In this document: piece by piece, positions 1 to 64,000 of the stretch
Position numbering within the stretch: the stretch's first letter is position 1
How the letters are laid out: each line of letters opens with the position of its first letter
NCBI GenBank assembly: GCA_021731085.1
Contig: JAKFYB010000018.1
Location: forward strand, 1-64,000
Reading direction: 5' to 3'
DNA length: 64,000 bases
DNA from: Dehalococcoidia bacterium
Lineage (GTDB): Bacteria; Chloroflexota; Dehalococcoidia; DSTF01; JACRBR01
Position numbers and translations under genes: made by a program
The notes under the pieces: generated by a model
What the model saw: only the letters and a program-made list of their open reading frames with translations
What the model was told of the DNA's origin: nothing
Database searches by the model: none

Positions 1-98
1 CTCCCCACGTTTGCTTCCTGACTTCGGAGCATCACGCTCCATCAGAAGGCATCTCGCCGCGGCTCTCGCGGCCGGATTAGTACGTGGAGAAACAGATC

Positions 99-824
99 AT
101 GGCATCCGTGTCATCTGCAAAACGCCAGACGAAAACCGCTCAGGTCAAAGCGGCAAGGCGCCGCAAGTCCATCATCAAGTTCGCCGCACTCGGGGCGATT
201 GCCCTCGCCGTCGTTGGAGGAGTCATAGCGCTCCAGGCCATCAGTTCCGGTAGCAGCGACATTCCCGCACGCGTCGCGACAGGCGAAGGGCGTGTGCTCG
301 GCGATCCCAACGCGCCCGTCACCGTCATCGAATACGCCGACTTCCAGTGTCCCGTCTGCAAGCGCGCAGAGTCCGACATCGTCTCGCGCATCGAACGCGA
401 ATACGTCGAGCAGAGGCTGGTGAAGATTGAGTTCCGCATGTTCCCATTCCTCGGACAGGAGTCCTGGGACGCCGCGCAGGCCGCCGAGGCTGCCCGCGAA
501 CAGGGCAAGTTCTGGGAGTACCACGACGCGCTGTTTAACGCCCAGGGTAGTGAGAACAGCGGCGCCTTCTCATACGACAACCTCGTCCAGATCGCGGGCG
601 ACGTCGGGCTCGACGTCGCCGCCTTCGAGGAGACGCTAACGAGCAACAAGTATCTCGATCCGGTTGGCGACGAAGCGGACGCGGCGAGAGAGGCCGGTGT
701 CGCGTCCACGCCGACATTCTTCATCGGCGAGACAGAAATCGTCGGCGCCCAGGACTACGCCGACTTCCAGACGGCCATTGAGCACGAACTGTCTCGCATC
801 GGCGCGGAAGGAGCGATGCAATGA
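99..824 (+). CDS. DsbA-family thiol:disulfide oxidoreductase, membrane-anchored
   Basis: Thioredoxin-fold protein that should oxidise or shuffle disulfides in exported proteins outside the membrane. A basic N-terminus is followed by one membrane segment (about residues 27-47) and then the DsbA domain with FQCPVCKRAE; the active-site CPVC is near residues 84-87. The cis-proline motif is visible as ASTPTFFIG near the C-terminus. I start at the ATG at 99 because GGAG lies about 9 bases upstream; an in-frame ATG at 84 has no such site. The stop overlaps the start of the VKOR gene (ATGA), so the two are translationally coupled and form an oxidase plus quinone-linked reoxidase pair. About 241 residues, normal for single-anchor DsbA proteins. 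Confidence 0.93.
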   Translation: MASVSSAKRQTKTAQVKAARRRKSIIKFAALGAIALAVVGGVIALQAISSGSSDIPARVATGEGRVLGDPNAPVTVIEYADFQCPVCKRAESDIVSRIEREYVEQRLVKIEFRMFPFLGQESWDAAQAAEAAREQGKFWEYHDALFNAQGSENSGAFSYDNLVQIAGDVGLDVAAFEETLTSNKYLDPVGDEADAAREAGVASTPTFFIGETEIVGAQDYADFQTAIEHELSRIGAEGAMQ

Positions 825-1315
825 CTGCAGTTGTCAGCGCGCTTCGTGACGTAGGTGTATCTGTGCGAGACAGCCACCCAGCCAGCGCCCACTTGCTGTA
901 TTCGTTGGCCCTTGCGCTTGCTGCCCTGGGTGTCGGTGTTGCGACATATCTCACAGTCGTCCACTACGCTCATCAGCCCATCGCCTGTAACGGCATCGGC
1001 GACTGTGAGTACGTCAACAGCAGCGAATACGCGAAAGTCGCTGGTGTTCCGGTCGCACTCATGGGTGTCGTCTCCTACGCGGCGCTGGCCGCGCTCATCG
1101 CCACCGCATGGCTACGCGACAGCGTTACGATGCTCATCGTCGCCTGGATGCTGGCGCTCGCGTCGTTCGCCTTCTCGATGTACCTCACCTGGATAGAGCT
1201 TGAGGTGCTCGAAGCCATTTGCATCTACTGTGTCGTGTCTGCGATCACGATGACTGCGCTATTCGCGACGCTCACCGCGATCGCCTGGACGAAGCGCGAT
1301 CAACTGTTGGAGTGA
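821..1315 (+). CDS. Vitamin K epoxide reductase (VKOR) family protein
   Basis: Quinone reductase of the membrane that reoxidises DsbA-like partners. Four hydrophobic segments are visible. The loop cysteines ACNGIGDC (C56, C62), the following NSSEY with the conserved serine, and the active-site CIYC (C134/C137) are all present, as in bacterial VKOR homologues. The length, 164 residues, fits a single VKOR domain without the fused thioredoxin seen in some bacteria; here the thioredoxin partner is the separate upstream dsbA-like gene, whose stop codon overlaps this start. Function is inferred from motif and gene pairing. Confidence 0.93.
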   Translation: MTAVVSALRDVGVSVRDSHPASAHLLYSLALALAALGVGVATYLTVVHYAHQPIACNGIGDCEYVNSSEYAKVAGVPVALMGVVSYAALAALIATAWLRDSVTMLIVAWMLALASFAFSMYLTWIELEVLEAICIYCVVSAITMTALFATLTAIAWTKRDQLLE

Positions 1316-1376
1316 TGATGTCCCCGGGCGGGCGGTCAACGCGGACCGCCCGCTCGTCGAATTCGCACCCGCATGG

Positions 1377-1820
1377 TTACTTGCGCCGTCTTCGTGCGAG
1401 TAGCACCACCAGGGTCGTCGCGCCTGCGAGTGCGATGAGTAGCGGCACATGACCGAGGCTTTGCTGCGTGGCACGATCATCGTCCAACTCTGGGTCGCGT
1501 GGCGGCGGTGCGGGCGATGCCGTCGCCCCAACGGCCGCTGCCGTGTCCTCCCAGGCGCGCACGGCCCATGGCGATGGCGCCGGTATCCCATTGCGTTCGA
1601 CGACCGAGGCCGCGGTGCTGGTGGATTGGATGGCGTCCGCAACCGGCCGGACGCGGGTTTCGGAAATCGAGTCGCGCGTGGAATCCTCGGCGGCCGGTGG
1701 CGCTTCAAGCACGGTGTCCGTCCCAGAAGCAGCCACGGGTCGCGCGACTGACAGCGCCCGGTTGCAGGCCTGCCGGTTCGTGTGACTGCCGTCGCACAGT
1801 GCGTCGTGGATCTCCGCCAT
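1377..1820 (-). CDS. Hypothetical protein with C-terminal membrane anchor
   Basis: Unrecognised protein of about 147 residues when started at the ATG at 1820; earlier in-frame starts would run into the divergent GMC gene. It begins MAEIHDALCDGSHTNRQAC, has an Ala/Thr/Pro-rich low-complexity middle, an acidic stretch, and ends in a hydrophobic helix (PLLIALAGATTLVVLLA) followed by RRRRK. This is the layout of a tail-anchored or sortase-like surface protein, though no LPxTG is visible. Convergent with the VKOR gene. Coding status rests on the sensible C-terminal anchor; no homologue is recognised. Confidence 0.5.
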   Translation of the reverse strand: MAEIHDALCDGSHTNRQACNRALSVARPVAASGTDTVLEAPPAAEDSTRDSISETRVRPVADAIQSTSTAASVVERNGIPAPSPWAVRAWEDTAAAVGATASPAPPPRDPELDDDRATQQSLGHVPLLIALAGATTLVVLLARRRRK

Positions 1821-1893
1821 TCCACCAGTGTAACCACCGCGACGGCACCATCTGGCACTACCGCCAACGCTGACGGCCGCTACGATCAGCACT

Positions 1894-3408
1894 ATGAAAT
1901 ACGACCTCATCGTGATCGGAGCGGGTGCCGCCGGAGCGACCCTCGCCGCGCGCGCATCAGAAGACCCGCGCTGCAACGTCCTGCTGCTCGAAGCGGGACC
2001 CTACTACCCCACAACAGCCGACATGCCCAAGGATCTGACAAACGGCAACAACAACTCGTACACGGCCCACGACTGGCGCTTCCGCGCCGAGGCCAACGCC
2101 GCAGGCCGGCTCACCAACTTCCCCCGCGGTCGAGTCGTTGGCGGCTCGTCAGCCGTCAACACGGCGATCGCCCTCCGCGGCGTGCCAGAGGACTACGACG
2201 ACTGGGCCGCGCTCGGGAACAGCGACTGGTCGTGGGAGAAGGTGCTCCCGTACTTCCGAAAGCTGGAGAACGACCTCGACTTCGACGACGACTTTCACGG
2301 CCGCAGCGGCCCCATCCCCATCCGGCGCTACCGCGAGGACGAACTCACGCCCGTCCAGTCCGCCTTCATGCTGGCGATGCGGGCTGCGGGTTATCAGGAG
2401 ACACGCGACAACAACGACCCCGACTCGACCGGGCTCGCCCCGCATCCAATGAACAAGCAGGGCCGAACACGCATGTCAGTCGCCATCTGCTATCTCGAAC
2501 CGGCTCGCCACCGCCTTAACCTCACCATCCGTGGCGACTGCCTTACGCATCGCATCGTCACCGACGGCGCGAGCGCTATCGGCGTTGAAGTTGAATCAGG
2601 TGGCGTCTTGCATGTTGTCGAAGCAGACCGGATCGTCGTGTCTGCCGGCGCGATCATGACGCCGCCAATCCTCATGCGTTCGGGCATCGGCCCCGCTGCT
2701 CACCTGCGCGAGCACAACATCGAAGTCGTGCGCGATTTACCTGGCGTCGGCGCCAACCTCGACGATCATCCGATGGTCGGCATGGTCTGGCTCGCAAAGG
2801 AAAACGTCATCGATCTCGATGCGCCGCTCGTACAGGTCACGTATCGCTACACGTCATCTCTCAACGAAGAGCGCAACGACATGCAGCTCATGCCGGTGTC
2901 AGGCATCCCCGGCCCCGACGGCCGCGCGATCTTCTCGATCGGAAGCGTCGTCGAACGTCAGAAGTCGCGTGGCCGGGTGACACTCACCTCCGCCGACCCA
3001 AGCGCGGCGCCGCGCATCGAGAACAACTTCTGCGAACATCCCGACGACGTGCGCCGGCTCGTCGAGGGCGCGCGCACGGCCCTCGAAGTCGGCCAGCGAC
3101 CGGAGTTCGACCACGTTCGCGATCGCCGTCTCGCACCCAGCGACGCGACGGTAGGCGACGAGGATCAGCTCGTCTCCTGGGTGAAGCACGTCGCCGCCAG
3201 TGGCTTCCACCCATCCTGTACGGCGAAGATGGCGCCCGAATCGGATCCGATGGGCGTCGTCGACCAGCGCCTGCGCGTTCGTGGCTACGACAACCTCTAC
3301 GTCGCCGACGCCTCCATCATGCCAAGCTGCCCGCGCGCCAACATCCACCTGACCAGCATCATGATCGGCGAACGCGCCGCCGACTTCCTCAAGGACGGCG
3401 TGTGGTAG
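1894..3408 (+). CDS. GMC-family FAD-dependent oxidoreductase
   Basis: Flavoprotein alcohol/choline dehydrogenase or oxidase of the glucose-methanol-choline family, 504 residues. The N-terminal dinucleotide-binding motif is DLIVIGAGAAGATLAARAS, followed by the GMC signature region GRVVGGSSAVNTAIALRG. The C-terminal domain carries ASGFHPSCTAKM with the catalytic His and the closing VADASIMPSCPRANIHLTS. The exact substrate cannot be read; the C-terminal Asn/His arrangement is that of active GMC enzymes. It is monocistronic, with a repeat-rich gap after it. The start ATG at 1894 puts the FAD motif at residue 4, as expected. Confidence 0.93.
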   Translation: MKYDLIVIGAGAAGATLAARASEDPRCNVLLLEAGPYYPTTADMPKDLTNGNNNSYTAHDWRFRAEANAAGRLTNFPRGRVVGGSSAVNTAIALRGVPEDYDDWAALGNSDWSWEKVLPYFRKLENDLDFDDDFHGRSGPIPIRRYREDELTPVQSAFMLAMRAAGYQETRDNNDPDSTGLAPHPMNKQGRTRMSVAICYLEPARHRLNLTIRGDCLTHRIVTDGASAIGVEVESGGVLHVVEADRIVVSAGAIMTPPILMRSGIGPAAHLREHNIEVVRDLPGVGANLDDHPMVGMVWLAKENVIDLDAPLVQVTYRYTSSLNEERNDMQLMPVSGIPGPDGRAIFSIGSVVERQKSRGRVTLTSADPSAAPRIENNFCEHPDDVRRLVEGARTALEVGQRPEFDHVRDRRLAPSDATVGDEDQLVSWVKHVAASGFHPSCTAKMAPESDPMGVVDQRLRVRGYDNLYVADASIMPSCPRANIHLTSIMIGERAADFLKDGVW

Positions 3409-3417
3409 CAGTCAAGG

Positions 3418-3482
3418 TCGTCATTCCGCCCAGACCGTCATTCCGCCGTGACTGTCATTCCGAGCGAAGCGAGGAATCTACG
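3418..3482. repeat. Interspersed GTCATTCCG-type repeat
   Basis: Three copies of GTCATTCCG occur in a row, the last continuing as GAGCGAAGCGAGGAATCT. This is a well-known type of intergenic repeat in many bacterial genomes. It sits after the GMC gene and before a probable promoter, so it does not interrupt a reading frame. Confidence 0.6.
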
Positions 3483-3578
3483 CCGGGCGCGACCAACCAA
3501 GCATGCGAAAGCGCGAAGAGTTCCTCGTAGTCCCTTCCTCAATCCCGCCCTTCGTGGCCCTTCGTGGATCAGGAAATC

Positions 3579-3622
3579 TGCTAAAATCACACCACCAGCG
3601 GGCAAAGTGCCCGCTTTCTTGA
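3579..3622 (+). promoter_or_regulatory. Extended -10 promoter and leader hairpin before the GNAT gene
   Basis: TGCTAAAAT at 3579-3587 matches an extended -10 element (TGn before TAAAAT). About ten bases on, AGCGGGCA (3597-3604) pairs perfectly with TGCCCGCT (3608-3615) around an AAG loop and is followed by TTCTTG. The hairpin lies between the predicted start of transcription and the ATG at 3633, so it would form in the mRNA leader. It could be an early terminator/attenuator or an mRNA-stabilising stem; the sequence alone does not decide. Confidence 0.45.
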
Positions 3623-3632
3623 TTGCTAAGAC

Positions 3633-4103
3633 ATGACAACAACCACATCGCAACTGTTTCGTGCCTCGATCGCTGACGCGAAGGCGATCCACGATCTCGT
3701 GAACACCTTCGCGCGCAAGGGCGAGATGCTCCCACGCACGATGGCCGAGGTCTACGAGAACCTCCGCGACTTCTACGTCGTCCGCGACGAAACGAACGAG
3801 ACCGTGGCGTGCGGTGGGCTCCACATCCTCTGGGAGGATCTCGCCGAGATCAAGTCGCTCGCCGTGCGCGAAGATATGCAGGGGCAGGGACTCGGCCAGC
3901 GCATCGTCGACGCCTGCCTTGATGAAGCGCGGTCGATCGGCCTCACGACGGCCTTCGCGCTCACTTACCGACCGGGGTTCTTCGAGAAGCTCGGGTTCGC
4001 ACAGGCCGACGTGATGACGCTGCCGCGCAAGGTCTGGGGCGAGTGCTACCGCTGCCCGAAATTCCCCGGCTGCAACGAAATAGCCATGGTCCGCGCGCTC
4101 TAG
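3633..4103 (+). CDS. GNAT acetyltransferase, ArgA-like N-acetylglutamate synthase
   Basis: Single-domain GCN5-related N-acetyltransferase of 156 residues. The acetyl-CoA pyrophosphate loop is seen as VREDMQGQGLGQRIV, and the closing region FFEKLGFAQADVMTLPRKVW plus YRCPKFPGCNEIAM is characteristic of the short N-acetylglutamate synthases that make the first arginine intermediate in many bacteria lacking the kinase-fused ArgA. Substrate is inferred from this tail, not proven. No strong ribosome site precedes the ATG; a leader hairpin ends 18 bases upstream. Confidence 0.85.
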   Translation: MTTTTSQLFRASIADAKAIHDLVNTFARKGEMLPRTMAEVYENLRDFYVVRDETNETVACGGLHILWEDLAEIKSLAVREDMQGQGLGQRIVDACLDEARSIGLTTAFALTYRPGFFEKLGFAQADVMTLPRKVWGECYRCPKFPGCNEIAMVRAL

Positions 4104-4160
4104 GCGCGACTGTCACCAGTAACCTGTCCCCCTAAGGCGCGTAGGCGTAACCTACATCCC

Positions 4161-4697
4161 GTGAACATCCCCGAAGTTACCAGCACCGAACGCGCCTTCG
4201 AAGGCAAGACGATCGCCGTCCGCGTGGATGCGCTCCGCGAACCAGATGGTCGTACGTACACCCGCGAGATCGTTGAGTACGGCACAGCTGTCGTCCTCGT
4301 GCCCGTCGCCGACGACGGCCGCCTGCTGATGGTGCGCCAGTACCGCCACGCGACCGGCAAGTGGCTCCTCGAACTACCTGCTGGTGGTGTGGATGACCGC
4401 GACACCTCGCCGGAAGAAGCCGCCCAGCGCGAACTTCGGGAGGAGACCGGCCATCGCGGCACGCTCGCGCGCATCGGCGGCATGTTCCTTGCGCCGGGCT
4501 ACTCTGAGGAATACCAGCACATCTACACCGCGACCGATCTGGCGGAAGATGCGCTCGAGGCGGACGAAGACGAAAATCTCGTTCTCGAACGCGTCACCCT
4601 CGATGACGCGCTTCGCTTCGTGGACGAAGGCGTCATCTGCGACGCGAAGAGCATCGCCGCTCTTTTGATGCACCTCCGCCACACGGACCGCTGCTGA
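4161..4697 (+). CDS. Nudix hydrolase, ADP-ribose pyrophosphatase type
   Basis: Cleaves nucleoside-diphosphate-linked compounds, most likely ADP-ribose, at the pyrophosphate. The Nudix box is present as GVDDRDTSPEEAAQRELREE followed by TGH; the catalytic REL-x-EE core is intact, but the first Glu of the GX5E pattern is Thr. YRHATGKWLLELPAGG before the box and the APGYSEEYQHIYTA stretch after it resemble NudF-type ADP-ribose hydrolases. GTG start. The stop overlaps the start of the next gene by one base (TGATG), so the two are co-translated. 178 residues is normal for the family. Confidence 0.88.
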   Translation: MNIPEVTSTERAFEGKTIAVRVDALREPDGRTYTREIVEYGTAVVLVPVADDGRLLMVRQYRHATGKWLLELPAGGVDDRDTSPEEAAQRELREETGHRGTLARIGGMFLAPGYSEEYQHIYTATDLAEDALEADEDENLVLERVTLDDALRFVDEGVICDAKSIAALLMHLRHTDRC

Positions 4698-5119
4698 TGT
4701 GGGACGTCGATCGTCTGCTCCGCCGCGTGGCGCCCGTCACGATGCTCGTCGCCGCGCTCTCGCTCGTCGCGTGCGGCGTTCGCTACTCCGACCCGGAACC
4801 CGGCACCGAGTTCTACGAGAGCATCGATATCACAGGTGACATGACGGCCGACGAGACACTCACGGTTACGATCGGCATCACGCAGACCAACTCCGTCGAG
4901 GTCGAGTCCGTCTGCGAACTCCGTCAGAACAAGAAGACCCTGTTCGAAATCGGCCGCGACCTGGTCCCCGCCCTCCCCGAAGGCAATCCGAGCGCGACAC
5001 CGGTGGTGAGCACGTTGACACACGGCTTCTCAGTTGATGAAGCAGGCACGTTCGTCGTCGAATGTCTCACGCCAAAGGACGAAGACAACTTCATCGCCAA
5101 GGAAATCACGATTTCATAG
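4697..5119 (+). CDS. Small lipoprotein of unknown function
   Basis: 140-residue protein with an N-terminal hydrophobic segment ending in LSLVACGVR, a clear lipobox with the lipidated Cys at about residue 26. The mature part is beta-rich and acidic with two further cysteines (ESVCELRQ and VVECLTPKD) that could form a disulfide. It looks like a compact immunoglobulin-like or beta-sandwich domain on the outer face of the membrane. It overlaps the Nudix stop by one base. No specific family is recognised. Confidence 0.75.
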   Translation: MWDVDRLLRRVAPVTMLVAALSLVACGVRYSDPEPGTEFYESIDITGDMTADETLTVTIGITQTNSVEVESVCELRQNKKTLFEIGRDLVPALPEGNPSATPVVSTLTHGFSVDEAGTFVVECLTPKDEDNFIAKEITIS

Positions 5120-5133
5120 GTCCGAGACGCGGA

Positions 5134-5154
5134 GCGCGGGCTGAAAGCCCGCGC
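5134..5154. repeat. Palindromic repeat GCGCGGGCT-n3-AGCCCGCGC
   Basis: Perfect 9-base stem with a GAA loop in the gap between the convergent lipoprotein and NAD kinase genes. The same hairpin family recurs at 13709-13727 and 59085-59105. It may also act as a bidirectional terminator here because it lies between two converging stop codons. Confidence 0.7.
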
Positions 5155-5190
5155 GTTTCTGGATGTAACGACGTACGCCGTGGAGCCGAG

Positions 5191-6027
5191 CTACTCCGAA
5201 CGCCAGTTAAGCCGTCGCCCAACGCGCGAGAAAAAGTCCCCGCTAGGCCCCAGTCTCAAGAACCGCGCAGTGTGCTCGCTAGTCCGCACTCGCACGATGT
5301 CACCGCCCATGAGTTCCGACTCACCCTGACCGTCGATCGATGCGAGCGCCTTCTGCCCGCGCGCGATCTCGACTTCCGCCACACTGCCCACCGGCAGTAC
5401 GACGCTATTCGCCGGCGCCAGGTGCGGCGCAACCGGCGTCATCAGCAGTTCCTTCGACTCGGGGTGCATGATCGGTCCGCCGACGCTCAGCGAATACGCC
5501 GTGCTTCCCGTAGCCGTCGCAATGATCACGCCGTCCGCGCGATACGAACCGACAAGCGTCCCGTTCGTCCGCACCGAGAACTGCACCGTCCGGCCGATCG
5601 ACGCCCGCCCGACCACAACGTCGTTCAACGCGTCGTGTGTTCCGTCGATATGTGCACCATCTCGCAGCATCTGCGTCTGCATCATCGCCCGCGTCTCGAT
5701 TCGTCCTTCACCGCTGACGACGCCATCAAGGCGCTCGAATAGCTCGGGCGGCGTCACTTCGGTCAGGAAGCCCAGACGCCCCAGGTTCACGCCCAGGAGC
5801 GTCACCGGATGCGGAATCACCGCGCGCGCCGCACGCAGTACCGTCCCGTCGCCACCGCAGCAGATGATGAGTTCCGTGCCGGGCACATGCTCTGCCCGCG
5901 CTTCGTCGTCCCACGCCGAAGCCATCCAGACATCTACGACTGACGACGCGAGCGTCGCCCGCACCTGTTCTGCAACGCTGCGCGCCGCCTCGGACTTCGG
6001 GTGGTACGTGACGCCGATCTTCTCCAT
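5191..6027 (-). CDS. nadK: NAD kinase
   Basis: Phosphorylates NAD to NADP in the cytoplasm. The ATP-NAD kinase motif CCGGDGTVLRAARAV with GGDGT is near residue 64, followed by LLGVNLGRLGFLTEV and, later, the TGSTAYSLSVGGPIMHP motif that forms the NAD site. I start at the ATG at 6027 (MEKIGVTYHPKS), giving 278 residues; the open frame continues 57 codons upstream but that part is low quality and lacks family resemblance. Divergent from the endonuclease V gene. Confidence 0.94.
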   Translation of the reverse strand: MEKIGVTYHPKSEAARSVAEQVRATLASSVVDVWMASAWDDEARAEHVPGTELIICCGGDGTVLRAARAVIPHPVTLLGVNLGRLGFLTEVTPPELFERLDGVVSGEGRIETRAMMQTQMLRDGAHIDGTHDALNDVVVGRASIGRTVQFSVRTNGTLVGSYRADGVIIATATGSTAYSLSVGGPIMHPESKELLMTPVAPHLAPANSVVLPVGSVAEVEIARGQKALASIDGQGESELMGGDIVRVRTSEHTARFLRLGPSGDFFSRVGRRLNWRSE

Positions 6028-6098
6028 GCGCGAACGATAGCACTTGGCGCAGAGGGCACGCGACATGCTCTGTCGTGTCGTCAACGTACAATCCCAGC

Positions 6099-7214
6099 AT
6101 GGACTCACTTCCCCTTCACCCATGGGATCTGTCTGCTTCCGAAGCGATCGCCCTGCAGCAGGAACTCGCGGCGCTCGTCCTGCCCGTGGGTTCACCATCC
6201 GATGAAGAAGTGGCGCTCATTGCTGGCGCCGATGTCGCGTTCGACAAGCCGAACGGGCGCGGTGTCGGCGCCGTCGTCGTGCTGCGCTACCCATCGCTCG
6301 AGATCGCCGAGCAGGTGACGGTCGAGATGCCCGTGACGTTTCCCTATGTCCCCGGCCTCCTCTCGTTCCGTGAGACGCCGGTGCTGCTCGCCGCGTTCGA
6401 GCAACTCCTGTCCGTGCCCGATCTTCTCATGGTCGACGGCCACGGCTACGCGCATCCGCGACGCTTCGGTTTCGCCTGCCACCTCGGCGTCCTTCTCGAC
6501 ATCCCGACGATCGGTGTGGCAAAGTCGCGCCTCATTGGCGAGCAGGGCACCGTCGCCGGCGAGAAGGGTTCGCGCGCCGACCTCACGCATGACGGCGAGG
6601 TCATAGGATCCATGCTCCGCACGCGGCAGGGCGTGCGTTCGGTGTACGTTTCCGTCGGTCACAAAATCGGGCTCGACGCCGCCGAGCGCTGGGTGCTCGC
6701 CTGCACGAACGGCTACCGCGTGCCCGAACCCGCTCGCCTTGCCGACCGCCTCGCCGGCCAGGCGAAGCGCCGTATGCTGGAGGCGACGTTGCCGATCGTC
6801 ATTGAGCAGCGAGCCGGTGAGGAGGACCGCTGGGAGTGGAAGTCAGACACGGATACGGTCGAGTTCCAACACAAGCTCGAACCGATGCCGACGCACTACG
6901 GCTGTTCGGTTGACATCATCAACCCCGCCGATGGCGAACTACTCGACGTCATGCTCCTCGACCCGCACCCGTACGACCGCGGCCAGCGCACCACCGTCCG
7001 CGTCATCGACATCCTCCGCCGCTCCGACGGCGACGACAAACTCCTCGCCCTTCCCATCGACCGACCATGGCCGCCGGAATCCACCATCCAGCAAGCGCGC
7101 GATGAGATCTGGTCCTGGTACACCCGCCACAACAAGCCCATCACCAACTGGGGCGGCGAAGAAGACGCCATCGCGGCGATCAGTACATGCCGCGCGGCGG
7201 CGAGTAGTCTGTAG
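6099..7214 (+). CDS. nfi: Endonuclease V fused to an inorganic-pyrophosphatase-like domain
   Basis: Residues about 1-235 are endonuclease V (deoxyinosine 3' endonuclease, DNA/RNA repair): AGADVAF with the first catalytic Asp, YVPGLLSFRE with the Glu, LMVDGHGYAHPRRFG with the second Asp, and the later SVGHKIG. Residues about 242-371 resemble family I soluble pyrophosphatase: RWEWK (Lys/Glu region), PTHYG (cf. PCNYG), DGELLDVM (cf. DGDPVDV, with the middle Asp as Glu), and SDGDDKLLALP (cf. the D-x4-D-x-K site). Standard endonuclease V is about 225 residues, so the extra domain is a true C-terminal fusion within one frame. The ATG at 6099 matches the family's start; a GTG at 6075 is possible. 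No clear ribosome site. Confidence 0.88.
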   Translation: MDSLPLHPWDLSASEAIALQQELAALVLPVGSPSDEEVALIAGADVAFDKPNGRGVGAVVVLRYPSLEIAEQVTVEMPVTFPYVPGLLSFRETPVLLAAFEQLLSVPDLLMVDGHGYAHPRRFGFACHLGVLLDIPTIGVAKSRLIGEQGTVAGEKGSRADLTHDGEVIGSMLRTRQGVRSVYVSVGHKIGLDAAERWVLACTNGYRVPEPARLADRLAGQAKRRMLEATLPIVIEQRAGEEDRWEWKSDTDTVEFQHKLEPMPTHYGCSVDIINPADGELLDVMLLDPHPYDRGQRTTVRVIDILRRSDGDDKLLALPIDRPWPPESTIQQARDEIWSWYTRHNKPITNWGGEEDAIAAISTCRAAASSL

Positions 7215-7215
7215 C

Positions 7216-8118
7216 GTGTCCCTTAACGACCCGACCTCAAACCGCCCACCCGGCCGCGAGCGCCTGAGCCCCAGCGGCCGCCGCGCCTACGCAGTCTCGA
7301 CGCTCGTGCCATTCATCGAGCGTGCAAGCGTCTTCAGCGGCTGGACCTTCGACGACCTCAACGTCGTCGACATCGAACCGCCGCCGCCGTGGGACTACGC
7401 CGCCATCGCCCGCGAGTACGCTGCGAAAGCCGAGCGCATCATCGACCTGGGTACCGGTGGCGGCGAGATCTTCAGCCGCATCATCGGCGAAACACCGTCG
7501 TTCAAGCTCCCCTCTCCCGTTCTGGGAGAGGGGTTGGGGGTGGGGGTTCCCCATGTGCCGCCGTCGTCCGTGCTGGAACAGGGTTCGCGAACACGCCTCA
7601 TCGCCAGCGAAGGGTGGCACGTAAACGCCCCCATCGCCCACCGCCGCCTAGGCCCACTCGACGTCGCCGTGGTCAACGCCAGCAGCGAGCGCACGCCCTG
7701 GCGCGACGCATCTTTCGACCTCATCCTCAGCCGCCATGAAGCGATCGTCCCGTCCGAGGTCGTCCGCATCCTCCGTCCGGGCGGCGTCTTTCTCACGCAG
7801 CAGGTCGCGAAGGAGGAGTGGCAGGAGCTGGCAGCCTTCTTCCCGGAACGCACCACCTTCCCCGACCACTTCACCGACTACCGCCGCGACTTCGAGGCCG
7901 CCGGCCTCACGGTGGAAACACAGCATCACGCGTGGGCGTCCGCCTACGCCACGATCGGCGAGGTCGCCTTCATGCTGCTGGTATCTCCGTGGGAGGTGCC
8001 CGGTTTCGACCCCATCCGTGACATCGATCGTCTCCTCGCCCTCGAAGCCGCTCACGGCGGAGAGCAGGGCATCGTGATGACGCAGGCGCGCTATCTGATG
8101 GTCGCGACGAAGTCGTAG
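7216..8118 (+). CDS. SAM-dependent methyltransferase with an in-frame repeat insertion
   Basis: Class I methyltransferase, 300 residues from the GTG at 7216, two bases after the stop of the endonuclease V fusion. Motif I is IIDLGTGGGEIFSRI; the motif IV-VI region is seen in FDLILSRHEAIVPSEVVRILRPGGVFLTQQV, shared by RlmA/UbiE-like enzymes; substrate unknown. Between motif I and the next beta strand, residues about 95-125 (SPVLGEGLGVGVP) are the translation of a palindromic repeat at 7509-7550 and do not look like ancestral protein. The frame is kept, so the gene is probably still functional or only mildly altered. Confidence 0.85.
   Translation: MSLNDPTSNRPPGRERLSPSGRRAYAVSTLVPFIERASVFSGWTFDDLNVVDIEPPPPWDYAAIAREYAAKAERIIDLGTGGGEIFSRIIGETPSFKLPSPVLGEGLGVGVPHVPPSSVLEQGSRTRLIASEGWHVNAPIAHRRLGPLDVAVVNASSERTPWRDASFDLILSRHEAIVPSEVVRILRPGGVFLTQQVAKEEWQELAAFFPERTTFPDHFTDYRRDFEAAGLTVETQHHAWASAYATIGEVAFMLLVSPWEVPGFDPIRDIDRLLALEAAHGGEQGIVMTQARYLMVATKS
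7509..7550. repeat. Palindromic element inside the methyltransferase gene
   Basis: CCCCTCTCCC (7509-7518) pairs with GGGAGAGGGG (7524-7533) around GTTCT, followed by a G-rich run (TTGGGGGTGGGGG). This kind of element is a common interspersed repeat; here it lies within a coding sequence and keeps the frame. Confidence 0.75.
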
Positions 8119-8175
8119 CTTTCCCGACTACCGTGTTACCCTGTATCCAACCTCGCACGAAAGGACGACGCCCAC

Positions 8176-9277
8176 ATGCACGAGCTCCGCGACCGCCTCA
8201 CGGCCTTCCGCGATCGCATCGCCGCTGTGATGGCGCGTCTTTGACATCCCCTCACTCGAAGCCGAAGCTGTAGCCCTCGAAGCACAATCCGCGGAGCCTG
8301 ACTTCTGGAACGACCAGCAGTCCGCGCAGGACGCCATGCGCCGCCTCGCGTCCGTGCGCGCCCGCGTCCAGACCTGGCGCACCCTCGAGACCCGCGTCCG
8401 CGACGCCCTCGACCTTGTCGACCTCGCCGAAGCGGAGAGCGACGAAGCCACAGCCGCTGACATCCAGCGCGAGATCGACGAGATGGAGCAGCAGCTCGAT
8501 GACCTCGACTTCGAGATGACGCTCTCAGGCCCATACGACAGCCGCAACGCCATCATCGCCATCCACGCCGGCGCGGGCGGCACCGAGTCGCAGGACTGGG
8601 CAGAGATGCTCCTGCGCATGTTCCTCCGCTGGGCGGAAAAGCGCGGCTTCCCCACGGAAGTCGTCGACCTCATGCCAGGCGAGGAAGCCGGCATCAAGTC
8701 CGCCACGGTCGAAGTTACAGGCGAGCACGCGTATGGCTACCTCAAGTCCGAGCGCGGTGTGCATCGCCTCGTTCGCCTCTCGCCCTTCGACAGCGAGAAC
8801 CGGCGCCACACGTCGTTCGCGCTCGTCGAGGTGCTGCCCGAAGCAGGTGACGCCGCCGAAGTGAAGATCGCCCCCGACGACATCCGCGTCGATGTCTTTC
8901 GCGCTGGCGGCCACGGTGGCCAGAACGTACAGAAGAACTCGACCGCCATCCGCATCACGCACATCCCCAGCGGCATCGTCGTCACCTGCCAGAACGAGCG
9001 CTCGCAGCACCGCAACCGCGAGTCGGCGATGCGCGTGCTCGAAGCGCGCCTCATCGCGATCGAACTCCAGCGTCACGCCGAGGAGCAGGCGAAGCTCAAA
9101 GGCGAGCACGTGAGCGCCGGCTGGTCGAACCAGATTCGCAGCTACGTGCTCCACCCCTACAAGATGGTGAAGGATCACCGCACCGATGAAGAGACCAGCG
9201 ATGCCCAGTCCGTACTCGACGGCAATCTCGATCCCTTCATCAAGGCGTATCTAAAGAGTACGGTCGGCGCTGGATAG
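8176..9277 (+). CDS. prfB: Peptide chain release factor 2, with programmed +1 frameshift
   Basis: Terminates translation at UGA and UAA. Read as 8176-8241 joined to 8243-9277, about 366 residues. The first frame (MHELRDRLTAFRDRI...) stops at TGA 8242-8244 in the context CTTTGAC, the classic autoregulatory slip site; reading resumes with GAC at 8243 as DIPSLEAEAVALE. The stop-codon-recognising SPF tripeptide (RLSPFDSENRRHTSF) and the catalytic GGQ (GHGGQNVQKNSTAIR) are present. AAAGGA lies about 10 bases before the ATG. Low RF2 activity favours slipping and thus more RF2. Confidence 0.96.
8239..8245 (+). promoter_or_regulatory. prfB programmed frameshift site CTTTGAC
   Basis: CTT in the P site and TGA in the A site followed by C form the conserved slippery stop of prfB. 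Upstream GTGATGGCG is at best a weak internal Shine-Dalgarno-like element compared with the strong one in E. coli. Confidence 0.93.
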
Positions 9278-9308
9278 CATGCGATGGCGCTACGCGACCG
9301 CCGATGAT

Positions 9309-9335
9309 GTAGGGGCGGACCTATGTGTCCGCCCG
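9309..9335. repeat. Hairpin repeat TAGGGGCGGAC...GTCCGCCC
   Basis: GGGCGGAC (9313-9320) pairs perfectly with GTCCGCCC (9327-9334) around CTATGT, a common interspersed element type. It lies between the prfB stop and the peptidase start and may also terminate prfB transcription, though no T-run follows. Confidence 0.65.
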
Positions 9336-9352
9336 TTGTGAGGACAATCTCC

Positions 9353-10663
9353 GTGATCAAACGCCATTGGCCCATGGTAGCCCTCGCGTCGCTTGTCGTC
9401 GCGCTCACACTGTTCGCCTTTGCCCCGCCAGCATCCGCCCAGGACGCAATCGCCGTCACATCCGAAAACGCGATGAATGAGTTCCCAACCGGCGTCACGT
9501 TCGACGTCGAATTCCAATCGCCGTCGCCCCTGAAGGAAGCGCGCCTGCGCTACGAGCTCGCACCGGACGGCACCGGCGCATCAGCCGTGGCGGACTGCAA
9601 CGGGACGACCACGATCACGTGCTCGCACACGCTCGTCAGCGGCGCCGGCATCTACGTCATTCCCGGTGCGAACATCACCTGGCACTGGGATATCGAAGAC
9701 GAAGCCGGCAACAGCATCTCCACGGCCGAAAAGCTCTACGTCCACGAAGACACGCGCTTCACGTTTGAGACGCTCACCCGCGACAACGTCACGCTGTACT
9801 ACTACAGCGGCTCACAGGCGCAGGCAGAAGCCGTCCTCACGGCCGCTAGCGAAACGATGACGACGCTCGGCGCGCTTCTACGGACGGACGTACCGTTCCC
9901 TGTGAAGGTCTACCTCTACGAAACGGCACAGGAGATGCAGCCCGCCATCGCGCCCGGTGGGACCGGCCGCGGCGTCACCATCCTCGGCGAGGTCGTCTAC
10001 TCCGACACGGCGATGGTCTCAGCGGACGTCTCGACACTAGACATCACCCGCCACGAGATCGCGCACATCGTCACGCGCGAGGCAACAGAGGGCCCCTTCG
10101 GTATCCCGGACTGGATGAACGAGGGCATCAGCGTCTTCTCGCAGGAGAGCGGGCTATCTGGCCACGATTCTGCTCTCGAAGCCGCGATTGACAGCGACAA
10201 CGTCCTCACGATGCCCGAGCTGAACTCGTCGGCAGCGGGCGGCACCGGCGGCACCGTCGGCCTCTACTACGGACAAGCGGGCTCCATCGTCACCTATCTC
10301 GTCGAGACGTACGGAGACGAGAAGTTCGCCGACCTCATCCTCACCTTCAAGGAAGGCTCGACGAACGACAACGCCTTCGAGACCGTCTACGGCTTCGATC
10401 AGCTCGGCCTCGAGAACGAGTGGCGTGCCAGCGTCGGCCTCGAGCCGCGCACCGCATCCGTCACGGCCACTCCTCGCGCAACGGAGGAAGCCCGTGCGCC
10501 CATCACACCAACCAACAACGATGACGGCGACAACTCGTCTTCATCCGACTCGAGCGACGACGGCATGCCCGTCGTCACGATGGCCATCATCATCGCGCTG
10601 GCCGCACTTGCTCTGGCAGCGCTCATCGCACTTGCGACGATCGTCATGCGGCGCAGCGGCTAG
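9353..10663 (+). CDS. Secreted, membrane-anchored MA-family metallopeptidase
   Basis: Gluzincin-like zinc peptidase displayed outside the cell. The N-terminal signal segment ends near APPASAQD. A beta-rich domain follows, then TRHEIAHIVTRE with the HExxH zinc motif and WMNEGISVFSQ, where the Glu is the usual third ligand of the MA family. The C-terminus has a Thr/Ser/Asp-rich spacer, a membrane helix (VVTMAIIIALAALALAALIA) and basic residues. I choose the GTG at 9353 because GAGGA lies 8 bases upstream; an ATG at 9323 sits inside the hairpin repeat. Its stop overlaps the convergent methyltransferase stop by four bases. Confidence 0.85.
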   Translation: MIKRHWPMVALASLVVALTLFAFAPPASAQDAIAVTSENAMNEFPTGVTFDVEFQSPSPLKEARLRYELAPDGTGASAVADCNGTTTITCSHTLVSGAGIYVIPGANITWHWDIEDEAGNSISTAEKLYVHEDTRFTFETLTRDNVTLYYYSGSQAQAEAVLTAASETMTTLGALLRTDVPFPVKVYLYETAQEMQPAIAPGGTGRGVTILGEVVYSDTAMVSADVSTLDITRHEIAHIVTREATEGPFGIPDWMNEGISVFSQESGLSGHDSALEAAIDSDNVLTMPELNSSAAGGTGGTVGLYYGQAGSIVTYLVETYGDEKFADLILTFKEGSTNDNAFETVYGFDQLGLENEWRASVGLEPRTASVTATPRATEEARAPITPTNNDDGDNSSSSDSSDDGMPVVTMAIIIALAALALAALIALATIVMRRSG

Positions 10664-11478
10664 ACGTCGGCGACAAAGCACCCGGCAGTCTTCTCGACGC
10701 GAAACACACCTTCGACGGCGATGACATCGTCGATTAGGTCACGCATCTTCTCAAGCAACGGCGGCCGATGACTGCCATCGGCTGGCAATGGATCCACATA
10801 ATCCACGAGAAACGAAGCATAGAAACGCAGCGCGGAGTCCGCGTCGGGAAAGATAATCGCGTCCTCGCGCACTCGAACGCTCGCGGTCGGGAAGACTTCT
10901 CGAACGAGCGGCAGATGGTCGAAGGTAAAGCGGTGGACACTGCTATCGAGCTGTGGCGTTAAACCCACAAGCACACACGCCTGCGCGTGCACGTCGTGAA
11001 GTCTCTGCATATTGTCCGATGCATTCGTCGCCAGCACGACGAGGCCGCCAGGTTGCAGGACGCGCCGCATCTCGCGCAGCGCCGCTGACTGATCATGGAC
11101 GTGGTACAGCATGTGGTTCGCCATGACGCGATCGAAGCTCGCATCCCGGAGCGGGAGACATTCGGCGCTGGCGCGAGCAGCCAGTGTGGTCCAATTACCT
11201 TCGCGTGCACGTTCCAGCGCATCGCGAAGCATCGCCGGAAACAGGTCCAATGCAACTACGCTGGCGCCGCGAGCCGCCGCCGCGGCGTGATACACCCCAG
11301 GGCCGCAGCCAATATCGAGCAACCTTCGGCCACGCTCCGGGCGCACGATGTCCATCACCCACTCGACGAGTGACCCCGAAGCCTCGCTGTAAAGACGATG
11401 CGTCTCAACGCGGACAAGAAACTTTTCTGAGTCGGAGTACTGATACCGTACGTAGTCAGCGCTGTCGAAATCTGTCAC
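10660..11478 (-). CDS. Class I SAM-dependent methyltransferase
   Basis: UbiE-like small-molecule methyltransferase, 272 residues. Motif I is RRLLDIGCGPGVYHAAAAA with motif II as VVALDLFP; later FDRVMANHMLYHVHD and LREMRRVLQPGGLVVLATN complete the fold. GTG start overlaps the stop of the upstream membrane protein gene (GTGA), so it is the last gene of a three-gene translationally coupled operon with the GT-C-like protein and a CDP-alcohol phosphatidyltransferase. A lipid or prenyl acceptor would fit the context, but that is inference. Confidence 0.88.
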   Translation of the reverse strand: MTDFDSADYVRYQYSDSEKFLVRVETHRLYSEASGSLVEWVMDIVRPERGRRLLDIGCGPGVYHAAAAARGASVVALDLFPAMLRDALERAREGNWTTLAARASAECLPLRDASFDRVMANHMLYHVHDQSAALREMRRVLQPGGLVVLATNASDNMQRLHDVHAQACVLVGLTPQLDSSVHRFTFDHLPLVREVFPTASVRVREDAIIFPDADSALRFYASFLVDYVDPLPADGSHRPPLLEKMRDLIDDVIAVEGVFRVEKTAGCFVADV

Positions 11479-12995
11479 CGGTCCGTGCGACCCGCGCCCG
11501 ATCCGCCCGATGGCCCACGTCCAAGGTCAAGCGGCGTCGACCCGAACAGGGCCGGCCTGTAGTCGTAGAGGCCTGCCGTACTGCGCCCCGCGTCCAGCGT
11601 GTGGAACATGCTGTATCCCTGGCTACGGAACTCTTCGAACGCATCCCACTCCAGCAGCCACACGTAGGTCACGTCGCGATCCAGGTCGGTCGCCTTGCCC
11701 TTGTCGCTGAGCTGGCTGATCGAACTGCGGTCGACCTCAAGGATGCCGATCTCGAGGTCGTCTCGGTGGCGTACTGCGAACTGTGGATAGATGAAGCCGA
11801 GGCTCACCACACTCCGGTTCGGAATCTCCTGTGCCCACAGGTCCGCGACGAAGTCCCGCTGCAGCTCCTGCGTCTCCTGATTCGACAGGATGAGACCCTC
11901 GCCGATCGTCGCGTTCGTGAACGTCTCCATCGTGATCTCGTCGCCCGGCGACGTTAGATCAACGAATCCGGCGAGAATCACGATGGCGACGGCTCCGGTC
12001 AGCACCCATCGCTGAAAGTACTTCGCCATCACGAAGAAGCCGAAGGGGTACACGGGCAGCAGGTACGCTGCCTCATGCGGCAGGCGCAGGAACGCGAACA
12101 CACCTATCGCGATCGCGAGAATCCACACCGTCACATTCTTGTCGCGCATGAAGTCGGACGGCAGCTTTACGAGCTTTGGCAACGAGACGATGATCCCGAG
12201 CACGACAGCCATCGAACCAAACAGGCCGAGCGTATCCTTCCCCAGCAGGCGTAGCACATTGAGGTAGCCCACCTCGGAGTCGTAGAAGTTCAGAAAGTAG
12301 AACCCGTACTTCCAGGCGATCGGCGTGTACGCCACCACCGGCACGAATACCGCCCACGTCACGAAGTCGCGTATCTCGTCGCGGCGGTCATCACGGTACA
12401 GAAACACGACGAACGGAATCATCATCGCCAGCGCAGGTAGCCGACACCCCGCCGCCAGTCCGAGAAAGAGCCCCGCCCAGCCCGTGTCCTCCCTCAACAG
12501 GAAGTAGTACGCGCCCAGCACGAACGACAGCGACCACATGTAATCCATCGTCGTCATGCTGTTTATCCAGAGCAGCGGCGTGAACGCGTATGCGATCACG
12601 ACGACGGCCTTGTTCGGCAACTCCAGCCGCGCCGCGATCTTCGCGAAGAACCAAAGCCCCGCCAGCGAGATCAGCACCGTCAGTGAATTAGTCGCGATCC
12701 ACCCGCCTTTGATGACCAATGCCGAGCCCAGTTCGTGAATCGGATACCCGGGGAGCCGCGATGGATAGAACTCCTGATGATCCCACAGCCAGTATCCCGT
12801 GAGTGCGACGCGCCACGCGTCCGGGTCTGTCCCGTAGCCAATCGTCAGAAACGGAGCGCGGCTCGCGATGTACACGATGGCAAGCGCCACAAAGACGATC
12901 GGCTGTGTAAAGTCGAAATTCAGGGCGCGCACGACACCGCTCTCCCGATCTGTTGTCACGGTTGCCGTTGTTGGCGGAACGGCGGCGATCGTCAT
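11475..12995 (-). CDS. Polytopic membrane protein, GT-C glycosyltransferase-like
   Basis: 506 residues with about ten hydrophobic segments in the first 380 residues and a soluble C-terminal domain. The early loop YGTDPDAWRVALTGYWLWDHQEFYPSR follows the first helix and carries acidic residues in the position of the catalytic DxD/ExD of GT-C (PMT/ArnT-like) transferases that use polyprenyl-phosphate sugars. No exact family is recognised. ATGA overlap with the upstream CDP-alcohol phosphatidyltransferase and GTGA overlap with the downstream methyltransferase point to a joint role in envelope lipid or glycan assembly. Confidence 0.78.
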   Translation of the reverse strand: MTIAAVPPTTATVTTDRESGVVRALNFDFTQPIVFVALAIVYIASRAPFLTIGYGTDPDAWRVALTGYWLWDHQEFYPSRLPGYPIHELGSALVIKGGWIATNSLTVLISLAGLWFFAKIAARLELPNKAVVVIAYAFTPLLWINSMTTMDYMWSLSFVLGAYYFLLREDTGWAGLFLGLAAGCRLPALAMMIPFVVFLYRDDRRDEIRDFVTWAVFVPVVAYTPIAWKYGFYFLNFYDSEVGYLNVLRLLGKDTLGLFGSMAVVLGIIVSLPKLVKLPSDFMRDKNVTVWILAIAIGVFAFLRLPHEAAYLLPVYPFGFFVMAKYFQRWVLTGAVAIVILAGFVDLTSPGDEITMETFTNATIGEGLILSNQETQELQRDFVADLWAQEIPNRSVVSLGFIYPQFAVRHRDDLEIGILEVDRSSISQLSDKGKATDLDRDVTYVWLLEWDAFEEFRSQGYSMFHTLDAGRSTAGLYDYRPALFGSTPLDLGRGPSGGSGAGRTDR

Positions 12996-13636
12996 GGAGC
13001 CGGCGCCTCATCGCGTAGCTTCTGCCACACGGAGAACACGCGCTGGCACGCCGTGAACAGCGATAGCGTGGCAAGAATCCACAATGCGCCGAGCACGAGG
13101 TCATCGTGCACAATCGGCGCCAGAATAAGCGCGCCCGCGAGCAGGATCACGCGTTCTGCGCGTGTGAACAGTCCCTCGCGCAACTCAAGACCGATGCCCT
13201 CTGCCCGCGCTCGCACATAACTCACCATGATCGAGCCAACCATCGCCGCGTAGCACAACGCGATCTCCATCGTGTGGTCACCGACCTGTGTGAAATGAAA
13301 CAGCAGTCCGGCAAGCACCGCCGCCTCGGACAGCCGGTCCAGTACGGAGTCAAACACCGCACCGAACTTCGTAACCGTCCCCGTCTTGCGTGCGAGCGCC
13401 CCATCAAGCAAATCCAGCGCGCTGAAGAACAGCATCACGCTCCCGGCGGCGATGAACATGCCGCCAGCCGCCAGCGCCGCTGCCGCCACGTTCCCGGCGA
13501 AACCGAACACGGAGATCATGTTCGGCGTCACGCCCAGCTTCGCCAGCGGCCCGACGATCGGATCCGTGAAGCGCGTCGAGACTTTGTGAGGGACGATGGA
13601 GAACGAAGGCAACGGCACTCCTGGATTCGTGAGCAT
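12992..13636 (-). CDS. CDP-alcohol phosphatidyltransferase
   Basis: Membrane enzyme that transfers a phosphatidyl or similar group from a CDP-linked donor to an alcohol. The full signature D-x2-DG-x2-AR-x8-G-x3-D-x3-D is present as DLLDGALARKTGTVTKFGAV then FDSVLDR. Five to six hydrophobic helices follow. Resemblance is closest to PgsA/phosphatidylinositol-phosphate-synthase-like proteins, but the acceptor is not readable. I start at the ATG at 13636 (MLTNPGVPLP); a TTG at 13681 would add 15 residues. First gene of the coupled operon with the two genes downstream. Confidence 0.88.
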   Translation of the reverse strand: MLTNPGVPLPSFSIVPHKVSTRFTDPIVGPLAKLGVTPNMISVFGFAGNVAAAALAAGGMFIAAGSVMLFFSALDLLDGALARKTGTVTKFGAVFDSVLDRLSEAAVLAGLLFHFTQVGDHTMEIALCYAAMVGSIMVSYVRARAEGIGLELREGLFTRAERVILLAGALILAPIVHDDLVLGALWILATLSLFTACQRVFSVWQKLRDEAPAP

Positions 13637-13708
13637 CCGCACGTACGGGCGTTCCAAACCTACCCGCGACCGATCCCCCAATCAAGCAAGCGCCATCCGG
13701 TGACGGAG

Positions 13709-13727
13709 CGCGGGCTTTCAGCCCGCG
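13709..13727. repeat. Palindromic repeat, second copy of the CGCGGGCT family
   Basis: CGCGGGCT (13709-13716), loop TTC, AGCCCGCG (13720-13727). Same family as the hairpins at 5134 and 59085; located upstream of the CDP-alcohol phosphatidyltransferase gene. Confidence 0.7.
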
Positions 13728-13846
13728 TTGGGAAGTAGAGCGTGCGCTTGATGAGCAACTATGCCACACGATCTCGAACGGCGCGTCACTCGATTCGAGA
13801 ATTGAATGAGCAAATTGGGTTCTTGATTCTAGGCTCTGGATTCTGC

Positions 13847-14452
13847 TTACGAGTACCGCTCCTCCGTCCACGGGTCGCCGTGGATGTGGTAGCCGTACAT
13901 CTCCCAGAAGCCGGGCTTTTCGTCCGGCATGAAGACCATGCCCCGAACCCACTTCGGACTCTTCCAGAAGTACAGCTTCGGCACGACAAGCCGCAACGGC
14001 CATCCATGTTGTTTCTCAAGCGGCTCGTGATTGTGAGAGTGCGCGAAGATCACGTCGTCGTCGACCAGTTCCGCAAGCGGCACGTTCGTCGTGTAGCCGC
14101 CATAGCTGTGCAGCATCACGTGCTTGGCTTCCGCCTTCACACCGACGTGCGACATCAGATCGCGGATGTGCACGCCCGTCCAGTCGTTGTCGAACTTGCT
14201 CCAGTGCGTCACGCAGTGAATGTCCGAACGCAGCGTCGTCTGCGGCAGCGCTATGAACTCGTCCCATGTGAAGTGCACCTCTTCGTCGACCAACCCGACG
14301 ATCGAGAACTTCCACGTCGCAAGGTCGATATCGGGAATGCCGCCGTAGTGCAGAACCGGCCAGCCGTCGGTGAGCTTCTGCCCCGGCGGGAGCCGATCAC
14401 CGTGTTCGAGCCGATCCTTCTTCGCGCGCGTGTTGAAGATGTCGAGTGCCAT
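13847..14452 (-). CDS. Sulfite-oxidase-fold molybdopterin-dependent oxidoreductase
   Basis: About 201 residues covering just the molybdopterin-binding domain of the sulfite oxidase/MsrP superfamily. The Mo-ligand cysteine is in DIHCVTHWSKFDNDWTGV, and the cofactor-binding end is seen as HGWPLRLVVPKLYFWKSPKW followed by VRG. No Tat signal is present at the N-terminus, so it is probably cytoplasmic. The ATG at 14452 has AAGGA at a good distance; GTG at 14455 directly precedes it. Substrate unknown; related short proteins are common in Chloroflexota and Actinobacteria. Confidence 0.88.
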   Translation of the reverse strand: MALDIFNTRAKKDRLEHGDRLPPGQKLTDGWPVLHYGGIPDIDLATWKFSIVGLVDEEVHFTWDEFIALPQTTLRSDIHCVTHWSKFDNDWTGVHIRDLMSHVGVKAEAKHVMLHSYGGYTTNVPLAELVDDDVIFAHSHNHEPLEKQHGWPLRLVVPKLYFWKSPKWVRGMVFMPDEKPGFWEMYGYHIHGDPWTEERYS

Positions 14453-14534
14453 CACGAGTCCTTGCTGTTGTCATCGCCCGTTCAGGACAGTGTCTGTGAC
14501 GACTCGTCCGTTACACGCCACGCGGCAACCCGCT

Positions 14535-15128
14535 CTATCGCGCTTCGACGCAGATCAGGACAGCTTTCTTCTGCAACTCAACATCCTCAGTCGGGCACTG
14601 CTGCTCATCAGGGATGCTGTCCTCAAGCGACGAATAGAACTTCGCTGTCGATCCGTCAGATGAGTACCAGTACCCGTTCTTCACAGGGTCGCCCAGCGGA
14701 TCGAGTGGCAGTGGTGTCAAGAAGTCCTTGTACGCGCAGCCGATGTCGAGATCAACGTAGTTGCACAGTGTCTGCACCTTCCCTTCGGTGCTCGCATAGT
14801 CGCCATTCTCGGCCTTGTACTCTTCTGCCGCGCCCAGCAAGGCCAGCAGGTCCAACCGTCGCTTTGCGTCGCGCTCCGCCGGATCGCCCGGCGCAGAAGG
14901 TGCCACAGAGCCTGTAACCGTCGTTGGCCGTGGCCGCACGGTCGGCGCGCCACCGAACGGAGTTGCCGTTGGCGCCAGATATGGATACTTCTCGGCCTTC
15001 GCTTCGCCCAGATACTCGTCGTTCTTGGCCGCCCCGCCTTCCGTCAAGTCAAGCAACAGCAGGGCCAGCAGCCCCACGGCGACCACCAAGAGCGGCACGA
15101 TAACAGCCCAGTTCAGCTTGCTTTGCAC
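14535..15128 (-). CDS. Membrane-anchored pilin-like protein
   Basis: About 197 residues. One N-terminal hydrophobic helix (LNWAVIVPLLVVAVGLLALLLL) is followed by a Pro/Thr linker and a C-terminal domain resembling type II/IV pseudopilins: LLALLGAAEEYKAENGDYAS, then a TPLPLDPLGDPVKNGYWY segment. The domain holds two Cys pairs. There is no prepilin peptidase site, so it is pilin-like rather than a true pilin. The GTG at 15128 is preceded by GGAGGA. Next to, but divergent from, the cyclase gene. Confidence 0.7.
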   Translation of the reverse strand: MQSKLNWAVIVPLLVVAVGLLALLLLDLTEGGAAKNDEYLGEAKAEKYPYLAPTATPFGGAPTVRPRPTTVTGSVAPSAPGDPAERDAKRRLDLLALLGAAEEYKAENGDYASTEGKVQTLCNYVDLDIGCAYKDFLTPLPLDPLGDPVKNGYWYSSDGSTAKFYSSLEDSIPDEQQCPTEDVELQKKAVLICVEAR

Positions 15129-15343
15129 ACTTCCTCCGCAGCCTGTCAATCGCAGGCACTATATCAATCACAACGAACGGAACCGGCCGTCGGTTTCATG
15201 CAGCCGCTTGTGCCACGCCAGCAACGTCCTCGATTGTGCGTCCTGGGTAGACGCAGTGCTCGGATTTCGCCCCATGCGAGTATGATTTCTGTAGCGAACG
15301 CCTCTCCGGCATAGCGCTCGCTCGGACAGGGCACATCCAGGAA

Positions 15344-18300
15344 TTGAACCTCTCAGCCTACTTCCCGCGCATCATCAAGGAGTGGCAACAAGACACTCCG
15401 GATAAGAACGTGCGTGTCATCGAAGGCTCGCTCGTCTTCATGGACATCTCCGGCTTCACCGCAATGTCAGAACGCCTCGCGCGCAAAGGCAAGATTGGTG
15501 CCGAAGAGGTCACCGAAGTTCTGGACTCCAGCTTCACCTCGCTCCTTGAGGCCGCCTACGCAGAAGGTGGCTACCTGCTCAAGTTTGGCGGCGACGCCAT
15601 GCTCTTGCTTTTCGCCGGCGACCGCCACCCCGCACGTGCTTGTCGCGCAGCCGCCCTGATGCGCGCGAGGCTGCGAAAGGGCGGCGCGTTCAACACGTCC
15701 GCTGGCAATGTGCGCCTGCGCATGTCCGTCGGCGTACACAGTGGCGATGTGCATATGTTCCTCGTCGGCGAGTCCCATCGTGAACTCATCGTCACCGGGC
15801 CTGCCGTGACACGCGTCGTCGAGATGGAAGCGGCAGCCACCGCCGGGCAGATTCGCATCAGCGACAGTACGGCCGCCGGCCTGCCGAAATCCTGCGTCAG
15901 GGAGCTACATGATGGCGCTGGCCTCCTGACGAAGGCGCCATCTGCCTCCAGCGCGGACGAAGTCACCGCTCCACCATTGGAAGTCATGCCCGACGCGGGC
16001 AACTTTGTGCCGGTGTCCATCCGCGACCATCTCCAGGGAGGCGTCAATCCCGAGAGCGAGCACCGTCACGCTGTCGTCTGCTTCATCCACTATGAGGGCA
16101 TCGATGCTCTCATGGCGTTATCCGGCCTGGAAGCAGTCGAAGACGCGCTGAGCCGGCTTGTGACGGCCGTGCAGGCCGCCGCCGCCGAGTTCGGCCTCTG
16201 CTTTCTAGCGACAGACATCGATCGCGACGGCGGCAAGATTATTGTTACGGCTGGCGTTCCGCGTGCAACGGGCAGTGACGAAGAAGGCATGCTGCGCGCT
16301 GTTGCGCAGATCCTCGCAGCAGACCAGCCGCTCCACCTTCGCATCGGGATCAACGCTGGACCGATCTTCGCTGGAGATGTTGGCCCCGACTACCGGCGAA
16401 CATACACGGTCATGGGCGACGCGGTGAACCTTGCTGCACGCCTCATGGCGAAAGCGGAGCCGGGTCAGGCCTTAACCGTCGCCGGCGTGATGGACAGGTC
16501 TCGCACCACATTCGCTGCTCAAGCGCTCGAACCCTTCACCGTCAAGGGCAAGGCAAAGCCAGTGACCGCATTCGCTGTTGGTGAACCGCGGGGCTTGCGA
16601 ACATCCTCCGACGTGCGCCTCCCCCTTGTGGGGCGCGAATCGGAAATGCAGCTCCTCCTCGCCGCATTGCAAGCCGCCAGCAAGGGCAGTCGCGGCATCA
16701 TCGAGATCGCGGGCGACGCAGGCATCGGCAAGTCACGCCTCATCGACGAATTGAAAACGAACGCATCGCCCGTCATCTGCATCGAGACTTCCTGCGAGCC
16801 GTACGAGTCGTCCACGGCCTACTTCCCCATGCGACGCCTGATTCATACCATCCTTGGCGTGGCTTCCGGCGCCGATGCGGCGGCCGTGGCTGAACGTCTG
16901 ACAACGTGGGTCGCCGACAATGCACCAGACCTTAGCGAGTGGCTTCCTCTGCTCGCGGTGCCACTCGACGTCAATGTGTCTCCATCGCCATCCGTCGACC
17001 GTCTTGCCCCTCGTTTCCGCAGGGCCCAACTGCACCGGGTATTTGGCGACTTCCTCACCCGTGCTGCTTCTTCACCGACGATGTTCGTGTTTGAGGACAC
17101 ACAATGGATGGACGACGCCACGCGCGATCTACTCGCCGATGTGGTCGCAACCTCCGCCGAACTACCATGGCTGTTCCTCGCAACGCGGCGTACCGAAACC
17201 CCGCCCGTATTCGCGGGGTTCGAAGATGTGTCGGTCGCGATTGCACTCGAGCCACTGTCCCAGGAAGCGTCCGAGGAGTTGGCGATAGCAGCCCTCGGAG
17301 ATCACGCGATGGCGCGACACACGATGTCCGTGTTGACCGATCGCGCTGGTGGAAATCCATTCTTTTTGACCGAGATGGCCGTCGCGATGGCATCGCAGAG
17401 AGAAGGCGATGCCCTCCCTGAAAGTGTGGAGGCGCTGCTCGCAGCACAGGTTGATCGCTTGACCGGCGTCGAGCGCCGCGTCCTGCGCTATGCATCCGTC
17501 GTCGGCCCAACGTTCAACACCCGCCTGCTCGAGGAGAGTCTCGGCGAAATGCTGGAGGGCTCAGCCGAAGAGGCCTGCCGCGGACTCTCCGAGTTCCTCA
17601 TCCCGATGGGTACAGACGCATATCGTTTTCGCCACACCCTGGTGAGGGAAACTGCATACAGCGGCCTCCCTTTTCGCCTACGCCAACAACTCCATGAGCG
17701 ACTGGCGCTGAGCATAGAACAACGTCACCGACGACGTGTTGAGGCACGGGCGGAGCTTCTTTCGCTGCACTTTCACAACGCGCGCAGATACGACAAGTCG
17801 TTGCACTACTCCCGTATCGCCGGCGATCGCTCCAAGTCCAAATCAGCAAACGTCGAAGCCGCCGCCTTCTACAAGCGTGCACTGGAAGCATCGAGCCGCG
17901 TCCCGGACGTCTCTGCTGATGACCAAGCCGTGCTCTATGACTCGTTAGGCGACGTGTGCGAGCTCTCCGCCATGTACGAGGACGCCTCGCGTGCCTTTGC
18001 GCAGGCTCGCCGACATCAACACGGCCTGGCCGAACGATGCCGCCTTCTCCGGAAGGAGGGAGTCGTTCGCGAGCGCCTTGGTCAGTATGGGCACGCCCTT
18101 CGCTGGTATAGCCGCGGGTTGCGCTACGAAGATGCGGCTGACCCGCATGACATCAACCAGCTCCAGCTTGCGTATGCGGGCGTGAGGTTCCGCCAGGGCA
18201 AGTACGCCGAATGCGCCCGCTGGTGCCGTGAAGTTGTCCCCAAGGCACAAGCCGCTGGCGACCGCAAAAGCCTCGCTCACGCGTACTACCTGTTGGATCA

Positions 18301-19126
18301 CGCCTACACCATGTTGGGCAGCAGCCAGGCTGGCGAGTATCGTACCCTCGCGCTTCCGATCTACGAAGAGTTGGGCGATCTCATCGGGCAGGCGAACGTC
18401 CTCAATAACCTTGGCGTATCAGCGACAATTGATGGTGATTGGGACGAAGCACTCACGTTGTTCGAGCGAAGCCGGCTCGCTCGCGAACGCGTGGGTGATA
18501 TCGTCGGCGCTGCAACGGCCACCAACAACATCGGTGAAGTCTATCTCGACCGCGGCCAGATCGACGAAGCAGAGGTCCTCTTTCGTGGAGCCCTGCGAAC
18601 ATGGCGTGGTGCGAATTACGCCGTTGGCATTGCCGTCGCGACTAGTGCCCTCGGCCTCGCAGCGACGCGTGCCGGACGCTTCAGCGAAGCGCGGACGCTC
18701 CTCGAATCCGCCCTTGAAGACTTTCGCAAAATACACGCCGAAAGTTTTGTGTTCGAGACGCAGGGCCGTCTCGCGGAGCTGTTGCTCGCGGCTGACGAGC
18801 TAGCTCTCGCAAGTGAACTCATCGAGGCAACGCTCGCCAACAGCCAGGCCAACGACATGGGCGCGCTGACTGTTGCTCTCAATCGGCTACGCGGGCTGGC
18901 GCTGGCCAAGTCACACAGGTTGGATGAGGCCAGGGACGCCGTCGAGGAGAGCATTCGCCTGGCCCGCTCAATTTCCGCGAACTACGAACTCGCACTGTCC
19001 TTGCATGTGCTATCCGACGTCCAGTCGATGCTAGGCGAGGCGGAGGGCGGGAACCTCGACGAGAGCAACGCGATCCTGCGTGGCCTGGGCGTGGATACGG
19101 CAGCGCTGCCCTACGGCCTGTCGTAA
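15344..19126 (+). CDS. Class III nucleotide cyclase with tandem cyclase domains, AAA ATPase and TPR
   Basis: 1260-residue cytoplasmic signal protein. Domain 1 (residues about 20-190) keeps both metal-binding Asp sites (FMDISGFTAMSERL and KFGGDAML) but lacks the Asn/Arg pair. Domain 2 (about 240-400) has lost the metal sites (CFIHYEGID) but keeps VMGDAVNLAARL with the transition-state Asn and Arg. Together they could form a single composite active site. A Walker A (IAGDAGIGKSRL, about 462-473) starts an AAA/STAND ATPase with Walker B-like MFVFEDTQWMD, and TPR repeats fill the C-terminal third. TTG start. It likely makes cAMP (or cGMP) in response to protein-protein input. Confidence 0.9.
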   Translation: MNLSAYFPRIIKEWQQDTPDKNVRVIEGSLVFMDISGFTAMSERLARKGKIGAEEVTEVLDSSFTSLLEAAYAEGGYLLKFGGDAMLLLFAGDRHPARACRAAALMRARLRKGGAFNTSAGNVRLRMSVGVHSGDVHMFLVGESHRELIVTGPAVTRVVEMEAAATAGQIRISDSTAAGLPKSCVRELHDGAGLLTKAPSASSADEVTAPPLEVMPDAGNFVPVSIRDHLQGGVNPESEHRHAVVCFIHYEGIDALMALSGLEAVEDALSRLVTAVQAAAAEFGLCFLATDIDRDGGKIIVTAGVPRATGSDEEGMLRAVAQILAADQPLHLRIGINAGPIFAGDVGPDYRRTYTVMGDAVNLAARLMAKAEPGQALTVAGVMDRSRTTFAAQALEPFTVKGKAKPVTAFAVGEPRGLRTSSDVRLPLVGRESEMQLLLAALQAASKGSRGIIEIAGDAGIGKSRLIDELKTNASPVICIETSCEPYESSTAYFPMRRLIHTILGVASGADAAAVAERLTTWVADNAPDLSEWLPLLAVPLDVNVSPSPSVDRLAPRFRRAQLHRVFGDFLTRAASSPTMFVFEDTQWMDDATRDLLADVVATSAELPWLFLATRRTETPPVFAGFEDVSVAIALEPLSQEASEELAIAALGDHAMARHTMSVLTDRAGGNPFFLTEMAVAMASQREGDALPESVEALLAAQVDRLTGVERRVLRYASVVGPTFNTRLLEESLGEMLEGSAEEACRGLSEFLIPMGTDAYRFRHTLVRETAYSGLPFRLRQQLHERLALSIEQRHRRRVEARAELLSLHFHNARRYDKSLHYSRIAGDRSKSKSANVEAAAFYKRALEASSRVPDVSADDQAVLYDSLGDVCELSAMYEDASRAFAQARRHQHGLAERCRLLRKEGVVRERLGQYGHALRWYSRGLRYEDAADPHDINQLQLAYAGVRFRQGKYAECARWCREVVPKAQAAGDRKSLAHAYYLLDHAYTMLGSSQAGEYRTLALPIYEELGDLIGQANVLNNLGVSATIDGDWDEALTLFERSRLARERVGDIVGAATATNNIGEVYLDRGQIDEAEVLFRGALRTWRGANYAVGIAVATSALGLAATRAGRFSEARTLLESALEDFRKIHAESFVFETQGRLAELLLAADELALASELIEATLANSQANDMGALTVALNRLRGLALAKSHRLDEARDAVEESIRLARSISANYELALSLHVLSDVQSMLGEAEGGNLDESNAILRGLGVDTAALPYGLS

Positions 19127-19208
19127 GGCAGCGCTGTCATCGCAAGTCGTGGACTACATAGCTCCGCGCATCGCGAGAGTATTGTTCGTCGCCGTGGACG
19201 CCGCTCTG

Positions 19209-22200
19209 CTACGAACACTGCCTCCCTGGGGTCATCAGACGGGCCACCGGTCCCTGGTCGCCTGCATTGAGTAAACCATCCTTGTTGACGTCCAGGTTTG
19301 GATGGTACGGAACGAATTGCACCACGCCGCCCGCCAGCATCCCCATGTCGGCAACGTTCACGACGCGATCCTGGTTGAACGATGCAGCCTCGCAGATGTC
19401 GATTGCACCGCCTGAGCTTCGGTCTCCATCGCTATCAACAGACGTCGGACTCGTGTTATAGAAGCAGATTTCGACCGCGTCACTCAGTCCATCACCGTCG
19501 CTGTCGCCAAGGCTGCCGCACGCCGTAACCGCGGGATGGCTCTCCGCGCTCGCGGGATCCGTGCCCAGCGTGCACTCGATGCCGTCGCGGTAGCGGTCGC
19601 CGTCGCTATCGAACGCAAGCGGGTTGGTCGATCCGCTCGCTGACGTGCATGGCAGGAGGCCGTTCTCGACGGTGTCGTTCAGCCCGTCATTGTCATCGTC
19701 TGGGTCGCATATATCGCCCTGCGTGTCGGAGTTTGCCCGCGTTCCGTCATGCGTGTTCGGGTAGGAAGGCGCGTTGCTGATGAAGTTGCGATCGCTGTTC
19801 GTCTGATCCGGATTCCCGACGAAGCTGCAGTTGTCGCCGCTGTCCGAGATACCGTCGCAGTCGATGTCGTCACCCGCACACGGCACCGCAACGGTGTAGT
19901 TCACCGTAGTAACGCCCGCGTTGCCGGCCACATCGACCGAGTTCACCGTGAACGTGTGCGGCCCGACCGTCGACGTATCGATGTTCGTTCCGTTAGGCAC
20001 AGGCCCGTTGCACTGCGCCGCCCCGGAGCCGGCATCCAGGCAAATGTAGGCCGCGGCCACGGGTTGGCCTTGCGTATACGTCGTCCCTTCGGTCGGAGCC
20101 GTGAAGAGCGCCGTCGGTCCGACGCTATCGAGCGGCACGATGGCGCCGCCCGTGGAGCCATCCGACGCCTCCGCAGTGATGATGTGGATACCGGTCCCCG
20201 TCACGGCGAATGGTCCCGAATACACCTGTGCAGGCCCACCGTCGACCTTGAAGGTCACCTGCGTGTCCGGTGGGCCTTCAACTGTAATCGCAGCCTCCAG
20301 ATACCACCCTGAGCCGCCCGCTGTGCCGTCCACCGTCACCGCGACGCCGGATTGTACGGGCGCGGCGATTGTTTGGTGAAACTCACCCTTGTTTGTGCTC
20401 AGCGCGACGTTCCCGCTCGAGTCGAGCGCGTACAGCGTGTATTGCACCGCGCCAACGACCGCCGCCGCACCTGTCCAGCGCTGGCTGCCAGGATCGAGCA
20501 CAAGGTCCAACGTGTGCCAATTCCCGTTTTGCTCCGTCTTGTAGAGCACCAATACACGCCTGACATTGTCGGGCAAGTCATCCTCGACCGACGCCGCAAA
20601 CGTGACCACGCCGCCCACAGTCGCCGCGTGCGTCTCGAGAATCGTCGGTGACGTCACATCCGCGCTGTTTGAATACGGGATGAAGGCCGAGATGTTCGTA
20701 TATAGACGCTCCGTCCCGACGCCGAGAGGCAGATTCGGGTCCGGAATGAACTGCGCCGGCATGAACATCGCACGTTGAGTCACGCCACTGGCGTCGTTCA
20801 CGCTCGTAATGGCGTGAATAGATGCCGGGAACGTGCCGGACGAAGGCTGCTCGGGCGAACCGGAATCGCTGTCCGGCTTGCTGAAGACAGCATCGAACGG
20901 CGACTCGTCCGCAGACTCCAGCCCCATCAGTACGATGCCGCGCGCGGTCTCACCGTTCGGGCCCTGCGGCAACGCAACACCCGTTATCGGCTGAATCGGC
21001 CTCCCCGACGTGGACTGTGATTGGCCGTTGATCGTGTAGTACGCACCATCGGCCCCTGAGTCGACAAGCTCGAACTCCGGCTCCAGATCCAACCGGACAC
21101 CCTCGAATCCGCCGATCGGTTCGACCACGAACGGCGGCGTGTCCGCCAGATCCGCCAGCGTAATTGATGGCCCCGCCGCTTCAGGCAGCCGGTACATCGG
21201 GAGGCCATAGAACGTTGCCTGCGCGATGACCTTCTCGTCGTACGTCTGCACGTGCACGAGGTTGCCCACGTACCTGCGCTTGGCAGTCGCCATCGCTTCC
21301 CCGAGCGTCATGTTGCCGGAGAAGTTCTGCGCGAACAGCGACATGAGCTGTTCGGAGTACGCGACGGCCTCCGTGTCTCCATATCCATACCCGGTGTTCG
21401 CGACGTATACGGCCGCACCCTGGTTCGCGAATGCCGCGGGCCAGTCAAGCAGCCGCTCCGCCTGATCGCCCGTCGGCGATGGCACGAGCACATCCGGCAC
21501 ATTCAGACCGGAGTGACAGCCCATCGAGAAGATGATGCTGCCCGGAAGAATCGCCGGTGTGTTGGTCGCCCGTGCGACATTCGCCGTTGTGAATAGATCT
21601 GTTTCATCGCCTGTTGTATTGCCTGCTCCCGGCAACAGCCGGTAGTGGTCGAAGTGTGCGTTGATCGCCGCGATGTCCGGCGGTGGCAGCTTGAGGTTGA
21701 ACGCTGCCGCAAGGTCGCCGCTGGTCCAGGCATCGTTGATGAGACGCGCCGAGCTCAGCGCTCCGACCACCGCATCAACAGCCGTCGCGACATCGTTCGC
21801 CCCATCGGTCAAGAAGTCGTAGCCCGTCGTCAACCCGGTCGTCGGGTCAAGCTCGCCCTCGAACTGAATGAACTGGTCGACCTGCGCCTTGATTTGCGCC
21901 GGATCCTCAACAAGACGCCCCAGCGCCACTTCTGGCACGAAGATCTGCCGATTGAGTACTGAGATTGGGTGGAACGCGCCGTACGGGTTGTCCGACAGCA
22001 CGTTCGACGTCACGAAGGTTCCGACGAGACTGTTGCTGCCAGCGATGTTGAGCACATCCTGGGTGTAGTCGCTCTCGTTGGAGATGCGCGTCACATCCGG
22101 CACGCGTGCGAACGGGATCGCATCGTCCGCCCCCACGATGACAATGTTCTGCAGATCCGGCAGAGAACCACGATAGCCATCGACAACGGCATTGATCGCC

Positions 22201-25200
22201 GCTACAACGCCATTCGCCGCCTCCGGATCGCATGGGTTCGCGTCCCACGTCGCGTATTCGGCCGAGACCGCACTTGCGCCATCGACCGCGAGAACAGCGC
22301 CGTTCACACCGAGGTCCGACCGCCCTGCAAGCGTCGTCAGCGACGCCATCACGTCGGCCGCAGCAGCCGCGCCGTACATGTCGCCGAGTCGCTTCTGATT
22401 GACGATGAACAGTGTGTTGACCGTCGTCGGCAGCGAGGCCGGGAGTGAACCTGTGGCCCCCTGTCCAGCGAAGGCGAAGCTGCGCTGCGGGCAGGCTGGA
22501 ACGGGCGGTGGCGGCGAAACCTTGACGCGAAGGGTGTAGGGCTTGTCGCTTGCCGCTCCGTTGTACCCCGCAACCTCAAGCGCGTACGAGCCGCCGCCAT
22601 CAAGCGACAGCGCTGCAACGGATTCGTTGGACGTTCCGCGCTGGTCCGAAAGGTCACCGAGCGGAAGCGGCGCGAGATCGATGTCTTGCAGCGTCACAGG
22701 TGGAGAGTCGTTCGACAGGATGTCCGGCCGCGCGTCTTGCAGCGGGATGCTGCTCAACTTGGTGTCGCTGGGCGGACGCAGCTCCGCGACGTTCGGAAGG
22801 AAGATGGCCAGGTCGTTGTCCTGCGCCAAGTGACTCAAGTACACCGACACGCGCGACCCAGGAGCCACCGCCGCAAGCCGGAAGAAGTCACGGTCTGTCG
22901 CGCTGCTGATGTGGGACAGGTACAAGACGTCCGGGTCAGCGAAGGGTGCCGTAGCCGGATCACCGTTAGGCTCAAAATTCTCCGTGACATTTGTCGGCGC
23001 TTGGTTCGTTGCGCTCAGTCCGGCGAATCCGCCAGCGCTGAGGCTCAGAGACGCGGTTCGAATCCCCAACTCGACGCCAGGCCGAACCACGAACACGAGC
23101 GTCACCTGGTCACCTGTGTTGAAGCCTGGCAACTGCCACTGCGCATCGCGACCATTAATCGCCGGATCCGCAGTCGGCGTGTCGGTCGTAGTTGCACCGT
23201 TCACGACGACCAATCGAGAGCTCCCCGCCTGATAGTGGAAGCCTGGAGGCAAGGTAACCAGCAGCGAGGACGGCACGCTGCCACCAAGATTGTCGAACGT
23301 CGCGCTGTAGGTGAGCACGTTGGTCGACGGAACATCGCTCGATGTGAGCGCATCCAGCGGCACGTCCTCCCACGGATAGTCAGAGCGAATCAGAATCGCG
23401 AGGAGAAGGTCGCCGAACGTCAGCTCATCGAGGTTTACCGTCGCGCCGTTCGCCACGTTCACCAGGATGTCTTCCCCGTAGAAGAACGCGAGGAAGTACT
23501 CCACGACCGACTGCGGCACGCCCAGCGCGGTCAGCACATCCTGCACCGACCCGTCACCATACGAACCCAACATGCCCAGTGTCGCCTCAGGGCGAATCGC
23601 GTTCGCGACTGCCGCATCTCCCAGCGTCGCCGTCACCGAATTGCAGTCAACAAGGGCGCAGTCGACCACCTCATCTCGCTCGCTCACAGGAATCGAGCTC
23701 AACTTGATCGGATTCAAGAACGATGAACTCACACCAATACTGCTCAGCTTGATCGACGACAGCTTCGTCCCACTGATCGCGATGGAATCGAGCGCAATCG
23801 AACTCAGCTTGATGGCCGAAAGGTCGATGCTACTGAGCTTGATCGAACTGAGCTTCAGTGTCCCGATCGGACTCGAAGCCACATCACTACCGGCTCCCGC
23901 AAACGCTGCGACTGTTTCGGCGAGCGTACTCTCCTCACCGATCCCCAGCGCCACGCAGTCGAAGCCTTCGGCAGCGAAATAGGCGCACCACGACGGTTGG
24001 CCATCTGGAAGCTCGATCGAACTGAGCTTCACCGACGACAGGCTGCCCTCGGTCAGGGTTGAAACCGGGATCGAACTCAGCTTGATCGAACTGAGTTTGA
24101 GGTCCTGAACCGGAATGGAACTGAGCTTGAGGCCCGCGATTCCCGCCTCGACGAGATCGATACTGCTCAGCTTGATGCTGCTGAGCTTGATCGAGCTGAG
24201 CTTCACGCCCTTCACATTCAGTTCGAGCAGTGTCGCCGTCCCGATCGTGCTCCGCGTGTAGCCCACAGCGGCACAACTCGAACCCGCGTCCTCCAACACT
24301 TCACACCAGTCGTTCGCCGGTGCGGGCGGCGCGATCGAACTGAGCTTGGTCGGGCCGAGCGTTACGGCGGCCAGGCTCAACGAATTGAGCGCCGTCTCGC
24401 TGAGATCAACATCTGAAAGCGTCAGGGCTGTCGGTGAATTCGGATCCAGCGCGGCTGGCGGCGGATTCAGATCAAGCACGTCGATAAACGTGACTTCCTG
24501 CAACGGCACGCCTTGCAACGTCGTGCCAGCGAGCACAGCCTCCCATCCACCCTCTCGCGTGATCGGAATGGACGAGAGCTTGATGCTGCTGAGCTGAATT
24601 GACGAGAGCTTGATGCTGCTGAGCTTGATCGAGGACAGCTTGATGTTACTGAGCAGAATCGAACTCAGCTTGATCGAGCTGAGCTTCGATGCGCTTGGAC
24701 TGTTGCCCTCCGACAACGCCGCCAATGGCACATCAGCAAGCGGCAATGCCGCGATACCCGCGGGCACCTCCGACTTGTCCACCGTCAGGCTCAGTCCCGC
24801 GAACGACGGCAGCGCAGTTGCCGTCGGCGTAGGTGTCGAGCTCGGAGTCGCCGTTGATGTCGATGTGGCAGTTGCCGTGGGCGTCGGTGTGCTCGTCCGC
24901 GTAGCGGTAGCCGTAGCCGTGGGAGTTGGCGTGCGCGAGGGTGTTCGCGTAGGCGTGCTAGTCGCACAGCCGGTTGCCGCCGCAGGCTGCGGGATCGGAC
25001 TCTGCGAGAACGAAGGCAAGTATCGTCGGTACGCAGGGTCAGTGCTTGGCTGGAAGTTTGACCCGCTCGAATAGAGCTTGATACTTCCGGTAGGCGTGAT
25101 CGGGCTCGTCACGCCTGAGAGCGCGAACAGCTGCAACGTGACCGCCGTCGGATGGTCGATCACCGTGAATCCCGCTGGCGGGGCCGGATGTGTCGTCAAC

Positions 25201-25481
25201 GTGTCGAAGTAGTGGTACTCCTTGATGACTGTGCCGCCGACATTCACATCAACGACGACGAGCCGGTTGTCGCCGGAATCGCCACCCCCACCATTCTGAT
25301 AGCTAGCGGTGTAGGTCCACCCTCCAGCGCAGTTGTACGAGCCTGCCGCCGCAATGTCATGCGCTAGGGCGTCTCCGCGCGTCACGACAATGGCGAGGAT
25401 GCTCGCTACGGCAGCTACCGCGACTGAGCACGCCAACCCCTTAACCCAATTGCGAGCGCTGCGATTGCCGAAATTACTCAT
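19209..25481 (-). CDS. Giant secreted pentapeptide-repeat / clan CD peptidase-like / dockerin-like protein
   Basis: 2090 residues. An N-terminal signal segment (residues about 14-40) precedes a small beta domain and a Thr/Pro-rich linker. Residues about 240-610 are a five-residue-periodic solenoid dominated by KLSSI units, with register small-S-I/L-x-L as in pentapeptide repeats, broken by Cys-bearing inserts. About residues 1100-1440 resemble the gingipain-like (C25, clan CD) peptidase fold: INAHFDHYRLLPG could hold the His and IIFSMGCHSGLNVPD the Cys. Ig-like modules, then thrombospondin type 3 Ca-binding repeats (DDDNDGLND, DSDGDGLSD) and a dockerin-like end (DRVVNVADMGML, DVNKDGLLNAGDQG). 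GGGGG precedes the ATG. Protease activity is inferred. Confidence 0.88.
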   Translation of the reverse strand: MSNFGNRSARNWVKGLACSVAVAAVASILAIVVTRGDALAHDIAAAGSYNCAGGWTYTASYQNGGGGDSGDNRLVVVDVNVGGTVIKEYHYFDTLTTHPAPPAGFTVIDHPTAVTLQLFALSGVTSPITPTGSIKLYSSGSNFQPSTDPAYRRYLPSFSQSPIPQPAAATGCATSTPTRTPSRTPTPTATATATRTSTPTPTATATSTSTATPSSTPTPTATALPSFAGLSLTVDKSEVPAGIAALPLADVPLAALSEGNSPSASKLSSIKLSSILLSNIKLSSIKLSSIKLSSIQLSSIKLSSIPITREGGWEAVLAGTTLQGVPLQEVTFIDVLDLNPPPAALDPNSPTALTLSDVDLSETALNSLSLAAVTLGPTKLSSIAPPAPANDWCEVLEDAGSSCAAVGYTRSTIGTATLLELNVKGVKLSSIKLSSIKLSSIDLVEAGIAGLKLSSIPVQDLKLSSIKLSSIPVSTLTEGSLSSVKLSSIELPDGQPSWCAYFAAEGFDCVALGIGEESTLAETVAAFAGAGSDVASSPIGTLKLSSIKLSSIDLSAIKLSSIALDSIAISGTKLSSIKLSSIGVSSSFLNPIKLSSIPVSERDEVVDCALVDCNSVTATLGDAAVANAIRPEATLGMLGSYGDGSVQDVLTALGVPQSVVEYFLAFFYGEDILVNVANGATVNLDELTFGDLLLAILIRSDYPWEDVPLDALTSSDVPSTNVLTYSATFDNLGGSVPSSLLVTLPPGFHYQAGSSRLVVVNGATTTDTPTADPAINGRDAQWQLPGFNTGDQVTLVFVVRPGVELGIRTASLSLSAGGFAGLSATNQAPTNVTENFEPNGDPATAPFADPDVLYLSHISSATDRDFFRLAAVAPGSRVSVYLSHLAQDNDLAIFLPNVAELRPPSDTKLSSIPLQDARPDILSNDSPPVTLQDIDLAPLPLGDLSDQRGTSNESVAALSLDGGGSYALEVAGYNGAASDKPYTLRVKVSPPPPVPACPQRSFAFAGQGATGSLPASLPTTVNTLFIVNQKRLGDMYGAAAAADVMASLTTLAGRSDLGVNGAVLAVDGASAVSAEYATWDANPCDPEAANGVVAAINAVVDGYRGSLPDLQNIVIVGADDAIPFARVPDVTRISNESDYTQDVLNIAGSNSLVGTFVTSNVLSDNPYGAFHPISVLNRQIFVPEVALGRLVEDPAQIKAQVDQFIQFEGELDPTTGLTTGYDFLTDGANDVATAVDAVVGALSSARLINDAWTSGDLAAAFNLKLPPPDIAAINAHFDHYRLLPGAGNTTGDETDLFTTANVARATNTPAILPGSIIFSMGCHSGLNVPDVLVPSPTGDQAERLLDWPAAFANQGAAVYVANTGYGYGDTEAVAYSEQLMSLFAQNFSGNMTLGEAMATAKRRYVGNLVHVQTYDEKVIAQATFYGLPMYRLPEAAGPSITLADLADTPPFVVEPIGGFEGVRLDLEPEFELVDSGADGAYYTINGQSQSTSGRPIQPITGVALPQGPNGETARGIVLMGLESADESPFDAVFSKPDSDSGSPEQPSSGTFPASIHAITSVNDASGVTQRAMFMPAQFIPDPNLPLGVGTERLYTNISAFIPYSNSADVTSPTILETHAATVGGVVTFAASVEDDLPDNVRRVLVLYKTEQNGNWHTLDLVLDPGSQRWTGAAAVVGAVQYTLYALDSSGNVALSTNKGEFHQTIAAPVQSGVAVTVDGTAGGSGWYLEAAITVEGPPDTQVTFKVDGGPAQVYSGPFAVTGTGIHIITAEASDGSTGGAIVPLDSVGPTALFTAPTEGTTYTQGQPVAAAYICLDAGSGAAQCNGPVPNGTNIDTSTVGPHTFTVNSVDVAGNAGVTTVNYTVAVPCAGDDIDCDGISDSGDNCSFVGNPDQTNSDRNFISNAPSYPNTHDGTRANSDTQGDICDPDDDNDGLNDTVENGLLPCTSASGSTNPLAFDSDGDRYRDGIECTLGTDPASAESHPAVTACGSLGDSDGDGLSDAVEICFYNTSPTSVDSDGDRSSGGAIDICEAASFNQDRVVNVADMGMLAGGVVQFVPYHPNLDVNKDGLLNAGDQGPVARLMTPGRQCS
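23690..24722. repeat. 15-bp tandem repeat array coding for KLSSI units
   Basis: Several runs of 15-bp units (GAGCTTGATCGAACT and variants on the + strand) encode KLSSI on the - strand. Runs of up to eight consecutive units occur near 24560-24700; others are scattered singly or in twos and threes. Synonymous variation between units (GATCGA, GATGCT, GATACT) shows the array is not a recent perfect expansion and that the peptide is under selection. Confidence 0.85.
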
Positions 25482-25727
25482 GTCTGCCCCCAGTAGCTAC
25501 CCATCGCCAACGCACGGCACAACAGCACCATCCAGCGACAGCCCAACATAAGGACGGTTGTCGAGGACTCGCTGTTCGTGCCCTGGGCTGGCGGGAAACG
25601 TCCCTCGCATCATGCACAATGCAGATGCATGCAGCAATCGTCCAGGAGCCGGAATTGACTCCCGAAATGTTAATTTCAGCGAACGAAAGTTGCCGTTGGA
25701 GTGCGCGCTGCCCGGTCCGCCCCTTGG

Positions 25728-26477
25728 TCAGCCCGGCTGGACGGTCGTCGAAGCGAACGTCGGCGCCTCCGCAGAGTGCATTGAGGCAGGCTCTCGATCC
25801 TCCAGATGCCCGTCCTCAAGCCACACAACACGGTCCGAGTAGGGCAGCACACGATGGTCATGGCTGACCATCACGACGGCTGAGCCCATGTCGTGGGCCA
25901 CCTTCTGAAGCATGCCCATCACCTCGCCGCCACGTACGGCGTCAAGGCTCGCCGTAGGCTCGTCTGCCAGAATCACCACCGGGTTGTTGACGAGCGCGCG
26001 CGCAATCGCCACCCGCTGGCGCTCGCCCCCGCTCAAAATGTTCACGCGAGCGTCGCGGCGATGGTCGACGCCGAGAATACGCAACAGCTCTTGTGCGCGC
26101 TCTGTCGCTCGCTTGCCCCGCGTGCCCGCCTTCGCCAGCACCAGCTCCAGGTTCTGGATCACTGACAGCGACTCAAGCAGGTTGAACTCCTGGAACACGA
26201 AGCCGATCTTCTGCAGCCGCACTTCCGCAAGCGCGTGATCCTTGAGAGACGATAGTGGCGTTTCATCAACGATCACCTCACCCGACGTGGGTCGTCGCAG
26301 CGCGCCTGCGATCGCGAGCAGCGTCGACTTGCCCGCGCCGGACGGGCCCATGATGATCACGACTTCTCGTTCTGGCACCTGCAGTGAAACCGACCGCAAC
26401 GCATGCGTCGGATTCACTTTGTCGCCAAACGTCTGGCTTACGCCCACGAGCTCGAGAACAATGCGCCTGTCCATCAT
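25728..26477 (-). CDS. ABC transporter ATP-binding protein, MacB/LolD type
   Basis: Energises a FtsX-like permease. Walker A GPSGAGKSTLLAIAG, Q-loop VFQEFNLLESLSV, signature LSGGERQRVAIARAL, Walker B VVILADEPTASLD and the switch His in VMVSHDHRV are all present; about 249 residues. The ATG at 26477 overlaps the permease stop (TGATG); a second ATG follows directly. Last gene of a three-gene coupled operon: patatin, permease, ATPase. The family handles lipids, lipoproteins or peptides mechanically across membranes. Confidence 0.93.
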   Translation of the reverse strand: MMDRRIVLELVGVSQTFGDKVNPTHALRSVSLQVPEREVVIIMGPSGAGKSTLLAIAGALRRPTSGEVIVDETPLSSLKDHALAEVRLQKIGFVFQEFNLLESLSVIQNLELVLAKAGTRGKRATERAQELLRILGVDHRRDARVNILSGGERQRVAIARALVNNPVVILADEPTASLDAVRGGEVMGMLQKVAHDMGSAVVMVSHDHRVLPYSDRVVWLEDGHLEDREPASMHSAEAPTFASTTVQPG

Positions 26478-27586
26478 CAACCTTTGAATGCAATAGCCGG
26501 ATCGACGCCACCGACGCGACGGGCCGGGATGATCGCGGCAGCAGCAGCCATCAAGATCGTCGCGAGCAGCACGAACAACACATCAATCGGACGTATGAGG
26601 ATGACGAATGCCGGCATCGCCGCGTCGATGAACAAACTCAACAAGATGGTAAGCAGTACGCCAAACACGAAGCCGATCGCGCCTGTGATGACGCTCTGCA
26701 TCACCACCAGCGAGTACAGGTCGCGGTTGTTGAAGCCGATCGCCTTCATGATGCCGAACTCTCGCGCACGCTCGATCGTCGCTGTGTAGATCGTCAGGCT
26801 CGTGATCGCGATACCCACGATGAATGCCAGTCCGACAATGAGAAACAGAATCGGAAGCACGTTATCCAGGATTCGGTGCCGCGTCGCCGAAGCAAACTCC
26901 CCGGACGTGAATACCTCAACGCCATCGGTCGTGCTTGCAATATCAGCGGCAGTCGCGCTCACGTCGGCGCCCTCCTCCAGCGTAACCAGCCAGAATGTCA
27001 CCAGATCGCCCATCCCAAGAAGTTCCGCCGCCGTCTCCTCCGAAACGAAACCCGCCTGCGTAAACGCAAAGTTTCCACCAGAGGCGATGCCTGTGATTGT
27101 CAGCGTCATGCCGCTGCTCTCAAGCTCATCGCCGATCCCTACGCCGCTAATCTTCGAGAGCACGTCGTCGATCACGATCTCGTTCCCGGACGGATCGCCT
27201 TCGCCCTTGATGATCTTCGCCGGTCCACCGACACCCGACTCCACGTCGTATCCGATCAGGTGGACCTCAACCTTGCTTCCGTCATGCTCGAACGCCATCG
27301 GCCGTACGATTAGCGGGTATACCGCGGCGACGTCATCACGGGCGAGCATCTCTTCGCCCATCGCGCCGGGAAGAATCGACGCAGCGTTAATGAAGTCCGT
27401 CGTCCCATCACGCGCGATCCAGATGTCGGTGTCGACCTCGCTCACGAAGCCGCCGACCTTGTTGTTCCAGCCCTGGAAGATCCCCAACAAGACGGTGATG
27501 AGAAATACGGCGAGACCGATGCCGGCCGCCGAGAACGCAAAGCGCATCTTCTCGGCCATCAAGTTCCGAGCGGCGAGTAGTGTCAT
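26477..27586 (-). CDS. ABC transporter permease, FtsX/MacB-like
   Basis: 369 residues: an N-terminal helix (RFAFSAAGIGLAVFLITVLLG), a large extracytoplasmic MacB_PCD-like domain (residues about 45-235), then three more helices in the FtsX domain, ending IIPARRVGGVDPAIAFKG, the usual family end. Its ATG overlaps the patatin stop (ATGA) and its stop overlaps the ATPase start. Resembles DevC/MacB permeases with four helices. Transported substrate unknown; the coupling to a phospholipase suggests lipid or lipoprotein handling. Confidence 0.9.
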   Translation of the reverse strand: MTLLAARNLMAEKMRFAFSAAGIGLAVFLITVLLGIFQGWNNKVGGFVSEVDTDIWIARDGTTDFINAASILPGAMGEEMLARDDVAAVYPLIVRPMAFEHDGSKVEVHLIGYDVESGVGGPAKIIKGEGDPSGNEIVIDDVLSKISGVGIGDELESSGMTLTITGIASGGNFAFTQAGFVSEETAAELLGMGDLVTFWLVTLEEGADVSATAADIASTTDGVEVFTSGEFASATRHRILDNVLPILFLIVGLAFIVGIAITSLTIYTATIERAREFGIMKAIGFNNRDLYSLVVMQSVITGAIGFVFGVLLTILLSLFIDAAMPAFVILIRPIDVLFVLLATILMAAAAAIIPARRVGGVDPAIAFKG

Positions 27587-29382
27587 GTTGCGTGAGCCTT
27601 CAAGTACGGTAGGCGCGCTTGCAAGTCGCGCGACGCCCCCATCGTAGCCGCGTAACCCTGTTCAGAGATCTCCGAAACGCGTTGAAAGTCCCGGATGCCG
27701 CCTGTTCCTTCGATGCAAACCTCCACGTTGACGTCTGCGGGCTCTCGGCTCATCTCGGAAATGCGATTCAACATGATGTCAAAGCTGCGAATGAATGACT
27801 CCACTGCGTACGGCTTCTTCGGCCGGAAGTCCAGCTCGTCCCGCGGCGACGTCTCTGTCGCAGTCAGCCGAATCCCGACGACGATGCCTGCTCCCAGTTC
27901 GCGACACTGCCGCACGGGCACCGGGCTGAGGACGCCGCCATCAACCAGATAGCTGCCCATACCCGCCGATGCCGGATACACGCCCGGTATCGCCATGCTC
28001 GCCGCGATGCGCGGCCACAACAATCCCGACGTGAACGAAATCGCTGCCCGACGATAGATGTCGACTGCCACGATAGATAGTGGCAGTTCGAGATCCTCGA
28101 TGCGCTGCTCGCCGACCACGTGACGCAGTTCGTCTTTGATCGCAGCGTTGCTGAGGAATGAATGAATCGGGAGCGTCGGCCGAATCGCTCGCTTCGCCAC
28201 CCGCGTCACGATCTCACCAAACGTGTCCACTGGCATGTGCGAGGCCACGCAGGCAGCCACGGCCGACCCAATGCTGCAGCCGCTCACCATATCGATCGGC
28301 GTACCCAGATCTTCCAGCGCTCGCAGCACGCCGAGGTGGCCAAGACCCTTCGCCGCCCCTGCGCCAAACGCCACGCCGACTGTGCGATCCGTGATCACCC
28401 GCGCAAGCTTGTCGATAGGACGCCTCGGTGCGCCATCTCGTCCCGAAGTGCGCGGAATGATTGCAGCAACTGGTCGGCCGTAGCTCTCGGACAGGCGACG
28501 CATCGTCGGCACCGTCCAAGGAGCATCGCCCACGACGACGAGTGCGCCTTCCGCGTCGTGCACCACACCTGCGGTCGGCGAACTCGCGTCGACGACATGG
28601 AATCGCCGCGCCTCCACGCCCTCAGCCGCGCGAAAGCCAGCCTCATCGCACAAAAGCAGTATTTCCCGCGCATCTGACGAAACGGCTTCAGCTATGTGCG
28701 CGGCATCATCAGCCAGAATGCGGACATCAGCGCCGCGCGCGCTGAGGTCAGCCGCTGCCGACGCCCACTCCTGTCCGATCAAAACGACAGCAGTGCGCCC
28801 CGTGGTGGTTCCGGCGATCGCAGTTGGAAGCTCCTGGAGCGCACCGATCAAGCTCGGCGGACAGCACACAATACGCACGATGGCAGTGTCGTGGGCCACC
28901 AGCCGCTCATTCGCGAGCTTCAGCCGCGTCGCCAGAATCGCCGACAACGCTTCGAACAACTCAGACCGTATGCTCCCGAGGCGGCTCAACTCCTCTTGGG
29001 ATATAGAAAGCACGCGCACGCTCGTGACAGCCGACACTTCGGCTGATGCTGGCTCTCCGGTCAGCAGTGACATCTCTCCGACGCACTCGCCCGCCAGAAT
29101 CTTGCCCAGCTCCCGTCTGTCCCCGCGCGAAGTCGCCGCAGTGACGGACGTGACGCCCTCCACGATCAGGAAGAAGTCGGGGCGAAGCTCCCCCTGGACG
29201 ACAAGCCGCTCGCCGACGGCGTACGTCCGTTCGTGCATGCGCTCGCGAAGGTTCGCCCAGGCCGACGCGCCAAGCACGCGGTTCAACGGCCCCTGGACAA
29301 GGGCGACGGAATTGGTCGGAATGGTCACGGATGCCCCGGCGGCGCGGCGGTTCTCGGCCGCGCCCACGCCATCATCTTGCAA
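27583..29382 (-). CDS. Patatin-like phospholipase with N-terminal cNMP-binding domain (NTE/RssA-like)
   Basis: 599 residues. Residues about 30-150 form a cyclic-nucleotide-binding fold (GERLVVQGELRPDFFLIVEG, and GECVGEMSLLTGEPASAEV, the phosphate-binding cassette region). A middle linker domain follows, then a patatin domain with GAGAAKGLGHLGVL (oxyanion loop), GCSIG (nucleophile Ser) and VDGGVLSPVPV (catalytic Asp). This is the neuropathy-target-esterase-like layout: a lysophospholipase whose activity may respond to cNMP. In the cassette, EMSLLTGEPASAEV lacks the Arg-Ala pair typical of strong cAMP binders. TTG start with GAGGA 5 bases upstream. First gene of the ABC operon. Confidence 0.9.
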   Translation of the reverse strand: MQDDGVGAAENRRAAGASVTIPTNSVALVQGPLNRVLGASAWANLRERMHERTYAVGERLVVQGELRPDFFLIVEGVTSVTAATSRGDRRELGKILAGECVGEMSLLTGEPASAEVSAVTSVRVLSISQEELSRLGSIRSELFEALSAILATRLKLANERLVAHDTAIVRIVCCPPSLIGALQELPTAIAGTTTGRTAVVLIGQEWASAAADLSARGADVRILADDAAHIAEAVSSDAREILLLCDEAGFRAAEGVEARRFHVVDASSPTAGVVHDAEGALVVVGDAPWTVPTMRRLSESYGRPVAAIIPRTSGRDGAPRRPIDKLARVITDRTVGVAFGAGAAKGLGHLGVLRALEDLGTPIDMVSGCSIGSAVAACVASHMPVDTFGEIVTRVAKRAIRPTLPIHSFLSNAAIKDELRHVVGEQRIEDLELPLSIVAVDIYRRAAISFTSGLLWPRIAASMAIPGVYPASAGMGSYLVDGGVLSPVPVRQCRELGAGIVVGIRLTATETSPRDELDFRPKKPYAVESFIRSFDIMLNRISEMSREPADVNVEVCIEGTGGIRDFQRVSEISEQGYAATMGASRDLQARLPYLKAHAT

Positions 29383-29485
29383 GCTCGTCCTCGCGTCAAG
29401 ACAGGACGAAGCTCGCCGTCCATCGTCAGATTTGTGCCGGAGCGTGGAAGCGTCGTTCAGGCCAACGACTGAACCGATTAGCTTG

Positions 29486-31312
29486 TCACGAAGCCAACGA
29501 AGCTATCTCGCGGTCCGCACGCCGCAATCGCGCTGCGAGCTGACGCGCGAGCCAGCCCAGTAGTGCGGTCTGAGCGCCGTCATCTAGCTCAGCGACACGC
29601 ACTTCGTAGCAGACGACGTCCGTCTCAGCGTCGATGTCCGCCGTGCGCGGTTCGGCGTCCATTAGCGCCATCTCACCGAACACTGCCCCGGGCCCCATCG
29701 TTGCGATGCGATAGCGCTCACCATGTTCGACCGTCAGGTTCACGCTTACGCTTCCGGCCATCAAGAGAAACGCCGTTTCAGCGGGGTCGCCTTGCGTGAG
29801 GATGCGATCACCACCGGCGAAGGAAACACGCGACGACGCGCGATGGACCCCTTCTCTATCCTTGTCTGACAGCCCGGCAAGAAGGGGATGTTCATGCAGA
29901 GGCATTTCGTCCGTGTGATCGGCGCGCCAACTGTCTCCTGCGAGAAGCTGATCTTCGCACCACTCAAGCGCAAGATCGATGCTTGAAATACATCTGCTAG
30001 CAGAACCGTTCGCGGCCGCCGACCACAAGAGCATTCCGCCGGACTCATTCTCACGCAGTCCGGCGAACACCACTTGCACGGCACGATCCGCTGCCAGCGT
30101 CACGAAGCGTTCAAACAGCCGGGCTGACCCAAGGTCGCACGTCTGCACGCGATGACAATCAAACACGACGAACTGAGCTTCAGTGCTCATCGCGAACGCT
30201 GTCCGCAGAACAGCTTCTGTATTGCTCATCGCGAGTGGCCCTTGCAGACGTAGCACAGCGACCGAACCGCCCTTTGCGACGAGTTGCCGCATCTCGTTCT
30301 CACTCCGTCGCCGTTTCGAGCTGACGTCCGCAAGCGTGTACGTGTTCATCACGGCCGACGTCATGCTGACCGGAGGCTTCAGGAGGTGCAGGCCGAACTC
30401 CTGTGATAACGCCTCACACACCGCTACTCCACGCACGGAGTTGCCGACTGCGTCGAGTCGCGGACTATACACACCTACTCCGAGTTGCCCTGGCAGCACA
30501 GCGATGACGCCACCAGAAACGCCGCTCTTAGCTGGCATCCCCACTTTATATAGCCACGAGCCCGCGTAGTCGTACATGCCGCACGTGGCCATCACGCTGA
30601 GTACCTGTGCGACGTCGTTCTCCTCCATGACCCGCTCGCCCGTGCGCGGATTCTCTCCACCCTTCGCCAGTGTTGCAGCCATCATCGCCAAGTCGCGGAC
30701 GTTCACTAGCACGGAGCACTGGCGGAAGTATCTGTTCAGCACATCTTCGACATCATCTCCGAGGATCTCCGCGTTTCGCAGCATGTACGCGATCGATCGG
30801 TTCCGGTGTCCAGTCGCTTTTTCCGATTGATAAACCCCGGCGTCGAACCCCAGCCCATTGCCGGCAAAGCGTGACAGAAAATCCATCACGCGGGCATCCT
30901 TCACAGCGGACCCGGCTCCATCGATGAGACCCGCCGTAGCGATCGCGCCGGCGTTGATCATCGGATTGCGCGGCCTCCCGGTATCGAGTTCCAGGCTGAT
31001 CGCGTTGAACGCGTCGCCGCTAGGCTCGACGCTTACATATTCCATAACGCGGTCAATGCCCTGATCGGAAAGAGCGAGGCCATAGACGAACGGCTTTGAG
31101 ATGGACTGAATCGTGAACGAGACACTGGCGTCGCCAACCGCATACGTGTGGCCATCCACAGTCGCGATACACAGGCCAAAGTGCTCGGGTACAGCCCGCT
31201 GGAGTTCCGGAATATAGTCCGCAACATTCCCGTCCGACAACGAAGAAAAGCGCTGATGCAAGTCCGTCAGCGCATGAAGGAGCGGTGATATCGCGTAGTC
31301 GTCAGTGGACAC
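29486..31312 (-). CDS. glsA: Glutaminase fused to STAS and cNMP-binding domains
   Basis: 608 residues. The first 310 residues are a serine-dependent beta-lactamase-fold glutaminase (glutamine to glutamate and ammonia): SFTIQSISKPFVYGLAL holds the Ser-x-x-Lys pair, and GRPRNPMINAGAIAT the substrate-binding Asn. Residues about 345-450 resemble a STAS domain (VAVLRLQGPLAMSNTEAV, FVVFDCHRVQTCD), and about 475-595 a cNMP-binding domain (GDRILTQGDPAETAFLLMAG, GAVFGEMALMDAEPRTADI). GTG start. It is upstream of, and in the same direction as, the cNMP-binding patatin operon; the 103-bp gap allows read-through. Confidence 0.9.
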   Translation of the reverse strand: MSTDDYAISPLLHALTDLHQRFSSLSDGNVADYIPELQRAVPEHFGLCIATVDGHTYAVGDASVSFTIQSISKPFVYGLALSDQGIDRVMEYVSVEPSGDAFNAISLELDTGRPRNPMINAGAIATAGLIDGAGSAVKDARVMDFLSRFAGNGLGFDAGVYQSEKATGHRNRSIAYMLRNAEILGDDVEDVLNRYFRQCSVLVNVRDLAMMAATLAKGGENPRTGERVMEENDVAQVLSVMATCGMYDYAGSWLYKVGMPAKSGVSGGVIAVLPGQLGVGVYSPRLDAVGNSVRGVAVCEALSQEFGLHLLKPPVSMTSAVMNTYTLADVSSKRRRSENEMRQLVAKGGSVAVLRLQGPLAMSNTEAVLRTAFAMSTEAQFVVFDCHRVQTCDLGSARLFERFVTLAADRAVQVVFAGLRENESGGMLLWSAAANGSASRCISSIDLALEWCEDQLLAGDSWRADHTDEMPLHEHPLLAGLSDKDREGVHRASSRVSFAGGDRILTQGDPAETAFLLMAGSVSVNLTVEHGERYRIATMGPGAVFGEMALMDAEPRTADIDAETDVVCYEVRVAELDDGAQTALLGWLARQLAARLRRADREIASLAS

Positions 31313-31499
31313 GACGGAATCCTAAGGAGTCCATGTTACGGGCCCGAGTCCGTGATGTTTCGCGCGTGTTACCGACACCCCACATCGACATTCGACGACG
31401 GTTCCCAGCGACGGTCAAGATGATGACCGACTGACCGTCCTCGCGTTAAGAGAGCTTCGCCGGCCCGGATGTCCGCCGGGCACTCTGTATCATCCTTGC

Positions 31500-32402
31500 A
31501 TGTCATTCGCGATGCCCATGATTGAACCGTTCCGCGTCCCACCCGGCGCGCATGTCCGTCTGTCCGAATGGGACACTAGGCTGCAAAGCACCGAAACGGA
31601 TCCCATCCCCGATTCCGAGGTACTCAAGCAAACGGCGGAAGACTTCGTGACAAACCGCGCGAAGGAGATCGCCTCCTATCAGGACGTGCTTTGGGCGGAT
31701 GGCCGCCGCGCTTTGCTACTCGTGTTTCAGGGCATGGACACCTCTGGAAAAGACGGCACGATAAAGCACGTCATGTCGCGCATCAATCCCGCCGGTGTGA
31801 GCGTAACGAGCTTCAAGGCGCCCAGCGAAGAGGAACTCCGCCACAACTACCTCTGGCGGTACCTCCGCGTCCTTCCCGAACAGGGCACCATCGGCATCTT
31901 CAACCGCTCGCACTACGAGGAGGTGGCCGTCGTCCGCGTGTTTCCGGATTTCCTCAAGAAGAGCGCGGGGCCGGACGAGCGCGTCGATGATGCGTTCTGG
32001 GCCGGACGCTTCGAGGACATCAACCAGGTGGAGCGCATCGTCAGCCGCAGCGGAACGGCGATCATCAAGTTCTTCCTCCACCTCTCGAAGGACGAACAAC
32101 GAAAGCGCCTGCTCGCACGCCTCGATGATCCCGAGAAGCAATGGAAGTTCAACCCCAACGATCTCGTTACGCGCGATCGCTGGGATGACTTCCAGCGCGC
32201 CTACGAGGACGCCATCACAAACACGAGCACCGACGCCGCGCCGTGGTGGATCGTGCCCGCCGACGACAAGTGGACGATGCGCGCCATCGTCGGCGAAGCG
32301 GTGTGCGACGTCCTGCGCCGTCTCGACCTCGCGTACCCACCCGTCGATGACGCTAAGCGCGAAGCGATGCGCATTGCCGTCGAGAAGCTGAACGACAGTT
32401 AA
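31500..32402 (+). CDS. ppk2: Polyphosphate kinase 2 family protein
   Basis: Transfers phosphate between polyphosphate and nucleotides. 300 residues with Walker A-like FQGMDTSGKDGTIKHVMSRI, the lid/substrate region NPAGVSVTSFKAPSEEELRH, and GIFNRSHYEEVAVVRV with Walker B. The length and motifs fit single-domain PPK2 (class I/III); which nucleotide is used cannot be told. Divergent from glutaminase and convergent with the helicase, their stops overlapping by four bases. Confidence 0.92.
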   Translation: MSFAMPMIEPFRVPPGAHVRLSEWDTRLQSTETDPIPDSEVLKQTAEDFVTNRAKEIASYQDVLWADGRRALLLVFQGMDTSGKDGTIKHVMSRINPAGVSVTSFKAPSEEELRHNYLWRYLRVLPEQGTIGIFNRSHYEEVAVVRVFPDFLKKSAGPDERVDDAFWAGRFEDINQVERIVSRSGTAIIKFFLHLSKDEQRKRLLARLDDPEKQWKFNPNDLVTRDRWDDFQRAYEDAITNTSTDAAPWWIVPADDKWTMRAIVGEAVCDVLRRLDLAYPPVDDAKREAMRIAVEKLNDS

Positions 32403-34099
32403 CGCTTTGCCTTCTGCGCCTTGGACTTTTTCGTCTTCGACTTCTTGAACTTCGATTGTGCCGCTGGCTTCTCGTCACGGGGCTTCTGTCCTCGACGATC
32501 CGACGACGCCGGGCGCGCGCTCTTCTGGCGTGCCAGCGTGAGGTGCCCTTCGCCGCCGCGGAGCGAGACAATCGCCGCGCGCTCGAGGATCTTGCTCGCA
32601 ACCGTGCTCCGGACCTCAACGAAGGTCGCGTCGTCCTGCACGTCGATGTTGCCGAAGTCCGACCCCGGTATGCCCGCGTCCTTTGCGACGCTCTTGATGA
32701 TGTCGCCCGGCCGCACGCCCCGCCGCCGTCCCGCATCGAGCACGAGGCGGGTCATCTCGGCCTGATTCATGCGGCCGCTTTCAGCGGCAGGGGGTGCTGC
32801 TCCGAGCGCAGGCCGCCCCGTGGCCTCATATGCAAGCTGGATCGCGCCCGCGGCAATCTGCAACGGGCTGAACTCCTGGGCCAACTCGGCCGCGACAAGC
32901 CCATACGGCTCGCCGGTGCCACTGCGAAGGGTCTTCCGCAGCTCTTCCATGAAGCTCGTCGTGCGGCGCGCGGCGACGTCTTCGTACGTCGGTAGCTGCA
33001 GCGGCTTGAGTTTCTTGTGGATGTCCTTCTCGATGACCCGCAGCAGGCGCAGCTCACGCGGCGTGACGAGCGTGATCGCCTCGCCCTTGCGACCCATCCT
33101 GCCCGTGCGACCGATGCGGTGCACGTAGGCGTCGGCGTCGTCTGGAATGTCGAAGTTGATGACGTGTGACACGTCGGGGATGTCGAGCCCGCGCGCCGCC
33201 ACATCAGTGGCGACGAGCAGCGTGATCTTGTTCGTACGGAACTTCGCCAGCACGCGCTCACGCAGAGCCTGGCTCATGTCGCCGTGAATGGCGTCAGCGC
33301 CGTATCCCCGCGCTTGCAGCATCGATGCTAGATCCGCGGCTTCGCTGCGCGTGCGACAGAAAATGATCGCGGAGTGTGGCTCCTGCATGTCGAGGATGTT
33401 CGTCAGTGCGTCGCGCTTTCCACGCTGCTGCGTCTCGTAGTACACCTGATGCGTCAGCGGCACATCCTGTGCCTCATGCGCTACGGCGATCGTCTGCGGG
33501 CTCTTCATATAGCGTCGCGCGAGAGCCTGGATGCGCGGCGGCATCGTCGCGGAAAAAAGCGCCATCTGCCGTCCGGGCGGAGTCTGGTCGAGAATGAGTT
33601 GGATGTCGTCGATGAAGCCCATATCGAGCATCTCATCGGCTTCGTCCAGCACGACGAACCTGACTGTGTCGAGTTGCAGCGTGCCCCGCCGGATGTGATC
33701 CATCACGCGCCCCGGCGTACCAACGACGAGATGCGCTCCGGCGCGCAAACCGCGCAGCTGATGTTCGTACGCCTGTCCGCCGTACACGGGCAGCACGTTC
33801 ACGCGGCAGTGCCGCCCGATTGAGTGCGACGCCTCGGCGACCTGCACGGCCAACTCACGCGTCGGGGCGAGCACCAGCGCCTGGACGGTGCGCTTCGTCG
33901 GGTCGATCAGCTCCATGATTGGGATCGCGAACGCTGCCGTCTTGCCCGTGCCCGTCGGCGCCTGAGCGACGATGTCGAAGCCGTTCATCAGCGCCGGTAT
34001 CGCCTGCTTCTGGATGGGCGATGGCTCCTCGAACCCGAGCGCGTCGATCGCCTTCGTGATCTCAGGCTTCAGGCCAAGTTCGTGGAATGGCGTCTTCAA
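32399..34099 (-). CDS. DEAD-box ATP-dependent RNA helicase
   Basis: RNA remodelling helicase, 566 residues. Q motif (FHELGLKPEITKAIDALGFE), Walker A APTGTGKTAAFAIP, DEAD box VVLDEADEMLDMG, SAT, and HRIGRTGRMGRKGEA are present. A DbpA-type RNA-binding domain (residues about 455-530) and a Lys-rich basic tail follow, as in CsdA/DeaD proteins that act on ribosome assembly and cold-structured RNA. TTG start with GGGAG six bases upstream. Confidence 0.94.
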   Translation of the reverse strand: MKTPFHELGLKPEITKAIDALGFEEPSPIQKQAIPALMNGFDIVAQAPTGTGKTAAFAIPIMELIDPTKRTVQALVLAPTRELAVQVAEASHSIGRHCRVNVLPVYGGQAYEHQLRGLRAGAHLVVGTPGRVMDHIRRGTLQLDTVRFVVLDEADEMLDMGFIDDIQLILDQTPPGRQMALFSATMPPRIQALARRYMKSPQTIAVAHEAQDVPLTHQVYYETQQRGKRDALTNILDMQEPHSAIIFCRTRSEAADLASMLQARGYGADAIHGDMSQALRERVLAKFRTNKITLLVATDVAARGLDIPDVSHVINFDIPDDADAYVHRIGRTGRMGRKGEAITLVTPRELRLLRVIEKDIHKKLKPLQLPTYEDVAARRTTSFMEELRKTLRSGTGEPYGLVAAELAQEFSPLQIAAGAIQLAYEATGRPALGAAPPAAESGRMNQAEMTRLVLDAGRRRGVRPGDIIKSVAKDAGIPGSDFGNIDVQDDATFVEVRSTVASKILERAAIVSLRGGEGHLTLARQKSARPASSDRRGQKPRDEKPAAQSKFKKSKTKKSKAQKAKR

Positions 34100-34248
34100 G
34101 TTCGGCTCCCTGAGCCCCGCGGCCCACGCTCGTTCGATGACTTCCGCTGAGCCTCACCATAGCCCATCCCGACATTAGGGCTGCGCCGTACGTGGATCCC
34201 CGCGGCCCCGCTGTCTCCCGAGCGTCGATACTTCTCGAAGGAGCCGCC

Positions 34249-34749
34249 GTGGATCTGCTGTCCCATCGAATTGCGTCCGCCATCTTCCTGCTCTGGGGAG
34301 CGGTGGCCGTCGTCGCCGTCATCGCGACGTTCACGTTGGTCGCGCGCCGCGACATCCTCGACGAGCCGGAATCCCGCGCGCCGACCGTCGTCGCGACTCA
34401 AACCGCCGAACCATCCCGCCCGACCGGCGTACCCGACGACGCAAGCCTGATCACCGAAGACACGGTGATCGGCTCTACTTCGCCTGGCACGGCATCTGAG
34501 CCAGCCCACATCTTCTACTGGCTCACCTGCGACGACCAACTGCTCACCATCTCGACGACCCAAGAGACGGTCTACGCCGAGGTGGACTGTGTGCAGTACT
34601 GGCTAGTCCACGAGGTCATCCGCCCCTACCAGGGCCAACCCGTAAAGATCGAAATCACCACCGGCCCGCAGGGAACGCTCGAGCTCGACGCGACGAACGC
34701 CGGCCCAGCTCGATTTGATGTTGACGCCGTCTGGGTTCGGCCTCAGTAA
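34249..34749 (+). CDS. Hypothetical membrane-anchored secreted protein
   Basis: 166 residues from the GTG at 34249, which has AAGGAG at ideal spacing; an earlier ATG at 34192 lacks one. One N-terminal helix (ASAIFLLWGAVAVVAVIATFTLV) is followed by a Thr/Pro-rich spacer and a small beta domain with two Cys (YWLTCDDQLL, EVDCVQYW). Probably an extracytoplasmic anchored domain. No family recognised. Divergent from the helicase. Confidence 0.68.
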   Translation: MDLLSHRIASAIFLLWGAVAVVAVIATFTLVARRDILDEPESRAPTVVATQTAEPSRPTGVPDDASLITEDTVIGSTSPGTASEPAHIFYWLTCDDQLLTISTTQETVYAEVDCVQYWLVHEVIRPYQGQPVKIEITTGPQGTLELDATNAGPARFDVDAVWVRPQ

Positions 34750-34848
34750 CTTCCGGGGGCTCTTGATGGGTTCGTTAGAAGTCCGCTTAGATTTCTCCGC
34801 CCGAGCGGAAGCGGTACCTCCATGCACCTGGAACCGCGGCGACGTGCG

Positions 34849-35025
34849 TCAGAAGATGTGCATGATGAGGAAGACGAAGAATAGTACTAAGAGCACGGTA
34901 AAGGCGACGCCTATGATCCTGCGGGCAACGACCGTGATTCCGATGATTCCGAGAAACCCCAGCAATCCAATGGCGCCTGCCGCAAGCGCGAGCAAGCCGA
35001 AGATAATTGCCAGAATAAGCAACAT
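34849..35025 (-). CDS. Small two-helix membrane protein, DUF1328/YtjA-like
   Basis: 58 residues, nearly all hydrophobic: two helices starting MLLILAIIFGLLALAAGAIG and ending in VLLVLFFVFLIMHIF, split by a GIIGITVVARRIIG turn. This resembles the short DUF1328 family. The ATG at 35025 is preceded by GGAGG at 8 bases, which favours it over an upstream in-frame ATG. Function of the family is unknown. Confidence 0.75.
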   Translation of the reverse strand: MLLILAIIFGLLALAAGAIGLLGFLGIIGITVVARRIIGVAFTVLLVLFFVFLIMHIF

Positions 35026-35458
35026 GCTAAACCCCTCCTCACTGAACAATGGAGCACTCTAGCGCATTCCCGCGGAGAAGGTCGGCGGATCTCAGCCGCC
35101 CGCCGACCCGTGAGAACGGGCTCCGCGGTCATGCTTAGGGGCGGACCGCGGGCCGGATCGGGATCGTACAGTAGCGTCACATCGCTAGGACACGTCAAGG
35201 GCGAGACGCGCAAAGGGCGCCCATGCGGCTGAGTGCAATGGGCCGCCCTGTGCGGTTGGATTCGTTGGCTGGCGTTCCTGCGCTTCCACGACGATGCACG
35301 ATTGTCCGGGAAACTGGCGCAGTCCAGCAACGGCTGAAGGGCTACATTTTGTAGCCTTTGCCTCAATCAAGTCCTGCTGTGACGCGCCTGCCCTAAAGTC
35401 GAAGGCAGCAAGATGCTAACCAGAGACGCAGGACAGCACAGCGAGTGGTGCCGGGAGG
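35026..35458. other. Gene-poor gap
   Basis: About 430 bases between two small membrane protein genes. Short frames on both strands look non-coding. A partial TAGGGGCGGAC-type repeat motif (near 35137) occurs, without its full hairpin. No tRNA or clear terminator is visible. Confidence 0.5.
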
Positions 35459-35590
35459 CTAGCTTGCGGCCGAGTGCGAGGCTTCTTCCTTCGCCTTCCG
35501 TTTCTTCATCGCCGTAACTGCAAGGAGCGAAGCCCCAGCGAGAAACACAACCAGCAAAACGGTCAACAGCATGATCGCTGCGAATGTCAT
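35459..35590 (-). CDS. Small single-helix membrane protein
   Basis: 43 residues: MTFAAIMLLTVLLVVFLAG then ASLLAVTAMKKRKAKEEASHSAAS. One membrane helix and a basic cytosolic tail. GGGAGG lies 7 bases before the ATG. The strong ribosome site and the clean helix-plus-charge layout support a real gene; function unknown. It is easily missed because longer frames overlap it. Confidence 0.62.
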   Translation of the reverse strand: MTFAAIMLLTVLLVVFLAGASLLAVTAMKKRKAKEEASHSAAS

Positions 35591-35794
35591 GCGAACACCT
35601 CCCAGGCAATAAAGTGCGGCCTACCCCGTGTTAGCTTCGGATGAGAGGCGCGATCCTGAAGGCATCTCCGCGAACGAAGGAGACCACGTCTTGCTTGAGG
35701 GCGTTCGGGCGGCGAAACTTCTCTCCTTGGTTGGCAAGACGTTTTGGAGATCTCTCGTGAGGCGACCCGGGAGCAGCTAAAAGGAGGAAATTCG

Positions 35795-36016
35795 ATGGCG
35801 AGCTCTCACGATCCCGAACAGCAACGAATCGCGAACATGCGAAGACGCGTTGCGATGCTTGAGCGACATGCTCGCGCTACGGATCCGGCCACGGGCAAGT
35901 TGCGACTCGCTGTGGAGGCGGGCAGGAAGGGTGGCGTGGTTACTGCCCACAAGTCGGCATCACCCTCAGCTTGGGGACTGCGAATGGCGCTGAAGCGGTG
36001 GCATGGGATCCCTTGA
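35795..36016 (+). CDS. Small basic hypothetical protein
   Basis: 73 residues starting MASSHDPEQQRIANMRRRVA. It is rich in Arg/Lys with a helical first half and a Gly-rich turn (RKGGVVTAHKSASPS). AAAAGGAGG lies 8 bases before the ATG, the strongest ribosome site in the area. Composition suggests a small nucleic-acid- or ribosome-binding protein, but no family is recognised. Confidence 0.6.
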   Translation: MASSHDPEQQRIANMRRRVAMLERHARATDPATGKLRLAVEAGRKGGVVTAHKSASPSAWGLRMALKRWHGIP

Positions 36017-36339
36017 AGGGCGAGGTTCTGCAAAGGCCGCGCCAGCTTTAACGCGATGGGTAGGGAGCAACACTAAGGAGCGGGCTACACATCCGCTGGT
36101 CGCACGCCCTGGCGGTCTGAATCACCGCCAATTCGGTTATTGCGGAAGCATCTGCTTCCCAACACTCCCGCGCTGTGCGCTGTGCGATTTCCGTTGTTCG
36201 TAGCTTCCAGACCCGAGTGGTGATCGCAAAGTTATCGACTGTGCGATCTTGCTTGAACTGCTCTCACTATTTGGGCCATTCTCCCTCGTGGGGGAGCATT
36301 GGTGCTCACGTTCGGTATCCGCTGGCAGCGAGTTCAGTT

Positions 36340-36486
36340 GTGGATATGGGCATGTTGGCCTCCGCCATAGCGAACGTAACTCTTCGTGTGGTCAGCATGG
36401 ATATCAACAAGGACGGCGTCTGGAACCCTGCCGACCAGGGACTTGTAGCGTCGTTCATCTCGCCGTCGGGGCAATGCCCTGGCTAG
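36340..36486 (+). pseudogene. Orphan copy of the dockerin-like C-terminal tail
   Basis: Encodes VDMGMLASAIANVTLRVVS then MDINKDGVWNPADQG and SFISPSGQCPG before a stop, nearly identical in protein to the end of the RCC1 protein at 41937-42083 and similar to the end of the giant protein. The expected upstream parts (CEAASFN, type 3 repeats) are absent; sequence before 36340 in the same frame is unrelated. This is the remnant of a former third gene of the family or of a recombination event. Confidence 0.78.
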
Positions 36487-36770
36487 CACACGATGTGAGA
36501 ATGGCGTCGCCTGTCGTTTCGCGGCGGTCATTTCGAGGTTCTCAACATGAACCATGGAGTGAGCCAAAACTGCGGCGGGATCAGCCAGCTAAGGTGCGTT
36601 TTTCTAGGAAGCTGTAGCTGCGGCTGACCGATATGGCCCCCATACGCTGCGCTGGCGATCGTGCGGCTCGCTGACCTGGCTGGCGATGTCCGTTCCGGCG
36701 GCCACGTCTGGCATGGGGACACGCGATATCATGTGCTACACGCCTCACGCCGGAGTACAAACAACCCACG
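36487..36770. other. Gap before the LuxR-type regulator
   Basis: About 280 bases after the orphan tail. No convincing gene in any frame; it probably holds the promoter of the regulator, but no clear -35/-10 pair can be assigned. Confidence 0.4.
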
Positions 36771-39029
36771 ATGACCCCAGTCCACCGGTCGAATATCCCC
36801 GCGGCACGCACAACACTAATCGGCCGGGAGGACGACCTTGCGCGCCTCATCGCGACCGTTCGCGACGGATCGTGCAGGCTCATCACGCTGATTGGCGCAG
36901 GCGGATCAGGCAAAACGGCCATAGCCCTCGAGGCGGCGCGCTCGCAACAGCGTGAGTTGGTTGACGGCGCTTGGTTCGTCGATCTCTCCTCACTGACGCA
37001 GACCGATGATGTCGCCGAGGCGTGTTGCGCTGCGCTCGGGCTGACAGACCCGGCCAGGCCGCCGCTCGCGCGCCTCGTCGATGCGCTTGCCGGCAGTGAT
37101 GCGCTGATCGTGCTCGACAACTGCGAGCATCTCCAATCCAGCGCTGCAGCGGTCGCTAACGCCCTTCTCGACGGCTGCCCGGAAGTGCGCCTGCTCACCA
37201 CCAGCCGCGAAGTCCTGGGCGTCAAAGGGGAGCAGGTCATCCGCGTCATGCCGCTCGCCCTCCCGCAGCCGGGCGGGCGACTCGAGGATGCTGCTAGCAC
37301 GCAGCTCTTTCTTGCGCGGGCGCGCGCACTTCGTCCCGAACTGGTGCTCGAAGGCAACGAAGCTGCGATCGCTGACATCTGCGTGCGGGTCGATGGCCTG
37401 CCGCTGGCCATCGAATTGGCCGCCGCGAATATCACGGTGATGTCGCCCGCCCAGATTGCCCGCCGCCTTTCCCTCGCTCATGAATTGCTCCCATCGCGCG
37501 ATCTCACCAGGCCGGACAGGCACCGGACGATGGAAGCGGCGATAGCGTGGGGCCACGCACTGCTCGACGAGTCGGACACGAAGGTCTTTCGCCGGTTGTC
37601 CGTCTTCGCCAATGGCTGGACACTTGCTGCGGCGGAACGCACCTGCGCCTTCACCGAAGAGGAAGCGCCGAATGTCGCTGGCAGCATGCAGCGTCTCGTC
37701 GAGCGGTCCATGATCGTCCGCGACGAGAGCGAACCGCCTCGCTTTCGCTGGCTTCAGCTTCTGCGCGAATTCGCCTCGCGCAAACTGGACGAGGCGGTTG
37801 AACGTGAAGCAACGGAACAGGCCCACGTTGCCTTCTACTTGGCGCTGGCGGAGGCAACATACGGCCGGCCCGGTCACGCGCCTGCATCCGCCTTCCGTGT
37901 ACTCGTCGAGGAGTACCCGAATCTGCACAAGGCAGCCGAGGTTGCGACAACGCGGGGTGATTTCATCTCTGCCCTCCGGTGCCACAACGGACTTGTCCCG
38001 TACTATCGTCTGCGCGATCTCCGGTCGGGCATCACGGCCATGCAGTCGCTGCTCAAGCTTGCCCTGCCCACGCGCGCAAGGTTCCCGTTACTCATTGTGC
38101 TCGCGGACTTCACGACACTCGCCGGTGACTTCGCGCTGGCCGAACAGGCCGCGGACGAAGCAGCAGAGATCGCGGCCGAGCGCGCAGATGCGGACTGGCA
38201 GTTCTACGCAGCGGGCGTTCGCGGCATTCTTGCCGGTGCCCAGGGGCGCTTCGATGAAGCTCGCCTGCAGTTCGAGGTCGCTCGCAAATTTGCTGAAGAC
38301 GATGAGACCATGGCCTGGTGGCACGCGAACCGCGGGCTAATGGAATATGAAGCAGGCGCCTTCGAAAATGCGCGCGAACACCTCGAGGAAGCAGACCGAC
38401 TGTGGTCCGACGACGACCCGTCGTGGTTCCGCGGCCAGATCACTTCGCGACGTGGGTCGCTATCTGTCCTGAACGCGGATAGCGAGACCGGCCGCGACTT
38501 GTTGCTTCGTGCGATTTCGTGGCTCGGCTCATACGGTGCGGCAGTCGAGTTGGCAGATGCACTTATCGAACTTGCGGCGGTGGACGCAACGGAAGCAAGA
38601 CCATTTTTCGCCGCCCGGATTCTCGGGGCTGCGGACGCTCTCGCAAACGCCACAGGCGCGCAGCTGTCGGCCGTCACGCGTCAGCACATGGAAGCGGCCA
38701 CGTCGCGCACGCGCGAATCGCTGGGAGAGACTGCCTTCGCGCGGGAGTGGGCCCACGGTCGCGCGATGACGCTCGATGAGGCGGTCAGCGCAGTACTGTC
38801 AGGCGAGAAGGGCCAGGCGCCGGTGTCCTCGGTCCTCGATGTTCTCACGGCCCGAGAGCGAGAGGTCGCGAAGCTCGTCGCGGAAGGTCTTACGAATCCG
38901 AAGATCGCCGAGCGGCTCGAGATATCTCCTGGCACGACGCGCATCCACGTCGAGCGCATCCTCCGCAAACTCGGCCTTGCGTCCCGCGTGCAGGTCGCCA
39001 CCGCCGTCAAGTCCGAAACTGCGAGCTAG
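36771..39029 (+). CDS. STAND ATPase-LuxR transcriptional regulator
   Basis: 752 residues. An NB-ARC-like ATPase comes first: Walker A LIGAGGSGKTAIALEAA (residues about 41-57), Walker B DALIVLDNCEHLQ, and LLTTSREVLGVKGEQ, GLPLAIELAA. A helical TPR-like middle follows, then a C-terminal LuxR helix-turn-helix (LTAREREVAKLVAEGLTNPK, IAERLEISPGTTRIHVERIL). Such proteins act as ligand-gated activators. It ends 123 bases before the RCC1 gene in the same direction, so that gene is a likely target. Confidence 0.92.
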   Translation: MTPVHRSNIPAARTTLIGREDDLARLIATVRDGSCRLITLIGAGGSGKTAIALEAARSQQRELVDGAWFVDLSSLTQTDDVAEACCAALGLTDPARPPLARLVDALAGSDALIVLDNCEHLQSSAAAVANALLDGCPEVRLLTTSREVLGVKGEQVIRVMPLALPQPGGRLEDAASTQLFLARARALRPELVLEGNEAAIADICVRVDGLPLAIELAAANITVMSPAQIARRLSLAHELLPSRDLTRPDRHRTMEAAIAWGHALLDESDTKVFRRLSVFANGWTLAAAERTCAFTEEEAPNVAGSMQRLVERSMIVRDESEPPRFRWLQLLREFASRKLDEAVEREATEQAHVAFYLALAEATYGRPGHAPASAFRVLVEEYPNLHKAAEVATTRGDFISALRCHNGLVPYYRLRDLRSGITAMQSLLKLALPTRARFPLLIVLADFTTLAGDFALAEQAADEAAEIAAERADADWQFYAAGVRGILAGAQGRFDEARLQFEVARKFAEDDETMAWWHANRGLMEYEAGAFENAREHLEEADRLWSDDDPSWFRGQITSRRGSLSVLNADSETGRDLLLRAISWLGSYGAAVELADALIELAAVDATEARPFFAARILGAADALANATGAQLSAVTRQHMEAATSRTRESLGETAFAREWAHGRAMTLDEAVSAVLSGEKGQAPVSSVLDVLTAREREVAKLVAEGLTNPKIAERLEISPGTTRIHVERILRKLGLASRVQVATAVKSETAS

Positions 39030-39152
39030 ACCGTCCTCTATCTGCATATGTCGATCGACAGACGCGGAGGCGGCGCCTCGGTTGCTAGCGTGCCCGCGTG
39101 CGGGCCGGCGCTTTCGTCCGAACGAACCGCGACAGCATTAGCGAGGTGGCCC

Positions 39153-42083
39153 GTGACGCGACGATGGATGGTAGCGACGTTTGCCGTGGCTGTGTTGCTG
39201 GTCTTGACCGTGACAAACCGACGGGACACCGCAGCGGCTCCCGACGATCCTCCACCCCTCGCTGCTGCTACATCTCCGCTTGCTGCGGGTGAACTTCACA
39301 CATGCGCGCTGCGACCCAACGGGACAATTGGCTGTTGGGGCTCCGGTTTCGTCGGCCAACTCGGCGATGGCACGACGGTTCAGTACAGCAATGATCCAGT
39401 GACGGTCTCTGGAATTACGAATGCGGTTGCCGTCGCCGGCGGCCAGTACCACAACTGCGCAGTACTGGCTGACGGAACGGCTCGCTGCTGGGGCGCGAAT
39501 GTCTATGGCGTGCTTGGCGATGGCACACAGATCGACCGGATCACTCCTGTGCCAGTCTCCGGGCTGACGGCCGTGAAAGCGATTGCAACGAGTGGCACGC
39601 ACAGCTGCGCGTTGCTCGCCTCGGGCACGGTGCGATGCTGGGGCTGGAACTTCTACGGCCAGCTCGGGAACGGGACAGTCGCGACCAGCTTCACGCCGGT
39701 GGCCGTGACGGGCGTTACGAACGCCGTCGCCGTGACGGTCGGCGGAGGTCACAGCTGCGCCGTTCTCGCGGACGGCACTGCACGGTGCTGGGGTTACAAC
39801 GGATATGGCCAGCTCGGCGACAGTTCATTCTTCAATAGCGTTACTCCCGTTGCGGTATTGACTGTCACTAACGCCGTGGCAATCGACGCCGGGTTGGACC
39901 ACACGTGTGCCGTGCTGGAGGACGGTGTGGGTCGCTGCTGGGGCAATAACAACTTCGGACAGCTCGGCAACGGCGCGACCACGGATAGCACGGTGCCCGT
40001 CACGGTATCCGGCGTATCAACCGCCGTATCCATCGTCGGTGGGGCTGAACATAGCTGCGCGATGCTAAGCGACGGTGGCGCGCGCTGTTGGGGCAACAAC
40101 TTCTATGGCTCACTCGGAAATCCCGCTGCGTCCACGCAGAGTTCAGTGCCGGTAGAAGTGTTTCGTCTCGCGGGCGGCATCTCCCTCGATGCTGGCGGCG
40201 ACCACACGTGCGTCCTCATAGTGGACGGCGGCGTGCGCTGCTGGGGAGCCGGCGCCTCCGGTAGGCTCGGGAACGGCATCCATGCTGACAGCCCCGTGCC
40301 CGTCACAGTACGCTCGCTGGCTGCCGGTTCGAGAGGACCGGTCGTAGCAGGTGGATCGCACAGTTGCCTGGTCTTCGCCGACGGCGTCGTTCGCTGTTGG
40401 GGCCTGAATACGGGCGGCCAACTTGGCAACGGGACGGTCACCACCAGCCCAGTGCCAGTCACAGTGTCCGGGATCACGAGCGCGACGACGGTGGTCTCCG
40501 GGGCCGACCACACGTGCGCGCTTCTCGTCGGAGGCACGGTTCGCTGCTGGGGTCGCAATCCGTATGGACAGCTGGGAGATGGCACGACCACGGACAGGAC
40601 GACGCCGGTCGAAGTTGCCGGGCTCCCGAATGTCCTGGGCCTTGCGGCGGGCGGTGACGTGACGTGCGCGTTGTTGGCTGATGGCGGCGCACGCTGCTGG
40701 GGACGAAACAACTTCGGACAACTTGGGAATGGCGCGCTGACGAATAGCGCTGTTCCCGTCACGGTGTCCGGCATCGCAAACGCGTCGATGATCGATGCAG
40801 GCGCACAGCACGTCTGCGCGGTCTTGATTGATGGAACAGGCCGTTGCTGGGGATACAACGGCGCCGCCCAGCTCGGGAATGGCACTGTGACGAGCAGCTC
40901 AACACCGGTCACCGTGTCGGGCCTAACGAATGCAATCATAATCAGCGGCGGCGATCTCCACACATGCGCTGTCCTCGCGGACGGTGGTGGCCGCTGTTGG
41001 GGAGCAAATAGTTTTGGCCAACTTGGAAACAACAGCGCTTTCCCGGCCCTTACACCCGTCGTAGTTATCGGACTGTCTAATGCAGTTGCTGTGAGCGCAG
41101 GAAGCGGCCCATCAAGTTGCGCGCTCGTTGCGGATGGAACCGCAAGGTGCTGGGGCGCGAACGGTTCCGGGCAGCTTGGAAATGGTTCGACGACGACCAG
41201 CTTTCTTCCGGTGACGGTAACTGGTCTCGCGAATGCCGTGGACGTTGCCGCCGGCACATCCCACGCCTGCGCGCTGTTGGCCGATGGCACGACGCGTTGC
41301 TGGGGTGCGAACTCCACCGGGCAGCTCGGCAATGGTGGATTCACGAACAGTTCGACGTCGGTGGCTGTCACCAGTCTATGCACCGATCTCGATGGCGATG
41401 CTGTCTGCGACGACCTCGACACCGACGCGGACGGTGACACCTTCCAAAACGGCCTGGACAACTGCCCGCGTTCGTCTAACAGCGGTCAGGAGAACAACGA
41501 CCGCAACTTCATCGACCACAGCCCGCCGTATAACGCCAGCGTGGACGACAAGACGCTGCCAAACTCCGACGTTCCTGGCGATGCGTGCGATCTCGATGAC
41601 GACAACGACGGCATTTCCGATGTGGACGAGGCGTCAGGAGCTGCATGTAGTGGCGCAACAAGCAGCCCACTGTTGCGGGACACCGATGCAGATCGCTTTA
41701 TCGATGGCGCCGAATGTGCGCTTGGCACGAATCCGGCGTCGAATGCCAGCAAGCCTCTCGTTACGGCATGCGGACCGGCTGGTGATGCCGACGGCGACAA
41801 GCTCACCGACCGCATCGAGTTCTGCTTCTACGGTACGGACGCCGACAATGTCGATACCGACTTCGACCGGTACTACGACGGCGCGAAGGACGGCTGCGAG
41901 GCGGCGTCGTTCAACGGCGACCGCATCGTGAACGTCGCCGACATGGGCATGCTGGCGACGGCGATCTCGAACTCCGCGTTTCGCGTCGTGAGCGTGGACG
42001 TGAACAAGGACGGTGCGTGGAACCCCGCCGACCAGGGACTTGTGGCGAGCTTCATTTCGCCTTCGGGACAGTGCCCGGGATAG
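39153..42083 (+). CDS. Secreted RCC1-repeat protein with type 3 repeats and dockerin-like tail
   Basis: 976 residues. The GTG at 39153 has GAGG six bases upstream and begins a signal segment (WMVATFAVAVLLVLTVT). Residues about 45-740 contain 14 RCC1 units of about 50 residues, each with the pattern HxCA-x7-ARCWG-x3-GQLGNG, so each has a likely Cys pair. Fourteen units suit two seven-bladed propellers. Thrombospondin type 3 Ca-binding repeats (DLDGDAVCDD, DDDNDGISD) and a dockerin-like tail (DRIVNVADMGML, DVNKDGAWNPADQG) follow. Binding role is likely; no enzyme motif is seen. Confidence 0.9.
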   Translation: MTRRWMVATFAVAVLLVLTVTNRRDTAAAPDDPPPLAAATSPLAAGELHTCALRPNGTIGCWGSGFVGQLGDGTTVQYSNDPVTVSGITNAVAVAGGQYHNCAVLADGTARCWGANVYGVLGDGTQIDRITPVPVSGLTAVKAIATSGTHSCALLASGTVRCWGWNFYGQLGNGTVATSFTPVAVTGVTNAVAVTVGGGHSCAVLADGTARCWGYNGYGQLGDSSFFNSVTPVAVLTVTNAVAIDAGLDHTCAVLEDGVGRCWGNNNFGQLGNGATTDSTVPVTVSGVSTAVSIVGGAEHSCAMLSDGGARCWGNNFYGSLGNPAASTQSSVPVEVFRLAGGISLDAGGDHTCVLIVDGGVRCWGAGASGRLGNGIHADSPVPVTVRSLAAGSRGPVVAGGSHSCLVFADGVVRCWGLNTGGQLGNGTVTTSPVPVTVSGITSATTVVSGADHTCALLVGGTVRCWGRNPYGQLGDGTTTDRTTPVEVAGLPNVLGLAAGGDVTCALLADGGARCWGRNNFGQLGNGALTNSAVPVTVSGIANASMIDAGAQHVCAVLIDGTGRCWGYNGAAQLGNGTVTSSSTPVTVSGLTNAIIISGGDLHTCAVLADGGGRCWGANSFGQLGNNSAFPALTPVVVIGLSNAVAVSAGSGPSSCALVADGTARCWGANGSGQLGNGSTTTSFLPVTVTGLANAVDVAAGTSHACALLADGTTRCWGANSTGQLGNGGFTNSSTSVAVTSLCTDLDGDAVCDDLDTDADGDTFQNGLDNCPRSSNSGQENNDRNFIDHSPPYNASVDDKTLPNSDVPGDACDLDDDNDGISDVDEASGAACSGATSSPLLRDTDADRFIDGAECALGTNPASNASKPLVTACGPAGDADGDKLTDRIEFCFYGTDADNVDTDFDRYYDGAKDGCEAASFNGDRIVNVADMGMLATAISNSAFRVVSVDVNKDGAWNPADQGLVASFISPSGQCPG
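39285..41380. repeat. Tandem ~150-bp repeats coding for RCC1 units
   Basis: Fourteen units of about 150 bp in register with the reading frame; the conserved core codes for RCWG and GQLGNG. Unit identity is moderate, so the array is old rather than freshly amplified. Confidence 0.85.
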
Positions 42084-42660
42084 AAAACTAGGGCCCGATC
42101 GCCGGGAGGAGGAGCAGCATCATTCCGTCGTCGTCAGAAGGCCGCTGCCGGCGGGGCATAGGCGTCAATCTCCATCTCTATGTCTCGAAGGCGTCGCCCT
42201 CGTTCGGAACACTGTAGTACCGTCAAGGATCGGCGTCCATGGGCGGCATGTTTGTTGCTTGCCGTGCACACCGTCCATGCCTGTGTTACTCTCGCCCTCA
42301 ACTGTCCGGCCCTCGCGTTGGGGTCCGATGGCGCGCGTACGAATATGCAAGTCCGCCGCCACCTGAAGAAGTGAGGGCCACTCCAAATGCTGCTGAAAAA
42401 GAGCACCATCATTCCGTTTGTCGTCGTCACCGTGGCGGGGCTCACCGATTAGGCGACATCGTGGGTTGTTGCATTGCTGTCCAAACACTAATCCAGGCAG
42501 CGGATGTCTACGGCGTCTCCGCAGTTCGCGGATCCTCCGCTGCAGCGGTCTTGTGGAGTTTCGCGCCGAAAAGACCGTTGCACCCGAGCAGCCACGCCCG
42601 GATCATTGACAACTCCCCAATTTCCTGAATCGCCTTCCGTCATGCGGACGAGACCGGCAT
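42084..42660. other. Gene-poor gap after the RCC1 gene
   Basis: About 580 bases. Several short frames overlap, none convincing. One 21-codon frame at 42388 (MLLKKSTIIPFVVVTVAGLTD) looks like the start of a signal peptide and might be a gene remnant. No repeats or RNA genes seen. Confidence 0.4.
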
Positions 42661-43890
42661 TTACGGCTGCTTCTGGCCGTACATAAACAAGCCGGCGCCG
42701 TACGGGTACTCGTTCGGCGGGCGTGAGCGGATAACGTCCTCGTTCGGCTCCGTACCCCACCCTGGCCGGTCAGGGATGAGGAGGTACCCGTCCTCGATCA
42801 CCGGTTCGTGCGAGAAGATCTGACCATCAGCCGCGATCCGGTCGACGTCAGTCTCGAAGATTCGCAGATTAGGAACCGCCGCCGCGAAGTGCGCGTTCAT
42901 CATCGTCGCGAGATGACCGTAGAAGTTGTGGGGCGCCACGTTGAGTTCGTGTGCCTCCGCCGCCGCGGCGATCTTCATTGACTGCCAGGCACCGTTCCAG
43001 ACCAGGTCGACGATCGCCACATCCAACGCCTGCTGTTCAAAAAATGGCAGGAACTGCTGCAACCCCCAGAGTGTCTCGCCCGAGGCGATGGGATGAGGAC
43101 TCGCGCGGCGGACGTCAGCAAGCGCGGGCGCGTGGAAGGTGTCCATCTCCAGCCAGAGCAGGTGTAGACCTTCCAGCTCGCGTGCGACGCGAATGTATCC
43201 CTCGGTGCGCGCATTGAAGTTTAGGTCGAGCAGCACTTCGACGTCCGGCCCCGCTGCTTCCTGCATCATCTCGATGTGCTCGCGGAGGCCACGCGCGATG
43301 ACGGGCGTGACGTTAAGCTCCGGCCGGAACGGGAGGCCGAAGCCAGGCGCCCAGCCTCGCGGCACATCGTTCTCGTCGTACGTGTAGATGTTCGTTTTCA
43401 GTGCCTTGAAGCCGCGGTCGCGCACCTCGCGGCCCAGGGCGCGCACGCCTTCGATGTCTCTCACAGGCGGTTCGTAGTACGGCTGCCTGTTGATGCGCCA
43501 CGTCGCGCAGTGCGACCAGTACACCTGTACGCGGTCGCGCAGCTTGCCACCGAGCAATTCGTAGCAGGGCACATCTAGTGTCTTTGCCTTCGCGTCGATA
43601 AGGGCATTTTCGATCGCACCTAACGCCTGACCGATGACGCCGCCCGTGCCGGGCCGGAGCGAATAGAAGAGCTCCCAGTGCAGCTTCTCGTGCGCGCCGA
43701 GCGCACGCCCCACAATGCGCGAGCGAAGCTGGTTGATGATGGAAGTGATCCCCGGGTTGCCGAAGCTCTCGTCGTACTCGCTCCAGCCGGTGACGCCGTC
43801 GCTCGTCGTTATCTTGACGAAGTAGTAGTTCCGCCAGCCAGCGTCGCAGGCCAAGGTCTCGATAGACGCTATGGTCGTGGAGATGGTCAC
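42661..43890 (-). CDS. Enolase-superfamily (mandelate racemase/muconate lactonizing) enzyme
   Basis: 409 residues. N-terminal capping domain and TIM barrel with metal ligands visible in VEVLLDLNFNA (Asp), LLWLEMD (Glu) and PIASGETLW (Glu). VAPHNFYGHLATMMNAH carries the His used by sugar-acid dehydratases of this group, so an acid-sugar dehydratase is likelier than a racemase. GTG start. Neighbour of an alpha/beta hydrolase in the same direction, possibly in catabolism of a plant or sugar acid. Confidence 0.88.
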   Translation of the reverse strand: MTISTTIASIETLACDAGWRNYYFVKITTSDGVTGWSEYDESFGNPGITSIINQLRSRIVGRALGAHEKLHWELFYSLRPGTGGVIGQALGAIENALIDAKAKTLDVPCYELLGGKLRDRVQVYWSHCATWRINRQPYYEPPVRDIEGVRALGREVRDRGFKALKTNIYTYDENDVPRGWAPGFGLPFRPELNVTPVIARGLREHIEMMQEAAGPDVEVLLDLNFNARTEGYIRVARELEGLHLLWLEMDTFHAPALADVRRASPHPIASGETLWGLQQFLPFFEQQALDVAIVDLVWNGAWQSMKIAAAAEAHELNVAPHNFYGHLATMMNAHFAAAVPNLRIFETDVDRIAADGQIFSHEPVIEDGYLLIPDRPGWGTEPNEDVIRSRPPNEYPYGAGLFMYGQKQP

Positions 43891-44235
43891 GTTGGCATGC
43901 TGCGGCCGTTGCGATCCTGCGCCGCCCTTTCTGTGCCGATGGTAGACGAGGCGACGTACTCCTGCCAGATCGATTCGTCAGCGGGAGTCGTTCGTCCACG
44001 CGAGAAGCTGCTTTGCAGGAAGACTCGACGCAGACCAAACAGGATCGAACGCGGCCCCGATTCGTTGGAGCATTTGCTTGGGAGGAAGAGGATCACACAC
44101 CTTCAGGGCCGCGCACGCGCCGTTAACTCACCGACGCCCTAACGGATGAGGCTGGATCGCGCGAAAGTATTTGCGCAGAGTTCGCCGGCTTTTTCCAAAC
44201 TCTCTCCTGCAGCTTTCCCACACCGTCGCGGAGAG
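43891..44235. other. Intergenic gap
   Basis: About 345 bases between the hydrolase stop and the enolase-superfamily start, both on the minus strand. No gene with sensible composition was found; the promoter of the enolase-type gene is probably within it. Confidence 0.4.
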
Positions 44236-45003
44236 TCAGTGCTTGGACTGCCCGCTGAGCAGTTGCGCTGCCAGGAATTCGCGGCCAGCATCGGCAGCTT
44301 CCTGGGGGAACGCGCCGTGCTTGCCGGGGTGTGCGTGCATGCGTTTGTCAGTCGCGCCGATCGTGTCGAACAGGTCCAGGGCCCCGCTTCGATCAAAGAT
44401 CTCGTCGTCCCACTGGACCATGAACAGCACTGGACACGTCACGTTTGGCGCATCGGCACGGTGGCGCGCCGCGAACGCTCCGCGAAGCGCACCAGGACCG
44501 CTGAACCCGCAAGCGCCGAGCACGGCCGCGCTGATGCGGGTTTCGGATGCGACGAACGGCAGGCCAAGGATCGTACCCATCGACAATCCCCAGTAACCGA
44601 TAGCTTTGGAATCGAAGACGCCCGACGCCATCAACACGTCGAGCGTCGCCGACCAGTCCGCATTCATGCGATCGAACGTGTCTGGATGCTTCCACAGAGC
44701 CATGAACTCCGGCTGTGGCGGCCCGTCACCCGTGTCAACGATCGGACCGCGTTCCCCATGGTCGATCGCGTCGATGGCGCAGACTGCGACGCCATGCCGG
44801 CGTGCAAACCGGCGCGCCAGGGCAAGGCTCGCCATGTTGCGCTTCTCGCTCTTTCCGCCATGACCTAAGAGCACGAGCGGCAGGCGACCGCCGTGGACCT
44901 CGGGCGCCCACAGGATCCCTGGGATGTTCTCCCCAGCGCGCGTCACGTAGAAAGCTCGCTCAGAGACACCCATGGAAATCACCGGTTCCGCGCGCCAGTT
45001 CAT
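44236..45003 (-). CDS. Alpha/beta hydrolase, dienelactone-hydrolase-like
   Basis: 255 residues. The oxyanion-loop region is LVLLGHGGKSEKR; the nucleophile elbow is WGLSMGTILGLPFVA (G-x-S-x-G). The Asp is probably in LFMVQWDDEIFDR, and the His in HAHPGKHG. Members cleave esters or act as acyl esterases. Upstream of the enolase-superfamily gene in the same direction, so the two may be co-transcribed. Confidence 0.86.
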   Translation of the reverse strand: MNWRAEPVISMGVSERAFYVTRAGENIPGILWAPEVHGGRLPLVLLGHGGKSEKRNMASLALARRFARRHGVAVCAIDAIDHGERGPIVDTGDGPPQPEFMALWKHPDTFDRMNADWSATLDVLMASGVFDSKAIGYWGLSMGTILGLPFVASETRISAAVLGACGFSGPGALRGAFAARHRADAPNVTCPVLFMVQWDDEIFDRSGALDLFDTIGATDKRMHAHPGKHGAFPQEAADAGREFLAAQLLSGQSKH

Positions 45004-45930
45004 CGTCGCCTCGTGTTGAGCTCGTCTTCGAAGAAGATCATCGCCGATAGACTCGGCCCTAACAAGGCGAAGCTGACTGAGCTATTCGGAGATGGCCTCC
45101 GCGCCCGACGGATCGTCGTCGGGCGCTACTGCTCAAGGAATAGCTGGCGGCGCGCAGGCGATCGCTGCAACCGCTGGTCGATTCGCGCGATTGTTGTAAA
45201 GCGTTGGTAACCCGAACTGCTGGCCTACATGTTTCTCGATGCCTTCGCCAGCCGTAGCATGTCCTGGTCAGACACGAAGTCGAAGGACTTCGCGAACGTG
45301 CTGCGCGCGAATGTGACGCCGTCAGTGGCACGTGCGTACTACGATGCCTCGCGCGACATGTGTTCGCTGCTACCGGCGAGTTAAGAGACTCTCTAGTCTG
45401 GTGGCACCCCCGGCAGGATTCGAACCTGCGACGGCCGGATTAGGAGTCTCAGCATTGTTCTTCGCTGTCCGATGGTCAACCTGAATCGGCGTGAGGTCGG
45501 AAAACGCGCGCTCCCCATGGATCCAAGTGTCATGCCCGACGGGCTACTGATCACCAGATTGGATCACGCCTGTTGGGCGAGTGCAAGCCCGCAGAAACGT
45601 CCGGTCGAGAGTGCACGACGGCTTGCGACGATTGGGATCGGATCGATGCTCCATAGGCAATCAAGCGCTACTATCTGGTCAAGTCATCCGATTCTTCTGA
45701 GCGGAGTGAAAGTGATAGAGACACTTACTCTCGAACCCGTCGAAAACCTGAGCATCACGATCCGATCTCGAAATCATCGCGGTTCTGTACCTGGCAGCAA
45801 TCGCCACGTTCCGGGTTGCCTTTGCAGCAGTGACGACCGATCCGCGGTGGTCCCATGTCAGAACACTGTGCCTATGGCGACGAGAGCCGTATCATCGCGT
45901 CGCAACCAGCACGACGTTCAAGGAGACAGC
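45004..45930. other. Gene-poor region around the tRNA-Arg fragment
   Basis: About 930 bases with no convincing full gene. A short + frame at 45229-45384 (MFLDAFASRSMSWSD..., ending SLLPAS) looks like the end of a lost gene but is unidentified. The 10-mer AACCGCTGGT at 45169 recurs at 48393 and 48423. The low density fits an insertion scar. Confidence 0.45.
45402..45448 (-). pseudogene. 3' half of tRNA-Arg(CCU), probable attachment-site remnant
   Basis: Read on the minus strand, the segment gives GACTCCTAATC (anticodon loop with CCT), then GCAGGTTCGAATCCTGC (T arm), an acceptor 3' strand and an encoded CCA. The D arm and the 5' acceptor strand are missing: upstream bases do not pair with the anticodon stem. 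A displaced 3' half of this kind is the usual trace of integration into a tRNA gene. The intact partner would be expected at higher coordinates and was not found in the window. Confidence 0.8.
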
Positions 45931-46314
45931 GTGTTCCTCCGCCTCGAACTCTTTGTCGACGACATCGCGCGGAGTATCGCGTTCTACATAAGCGTGCTCG
46001 GGTTCGAGATCGAACGCGAGGAGCCAGGGTACGCCTCGATCCGAAACGGCGATGCGATCTTCGGCATCGGCCTCGCGGCGCATCTGCCGCCGGGCCATCA
46101 CTTTAGCCCCGAGATACGAACGGCCCGCCGAGGCATCGGTACCGAGATTGTGCTAGAGGTCGACGATTTGGAGGCATCCTTCGACCAGGCGCAGCGCCGT
46201 GGAGCCACGATCCTGACCCAGCTAGGAACACGCTCGTGGGGCGCAACCGACTACCGCCTCGCCGACCCCGATGGGTACTACCTGCGTATCACGTCACGAG
46301 CCGTTACGCCCTGA
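45931..46314 (+). CDS. VOC (glyoxalase/bleomycin-resistance-fold) protein
   Basis: 127 residues from the GTG at 45931, which has AAGGAG at good spacing. One VOC module pair: LELFVDDIARSIAFYISVLG, then GTEIVLEVDDLEASFDQAQ and DYRLADPDGYYLRITS, the typical end with the metal-ligand Glu position held by Tyr/Leu. May be an antibiotic-binding or dioxygenase-like protein; function not readable. Confidence 0.85.
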   Translation: MFLRLELFVDDIARSIAFYISVLGFEIEREEPGYASIRNGDAIFGIGLAAHLPPGHHFSPEIRTARRGIGTEIVLEVDDLEASFDQAQRRGATILTQLGTRSWGATDYRLADPDGYYLRITSRAVTP

Positions 46315-46525
46315 TCCCTACGCCGCCCGAAGGCGATCTCGATCGCGACCCCTGTTTCACGCTCAGGCCCTTGGCATGCGGTAAGCGCGAGTCGTACTCG
46401 ATCTCTACCCGTGCCGACTTCATGATTGGTGCGATGCGAGTTGGTGCGCCGTCCCCCTCCACCGAGTGACGACCGGTACCGTCCGGCCTACGATCCAGCC
46501 GGCTCTGAAATCGAGTGCGCTCGGG

Positions 46526-47671
46526 TCAACCGAGCGATCCTTCGATCATCCGGTCGTACGCGAGTCCCCAAGGTGGGCGCAGGAAACCGAGCGCGCGCAC
46601 GTCTTCGTACCAGTTGCCTAGTGGTGAGCGCCGGTGGAACGTCCCGCCCCCGCTGATCCGGCAGACCCGCGCCATCGCAGTCTCCGCCAGTTCCGCGATC
46701 GCGGTCTTGCCCTGCACGACACCGAGTGGCGTGCTTCCCTCCGGCGCTGACTCAACGCTGCGGAGCATCCCTTCAAACGCCTGCTGGATTAGCCAGTGTT
46801 CCATCTCGGCGCGCGCCCACTCGACGCGCTCATACGGGCGCATGGATGCCTCTTTTCCTCGCAGCTGCTCGCGCGCCGTCTCGAAGGCCACGTCGCAGAT
46901 GCCCACAATCACGGCGGCGAAGGCGCAACCGACGAACCCGAAGGAAGCCGCCAGGAGCGCCGGCAGACCGCCACTCCACGCCGATCGCGCGACGGGCATG
47001 TCTTCGAACGCAAAGGCGTGGCTCTGCGTCGCCGTCATGCCGTGGCCGTCCCACTCGGCGATGAGCTTCATGCCGTCCGAGCCGTCCCACGCGTGGCCGC
47101 CTGTTCTAAGGTAGAAGAGTTCGGGGCTGCTCTCGCCCTCCGGCACCGCCGTTGTGATCATGTACGTCGACATGCCGGAGCCACTTCCGAAGTGCTTCTG
47201 ACCCGAGAGTAGGTAGCCACGCGCGCCATCACGCCTCGCGATCGTCTTCGTTCGGGTGATGTCGCCGCCGCTGCCCGGCTCCGACGTGATCGTGCCCCAC
47301 CAGTGTCCGGCGAGCGCTGTGCCGAATACTTCGGAACGCTGCGCGTCCCACGCCAGCTGGTCGCCTCCCACGGCCTTCGGCGACGCGAGCCAGAACACGA
47401 GGACGGACGGATGCATCGACGAGACTAGCGCCACGGATGAGTCACCCCGCGCGAGCGTACGCAGAAGTTCGCAGATCCCGCGCGTCGAGCTCGCTGGGTC
47501 CTGCCAGAGACCGCCTTGCGATGCAGGCACACCGGTAAGCAGGAAGCCCGCGTCCCGGAGCCAGGCGAAGTCGCCGAGGTCGAGACTGCGTCGCTGCTGG
47601 CGCTCAGCACGCTGCGCGGCGAAGTCGTTCGCGATCTCTTGCACGTTCTCGAGCACGGCCTGTAGATCCAT
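46526..47671 (-). CDS. Acyl-CoA dehydrogenase-like flavoprotein
   Basis: 381 residues from the ATG at 47671, preceded by GGAG. The fold is seen in LARGDSSVALVSSMHPSVL, the FAD/substrate motif GTITSEPGSGGDI (cf. T-E-P-x-A/G-G-S-D) and the C-terminal helical domain ending LGFLRPPWGLAYDR. The usual catalytic Glu cannot be confirmed, so it may be an acyl-CoA dehydrogenase or a related flavin monooxygenase (DszC-like group). Next to a small ABM-like protein in the same direction. Confidence 0.85.
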   Translation of the reverse strand: MDLQAVLENVQEIANDFAAQRAERQQRRSLDLGDFAWLRDAGFLLTGVPASQGGLWQDPASSTRGICELLRTLARGDSSVALVSSMHPSVLVFWLASPKAVGGDQLAWDAQRSEVFGTALAGHWWGTITSEPGSGGDITRTKTIARRDGARGYLLSGQKHFGSGSGMSTYMITTAVPEGESSPELFYLRTGGHAWDGSDGMKLIAEWDGHGMTATQSHAFAFEDMPVARSAWSGGLPALLAASFGFVGCAFAAVIVGICDVAFETAREQLRGKEASMRPYERVEWARAEMEHWLIQQAFEGMLRSVESAPEGSTPLGVVQGKTAIAELAETAMARVCRISGGGTFHRRSPLGNWYEDVRALGFLRPPWGLAYDRMIEGSLG

Positions 47672-47759
47672 CTTGCTCCTCAACCGACACGTGCTCCTAC
47701 GCTTGTAAGTTCGATGCCGTCGACATTCGACGGCGAAGCAAGCATAAGTACAGAACGTC

Positions 47760-48044
47760 TCAGGCTGGACGCTGCTCGATCGCTCCGTCGTGCCACTCTG
47801 GGTCGGCCTCAAGCAGAGCGCGGAACTTCTGGTACTGCGCATTCTGAGCCGGGTCGGCCGCGTTGTCACGGTATGCCTTCTCATCCTCGAAGACAGCGAC
47901 GCCCCAGACATTGCCAGCGGCGTCTTCGCTTAAGAGATAAGCCGTGATCATGCCTTTGGGCCGACGTGGTTCGCCAATCATGACCTGGCGGAGTTCCTCC
48001 GCCTTGCCCGGCTTCGGTTGCATCTTGAACACACTTCCGAACAT
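47760..48044 (-). CDS. Antibiotic-biosynthesis-monooxygenase-fold protein
   Basis: 94 residues from the ATG at 48044, with GAGGAGG at ideal spacing. Small ferredoxin-like fold: MFGSVFKMQPKPGKAEELRQ, VWGVAVFEDEKAYRDNAADP and a C-terminal helix. Such proteins dimerise and act on quinones, haem or as unknown stress proteins. It precedes the acyl-CoA dehydrogenase-like gene with an 88-bp gap and may be its partner. Confidence 0.78.
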   Translation of the reverse strand: MFGSVFKMQPKPGKAEELRQVMIGEPRRPKGMITAYLLSEDAAGNVWGVAVFEDEKAYRDNAADPAQNAQYQKFRALLEADPEWHDGAIEQRPA

Positions 48045-48553
48045 GGTCCACCTCCTCATAGAGAGACTTTCAGTGATGGGACGAGAATAACAGGAAGGTA
48101 TCCCACCCCGCACACGTTCGGGAACGGCGAGACGCTCACGCGCTTCGGCCAAGCAGGAGGTCGGCAATCTCTTGTCCGTAGGCTCCTCCATCGCGAGCCC
48201 TCGGCCATTCGCCGGTACCGGACCGCCCCGAACGCTCTTTTGCTTTTCCTGATGGAATCAGGCGATCTCAAACGACCGCGCACACACCGACTCACTATGC
48301 ATCACGGCTCCTGGGGCAAAAGGCGGCCACCGCTTTCGCTGGTCAGATCCCGGCGATCGCCGCACCGCTGATCTTGCACTGGCTGGCTGGGTAACCGCTG
48401 GTACCGCGGCGGCGGTGATCACAACCGCTGGTTGTCGCACTGGCGGTGCACTCGACCGCTAGTCGCGCAATTGGACGGTAACAAGACTCCGCGACCTATC
48501 GACCAGCACTGGTCTCCTCGATAACGACTCTCGGCCGAGACTGTCGATCCTCC
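48045..48553. other. Intergenic gap with short inverted repeats
   Basis: About 510 bases without a convincing gene. CAACCGCTGGTTG near 48422 is a small perfect hairpin, and AACCGCTGGT also occurs at 48393 and, far away, at 45169. No tRNA or full mobile element is recognisable. Confidence 0.4.
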
Positions 48554-48871
48554 TCAGTCGCTCGTTGTATGCTCCTTGCGGTCGTGCCGTACGACAGGCG
48601 AGACGAGTTCTCCGCCCTTTTTCACCGCGCAATATTGCGAGCCGAAGAAGTGCCCTCCCCACAGTGGCGCCACCGGACAGAGGTTGAACGTACCCGCCGC
48701 GAGCGGCACCAGTCCCAACGCGGCCACCACCAGGCCGGCCGGACGCGGCACCAGCGCAATTCCGCTCGCAATGAGCATCACGCCTAGCCCGAGACGGGCC
48801 AACCGCCCGTAACCCGACGCCATGAAGCGCGTGAATGCATTTCCAGTTTCCGTTGTTATCTCAGTTGTCAT
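48554..48871 (-). CDS. DUF2892-type inner membrane protein
   Basis: 105 residues from the ATG at 48871, preceded by GGAGAAGGAA. Two helices (LGLGVMLIASGIALV and AGLVVAALGLVPLAAGTFNLC) with CPVAPLWGG after them, typical of the small YgaP-like DUF2892 family. The family often neighbours redox or metal-stress genes. It lies 38 bases after the MMPL gene in the same direction and is probably in the ArsR-controlled operon. Confidence 0.82.
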   Translation of the reverse strand: MTTEITTETGNAFTRFMASGYGRLARLGLGVMLIASGIALVPRPAGLVVAALGLVPLAAGTFNLCPVAPLWGGHFFGSQYCAVKKGGELVSPVVRHDRKEHTTSD

Positions 48872-48909
48872 TTCCTTCTCCAGTCCTAGAGTCAATCCCA
48901 GTCTCAATT

Positions 48910-50997
48910 TCAATGCGCGAAGCGGATGTCCGGCAGCACGCGATCGATGAACTTCGGCAACCACCATGCCTTGGAGCCAACCACGTACAGTACTGCGGGA
49001 ACGAGGATGAGGCGGACGAGGAAGGCGTCCAGCAGCACGGCTGTGCCGAGGATCAACCCCATCTCCTTCATTGGCAGCGTCCCGGCGATCGCGAAGGTGA
49101 AGAACACCGCGATCATCACCCCTGCTGCCGCTACGATCGGCCGCCCCGTGTGCGCCAGCGCGCCCTCAGCCGCCTCGTTGGGGTCGTTCGACAACTCGAA
49201 GTGCTCACGAGCTGATGCCAGGAGAAACACCGTGTAGTCCATCGATATCGCGAACACCAGTGCAAAGAAGAACAACGGCGCCCAGGACGTCAGGTAGCCC
49301 TGGCTCTCGAAGCCCATCGGTCCAGCCGCCCACCCATGCTGGAACGCCAGTGCCCCGACACCGAATGCGGCGCCAACTGACAGAAGGTTGAACAGGACCC
49401 CTGCTGCTGCGATGAACACAGCCTGCAGCGCGAACAGGAGCAGCACGAATCCAAGCGCCAACACGACGCCGATGACGATGGGCGCTCGCGCCCGAAGCAT
49501 CTGGTCGAGGTCGTGGTTCTCGGCTACCGGACCGCCTACCAGGACCCCCGCAGGAAGTTCGTCGCGAAGCGTGCTGACAAGAGCGCTCGACTCTTTACTC
49601 GACGGGTCCGTTGTGGCGATCGCCGTGACGAGCGCTGATCCATTGGCCGACGTTTGGGCGGGAAACACGGCTGCGATACCCGGAGTAGCTGCCACAACCT
49701 GTGATACCTCTTCCGCGCTGATGCTCGGAGGGATCACGATCTGGAGCGGTCCGGGCCCTCCCGGTCCGAACGAGGACGCGAGGAGGTCGTAGCCGACGCG
49801 CGCCTGTCGGTCCTCGGGGAGGACGCTGATACTCGGCATACCCGTCTTCAGGTTGAGCAATGGCGATGCAAGTAGCAGGAGGAGCGCCGTCGTGCCGATC
49901 GCATAGATGGCCGCGTGCTTCTGAATCCGCTGTGCGAACCGCCCCCAAAACGGACTCCGGTGCTCACCAACCGAGTGCCACGGCAGTGCGAAACGGTTGA
50001 TACCCGGCCCCAGGAGCGCCGGCAGCAGCGTCAACGCCGCGGCCAAAACGAAGCCCACGGACAGCATCATCCCCGCCGCCATCGACCGGAACGCCGGGAT
50101 CGGCACGAGCAGGATGGCTGACAGGCTGATCAGCACGGTGAGCCCACTGAAGAGCACGGCTTTGCCCGCCGTGTCCATCGTCACACCGACAGCTGTGTCG
50201 ACATCATCCGGCGTTGTATGCAACGCGCCGCGAAAGCGGCTCACGATGAACAGGGCGTAGTCGATGCCCAGCGCGAGCGCGAACATCATGGCGAAGTTCA
50301 GAGTCCAGATCGAAAGGTCGGTGTAGCGCGTGATGAGGTAGAGGATGCCCATTGAGCTGACAAGGCCCGCTGCCGTCAAGAGCAGTGGCAGCCCTGCCGC
50401 GGCCAGGGTGCCGAAGGCCAGCACAAGGATGATGGCAGTGACCGGCCAGGTCAGGAGCTCGGCCTTCATCATGCCTTCCTTGTTGACGGCGTTGAAGTCC
50501 GCCCAGAAAGCAGGCGAACCAGTAAGCGCGACGGTGACCTGGTCGTCGCTGAGTTCGCCGATCGAGTCAGACACGCGCTCCGCGGCGCGCACCGATTCCG
50601 TCGGGTTGACGAGCGACCCGGCCTGCAACATCACCGTGTGTCCGTCCTGGCTCACCTGCGCGGGCGCCATTGGTGTCAGCGCGGATTCGGTCTCGAAGAC
50701 CGCGGCGGCCGCATCCATCTTTGACTGGAACAAGGGGTCATCTGCTGTCAGGTCCTCGCTATGCACGACGACAACCGCCGACTGCGACGAGAAGCCACCG
50801 AACTCCTGCTCGATTGTTTGCCGCGCGGCGAGCGAATCGCTGCCGTTGACTTCCCACATCGCGCCTGAGAGCGCTCCCTCGAGCCGCGGTGCCAGGAATC
50901 CCAGCCCAACGGCGAGGATGACCCAGCTCATGATCACGGCAAGCCTGTGGCTGCGAGCAGCACGGCCGAAATTGCCGAGGAAACCGAAGGTCTGCAT
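48910..50997 (-). CDS. MMPL/RND-family membrane transporter
   Basis: 695 residues with two repeated RND-type halves: one helix, a large extracytoplasmic loop, then five to six helices in each. Motifs FALALGIDYALFIVSRFRGAL and VFAISMDYTVFLLASAREHF show the transmembrane Asp-Tyr pairs of MMPL proteins. Exports lipids, peptides or drugs using the proton gradient. AAGGAG precedes the ATG. Lies 73 bases after the ArsR gene; a 9-mer, AGTTATAGA, is shared between the upstream regions of both. Confidence 0.92.
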   Translation of the reverse strand: MQTFGFLGNFGRAARSHRLAVIMSWVILAVGLGFLAPRLEGALSGAMWEVNGSDSLAARQTIEQEFGGFSSQSAVVVVHSEDLTADDPLFQSKMDAAAAVFETESALTPMAPAQVSQDGHTVMLQAGSLVNPTESVRAAERVSDSIGELSDDQVTVALTGSPAFWADFNAVNKEGMMKAELLTWPVTAIILVLAFGTLAAAGLPLLLTAAGLVSSMGILYLITRYTDLSIWTLNFAMMFALALGIDYALFIVSRFRGALHTTPDDVDTAVGVTMDTAGKAVLFSGLTVLISLSAILLVPIPAFRSMAAGMMLSVGFVLAAALTLLPALLGPGINRFALPWHSVGEHRSPFWGRFAQRIQKHAAIYAIGTTALLLLLASPLLNLKTGMPSISVLPEDRQARVGYDLLASSFGPGGPGPLQIVIPPSISAEEVSQVVAATPGIAAVFPAQTSANGSALVTAIATTDPSSKESSALVSTLRDELPAGVLVGGPVAENHDLDQMLRARAPIVIGVVLALGFVLLLFALQAVFIAAAGVLFNLLSVGAAFGVGALAFQHGWAAGPMGFESQGYLTSWAPLFFFALVFAISMDYTVFLLASAREHFELSNDPNEAAEGALAHTGRPIVAAAGVMIAVFFTFAIAGTLPMKEMGLILGTAVLLDAFLVRLILVPAVLYVVGSKAWWLPKFIDRVLPDIRFAH

Positions 50998-50998
50998 A

Positions 50999-51007
50999 TC
51001 TATAACT
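50999..51007 (-). promoter_or_regulatory. Candidate operator AGTTATAGA before the MMPL gene
   Basis: The 9-mer AGTTATAGA lies immediately before the MMPL start, and again at 51412-51420 before the arsR start. An AT-rich word repeated in front of both genes in a GC-rich genome fits an ArsR-type binding site, but the palindrome is poor. Confidence 0.35.
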
Positions 51008-51070
51008 CCTTGCTTATCTAGCGATGAATATGCCGCGGAAATATATGGGAGATGTCTCCCGGGTCTTCTC

Positions 51071-51403
51071 TCACGCCACGGCGAACGCCCGGGCTTCTTC
51101 TTTTGCCTGGATCACCAAGCGGTTGCAGACGACATCGCATAGCTTCGTGATACTGGGGTCGATGATCCGGTAGTACGCCGCTGTACCCTCACGCCGCTTG
51201 CCGACGATGCCCGCATCCGACAGCGTGCGAAGATGCTTGCTCACGTTCGCTTGGCTGGCGTCGAGGGCCTCGCAGATCTCGCCCACGTTCAACTCGCCCC
51301 GCTCCCGCAGGACGCTCAGGATCGAAAGACGCGTAGCGTCGCCAAGGACGCGGAACCGCTCAGCCACATGTTCGATGAGCCCGGGAGGTAGTAGGGTTGT
51401 CAT
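51071..51403 (-). CDS. ArsR-family transcriptional repressor
   Basis: 110-residue winged-helix protein. VLGDATRLSILSVLRERGEL and VGEICEALDASQANVSKHLRTL form the helix-turn-helix. No ELCVCDL-type metal motif is present; a single Cys (GEICEAL) and another in LCDVVCNRLV are the only candidates, so it may sense redox state or a small molecule rather than arsenite. Heads the MMPL-DUF2892 operon and is probably autoregulated. Confidence 0.92.
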   Translation of the reverse strand: MTTLLPPGLIEHVAERFRVLGDATRLSILSVLRERGELNVGEICEALDASQANVSKHLRTLSDAGIVGKRREGTAAYYRIIDPSITKLCDVVCNRLVIQAKEEARAFAVA

Positions 51404-51411
51404 GCCGTAAC

Positions 51412-51420
51412 TCTATAACT
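51412..51420 (-). promoter_or_regulatory. Candidate operator AGTTATAGA before arsR-like gene
   Basis: Second copy of the 9-mer, nine bases upstream of the ArsR start, in a CCTATAGTTATAGAG context that also resembles a -10 region. It lies in the divergent gap with the methyltransferase gene, which may therefore be under the same control. Confidence 0.35.
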
Positions 51421-51534
51421 ATAGGACGATGGAGTCAAGGAGGATTGGGCGCACGGTAGGTGAGAATGAATACCAACACGGAAGGGTACGCTTCAGCCGC
51501 ATGGTGACCGCGAGTAGCATTCCAGCCGGGAGGG

Positions 51535-52617
51535 ATGATGAGCGAAAACGAAATTGATGCGACCGCGCTGGCGGCGAAGCAAGCGCTGATCGCCGGGTAC
51601 GGCATCGGGGCGCATGTTGCCGGGATGATTCATCTCGGCCTCGAGCTCGGATTGTATGGGGCTCTCCGCGAATCGGGTCCAGCAACGAGCGAGGAACTGG
51701 CGGTGGGCATCGGGCTCCACGAGCGTTGGCTGCGAGAGTGGCTGTATCAGCAAGCAACGGCTCGCGTCCTGGACTACGATACGGTAACCAAGCGATTTTC
51801 GATTTCACCTGAGGTGTGGGTGCTCTTGGGCGATCCGGATGAGTTGCGAACGCAGCGCGCAAATTTTGCCGGCCTGACGTACCGCTTTGCGATGCTGGAC
51901 CGGGTGCCGGAATCGTTTCGGACCGGAATTGGAATACCCTGGGATGATCGTGGGCCGCGCGCTGCGGAAATGACCGAGTTGCTGTTCCGCAACTGGTATC
52001 GGCACGTATTGGTGCCCGTAGCACTCCCGATGCTTGACGGTGTTGTGGCCGCCCTCAGGGTCGGCGCCCGTGTCGCAGACGTAGGGTGCGGCGCGGGACT
52101 CGCGATGATCGAGATGGCGAAAGCGTTCCCGTCTTCGCGCTTTGACGGCTACGACTCGTCGTTGCAAGCGATCGAGAGGGGACGGGCGCATGTGCGCGAA
52201 GCCGGTGTGTCAAACGTCACGTTTCACGACGCGAACCGCGACTTGTTGCCGGACGGTCCAAGCTTCGACCTCGTGACAACGTTTGACTGTCTTCACGACA
52301 TGACGCATCCGCACGAGGCAGCTGCAGCGATCCGCAGGGCGATCAAGCCGGAGGGGACGTGGTTCATCGCCGACATCAATGGCGGCGCAGACTTCGAAGA
52401 GAACCTTGGTAAACGCCCGCTGTCAGCCTTGTTCTATGCAATCTCAGTCATGTCCTGCATGTCATCGGCTCTGTCGGAGGAGGGCGGAGCTGGATACGGG
52501 ACACTGGGCCTACCGGAGCCGGAGATGCGGAAGCTCGCCCAGAGCGCCGGATTTTCCCGGTTCCGTAGGGTCGACCTTACGCACCCTGTCAACGCATTCT
52601 ACGAAGCGCGGACCTGA
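51535..52617 (+). CDS. SAM-dependent methyltransferase with winged-helix N-terminus
   Basis: 360 residues, starting at one of two adjacent ATGs (51535 or 51538) after GGGAGGG. Residues about 25-80 form a winged-helix dimerisation-type domain (LYGALRESGPATSEELAVGI) as in class I O-methyltransferases and Rv2258c-like proteins. Motif I is ARVADVGCGAGLAMIEMAKA and the post-I acidic loop FDGYDSS. DLVTTFDCLHDMTHPHEAA matches this family. Divergent from the arsR-like gene. Confidence 0.9.
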   Translation: MMSENEIDATALAAKQALIAGYGIGAHVAGMIHLGLELGLYGALRESGPATSEELAVGIGLHERWLREWLYQQATARVLDYDTVTKRFSISPEVWVLLGDPDELRTQRANFAGLTYRFAMLDRVPESFRTGIGIPWDDRGPRAAEMTELLFRNWYRHVLVPVALPMLDGVVAALRVGARVADVGCGAGLAMIEMAKAFPSSRFDGYDSSLQAIERGRAHVREAGVSNVTFHDANRDLLPDGPSFDLVTTFDCLHDMTHPHEAAAAIRRAIKPEGTWFIADINGGADFEENLGKRPLSALFYAISVMSCMSSALSEEGGAGYGTLGLPEPEMRKLAQSAGFSRFRRVDLTHPVNAFYEART

Positions 52618-52815
52618 CGGAACCGCTGCTCTGGCTGACCACCGCAGCAGAGCAAGCACGGTTGACGCGCGTGCGCCGCGGTCTAGCAGCGGCGTTCCCG
52701 TGATTCAGGTCCGAAATCTAGCCTTTCGTCGAGTGCTTCGAGATTCGTAACCGTTACGGCACTTGTCCGCAACGACGTGCGAGCAGAGCCAGCCCAAGAT
52801 GCGGATACGGTTCTG

Positions 52816-53440
52816 TTAATGCTCGCGACGACGGCCTCGCCAAGCCAGCTGGGCGATGAGAAAGAGTGCGGCGAACACGCCCACGAAGAACAACAGTGGC
52901 GCAATGTATTTCCATGCTGGTGGCTCCCAAACTGATGCAAGAAGCGGTAGCCCAACGATCAATGCTGCGGCGACGATTGCCATCGCCAATCGGGTGACCA
53001 TCGCGCTGAGACGGTTAAGCGTTTCGTCCAGATCCCGGTAGCGCAGTGCGACCTCGAATTCACCGCGATCGATGCGGGACGCTATGCGCCTGATCTGGCC
53101 GGGCAGGTAAGCGCCAAGATCCACTGTGTCGCCTGCAGCAGTAAGCATGCGCTTGCCCCAGCGCTGCGGCGTGTACGCTTGCGCGGCGGCCGCGCGAACG
53201 AACGGTTCAGCGACTTTGGCCGCATTGAACGAAGGGTCGAGTTGGCGCCAAAGACCTTCGCTCATGCCTACAGTCTTGAGCAGGAGGGCAAGGTCGGCCG
53301 GGAGTTGAAGACCGTGGCGCTGCACAACCTTGAACACGTCGTTGATGTAGTCGCTGAGGACGAACTCGTTGGTTGCGAGGCCGTAATACCGTTCCAATAC
53401 GTGATGCACATCGCGCCGGCCTCGATGAGATTGACGAAGG
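52816..53440 (-). pseudogene. 3' fragment of a UbiB/ABC1-family kinase gene
   Basis: Encodes the C-terminal part of a UbiB protein: RRDVHHVLERYYGLATNEF, then LQLPADLALLLKTVGMSEGL with the closing two-helix membrane anchor (MAIVAAALIVGLPLLASV, YIAPLLFFVGVFAALFLIAQ). The whole kinase core (KxGQ, ATP loop, DFG) is missing. The 5' side joins truncated restriction-modification sequence near 53440-53455, so this is a deletion or insertion scar and cannot be an active kinase. Confidence 0.85.
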
Positions 53441-56400
53441 TGACATAGAAATTTCACCGAAGTCGAGGGCAATGAGTAACGAGAGCTGCGTGGCGAGATG
53501 CTTGCGAAGGGGCAGTCCATAAGCTCGTTTGACAAAGGAGTTGCTCGTTATAAATGCAAGCTGTCCACCTTCGCGCAACACCTGAAGCGCTCGGCCATAG
53601 AAGTACACAAGTAGATCGGCGCGGGGCGCCGCTACCTCCCGGAATGCGACGCTGTAGGCTTTTTCGTCCGCGTTGGCAATCCCCTCCATGCGCACATACG
53701 GTGGATTCGCCACCACAATGTCAAACCCACCGTTCTTCTCGAACACATCGAGAAAGTTCAGTGGCCACAAGAACGGCTTCTGTACGCCCGTGCGGAACTG
53801 CTTGTGCCGCAGCAGGCTCTCCTTCATGTCCACGAACGCCGCTAGCTGCGCTTCCTGGGCAGCGACGGCTGCCTTCGCCGGTTTTTTCTTCAAGAGGTGA
53901 GGATTTCGCATATCCTCCACGACGCTGGCGCGCTCCGCCCGCATGTGGTCGAGCTGCGCCACCATGATGTCGATCTGTAGGTCTGCAATGCGAGTACGCA
54001 GCTTCGCTTTGGCGGAAGGCGCGCCCTCGCCGCCGCGGTATTGGGCGATTAGGCCGTTCAGCTGCTCGTGCGCGGTCGCGTTGGCCTTCTTACTCTTCTT
54101 CGCCGACCCGTCGTCCGTCACGTACTGCGGCATCAGCGTCATCTGCTGATTCGTCGGCTGCGGGAGCGATTCGATGAATCGATCCTCTCCCGCCCGGTCG
54201 ATGAGGCTGTCGCCACAGACGATCTTCAGTTCAAGATCGGGAAGCGGCTCAATCTGGCTGAACGCGGTGACGTCGAGATCAACCACGACGGAAAGCCACA
54301 GCCGCAAGCGGCAGATCTCGACCGCCATCGGATTGATGTCCACGCCGTACAGATTGTTCTCGGCGACCTGACGCTTCCAGAACGACACCTTGGGCGAGGT
54401 CGCGGGCACATCCTGTTCGGTCACGCATTGCTCGATGCCGCGTCTCAGCGTGACGATCTCGTGCATCATCATCAGCGGAAACGCGCCAGATCCAACCGCA
54501 GGGTCAACGATACGAACATTGTTCAACGCTTCCGTCAGCGCGCTCTCCTGCATGCCACTCAGCTCGACCGTCGCCACCGCCCAGTCCACGGCCTCCTCAC
54601 GCAACCCGTCGATCACGTCCTGGCTGACCTCGGCGGTGTCGCGGAGATACGCGTCTAGTGTCTGCCGGCACATGTACTGCACGATCTCGCGCGGTGTGTA
54701 GTACGCTCCCGTGTCTTTGCGATCCTTCGCCTGGTAGAGGTTCTCGAATACCTTCCCCAGCAACTCCGGATCTGGGTCGAGGCTCTGGTCGTCCGGCGTG
54801 GACTCCTGCGTCGTAAAGCGATAGCTGTCGAGCAAGCCCAGGACCGTGCGCTCGCGGTTCTTCCCGCCCTCGCGGTCGTCCTTCAGCGGATCGAACAAGT
54901 CATCCGGCAGGCTGACGCGAGTCGTGACTTCACGGCTGTCACTGTCCACGCCAAACAGCAGTTCTTCGAACGCATCGGCGCCCGGCGTGAAGAGCCCGCC
55001 GCCGAGGAACGGCAGTTCGATCAGCCTCGCTTGCAGCCGTTCATGCTTCGTCTCGTCGAGCTTGGTCGGCGCGAGTTCGAGCCACTTCTTACGCTCATTG
55101 GGCTTTCGACCAAGACCGACGAAACAGATGGGCAGGAGGGCATCCGCAAAGAAAGAATCCCCGCCCTTGAACTCCCTGAACACGCGAAGGAGGAAATCGG
55201 TCTCACCGTTCTTCGGAGATCCGCCGAGCCAACGCTTCTGTTGGATGAACCAGAGAAATAGCACCCTGCAAAGTTGGCGCGTCGCGAACGCATTCAGGTC
55301 GGCCGCGAACTCCTTGTCCTTCGTGCGATCTTTCTGCTTGCCCTTGCTGTCGGTCAGCGCTGGGTTCTTCGGATTGTGTTCGAGTAGCGCGACGATGAGC
55401 CGTTCTCGGAGGGACTGGAATTCTTCGTAGAAGCGTTTAGTGACGGACTCCACCGCGAGCGCTTTGCTCCATTCACGCGATACATCAGCGAGTGTCCATC
55501 CCGGCTGGATCCTGAGTTCCTTCAGCGTGTCGACGTGATGTCTTGAGGGATCTCTTATGCGGATGGCCGCGCGGATCGTTCCGAACCCGGAGCCTTCGCG
55601 CACGCGGGGTACCACGATCTCGGCATCTTCGGCCTTTCCCTGTCCGTCCACCATCAGGATCAGTTGACGGCGATCCTTCTGGAAGCGCTCTGTCGTCGAG
55701 CGAGCCACGCGACGGCGCAGCCGTTCGCGTTCAGCCGAACGCAGCGGCCATTCACGAACGACGGCAATGAACATCGCAACATTGACGCCGCTGCCGAGGG
55801 AAGCCTCGCCGGTCCGGTAGACCCCGTCAAAATACGAATCAAGATCTTTGTTCACGTAGTTGGTCAGCGCGGGCTGCCAGACCATGCCGAGTTCCTCGAC
55901 AAGGGCCCGACTGTTCTCGGGATCCGCTCCAAGCAACTTCACGGCCGTGCGCATCGCGTCTTCGGGTGGCCGCGCCTCGTACTTCTTCGCTGGCGGCTTC
56001 CACCAGCTCATGAGCAGCGAATGCTGCTCGCGGAAGAGATCAATGATCTCTTGCTGCTCTACCGGAGAAAGGCGGTGAAAACGAGTGTGCTGGACATTGT
56101 TGCGATTGCGAGCGAGTCCGCGCTGGTTGTGTTGCTCGAGCAGAGCCTTCCACGTCGGAGCAGGTTGACCGAGTTTCTCTAGACGGTCTGAGTATCGGGC
56201 AGCGAGGTGTGAGTAGTCGCCAAGGTCAACGAACTGCAGGAGCGCCCAGTAGTCGGGCGGCCGCTTCGCGGATTTCGTTTCCTGTGCTCGCCGGGCCGTT
56301 GCGGTGGTCAGCTTTTCGGCGTTCCAGTCGCCGACAAGCTGCTCCTGCGTGATTTGTTCTGAGTCAGCTAGCCACGAAAGCAAGGCCAGCCAAAAGGCTT

Positions 56401-56485
56401 CGAGCTTCTCAAGCGCGCTTGTCGCTTCTTCACGCTTCGTCACAAGCTGGCTCCCCACTAGCGACAGCCGATATTGAGCGACCAC
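53441..56485 (-). pseudogene. Type IIG restriction-modification protein, 3'-truncated
   Basis: About 1010 residues of an Eco57I/MmeI-like single-chain restriction-methylation enzyme: long N-terminal helical region, KDRKDTGAYYTPREIVQYMC (start of the methylase), motif I RIVDPAVGSGAFPLMMMHEI, motif IV VVANPPYVRMEG and SFVKRAYGLPLRKHLATQLS. Homology ends at LLIALDFGE (53453); the frame then reads into ubiB sequence in another frame until 53207. The target recognition domain, expected after this point, is missing, so the enzyme should be inactive. GTG at 56485 is the farthest start; GTG codons at 56455 and 56443 also fit. Confidence 0.82.
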
Positions 56486-56498
56486 CGATATTGAGGCG
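56468..56498. promoter_or_regulatory. Direct repeat CCGATATTGAG before the RM gene
   Basis: CCGATATTGAG occurs at 56468-56478 and again at 56486-56496, an 18-base period, followed by G-C-G in each. It overlaps or abuts the start of the restriction-modification gene. Repeats like this can be operator sites for a controller protein; none is encoded nearby except the unknown gene upstream. Confidence 0.3.
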
Positions 56499-56577
56499 GA
56501 TTATACCGCCGCATCCTCGTTCACGATGAATTTCTGGGGAACGCGGCCACCATAGCCCCGGAGGCCAATCAATGACC

Positions 56578-57012
56578 TCAGTGGGACGGAACATCCACGC
56601 CGGCACCTCGAAGGGAATCAAGACCGGCGGCAAAGCGAATCTGCTTCTCCTTCAAGGCGAGGCGATCACCCTGCTTGGCCAACTGCTCGAGTTCCGCAGT
56701 GTCCAAGCGGGCGACTTCACTGTAGAACCACCGAAGGCCATTGGAGACCCCCGTCAGCGAGCGCTCGGCCTTGCGAAACTCGGTGACGTACGCACGAAGA
56801 TCGGCCATCCGCCACGCCTTTCGCCTGCGTTGCTTGCCATTCCATGCAGCGAATCGCTGGCTCCAGGTCATGGAAAGGTCCGTCTCAAGGCAAACGTGCC
56901 TGACGAGTGCAATCTTCATATCGCTCAGGGGTCGTGTCTGGCGAATCATCTTTCTCTGGCGCAAGATTGGCCAGAATCGATCGAGTTGACGCTTGAACTC
57001 GCTCAGGCTCAT
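56578..57012 (-). CDS. Hypothetical protein in the integrase island
   Basis: 144 residues from the ATG at 57012 (MSLSEFKRQLDRFWPILRQ); an upstream GTG at 57060 would overlap the integrase start. It is a helical, basic protein rich in Trp, Arg and Lys with no family recognised. Codon use looks genuine, unlike the frame on the opposite strand. It lies 92 bases upstream of the restriction-modification gene on the same strand and is divergent from the integrase, so it could belong to the restriction system or to the mobile element. Confidence 0.5.
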   Translation of the reverse strand: MSLSEFKRQLDRFWPILRQRKMIRQTRPLSDMKIALVRHVCLETDLSMTWSQRFAAWNGKQRRRKAWRMADLRAYVTEFRKAERSLTGVSNGLRWFYSEVARLDTAELEQLAKQGDRLALKEKQIRFAAGLDSLRGAGVDVPSH

Positions 57013-57050
57013 GCGGTTATCGATTTCTATTCGGACTACCAGCCACGCTG

Positions 57051-58094
57051 GTGCCACCACAGCAGCGCACAGGCAGGCGCAGCCCGACCGACAAACGCCA
57101 AACGACCGCCGCCTTCCTCGAGCGATGGCTCGCGACCCGCCGGACCCAGCTCCGCCATTCGACCTGGCGGTCCTACGCGATGAACGTGCACGCTCACATC
57201 GTGCCCGCCCTGGGCGCTATTCCTCTGCAGAAACTCGCCGCCGAGGACCTGAACACCATGTACGCCGCGTTGCTCGAGGGTGGCCGGCGCGACGGCAAAG
57301 GCGGCCTCCACCCGCGGACCGTTGCGTACATCCACATGATCCTGAAGCATGCACTGAGCGACGCCGTGAAGTGGGGTGCGGCTAACCGCAATCCCGCCGA
57401 CGCGGCGGAGCCGCCCCGGGTCCGCGCACGGCACCAGCTCAAGGTCTGGAACGCCGACGAACTGCGGCGCTTTCTCCGCCACGTCGAGAAGGACCGCCTC
57501 TACGCGGCTTGGCTTCTCTCAGCGACGACCGGCGCCCGTCGCGGCGAGCTTTTGGGCCTGCGCTGGCAAGACGTCGACCTCGACGCAGCGACCGCGGCCA
57601 TCAGCCAGACGCTCCTCTCTGTGGGGTTCAAGGTGTCGGTCGGCCAGCCGAAGACGGGCCGCGGCTGCCGGCAGGTCGCGCTCTTCGACGCCGCGGTGCA
57701 GGCGCTCAGGCACCATCGAACTCGGATGGAAGCAGAGTGTGCGATCCGAGGCGTCTCCCTGAACAACGACGCATTCATCTTCACGAAGGAGGATGGCGCG
57801 CCGGTCCACCCGGACCGCTTCAGCGAACTGTTTGACCTGCACCTCAAGGCCGCCGGGCTGCCGCGCATCCGGCTCCATGACCTGCGGCACACGCACGCGA
57901 CGCTGGGCCTCGCCGCCGGCATCCATCCCAAGATCATGTCGGAACGGCTGGGCCATTCGTCGATATCCATCACCCTGGACACCTACTCGCACGCCATCCC
58001 GGGCATGCAGAAAGAGGCCGCCGAGCGCATGTCGGCGCTGCTCTTCGAGAAACCGCTGGTCCCTGCAGAAACACCGCTGGTCGCCGCGAAATGA
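57051..58094 (+). CDS. Tyrosine-type site-specific integrase
   Basis: 347 residues. Core-binding SAM-like domain (TAAFLERWLATRRTQLRHST, then YAMNVHAHIVPALG), then the catalytic domain with Arg in TGARRGELLGLRWQDVD, HDLRHTHA (H-x-x-R), LGHSSI and the nucleophile Tyr in TLDTYSH. Arm-binding AP2-like N-terminal domain, usual in such integrases, is absent; the frame upstream holds nothing similar. GTG start is the only option. It ends 44 bases before the 3' end of tRNA-Trp, the normal position for an element integrated there. Confidence 0.92.
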   Translation: MPPQQRTGRRSPTDKRQTTAAFLERWLATRRTQLRHSTWRSYAMNVHAHIVPALGAIPLQKLAAEDLNTMYAALLEGGRRDGKGGLHPRTVAYIHMILKHALSDAVKWGAANRNPADAAEPPRVRARHQLKVWNADELRRFLRHVEKDRLYAAWLLSATTGARRGELLGLRWQDVDLDAATAAISQTLLSVGFKVSVGQPKTGRGCRQVALFDAAVQALRHHRTRMEAECAIRGVSLNNDAFIFTKEDGAPVHPDRFSELFDLHLKAAGLPRIRLHDLRHTHATLGLAAGIHPKIMSERLGHSSISITLDTYSHAIPGMQKEAAERMSALLFEKPLVPAETPLVAAK

Positions 58095-58098
58095 GGAG

Positions 58099-58122
58099 AA
58101 CCGGCTCGTAGAGGAGCCGGTT
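58099..58122. terminator. Hairpin between integrase and tRNA-Trp
   Basis: AACCGGCTC (58099-58107) pairs with GAGCCGGTT (58114-58122) across a six-base loop, just after the integrase stop. The stem may terminate the integrase message and, from the other side, the tRNA transcript. No T-run follows on either strand, so intrinsic termination is uncertain. Confidence 0.5.
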
Positions 58123-58137
58123 CAGATTCAGAAATAG

Positions 58138-58213
58138 TGGCACGGGTGGAGGGACTCGAACCCCCGACAAGCGGTTTTGGAGACCGCTGCTCTACCAACT
58201 GAGCTACACCCGT
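58138..58213 (-). tRNA. trnW: tRNA-Trp (CCA anticodon)
   Basis: Full cloverleaf on the minus strand: acceptor ACGGGTG/CACCCGT, D arm with AGCTCAGTTGGTAGAGC, anticodon stem GCGGT/ACCGC with loop CTCCAAA (CCA), T arm GGGGG-TTCGAGT-CCCTC type, discriminator G and encoded CCA (58138-58140). It is intact and serves as the probable attachment site of the adjacent integrase island. Confidence 0.96.
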
Positions 58214-58269
58214 CCGCAACCTGATTCTACAGAATCGGCGATTCGGGCGGTATTGGCGGAATGGATGAT

Positions 58270-59019
58270 TCAGCGCTTGCGCGCCGCGTGCGCCCGTTGC
58301 CGCACAACACCCGCGACGAGATCCGGAAAGTCGCTGCAGATGCTGTCAACGCCGGCGTCGCACATCTCCTGCATATCCTTCTCGTCATCGACCGTCCACG
58401 TCATGAACGTCAGCGCGCGCCTCTGCCCCATCTCGACGATCTCCGGCTTGGCGTACGCGTAGTACACGCTCACGCTCTGCGCGTTGATCGAGAGCGCGAA
58501 CCCGAAGAAGTCGTGCCAGTCCACGATCCGCCGTCCGTCCGTGAGCAATGCCGCCGCCATCCGCGGCTCGACCTCACGCATCGCCTTCACGACCTGCGGC
58601 CAGAACGAATGCGACTCGCAGTCCGCGATCGCGTCTGCCGCGCGCACGACGTCGGTCACCTGCTTCTCGATACCGTTCTGCTTGATCTCGATCTGCAGCA
58701 GCGCCTTGCCCTTCGTCAGGTCGATGACTTCCGCCAGCGTCGGAATCCGCGCGCCCTCGAACTTCGGAGAAAACTGCCGCGCGCCCGCGTCGAGCATTCG
58801 CGCCACATCGAACGTCATGTCGTGGATATTGCCCGTGCCGTCCGTCGTCCGGTCCACCGTCTCGTCGTGGATCAGGACAGGCACACCGTCCGACGTGCAG
58901 TGCACATCGATCTCGATCGCGTCAGCCCCAAGCCGCAGCGCAGCCTCGATCCCGGCGAGCGTGTTCTCCGGTGCGTGTCCCTTGCATGCTGCGTGTGACG
59001 TGACGAGCGGTAGTCGCAT
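58270..59019 (-). CDS. Glycerophosphodiester phosphodiesterase
   Basis: Cleaves glycerophosphodiesters to glycerol-3-phosphate. 249 residues; start at the ATG at 59019 (MRLPLVTSHAACKGHAPENT), which places the conserved GHAPENT block at residue 14 as usual. DAIEIDVHCTSDGVPVLIHD contains the ExD metal site and catalytic His; LLQIEIKQNG the third Glu. MTWTVDDEKDMQEMCDAGVD, then SICSDFPD, is the usual end. The first His of the family's H-R-G start is seen as SHAACKG. No signal peptide, so cytoplasmic. Confidence 0.93.
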   Translation of the reverse strand: MRLPLVTSHAACKGHAPENTLAGIEAALRLGADAIEIDVHCTSDGVPVLIHDETVDRTTDGTGNIHDMTFDVARMLDAGARQFSPKFEGARIPTLAEVIDLTKGKALLQIEIKQNGIEKQVTDVVRAADAIADCESHSFWPQVVKAMREVEPRMAAALLTDGRRIVDWHDFFGFALSINAQSVSVYYAYAKPEIVEMGQRRALTFMTWTVDDEKDMQEMCDAGVDSICSDFPDLVAGVVRQRAHAARKR

Positions 59020-59084
59020 GTCAGTATTGTGCCGCATCCATCGCCGGTAGCGCATTCGCGCCGAATCCGACGCTGATGGATGTA

Positions 59085-59105
59085 GCGCGGGCCTTCAGCC
59101 CGCGC
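59085..59105. repeat. Palindromic repeat, third copy of the GCGCGGGC family
   Basis: GCGCGGGC (59085-59092), loop CTTCA, GCCCGCGC (59098-59105). Same family as at 5134 and 13709, here between the GDPD and ceramidase genes. Confidence 0.7.
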
Positions 59106-59139
59106 GGGTTCCGGTGCGCCGGCGCTGGATGCGCCGCTG

Positions 59140-59195
59140 TATTGCGCCTACGCTGATGCGCCTACGCTGGATTGCGCCTACGCTGGATGCGCCTA
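59140..59195. repeat. Short tandem repeat TGCGCCTACGCTGGA
   Basis: Three to four copies of a 15-16-base unit (TGCGCCTACGCTGGA and variants) directly follow the palindromic repeat and run into the last codons of the ceramidase-like gene on the opposite strand (stop at 59193). Confidence 0.65.
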
Positions 59196-60464
59196 GTCCA
59201 TCAGCGACACGAGCTTCTCGCTCAGCAACGCGCCGGCCGGGAACCCCATGCTGACCGACTCCTCGTAGTTGTTGTTCCGTCCCGTCATGTACTCGTCCTG
59301 CGGGATGAAGTACCCCAGCGAATCGTGCGTCAGCCCGAGGATCATCCGGTGCGGCGCCTTCAACGATGCACGCAGCGGCAATGCAAGCCGCGTCATCATC
59401 TCTCCCGGCGCAGAAATGATCTCGACGTCCCCGACGCGTGCGTAGCTGCACATCGTCTCAAGGAACGTCTTCTCGCCGCGTGCCACCAGCGTCCGCTCGC
59501 GCATCCCGCGCACGGCCGCGTGCATCTGCGCCAGATCCGCTCGCCCACCCGTGTGCAGCGCCTCACCGACGTCGGCCCCGTCCGCAATCGCGATCGCCGA
59601 TTCCGAGATCGCATACGCAACCCCGGACTCCATCCGCTCGATCGCCAGCGGCAGCTCGAGCGTCGCGGTTCGAACCTCAATGCCGCCACCCACTGGCTTG
59701 GCCGCAGGCAGCGCCTCAAGCACCCACGCGGCCAGGCTCTGCCCCAGCGTCTTGGCGTGATTCACGCCGCCCGAAAACAGCGGGTTCACGTCGCCGATCG
59801 CCCCGTTCACGAAGACCGCGATCCCGCCCGCTGCTTGTTCGATGATGTCGACCGCGAACCCACACCAGTCGCGCGAGATCTCGGCGCTCTCGCTCCCAAT
59901 CGCCGTCGGGTGGCAGGCATAGTTCGCGAGCGTCGCGATCAGCGCGCCATCCGGCGTCAGCAGCCGAAGCACGCTCAGCGTCGTATCCGTAATCGGCCAG
60001 TCGCGCCGATTCCGCACCAGCCCATCGAACACCACCGACGCGGCGCGTAGCTCCGCCTCACGCATCGAAGCCCACGCCTCCGCGATCGCACCCACAGCTT
60101 CACCCACAACATGGCGCTCATACCCCGCCGGCACCCCACCCCAGAGCCCCTGCGTGTCCGGGCTCGCGTGGCTGTGCGTGCAGGTAACGAAGATGTGCTC
60201 CGGCGCCAGCCCCGTCGCCGCCGCAGCTCCATCCCGAATGGACGCCAGCAGCGGCCCCCGCGCGCCGATTAGGTCCAGCGCCGCGATCACCAGCCCCGAC
60301 CCGCCGTCGGCCAGCGCGAGCACCCGGCACTCCGGCGCGTCCAGCACGCCCGTTGCTCGCCGCTGCCTATACGACCCAAACCCACCCAGCCACACGCCCT
60401 CCGCGAGGTGCTCGGCGGTCGGCGCAATCGAGCGCTTCGCGGCGCCCGCTCGAAGATCTGTCAT
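59193..60464 (-). CDS. Neutral/alkaline ceramidase-like hydrolase
   Basis: 423 residues from the ATG at 60464 (MTDLRAGAAKRSIAPT). Resembles the N-terminal domain of neutral non-lysosomal ceramidase: zinc His in FVTCTHSHASPDTQG, and ATLANYACHPTAIGSES with a second His, plus NGAIGDVNP near residue 235, a motif of the family. No signal peptide, so it may act in the cytoplasm on other amides; exact substrate uncertain. The short tandem repeat borders its 3' end. Confidence 0.86.
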   Translation of the reverse strand: MTDLRAGAAKRSIAPTAEHLAEGVWLGGFGSYRQRRATGVLDAPECRVLALADGGSGLVIAALDLIGARGPLLASIRDGAAAATGLAPEHIFVTCTHSHASPDTQGLWGGVPAGYERHVVGEAVGAIAEAWASMREAELRAASVVFDGLVRNRRDWPITDTTLSVLRLLTPDGALIATLANYACHPTAIGSESAEISRDWCGFAVDIIEQAAGGIAVFVNGAIGDVNPLFSGGVNHAKTLGQSLAAWVLEALPAAKPVGGGIEVRTATLELPLAIERMESGVAYAISESAIAIADGADVGEALHTGGRADLAQMHAAVRGMRERTLVARGEKTFLETMCSYARVGDVEIISAPGEMMTRLALPLRASLKAPHRMILGLTHDSLGYFIPQDEYMTGRNNNYEESVSMGFPAGALLSEKLVSLMD

Positions 60465-60493
60465 CGCCGTCCAAATCCTGCCGCTGCGGATAC

Positions 60494-60520
60494 GAAAAGG
60501 GCCCGGAAATTCGCCCGGAC
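60494..60520 (-). terminator. Probable terminator downstream of the SnoaL-like gene
   Basis: On the minus strand, GGTCCGG pairs with CCGGGCC (one G-T pair) across GCGAATTT, followed by CTTTTCG. It lies between the SnoaL-like gene and the ceramidase-like gene. Confidence 0.5.
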
Positions 60521-60622
60521 CGCCCAACAGTTCGCTAAGACCGGGCCGATTGTTTTTGTAGCGGCGGACCGTCGTGCAGGGACGGTCATCCGGCTACCTC
60601 CTTCCTCTGCCTGTGTGGCGTC

Positions 60623-60644
60623 GGCCTCGCACATGTGCGGGGCC
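60623..60644. repeat. Inverted repeat around CGCACATGTGCG
   Basis: GGCC-t-CGCACA/TGTGCG-g-GGCC forms an imperfect 22-base palindrome just downstream of the SnoaL-like stop. It may be an operator or part of a terminator structure; no T-run follows. Confidence 0.4.
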
Positions 60645-60663
60645 TTCGTCCGTTCATGCAAAG

Positions 60664-61083
60664 TCACAACCCGAGCTGCTTCCGGAACGTCAGCGTGTCG
60701 TAGTACGCCGTCTCCCGCTTGATGCGTCCGGTCTCCGCATCGAACTCAAAGTGCGCGATGATCGGCAGTTCGAGCTTCTTGCCGGTCGCCGCTATCCCGC
60801 GATACGAGCCATCGTGCGTGCCCGTGAGAGTCAGCTCGATCACACACGCATCATCACCGAACGTCCAGCGATCGACCCGCCGCACCAGCCCCGGAAACCC
60901 ATCCCAGAGATTGCGATAGTTCTCGATGATCCCATCGTCACCCGTGTACGTGCGCCCCGATGGCACATCGACGAACTCGGCGCCGTCAGCAACATACGTC
61001 GCCAACACCCGCTCGCGGTCGTGCGCGTTCTCCGCATCGACATGCTCCTGCAGCACGCGCCTCATCGTCTCTCGGTCTGCCAT
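60664..61083 (-). CDS. SnoaL-like (NTF2-fold) polyketide cyclase/isomerase-family protein
   Basis: 139 residues, one NTF2-like domain: RRVLQEHVDAENAHDRERVL, VPSGRTYTGDDGIIENYRNL, then a beta sheet ending IAHFEFDAETGRIKRETAYY. Such proteins are cyclases, isomerases or small-molecule-binding proteins; no specific function is readable. Well-preserved domain length. Confidence 0.87.
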   Translation of the reverse strand: MADRETMRRVLQEHVDAENAHDRERVLATYVADGAEFVDVPSGRTYTGDDGIIENYRNLWDGFPGLVRRVDRWTFGDDACVIELTLTGTHDGSYRGIAATGKKLELPIIAHFEFDAETGRIKRETAYYDTLTFRKQLGL

Positions 61084-61213
61084 CGGGGAAGTGTAGGCCC
61101 AGAACCGCCTTCGCGCGAAGGTCGGATGGGATCACACAGCCGTCACGCAGTAGGCGCCGAGAAGCGGTGGAACGAGGGGAATGCTCTATGCGATTCCCCC
61201 GTTCCCGTTCCGG

Positions 61214-61969
61214 TCACAGTTCCGACCGCAAGTACCGCGCCCACAATCCCCGCGAGATACGCCACGCATCGCCGCGCACCCCGAACCGCTCGAAGTGCCT
61301 GCAGATGTTCTCCACGTCGCGATCCAGCAGGTTCAGCGCATTCGGATTGAACCGCGCGTCAACGGCCTGCGGGACGTCGATTATCCGCGTCCGTCCTTCG
61401 TGGTACAGCACGTTGTAGGGCGAAAGGTCCCCATGGATCCGGTCGCACGCCAACATCTGCTCGATGCTCGCGATGATCTCGCCAAACGCCTTCGCTGCCT
61501 CGTCGTGCGATAGATGTACGTTGGTGAGTGGTGGCGCCGGGTCTTCTTCCTCCCCGATGTACTCCATCAGGATGATCCGCTCCGCCATCTGAAGCGGCCG
61601 CGGCACCGAAATGCCGGCGTTGTACAGCAGATTCAGCGTTTCGTACTCGTCCGCCACCCACTTCCCGAACGACAGCTCCCGCCCGATCCGGGATCGATTC
61701 TCCATCGCCCGGATTTCCCGGTTGCGAATGCCGCCCCTCCCGCGCAAGCGTCCCGCGTTGTATACGGACGCGTTCGCGAACTGGCGCACCTTCATCGAGC
61801 GATACACCTTCGCCGCGATGAGCTTGTTTCCCAGGCGCTCGCCGCCGCGCACGCAATAGACGGTCGCTTCCTTGCCGCTCTTCACCACACCGAGGATGTC
61901 CTCGATGTACGCCGACGCGACGAACGCGTCGAGTTCCGATAGATCTTCGTTTACACGATTCAGTCCCAC
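61214..61969 (-). CDS. RIO-type serine/threonine protein kinase
   Basis: Atypical kinase of the RIO1 family. SGKEATVYCVRGGERLGNKL holds the flexible loop, LIAAKVYRS the Lys, RIHGDLSPYNVLYHEGRTRI the catalytic loop (HGDLSPYN) and IIDVPQAVD the metal Asp. I start at the GTG at 61969 (VGLNRVNEDLSEL), with GGAG 6 bases before it, giving 251 residues; the open frame extends far upstream but that part is low quality and covers small ORFs and hairpins. In archaea and eukaryotes RIO proteins aid small-subunit ribosome maturation; bacterial roles are less known. Confidence 0.85.
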   Translation of the reverse strand: MGLNRVNEDLSELDAFVASAYIEDILGVVKSGKEATVYCVRGGERLGNKLIAAKVYRSMKVRQFANASVYNAGRLRGRGGIRNREIRAMENRSRIGRELSFGKWVADEYETLNLLYNAGISVPRPLQMAERIILMEYIGEEEDPAPPLTNVHLSHDEAAKAFGEIIASIEQMLACDRIHGDLSPYNVLYHEGRTRIIDVPQAVDARFNPNALNLLDRDVENICRHFERFGVRGDAWRISRGLWARYLRSEL

Positions 61970-61982
61970 GTATGTCTCCGGG

Positions 61983-62060
61983 TTATGCGGACATCGTCGA
62001 CGGTCCGCTCCTGCCGTTGGAAGTCGGGTCGAAAGCCTTGAAGGCCGTGTAGTTGGACAT
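61983..62060 (-). CDS. Small ORF in the RIO kinase leader
   Basis: 25 codons: MSNYTAFKAFDPTSNGRSGP then STMSA. GAGGTG lies 6 bases before the ATG and its stop overlaps the ribosome site of the kinase GTG, so it could couple translation. Out of frame with the kinase. Possible regulatory leader peptide; amino acid make-up is not conspicuous. Confidence 0.4.
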   Translation of the reverse strand: MSNYTAFKAFDPTSNGRSGPSTMSA

Positions 62061-62100
62061 TGAGACACCTCTTTCGATTGAGCTGCCTCCGATGCAGGAG

Positions 62101-62120
62101 GACGGGCGCCCCCGCCCGTC
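62101..62120 (-). promoter_or_regulatory. Second hairpin in the RIO kinase leader
   Basis: GACGGGCG (62101-62108) pairs with CGCCCGTC (62113-62120) around a four-base loop, in the leader region downstream (minus strand) of the UACG hairpin. Confidence 0.5.
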
Positions 62121-62175
62121 GCGCTTGACGCAGCAGTTTTACGATGACTGGAGTCTGTGTTGATGACCGCGCGCA

Positions 62176-62207
62176 GGCACAAACAAAACGACCGCCCGTA
62201 GGCGGCC
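62176..62207 (-). terminator. Terminator-like hairpin with UACG tetraloop in the RIO kinase leader
   Basis: On the minus strand GGCCGCC-TACG-GGCGGTC forms a 7-bp stem (one G-T) closed by C(UACG)G, a very stable UNCG-type loop, followed by GTTTTGTTTG. This is a good intrinsic terminator placed between two short ORFs with ribosome sites and the kinase gene, so it may act as an attenuator. Confidence 0.6.
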
Positions 62208-62234
62208 TGCACGCGATGTCCGAGGACAGCGGTC

Positions 62235-62291
62235 TTAGGCGGTTGCCTTCCGGGAGCGCGACGGTGCCAGGGCATTGACATTGACGGTCAT
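62235..62291 (-). CDS. Small leader ORF upstream of the terminator-like hairpin
   Basis: 18 codons: MTVNVNALAPSRSRKATA. GGAGGAGG lies 7 bases before the ATG, an unusually strong site. It shares the string GAGGTGTC in front of the start with the second small ORF (61983). Could be a leader peptide or the true start of transcription-translation for the downstream kinase. Confidence 0.4.
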   Translation of the reverse strand: MTVNVNALAPSRSRKATA

Positions 62292-62505
62292 CGTGACACC
62301 TCCTCCCGTTTCGTGGCCGCGAGCGCGACCTGTTGCCAAGAGACTACGACCCGCCACCGAAGATGTCAACTCCTCATACCCCTATATCTGCGTCCAGCCT
62401 CTCCAGAAGCATCTGTTCGTGCCGCACGCGTTCGGTACGATGGCCCCGCGCAGGGCAGGACATCTGCTAGCCCAACGGAACCCAAGAAAGGCGATCCACT
62501 CACGC

Positions 62506-63669
62506 ATGCGTTTGAAGCGGATCATCCTCCTCGGCACGACGTCGTTTGCGGCCTACTCAAGGGACAACGGCGCCCAGATGGCCGCCGCCATCGCGTACCA
62601 CATCCTCTTCGCCATCGTGCCGCTCGTCATGTTCTTCATGTCGGCGCTCGGCCTCATTGTCGGCACGGATACCGTGCAGCAACGCGTCAGTGACTACATC
62701 AGCGAAAATTTCGATCTCTCGACTGCGAATATCACAATCGAACTGACGGACGCCGGCGTTGAGCGCCTCGAAGCTGAGCACGGAGCCGACGCTGTCGCGG
62801 AAGTCGAGGCGGAACTCATCGCCATGAACGGCGACACGGAGCGCGAGGCGGAACGCAGCGCTCTTGCGGAGGATCTCCTCGACGACGAGCCGGTCGAGGT
62901 GGCCGGCTATGAACTGGTTGCAGACGACGTCGATCTCCATTTCGACAACATCGTCTTGGACACGATCCGGGGCGTTGTAGATGCGAGCAGTACGCTCAGC
63001 ATCATCAGTCTGCTGTTTCTCGGATTCGCCGCGTCTGGTCTCTTCGGTCAGATTCGACGGTCACTCGACTATGTCTGGGGACAGCCGCGGCGTCCACCGA
63101 TGCTGCAGGGCAAGTTGCGAAACATTGCTCTCCTCCTCATGCTGCTCCTCCTCCTCGTACTAACGCTTGTGCTGCTGTTCGCCCTCTCGGTCGCGGCGAG
63201 CATCCTGCTGCGCATCGTCAGCGAAGTGCGCACGGATCCGATTTGGCTGGAGGGCGGGCTCTGGCCCGCCACGACGTTCCTCGTGCCGCTCGCATTTTCC
63301 TTTGTAATGTTTGCCCTCCTTTACCGGCTAGGTCCGCGCGCCAACGTAAAGGTCGGCGACGTCTGGCTTGGCGCGCTACTCGCCGCCATCGCCTTCGAGA
63401 TCTTCAAGTTCGGCTTTGGTGTCTACATCGCAAACTTCTCGGCGTTCGATGTCGTGTATGGCGCACTCGGTGGTGTCCTGCTGTTCCTGATGTTCGTCTT
63501 CTTCAGCGCCCAGGTGTTCCTATTCGGCGCCGAGATCAGCGCCTACTACCCGCGCGTGCGCAGAGGCGAGTTCGATGAGCCGGATAAAGGCCCGTCGCCG
63601 CCAATGAATCTGCGCCAGATGGTGATATCGGGGATTAAAGGGCTGTTTGTGTCCCAGCCGCCGCCCTGA
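62506..63669 (+). CDS. YihY/BrkB-family membrane protein
   Basis: 387 residues from the ATG at 62506 (MRLKRIILLGTTSFAAYSRD). Six helices in the usual arrangement: IAYHILFAIVPLVMFFMSAL, then a later TIRGVVDASSTLSIISLLFL, and a C-terminal GALGGVLLFLMFVFFSAQVF followed by LFGAEI (family signature). Between the first two helices lies an acidic insert of about 80 residues (residues 70-150) absent from short members. Once thought to be RNase BN; function unknown, possibly a transporter. Confidence 0.9.
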   Translation: MRLKRIILLGTTSFAAYSRDNGAQMAAAIAYHILFAIVPLVMFFMSALGLIVGTDTVQQRVSDYISENFDLSTANITIELTDAGVERLEAEHGADAVAEVEAELIAMNGDTEREAERSALAEDLLDDEPVEVAGYELVADDVDLHFDNIVLDTIRGVVDASSTLSIISLLFLGFAASGLFGQIRRSLDYVWGQPRRPPMLQGKLRNIALLLMLLLLLVLTLVLLFALSVAASILLRIVSEVRTDPIWLEGGLWPATTFLVPLAFSFVMFALLYRLGPRANVKVGDVWLGALLAAIAFEIFKFGFGVYIANFSAFDVVYGALGGVLLFLMFVFFSAQVFLFGAEISAYYPRVRRGEFDEPDKGPSPPMNLRQMVISGIKGLFVSQPPP

Positions 63670-63751
63670 TGTTGACTACGCGCCGCATCGCCTATCATTC
63701 GCGCAACCACGCGGCCGCTGGCCAACCGGCCAGGCGAAAGGAAGTGACACC

Positions 63752-63970
63752 GTGTTTCTACAAATCGTTGCTATTCTCTGCGTCGGCGTCTGGATTGCCA
63801 CCTGGGTCGGCGCGATCTGGGACATGAACCGCCGCGCCGACATGTCCGGGATGCAGATGGTGATCTGGATCGCCGTGATCGTCATCTTCCCGTTGGTAGG
63901 CCTCCTTGCCTACATGATCTTCCGCCCCTCGCCCGACAAGATTCGATACAAGGGCGAAAACATCGAGTAG
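63752..63970 (+). CDS. PLDc_N-type small membrane protein
   Basis: 72 residues from the GTG at 63752, with AAGGAA 8 bases upstream. Two helices (FLQIVAILCVGVWIATWVGA, MVIWIAVIVIFPLVGLLAYM) and the ending IFRPSPDKIRYKGENIE match the PLD nuclease N-terminal domain found alone in many small membrane proteins. It follows the YihY gene by 82 bases. Confidence 0.83.
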   Translation: MFLQIVAILCVGVWIATWVGAIWDMNRRADMSGMQMVIWIAVIVIFPLVGLLAYMIFRPSPDKIRYKGENIE

Positions 63971-64000
63971 GTTCAGTCGTGCGCCGGCTTACTCGGACGC

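Follow-up and report, generated by a model that had tools for sequence, protein, structure and literature searches.

Gingipain-like extracellular peptidases reportedly occur in subsurface sediment. Pentapeptide proteins are known from exported or lumenal settings, as in Rfr32, which has a signal peptide, and the lumenal domain of SV2C (PMC8145042), so that the initial annotation of the locus studied here was mistaken in holding nearly all known members to be cytoplasmic. Peptidases of the clan CD type have also been described together with NTPases and cyclases in the caspase/STAND/cyclase conflict systems of multicellular bacteria, according to passages of PMC7159879. In the open-access literature searched we found no description of uniform repeat arrays in C25 proteins, nor of a gene pair made up of a C25-array protein and a cyclase. 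Here we report such a pair from a stretch of 64,000 nucleotides, referred to below as the window.

Layout of the peptidase and its KLSSI units

The peptidase is encoded by one gene on the minus strand (19209-25481). A broken frame had been named in the initial annotation as grounds for dismissing its account; the frame is intact over all 2090 codons. From the N to the C terminus, the protein comprises a signal peptide, an N-terminal domain, a Thr/Pro linker, a predicted pentapeptide solenoid, a YPWE region, a beta domain, a PPC domain with an insert, the C25 peptidase, further domains, and a TSP3/dockerin-like C-terminus. Its features are:

19209-25481, minus strand: coding sequence, 2090 aa, from frame and domain reading of the sequence
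25362-25481, minus strand: signal peptide, about aa 1-40, with a basic n-region, a hydrophobic core and an ALA motif near aa 40
24807-24965, minus strand: Thr/Pro-rich linker, aa 173-225, read from the sequence
23652-24764, minus strand: predicted solenoid, aa 240-610, with strict KLSSI and degenerate in-register pentads
24567-24686, minus strand: strict block 1, aa 266-305, eight contiguous pentads, the longest strict run
24333-24347, minus strand: isolated KLSSI, aa 379-383, with conserved flanks (alignment A2; PLRSV in the same slot of relative L041)
24207-24314, minus strand: first Cys-bearing insert, about aa 390-425 (DWCEVLEDAGSSC), with a WC..L...G..C pattern common to most relatives
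24015-24203, minus strand: strict block 2, aa 427-489
23691-23855, minus strand: strict block 3, aa 543-597
23277-23684, minus strand: conserved post-solenoid region, aa 600-735, with C...C, TLGD and DYPWE (alignment)
22452-22874, minus strand: PPC-type domain (about aa 870-1010), interrupted at about aa 903-960 by an insert (alignments A1 and A2)
22746-22760, minus strand: lone KLSSI within the PPC insert, aa 908-912 (alignment A2)
21138-22442, minus strand: C25 (gingipain-family) peptidase domain, aa 1014-1448 (Pfam PF01364, alignment A1)

The match to PF01364 (E 2.3e-12; 47.3 bits against a cut-off of 23) bears out the earlier description of the protein as peptidase-like. A putative catalytic dyad, assigned by motif and not by structure, consists of His1276, an invariant alignment column, and Cys1322 (GCHSGL), which lies in a GC motif present in most relatives and is replaced by Gly in L009. 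Export and the position of the array behind a Thr/Pro linker were likewise annotated correctly: a signal peptide can be read from the sequence, the linker precedes the solenoid, and a hydrophobic signal-like stretch was seen in 27 of the 28 family ORFs inspected. Pfam recognised the PPC domain in 6 of the 13 members of alignment A2, the window protein not among them. The assignment as an exported peptidase of the C25 family (clan CD, gingipain-like) is well supported, its proteolytic activity being predicted.

Exact KLSSI occurs 21 times in the protein, against a chance expectation of about 0.002 copies from its residue counts. The copies begin at aa 266, 271, 281, 286, 291, 301, 379, 427, 432, 437 and 452 and, further on, at aa 462, 467, 485, 543, 548, 558, 573, 578, 593 and 908. 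Twenty thus lie within aa 266-597, and the last is found about 310 residues downstream of the last solenoid unit; the initial annotation, spanning 23690-24722 (aa 254-598), did not include it. The strict five-residue periodicity reported there is real, with LLSNI and QLSSI as the sole variants in the eight-pentad run of block 1. The arrays are not continuous, since degenerate in-register pentads (PVQDL, ALDSI, GVSSS FLNPI) and two inserts carrying paired cysteines (aa 393/403 and aa 499/509) separate the strict blocks. Elsewhere in the window, a short tandem repeat with a unit of about 15-16 bp was detected at 59115-59195 (TRF).

Array words among relatives

When the repeat region or the whole protein served as a single query, no relatives were found in viral contigs or genome contigs; a single-query search of the phylum yielded mostly ordinary pentapeptide proteins, and a plasmid search gave only weak matches to a C-terminal stretch. 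An alignment scan of genome contigs with C25 gathered 78 loci, mainly from Chloroflexota and Actinomycetota but also from Verrucomicrobiota, Acidobacteriota and others, Microbacterium and Nocardioides strains being among them. As to the search for similar SSIKL proteins that had been suggested, relatives have arrays in homologous slots, but their words differ. By our searches the gene is single-copy in its own genome, where a second PPC-C25 profile match is partial (E 2e-6). A strong relative is present in about 11 of 393 genomes of the window's class, whereas the genomes sampled from its own genus, family and order yielded none, making the distribution of the gene patchy.

Fifteen rows of the C25 tree, including the window, form one clade. 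Most of them have the window's N-terminal layout, in which an array between DIP.ESI-like and GGW..LL.GT.L...PLQ.VTL.DVL motifs is followed by the Cys insert, more array, YPWE, PPC and C25. Other relatives carry the array solely as an insert within PPC, after a DYDL strand (Pfam PPC confirmed in several). Arrays across the family thus occupy two sites at matching places, the N-terminal solenoid or the PPC insert.

Each protein has its own word of five, six or, in a few cases, seven residues. Besides KLSSI in the window, the five-residue words include PLRSV (L041 and L042), PLRSI (L044), PLSSI (L077), PLQNI, ALNST, PVHRL, AQFSP, GYDDG and EGSWD, as well as PISSL (50 copies in L079) and PISSI (36 copies in L093); GQMSNI, APAGKR, PMARSG and APNARR are among the six-residue words. 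The tree needs at least 48 word changes and 7 changes of word length among labelled rows, a count in which labels are exact words and near-identical words therefore score as changes. Even paralogs of one genome differ in their word (GQISNI in L070, PDAFS in L111), and these two words in one genome counter the idea that some modifier acting genome-wide dictates the word.

Several arrays are unusual in composition. The array upstream of C25 in L117 mixes GSGFA units with PDEFS/PEAFS, like related xFSPx arrays, as if one word were in the course of replacing another. In the N-terminal arrays of L046, L053 and L055, six-residue words (APNARR, APAGKR and PMARSG) fill the relatives' pentad slot, while the rest of the domain retains a period-5 signal. 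The hexad arrays of L052, L065, L069, L070, L088 and L097 consist of two near-equal halves around one differing unit (GDLxDL), as if they were hairpin-like or had a fixed number of coils.

Only the window protein, L041 and L042 have the same word in their N-terminal array and PPC insert, that is, 3 of about 14 proteins with N-terminal arrays. This low proportion speaks against self-association, in which uniform solenoids would stack on other copies of the protein while divergence of the word barred cross-assembly of paralogs. Such stacking would agree with the uniformity over separate blocks, with the word shared by separate arrays in the three proteins and with paralog-specific words; even so, we give it little credence.

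Fold, uniformity and codons of the arrays

A phmmer comparison with PDB aligned I-K-L-S-S to pentads of solved pentapeptide proteins, including the designed beta1. Because of this alignment we place Leu at the centre (i) and Ile at i-2, so that the register reads I(i-2) K(i-1) L(i) S S; the initial annotation, with Ile/Leu at i and Ser at i-1, had the register wrong. A large hydrophobic residue at i is accompanied, in register, by an inward residue at i-2. Profile A2, built from the window protein and 12 relatives, matched the solved structures of beta1 (1e-8), HetL (3du1, 5e-5), Np275-276 (1e-4) and Alr5209 (0.006). Pentapeptide_4 scored 31.2 bits on the window solenoid, under its gathering cut-off of 38. 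When all KLSSI-like units were masked, the hydrophobic correlation at lag 5 (and lag 10) in aa 236-605 survived, with a lag-5 signal of 0.048 against a null standard deviation of 0.014 that was reached in 0 of 5000 shuffles. No period-5 hydrophobic signal was present in the downstream part of the same protein.

From these data we infer that aa 240-610 probably form a pentapeptide-type right-handed beta-solenoid. The helix proposed in the initial annotation is retained as a probable fold for its period-5 signal and its profile matches to solved members, although not in the register then given. The six-residue arrays of relatives were also compared with the hexapeptide left-handed beta-helix: profile A3 found no match in PDB, and Hexapep matched in L059 only (14 bits, E 0.03). 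It is thus unproven that every array adopts the same solenoid fold, because the six-residue arrays share the slots while their profile is without a solved match.

Nor does the pentapeptide fold by itself explain uniformity. In ordinary pentapeptide proteins of the phylum, the commonest exact pentad makes up a small share of the pentads; such members need no pentads this uniform. The initial annotation suggested a rigid surface stalk or adhesin; as a stalk, the solenoid would be a purely structural spacer that would hold the peptidase off the cell surface without any role in recognition. Although the Thr/Pro linker, the solenoid signature and the TSP3/dockerin-like C-terminus would suit a spacer, it needs neither identical surface positions in each unit nor a word common to separate blocks, and the array is also found as a loop insert within PPC. 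We regard a mere spacer as rather unlikely.

At the DNA level the units are far from uniform. The 21 KLSSI units have 16 distinct DNA versions, and the synonymous mismatch between them amounts to 94% of that expected from independent codon draws (ratio 0.94). Most other arrays have ratios from 0.6 up to 1.0 or higher, the lowest of all being 0.33 (L077). Many arrays have a pN of zero or near zero at a pS of 0.6-0.9; in several, such as L073, L053, L072 and L054, pN is 0 to 0.01 at a pS of 0.6-0.8. The window's pN/pS of 0.49 understates constraint, because changes of six-fold Ser codons between TCN and AGY pass via other residues and raise pN. Both the codon-level divergence between units and the selection on the peptide claimed in the initial annotation are therefore upheld, the word being near-invariant while its codons are near random.

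Comparison of related arrays pointed the same way. Between L052 and L057, which are 94% identical downstream, units match at the codon level by 0.84 on the diagonal and by about 0.5 off it. The layout 5+GDLVDL+4+GQVGNI+GTLVAV is common to L065 and L070, yet all nine copies are GQLSNI in the former and GQISNI in the latter, with codons mixed. L052 and L078 resemble this pair, with a Met/Leu difference and the layout kept, and L104 and L108 have 21 pentads each. We read these patterns as suggesting that words are replaced in place by concerted change under selection. Arrays may instead be reborn and then undergo long codon divergence, since in the compared pairs the flanking codons, too, approach saturation.

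Head-to-tail copies could also arise if a functionless 15-bp DNA unit had recently slipped or been duplicated, and a few arrays, such as L077 and L101, do have rather similar DNA units. However, codons are near saturation in most arrays, pN/pS is very low in many, units are inherited one to one between L052 and L057, and layouts are kept between divergent relatives. This origin is already largely contradicted, and we hold it to be extremely unlikely. Recent duplication is the usual account of identical repeats, whereas these arrays combine an identical peptide with nearly random codons. They thus provide a natural setting in which to test how repeat uniformity is maintained by selection.

The neighbouring cyclase gene and a candidate role

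The peptidase gene is convergent with a second gene, 82 bp away:

15344-19126, plus strand: sAC-like neighbour, 1260 aa, with two class III cyclase stretches, AAA_16 and TPR

Its best solved relative is human ADCY10 (soluble adenylyl cyclase; 1e-20), and it contains the tandem class III cyclase, AAA and TPR regions that mark sAC-like proteins. Of 39 evaluable array loci, 34 have a homologue of this cyclase no more than 2 kb from the peptidase gene, in several orientations; among array loci with flanks of at least 4 kb on both sides, the count is 21 of 26. Cyclase and C25 distances are correlated (Mantel r 0.875, p 0.0002), shared organismal descent contributing to the correlation, and the nearest neighbour is common to both proteins in 25 of 36 cases. 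By script count the cyclase adjoins loci without a called array less often (3 of 8 evaluable), although L101 and L106 may be mislabelled; because most array-less rows form one clade, their contrast with array loci amounts to roughly a single comparison. The cyclase gene is co-inherited and co-diverging with the array peptidase gene across phyla.

No conserved cluster extends beyond the cyclase, as the ABC transporter, patatin and glutaminase genes of the window do not recur consistently near the relatives. Near the window's cyclase gene, a patatin-like phospholipase (27583-29382, minus strand) and a glutaminase (29486-31312, minus strand) each carry a cyclic-nucleotide-binding domain and are possible effectors. 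We also considered a defence system; PADLOC matches were generic (class III cyclase, TPR, cNMP-binding/patatin), with no match to a whole system.

The TPR partner invites an explanation resembling Rap/Phr-type peptide signalling. The arrays would be multi-copy precursors of a signalling peptide of 5-7 residues, freed by C25 or another protease; the oligopeptides would be taken up, bind the TPR of the neighbouring cyclase and alter cyclic-nucleotide levels. This scheme is attractive because word lengths of 5, 6 or 7, paralog-specific words, a uniform peptide over near-random codons, a protease in cis and a TPR partner in most array loci would all fit. However, fixed layouts with degenerate middle units and a pentad scaffold outside the units point to a fold, and no cleavage residue is common to the words. 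Divergence of the TPR does not clearly track the words either, since L065 and L070 differ in word while their TPR and cyclase are both 88% identical. Both the release of such a peptide and its proposed action on the cyclase seem very improbable to us. A clan CD cleavage site, with one K, R, N or D per word, was considered and rejected, as many words have none of these residues (PISSI, PLSSI, AFSPS, GSGFA). A broader version, in which the two genes form a module and the TPR-cyclase reads the word of the protease, whether freed as a peptide or displayed on the surface as a self/non-self code, is improbable as well; if it were true, signalling specificity would be set by the turnover of words between paralogs and between species.

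We lean towards a different reading, namely that an exported C25 peptidase bears a uniform-word solenoid for recognition or docking and, together with a cytoplasmic cyclase, makes up a module. While the protein's anatomy is well supported, its surface role and a functional, beyond a genetic, link to the cyclase are what we infer. The N-terminal half would be a pentapeptide-type solenoid enlarged by near-uniform KLSSI, one copy of which sits in the PPC loop. Strict pentads would stack into ladders of identical surface Lys, Ser and Ser around an Ile/Leu core, giving the secreted protease a stiff multivalent surface. Our best guess is that this putative surface serves recognition or docking of a partner, a substrate or another copy, rather than catalysis, and that the cytoplasmic cyclase partner would act alongside it in one signalling or response module. 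A likely signalling context for the arrays follows from the linked cyclase and is genetically testable in cultured Actinomycetota relatives.

In comparison with known systems, the window protein shares with the C25 gingipains a catalytic domain above the Pfam cut-off, the GC motif and the conserved upstream His; it differs from them in an architecture of the Chloroflexota/Actinomycetota type, where the catalytic domain is preceded by a solenoid and a split PPC, and in a C-terminus that reads as TSP3/dockerin-like. The neighbour resembles ADCY10-like sAC in its two cyclase stretches, AAA_16 and TPR, whereas it is bacterial, is linked to the gene of an exported protease and has a cyclase activity that is predicted only. 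The conflict systems described in passages of PMC7159879 are vWA-MoxR, VMAP, TRADD-N and related ones, as opposed to exported C25 arrays paired with an sAC-like gene. With the pentapeptide proteins HetL, Np275-276, Alr5209 and beta1, finally, the window protein has in common the five-residue period, the hydrophobic centre and the inward i-2 residue. Unlike them, it is exported and fused to C25, scores below the Pfam gathering threshold, and repeats a single word near-exactly.
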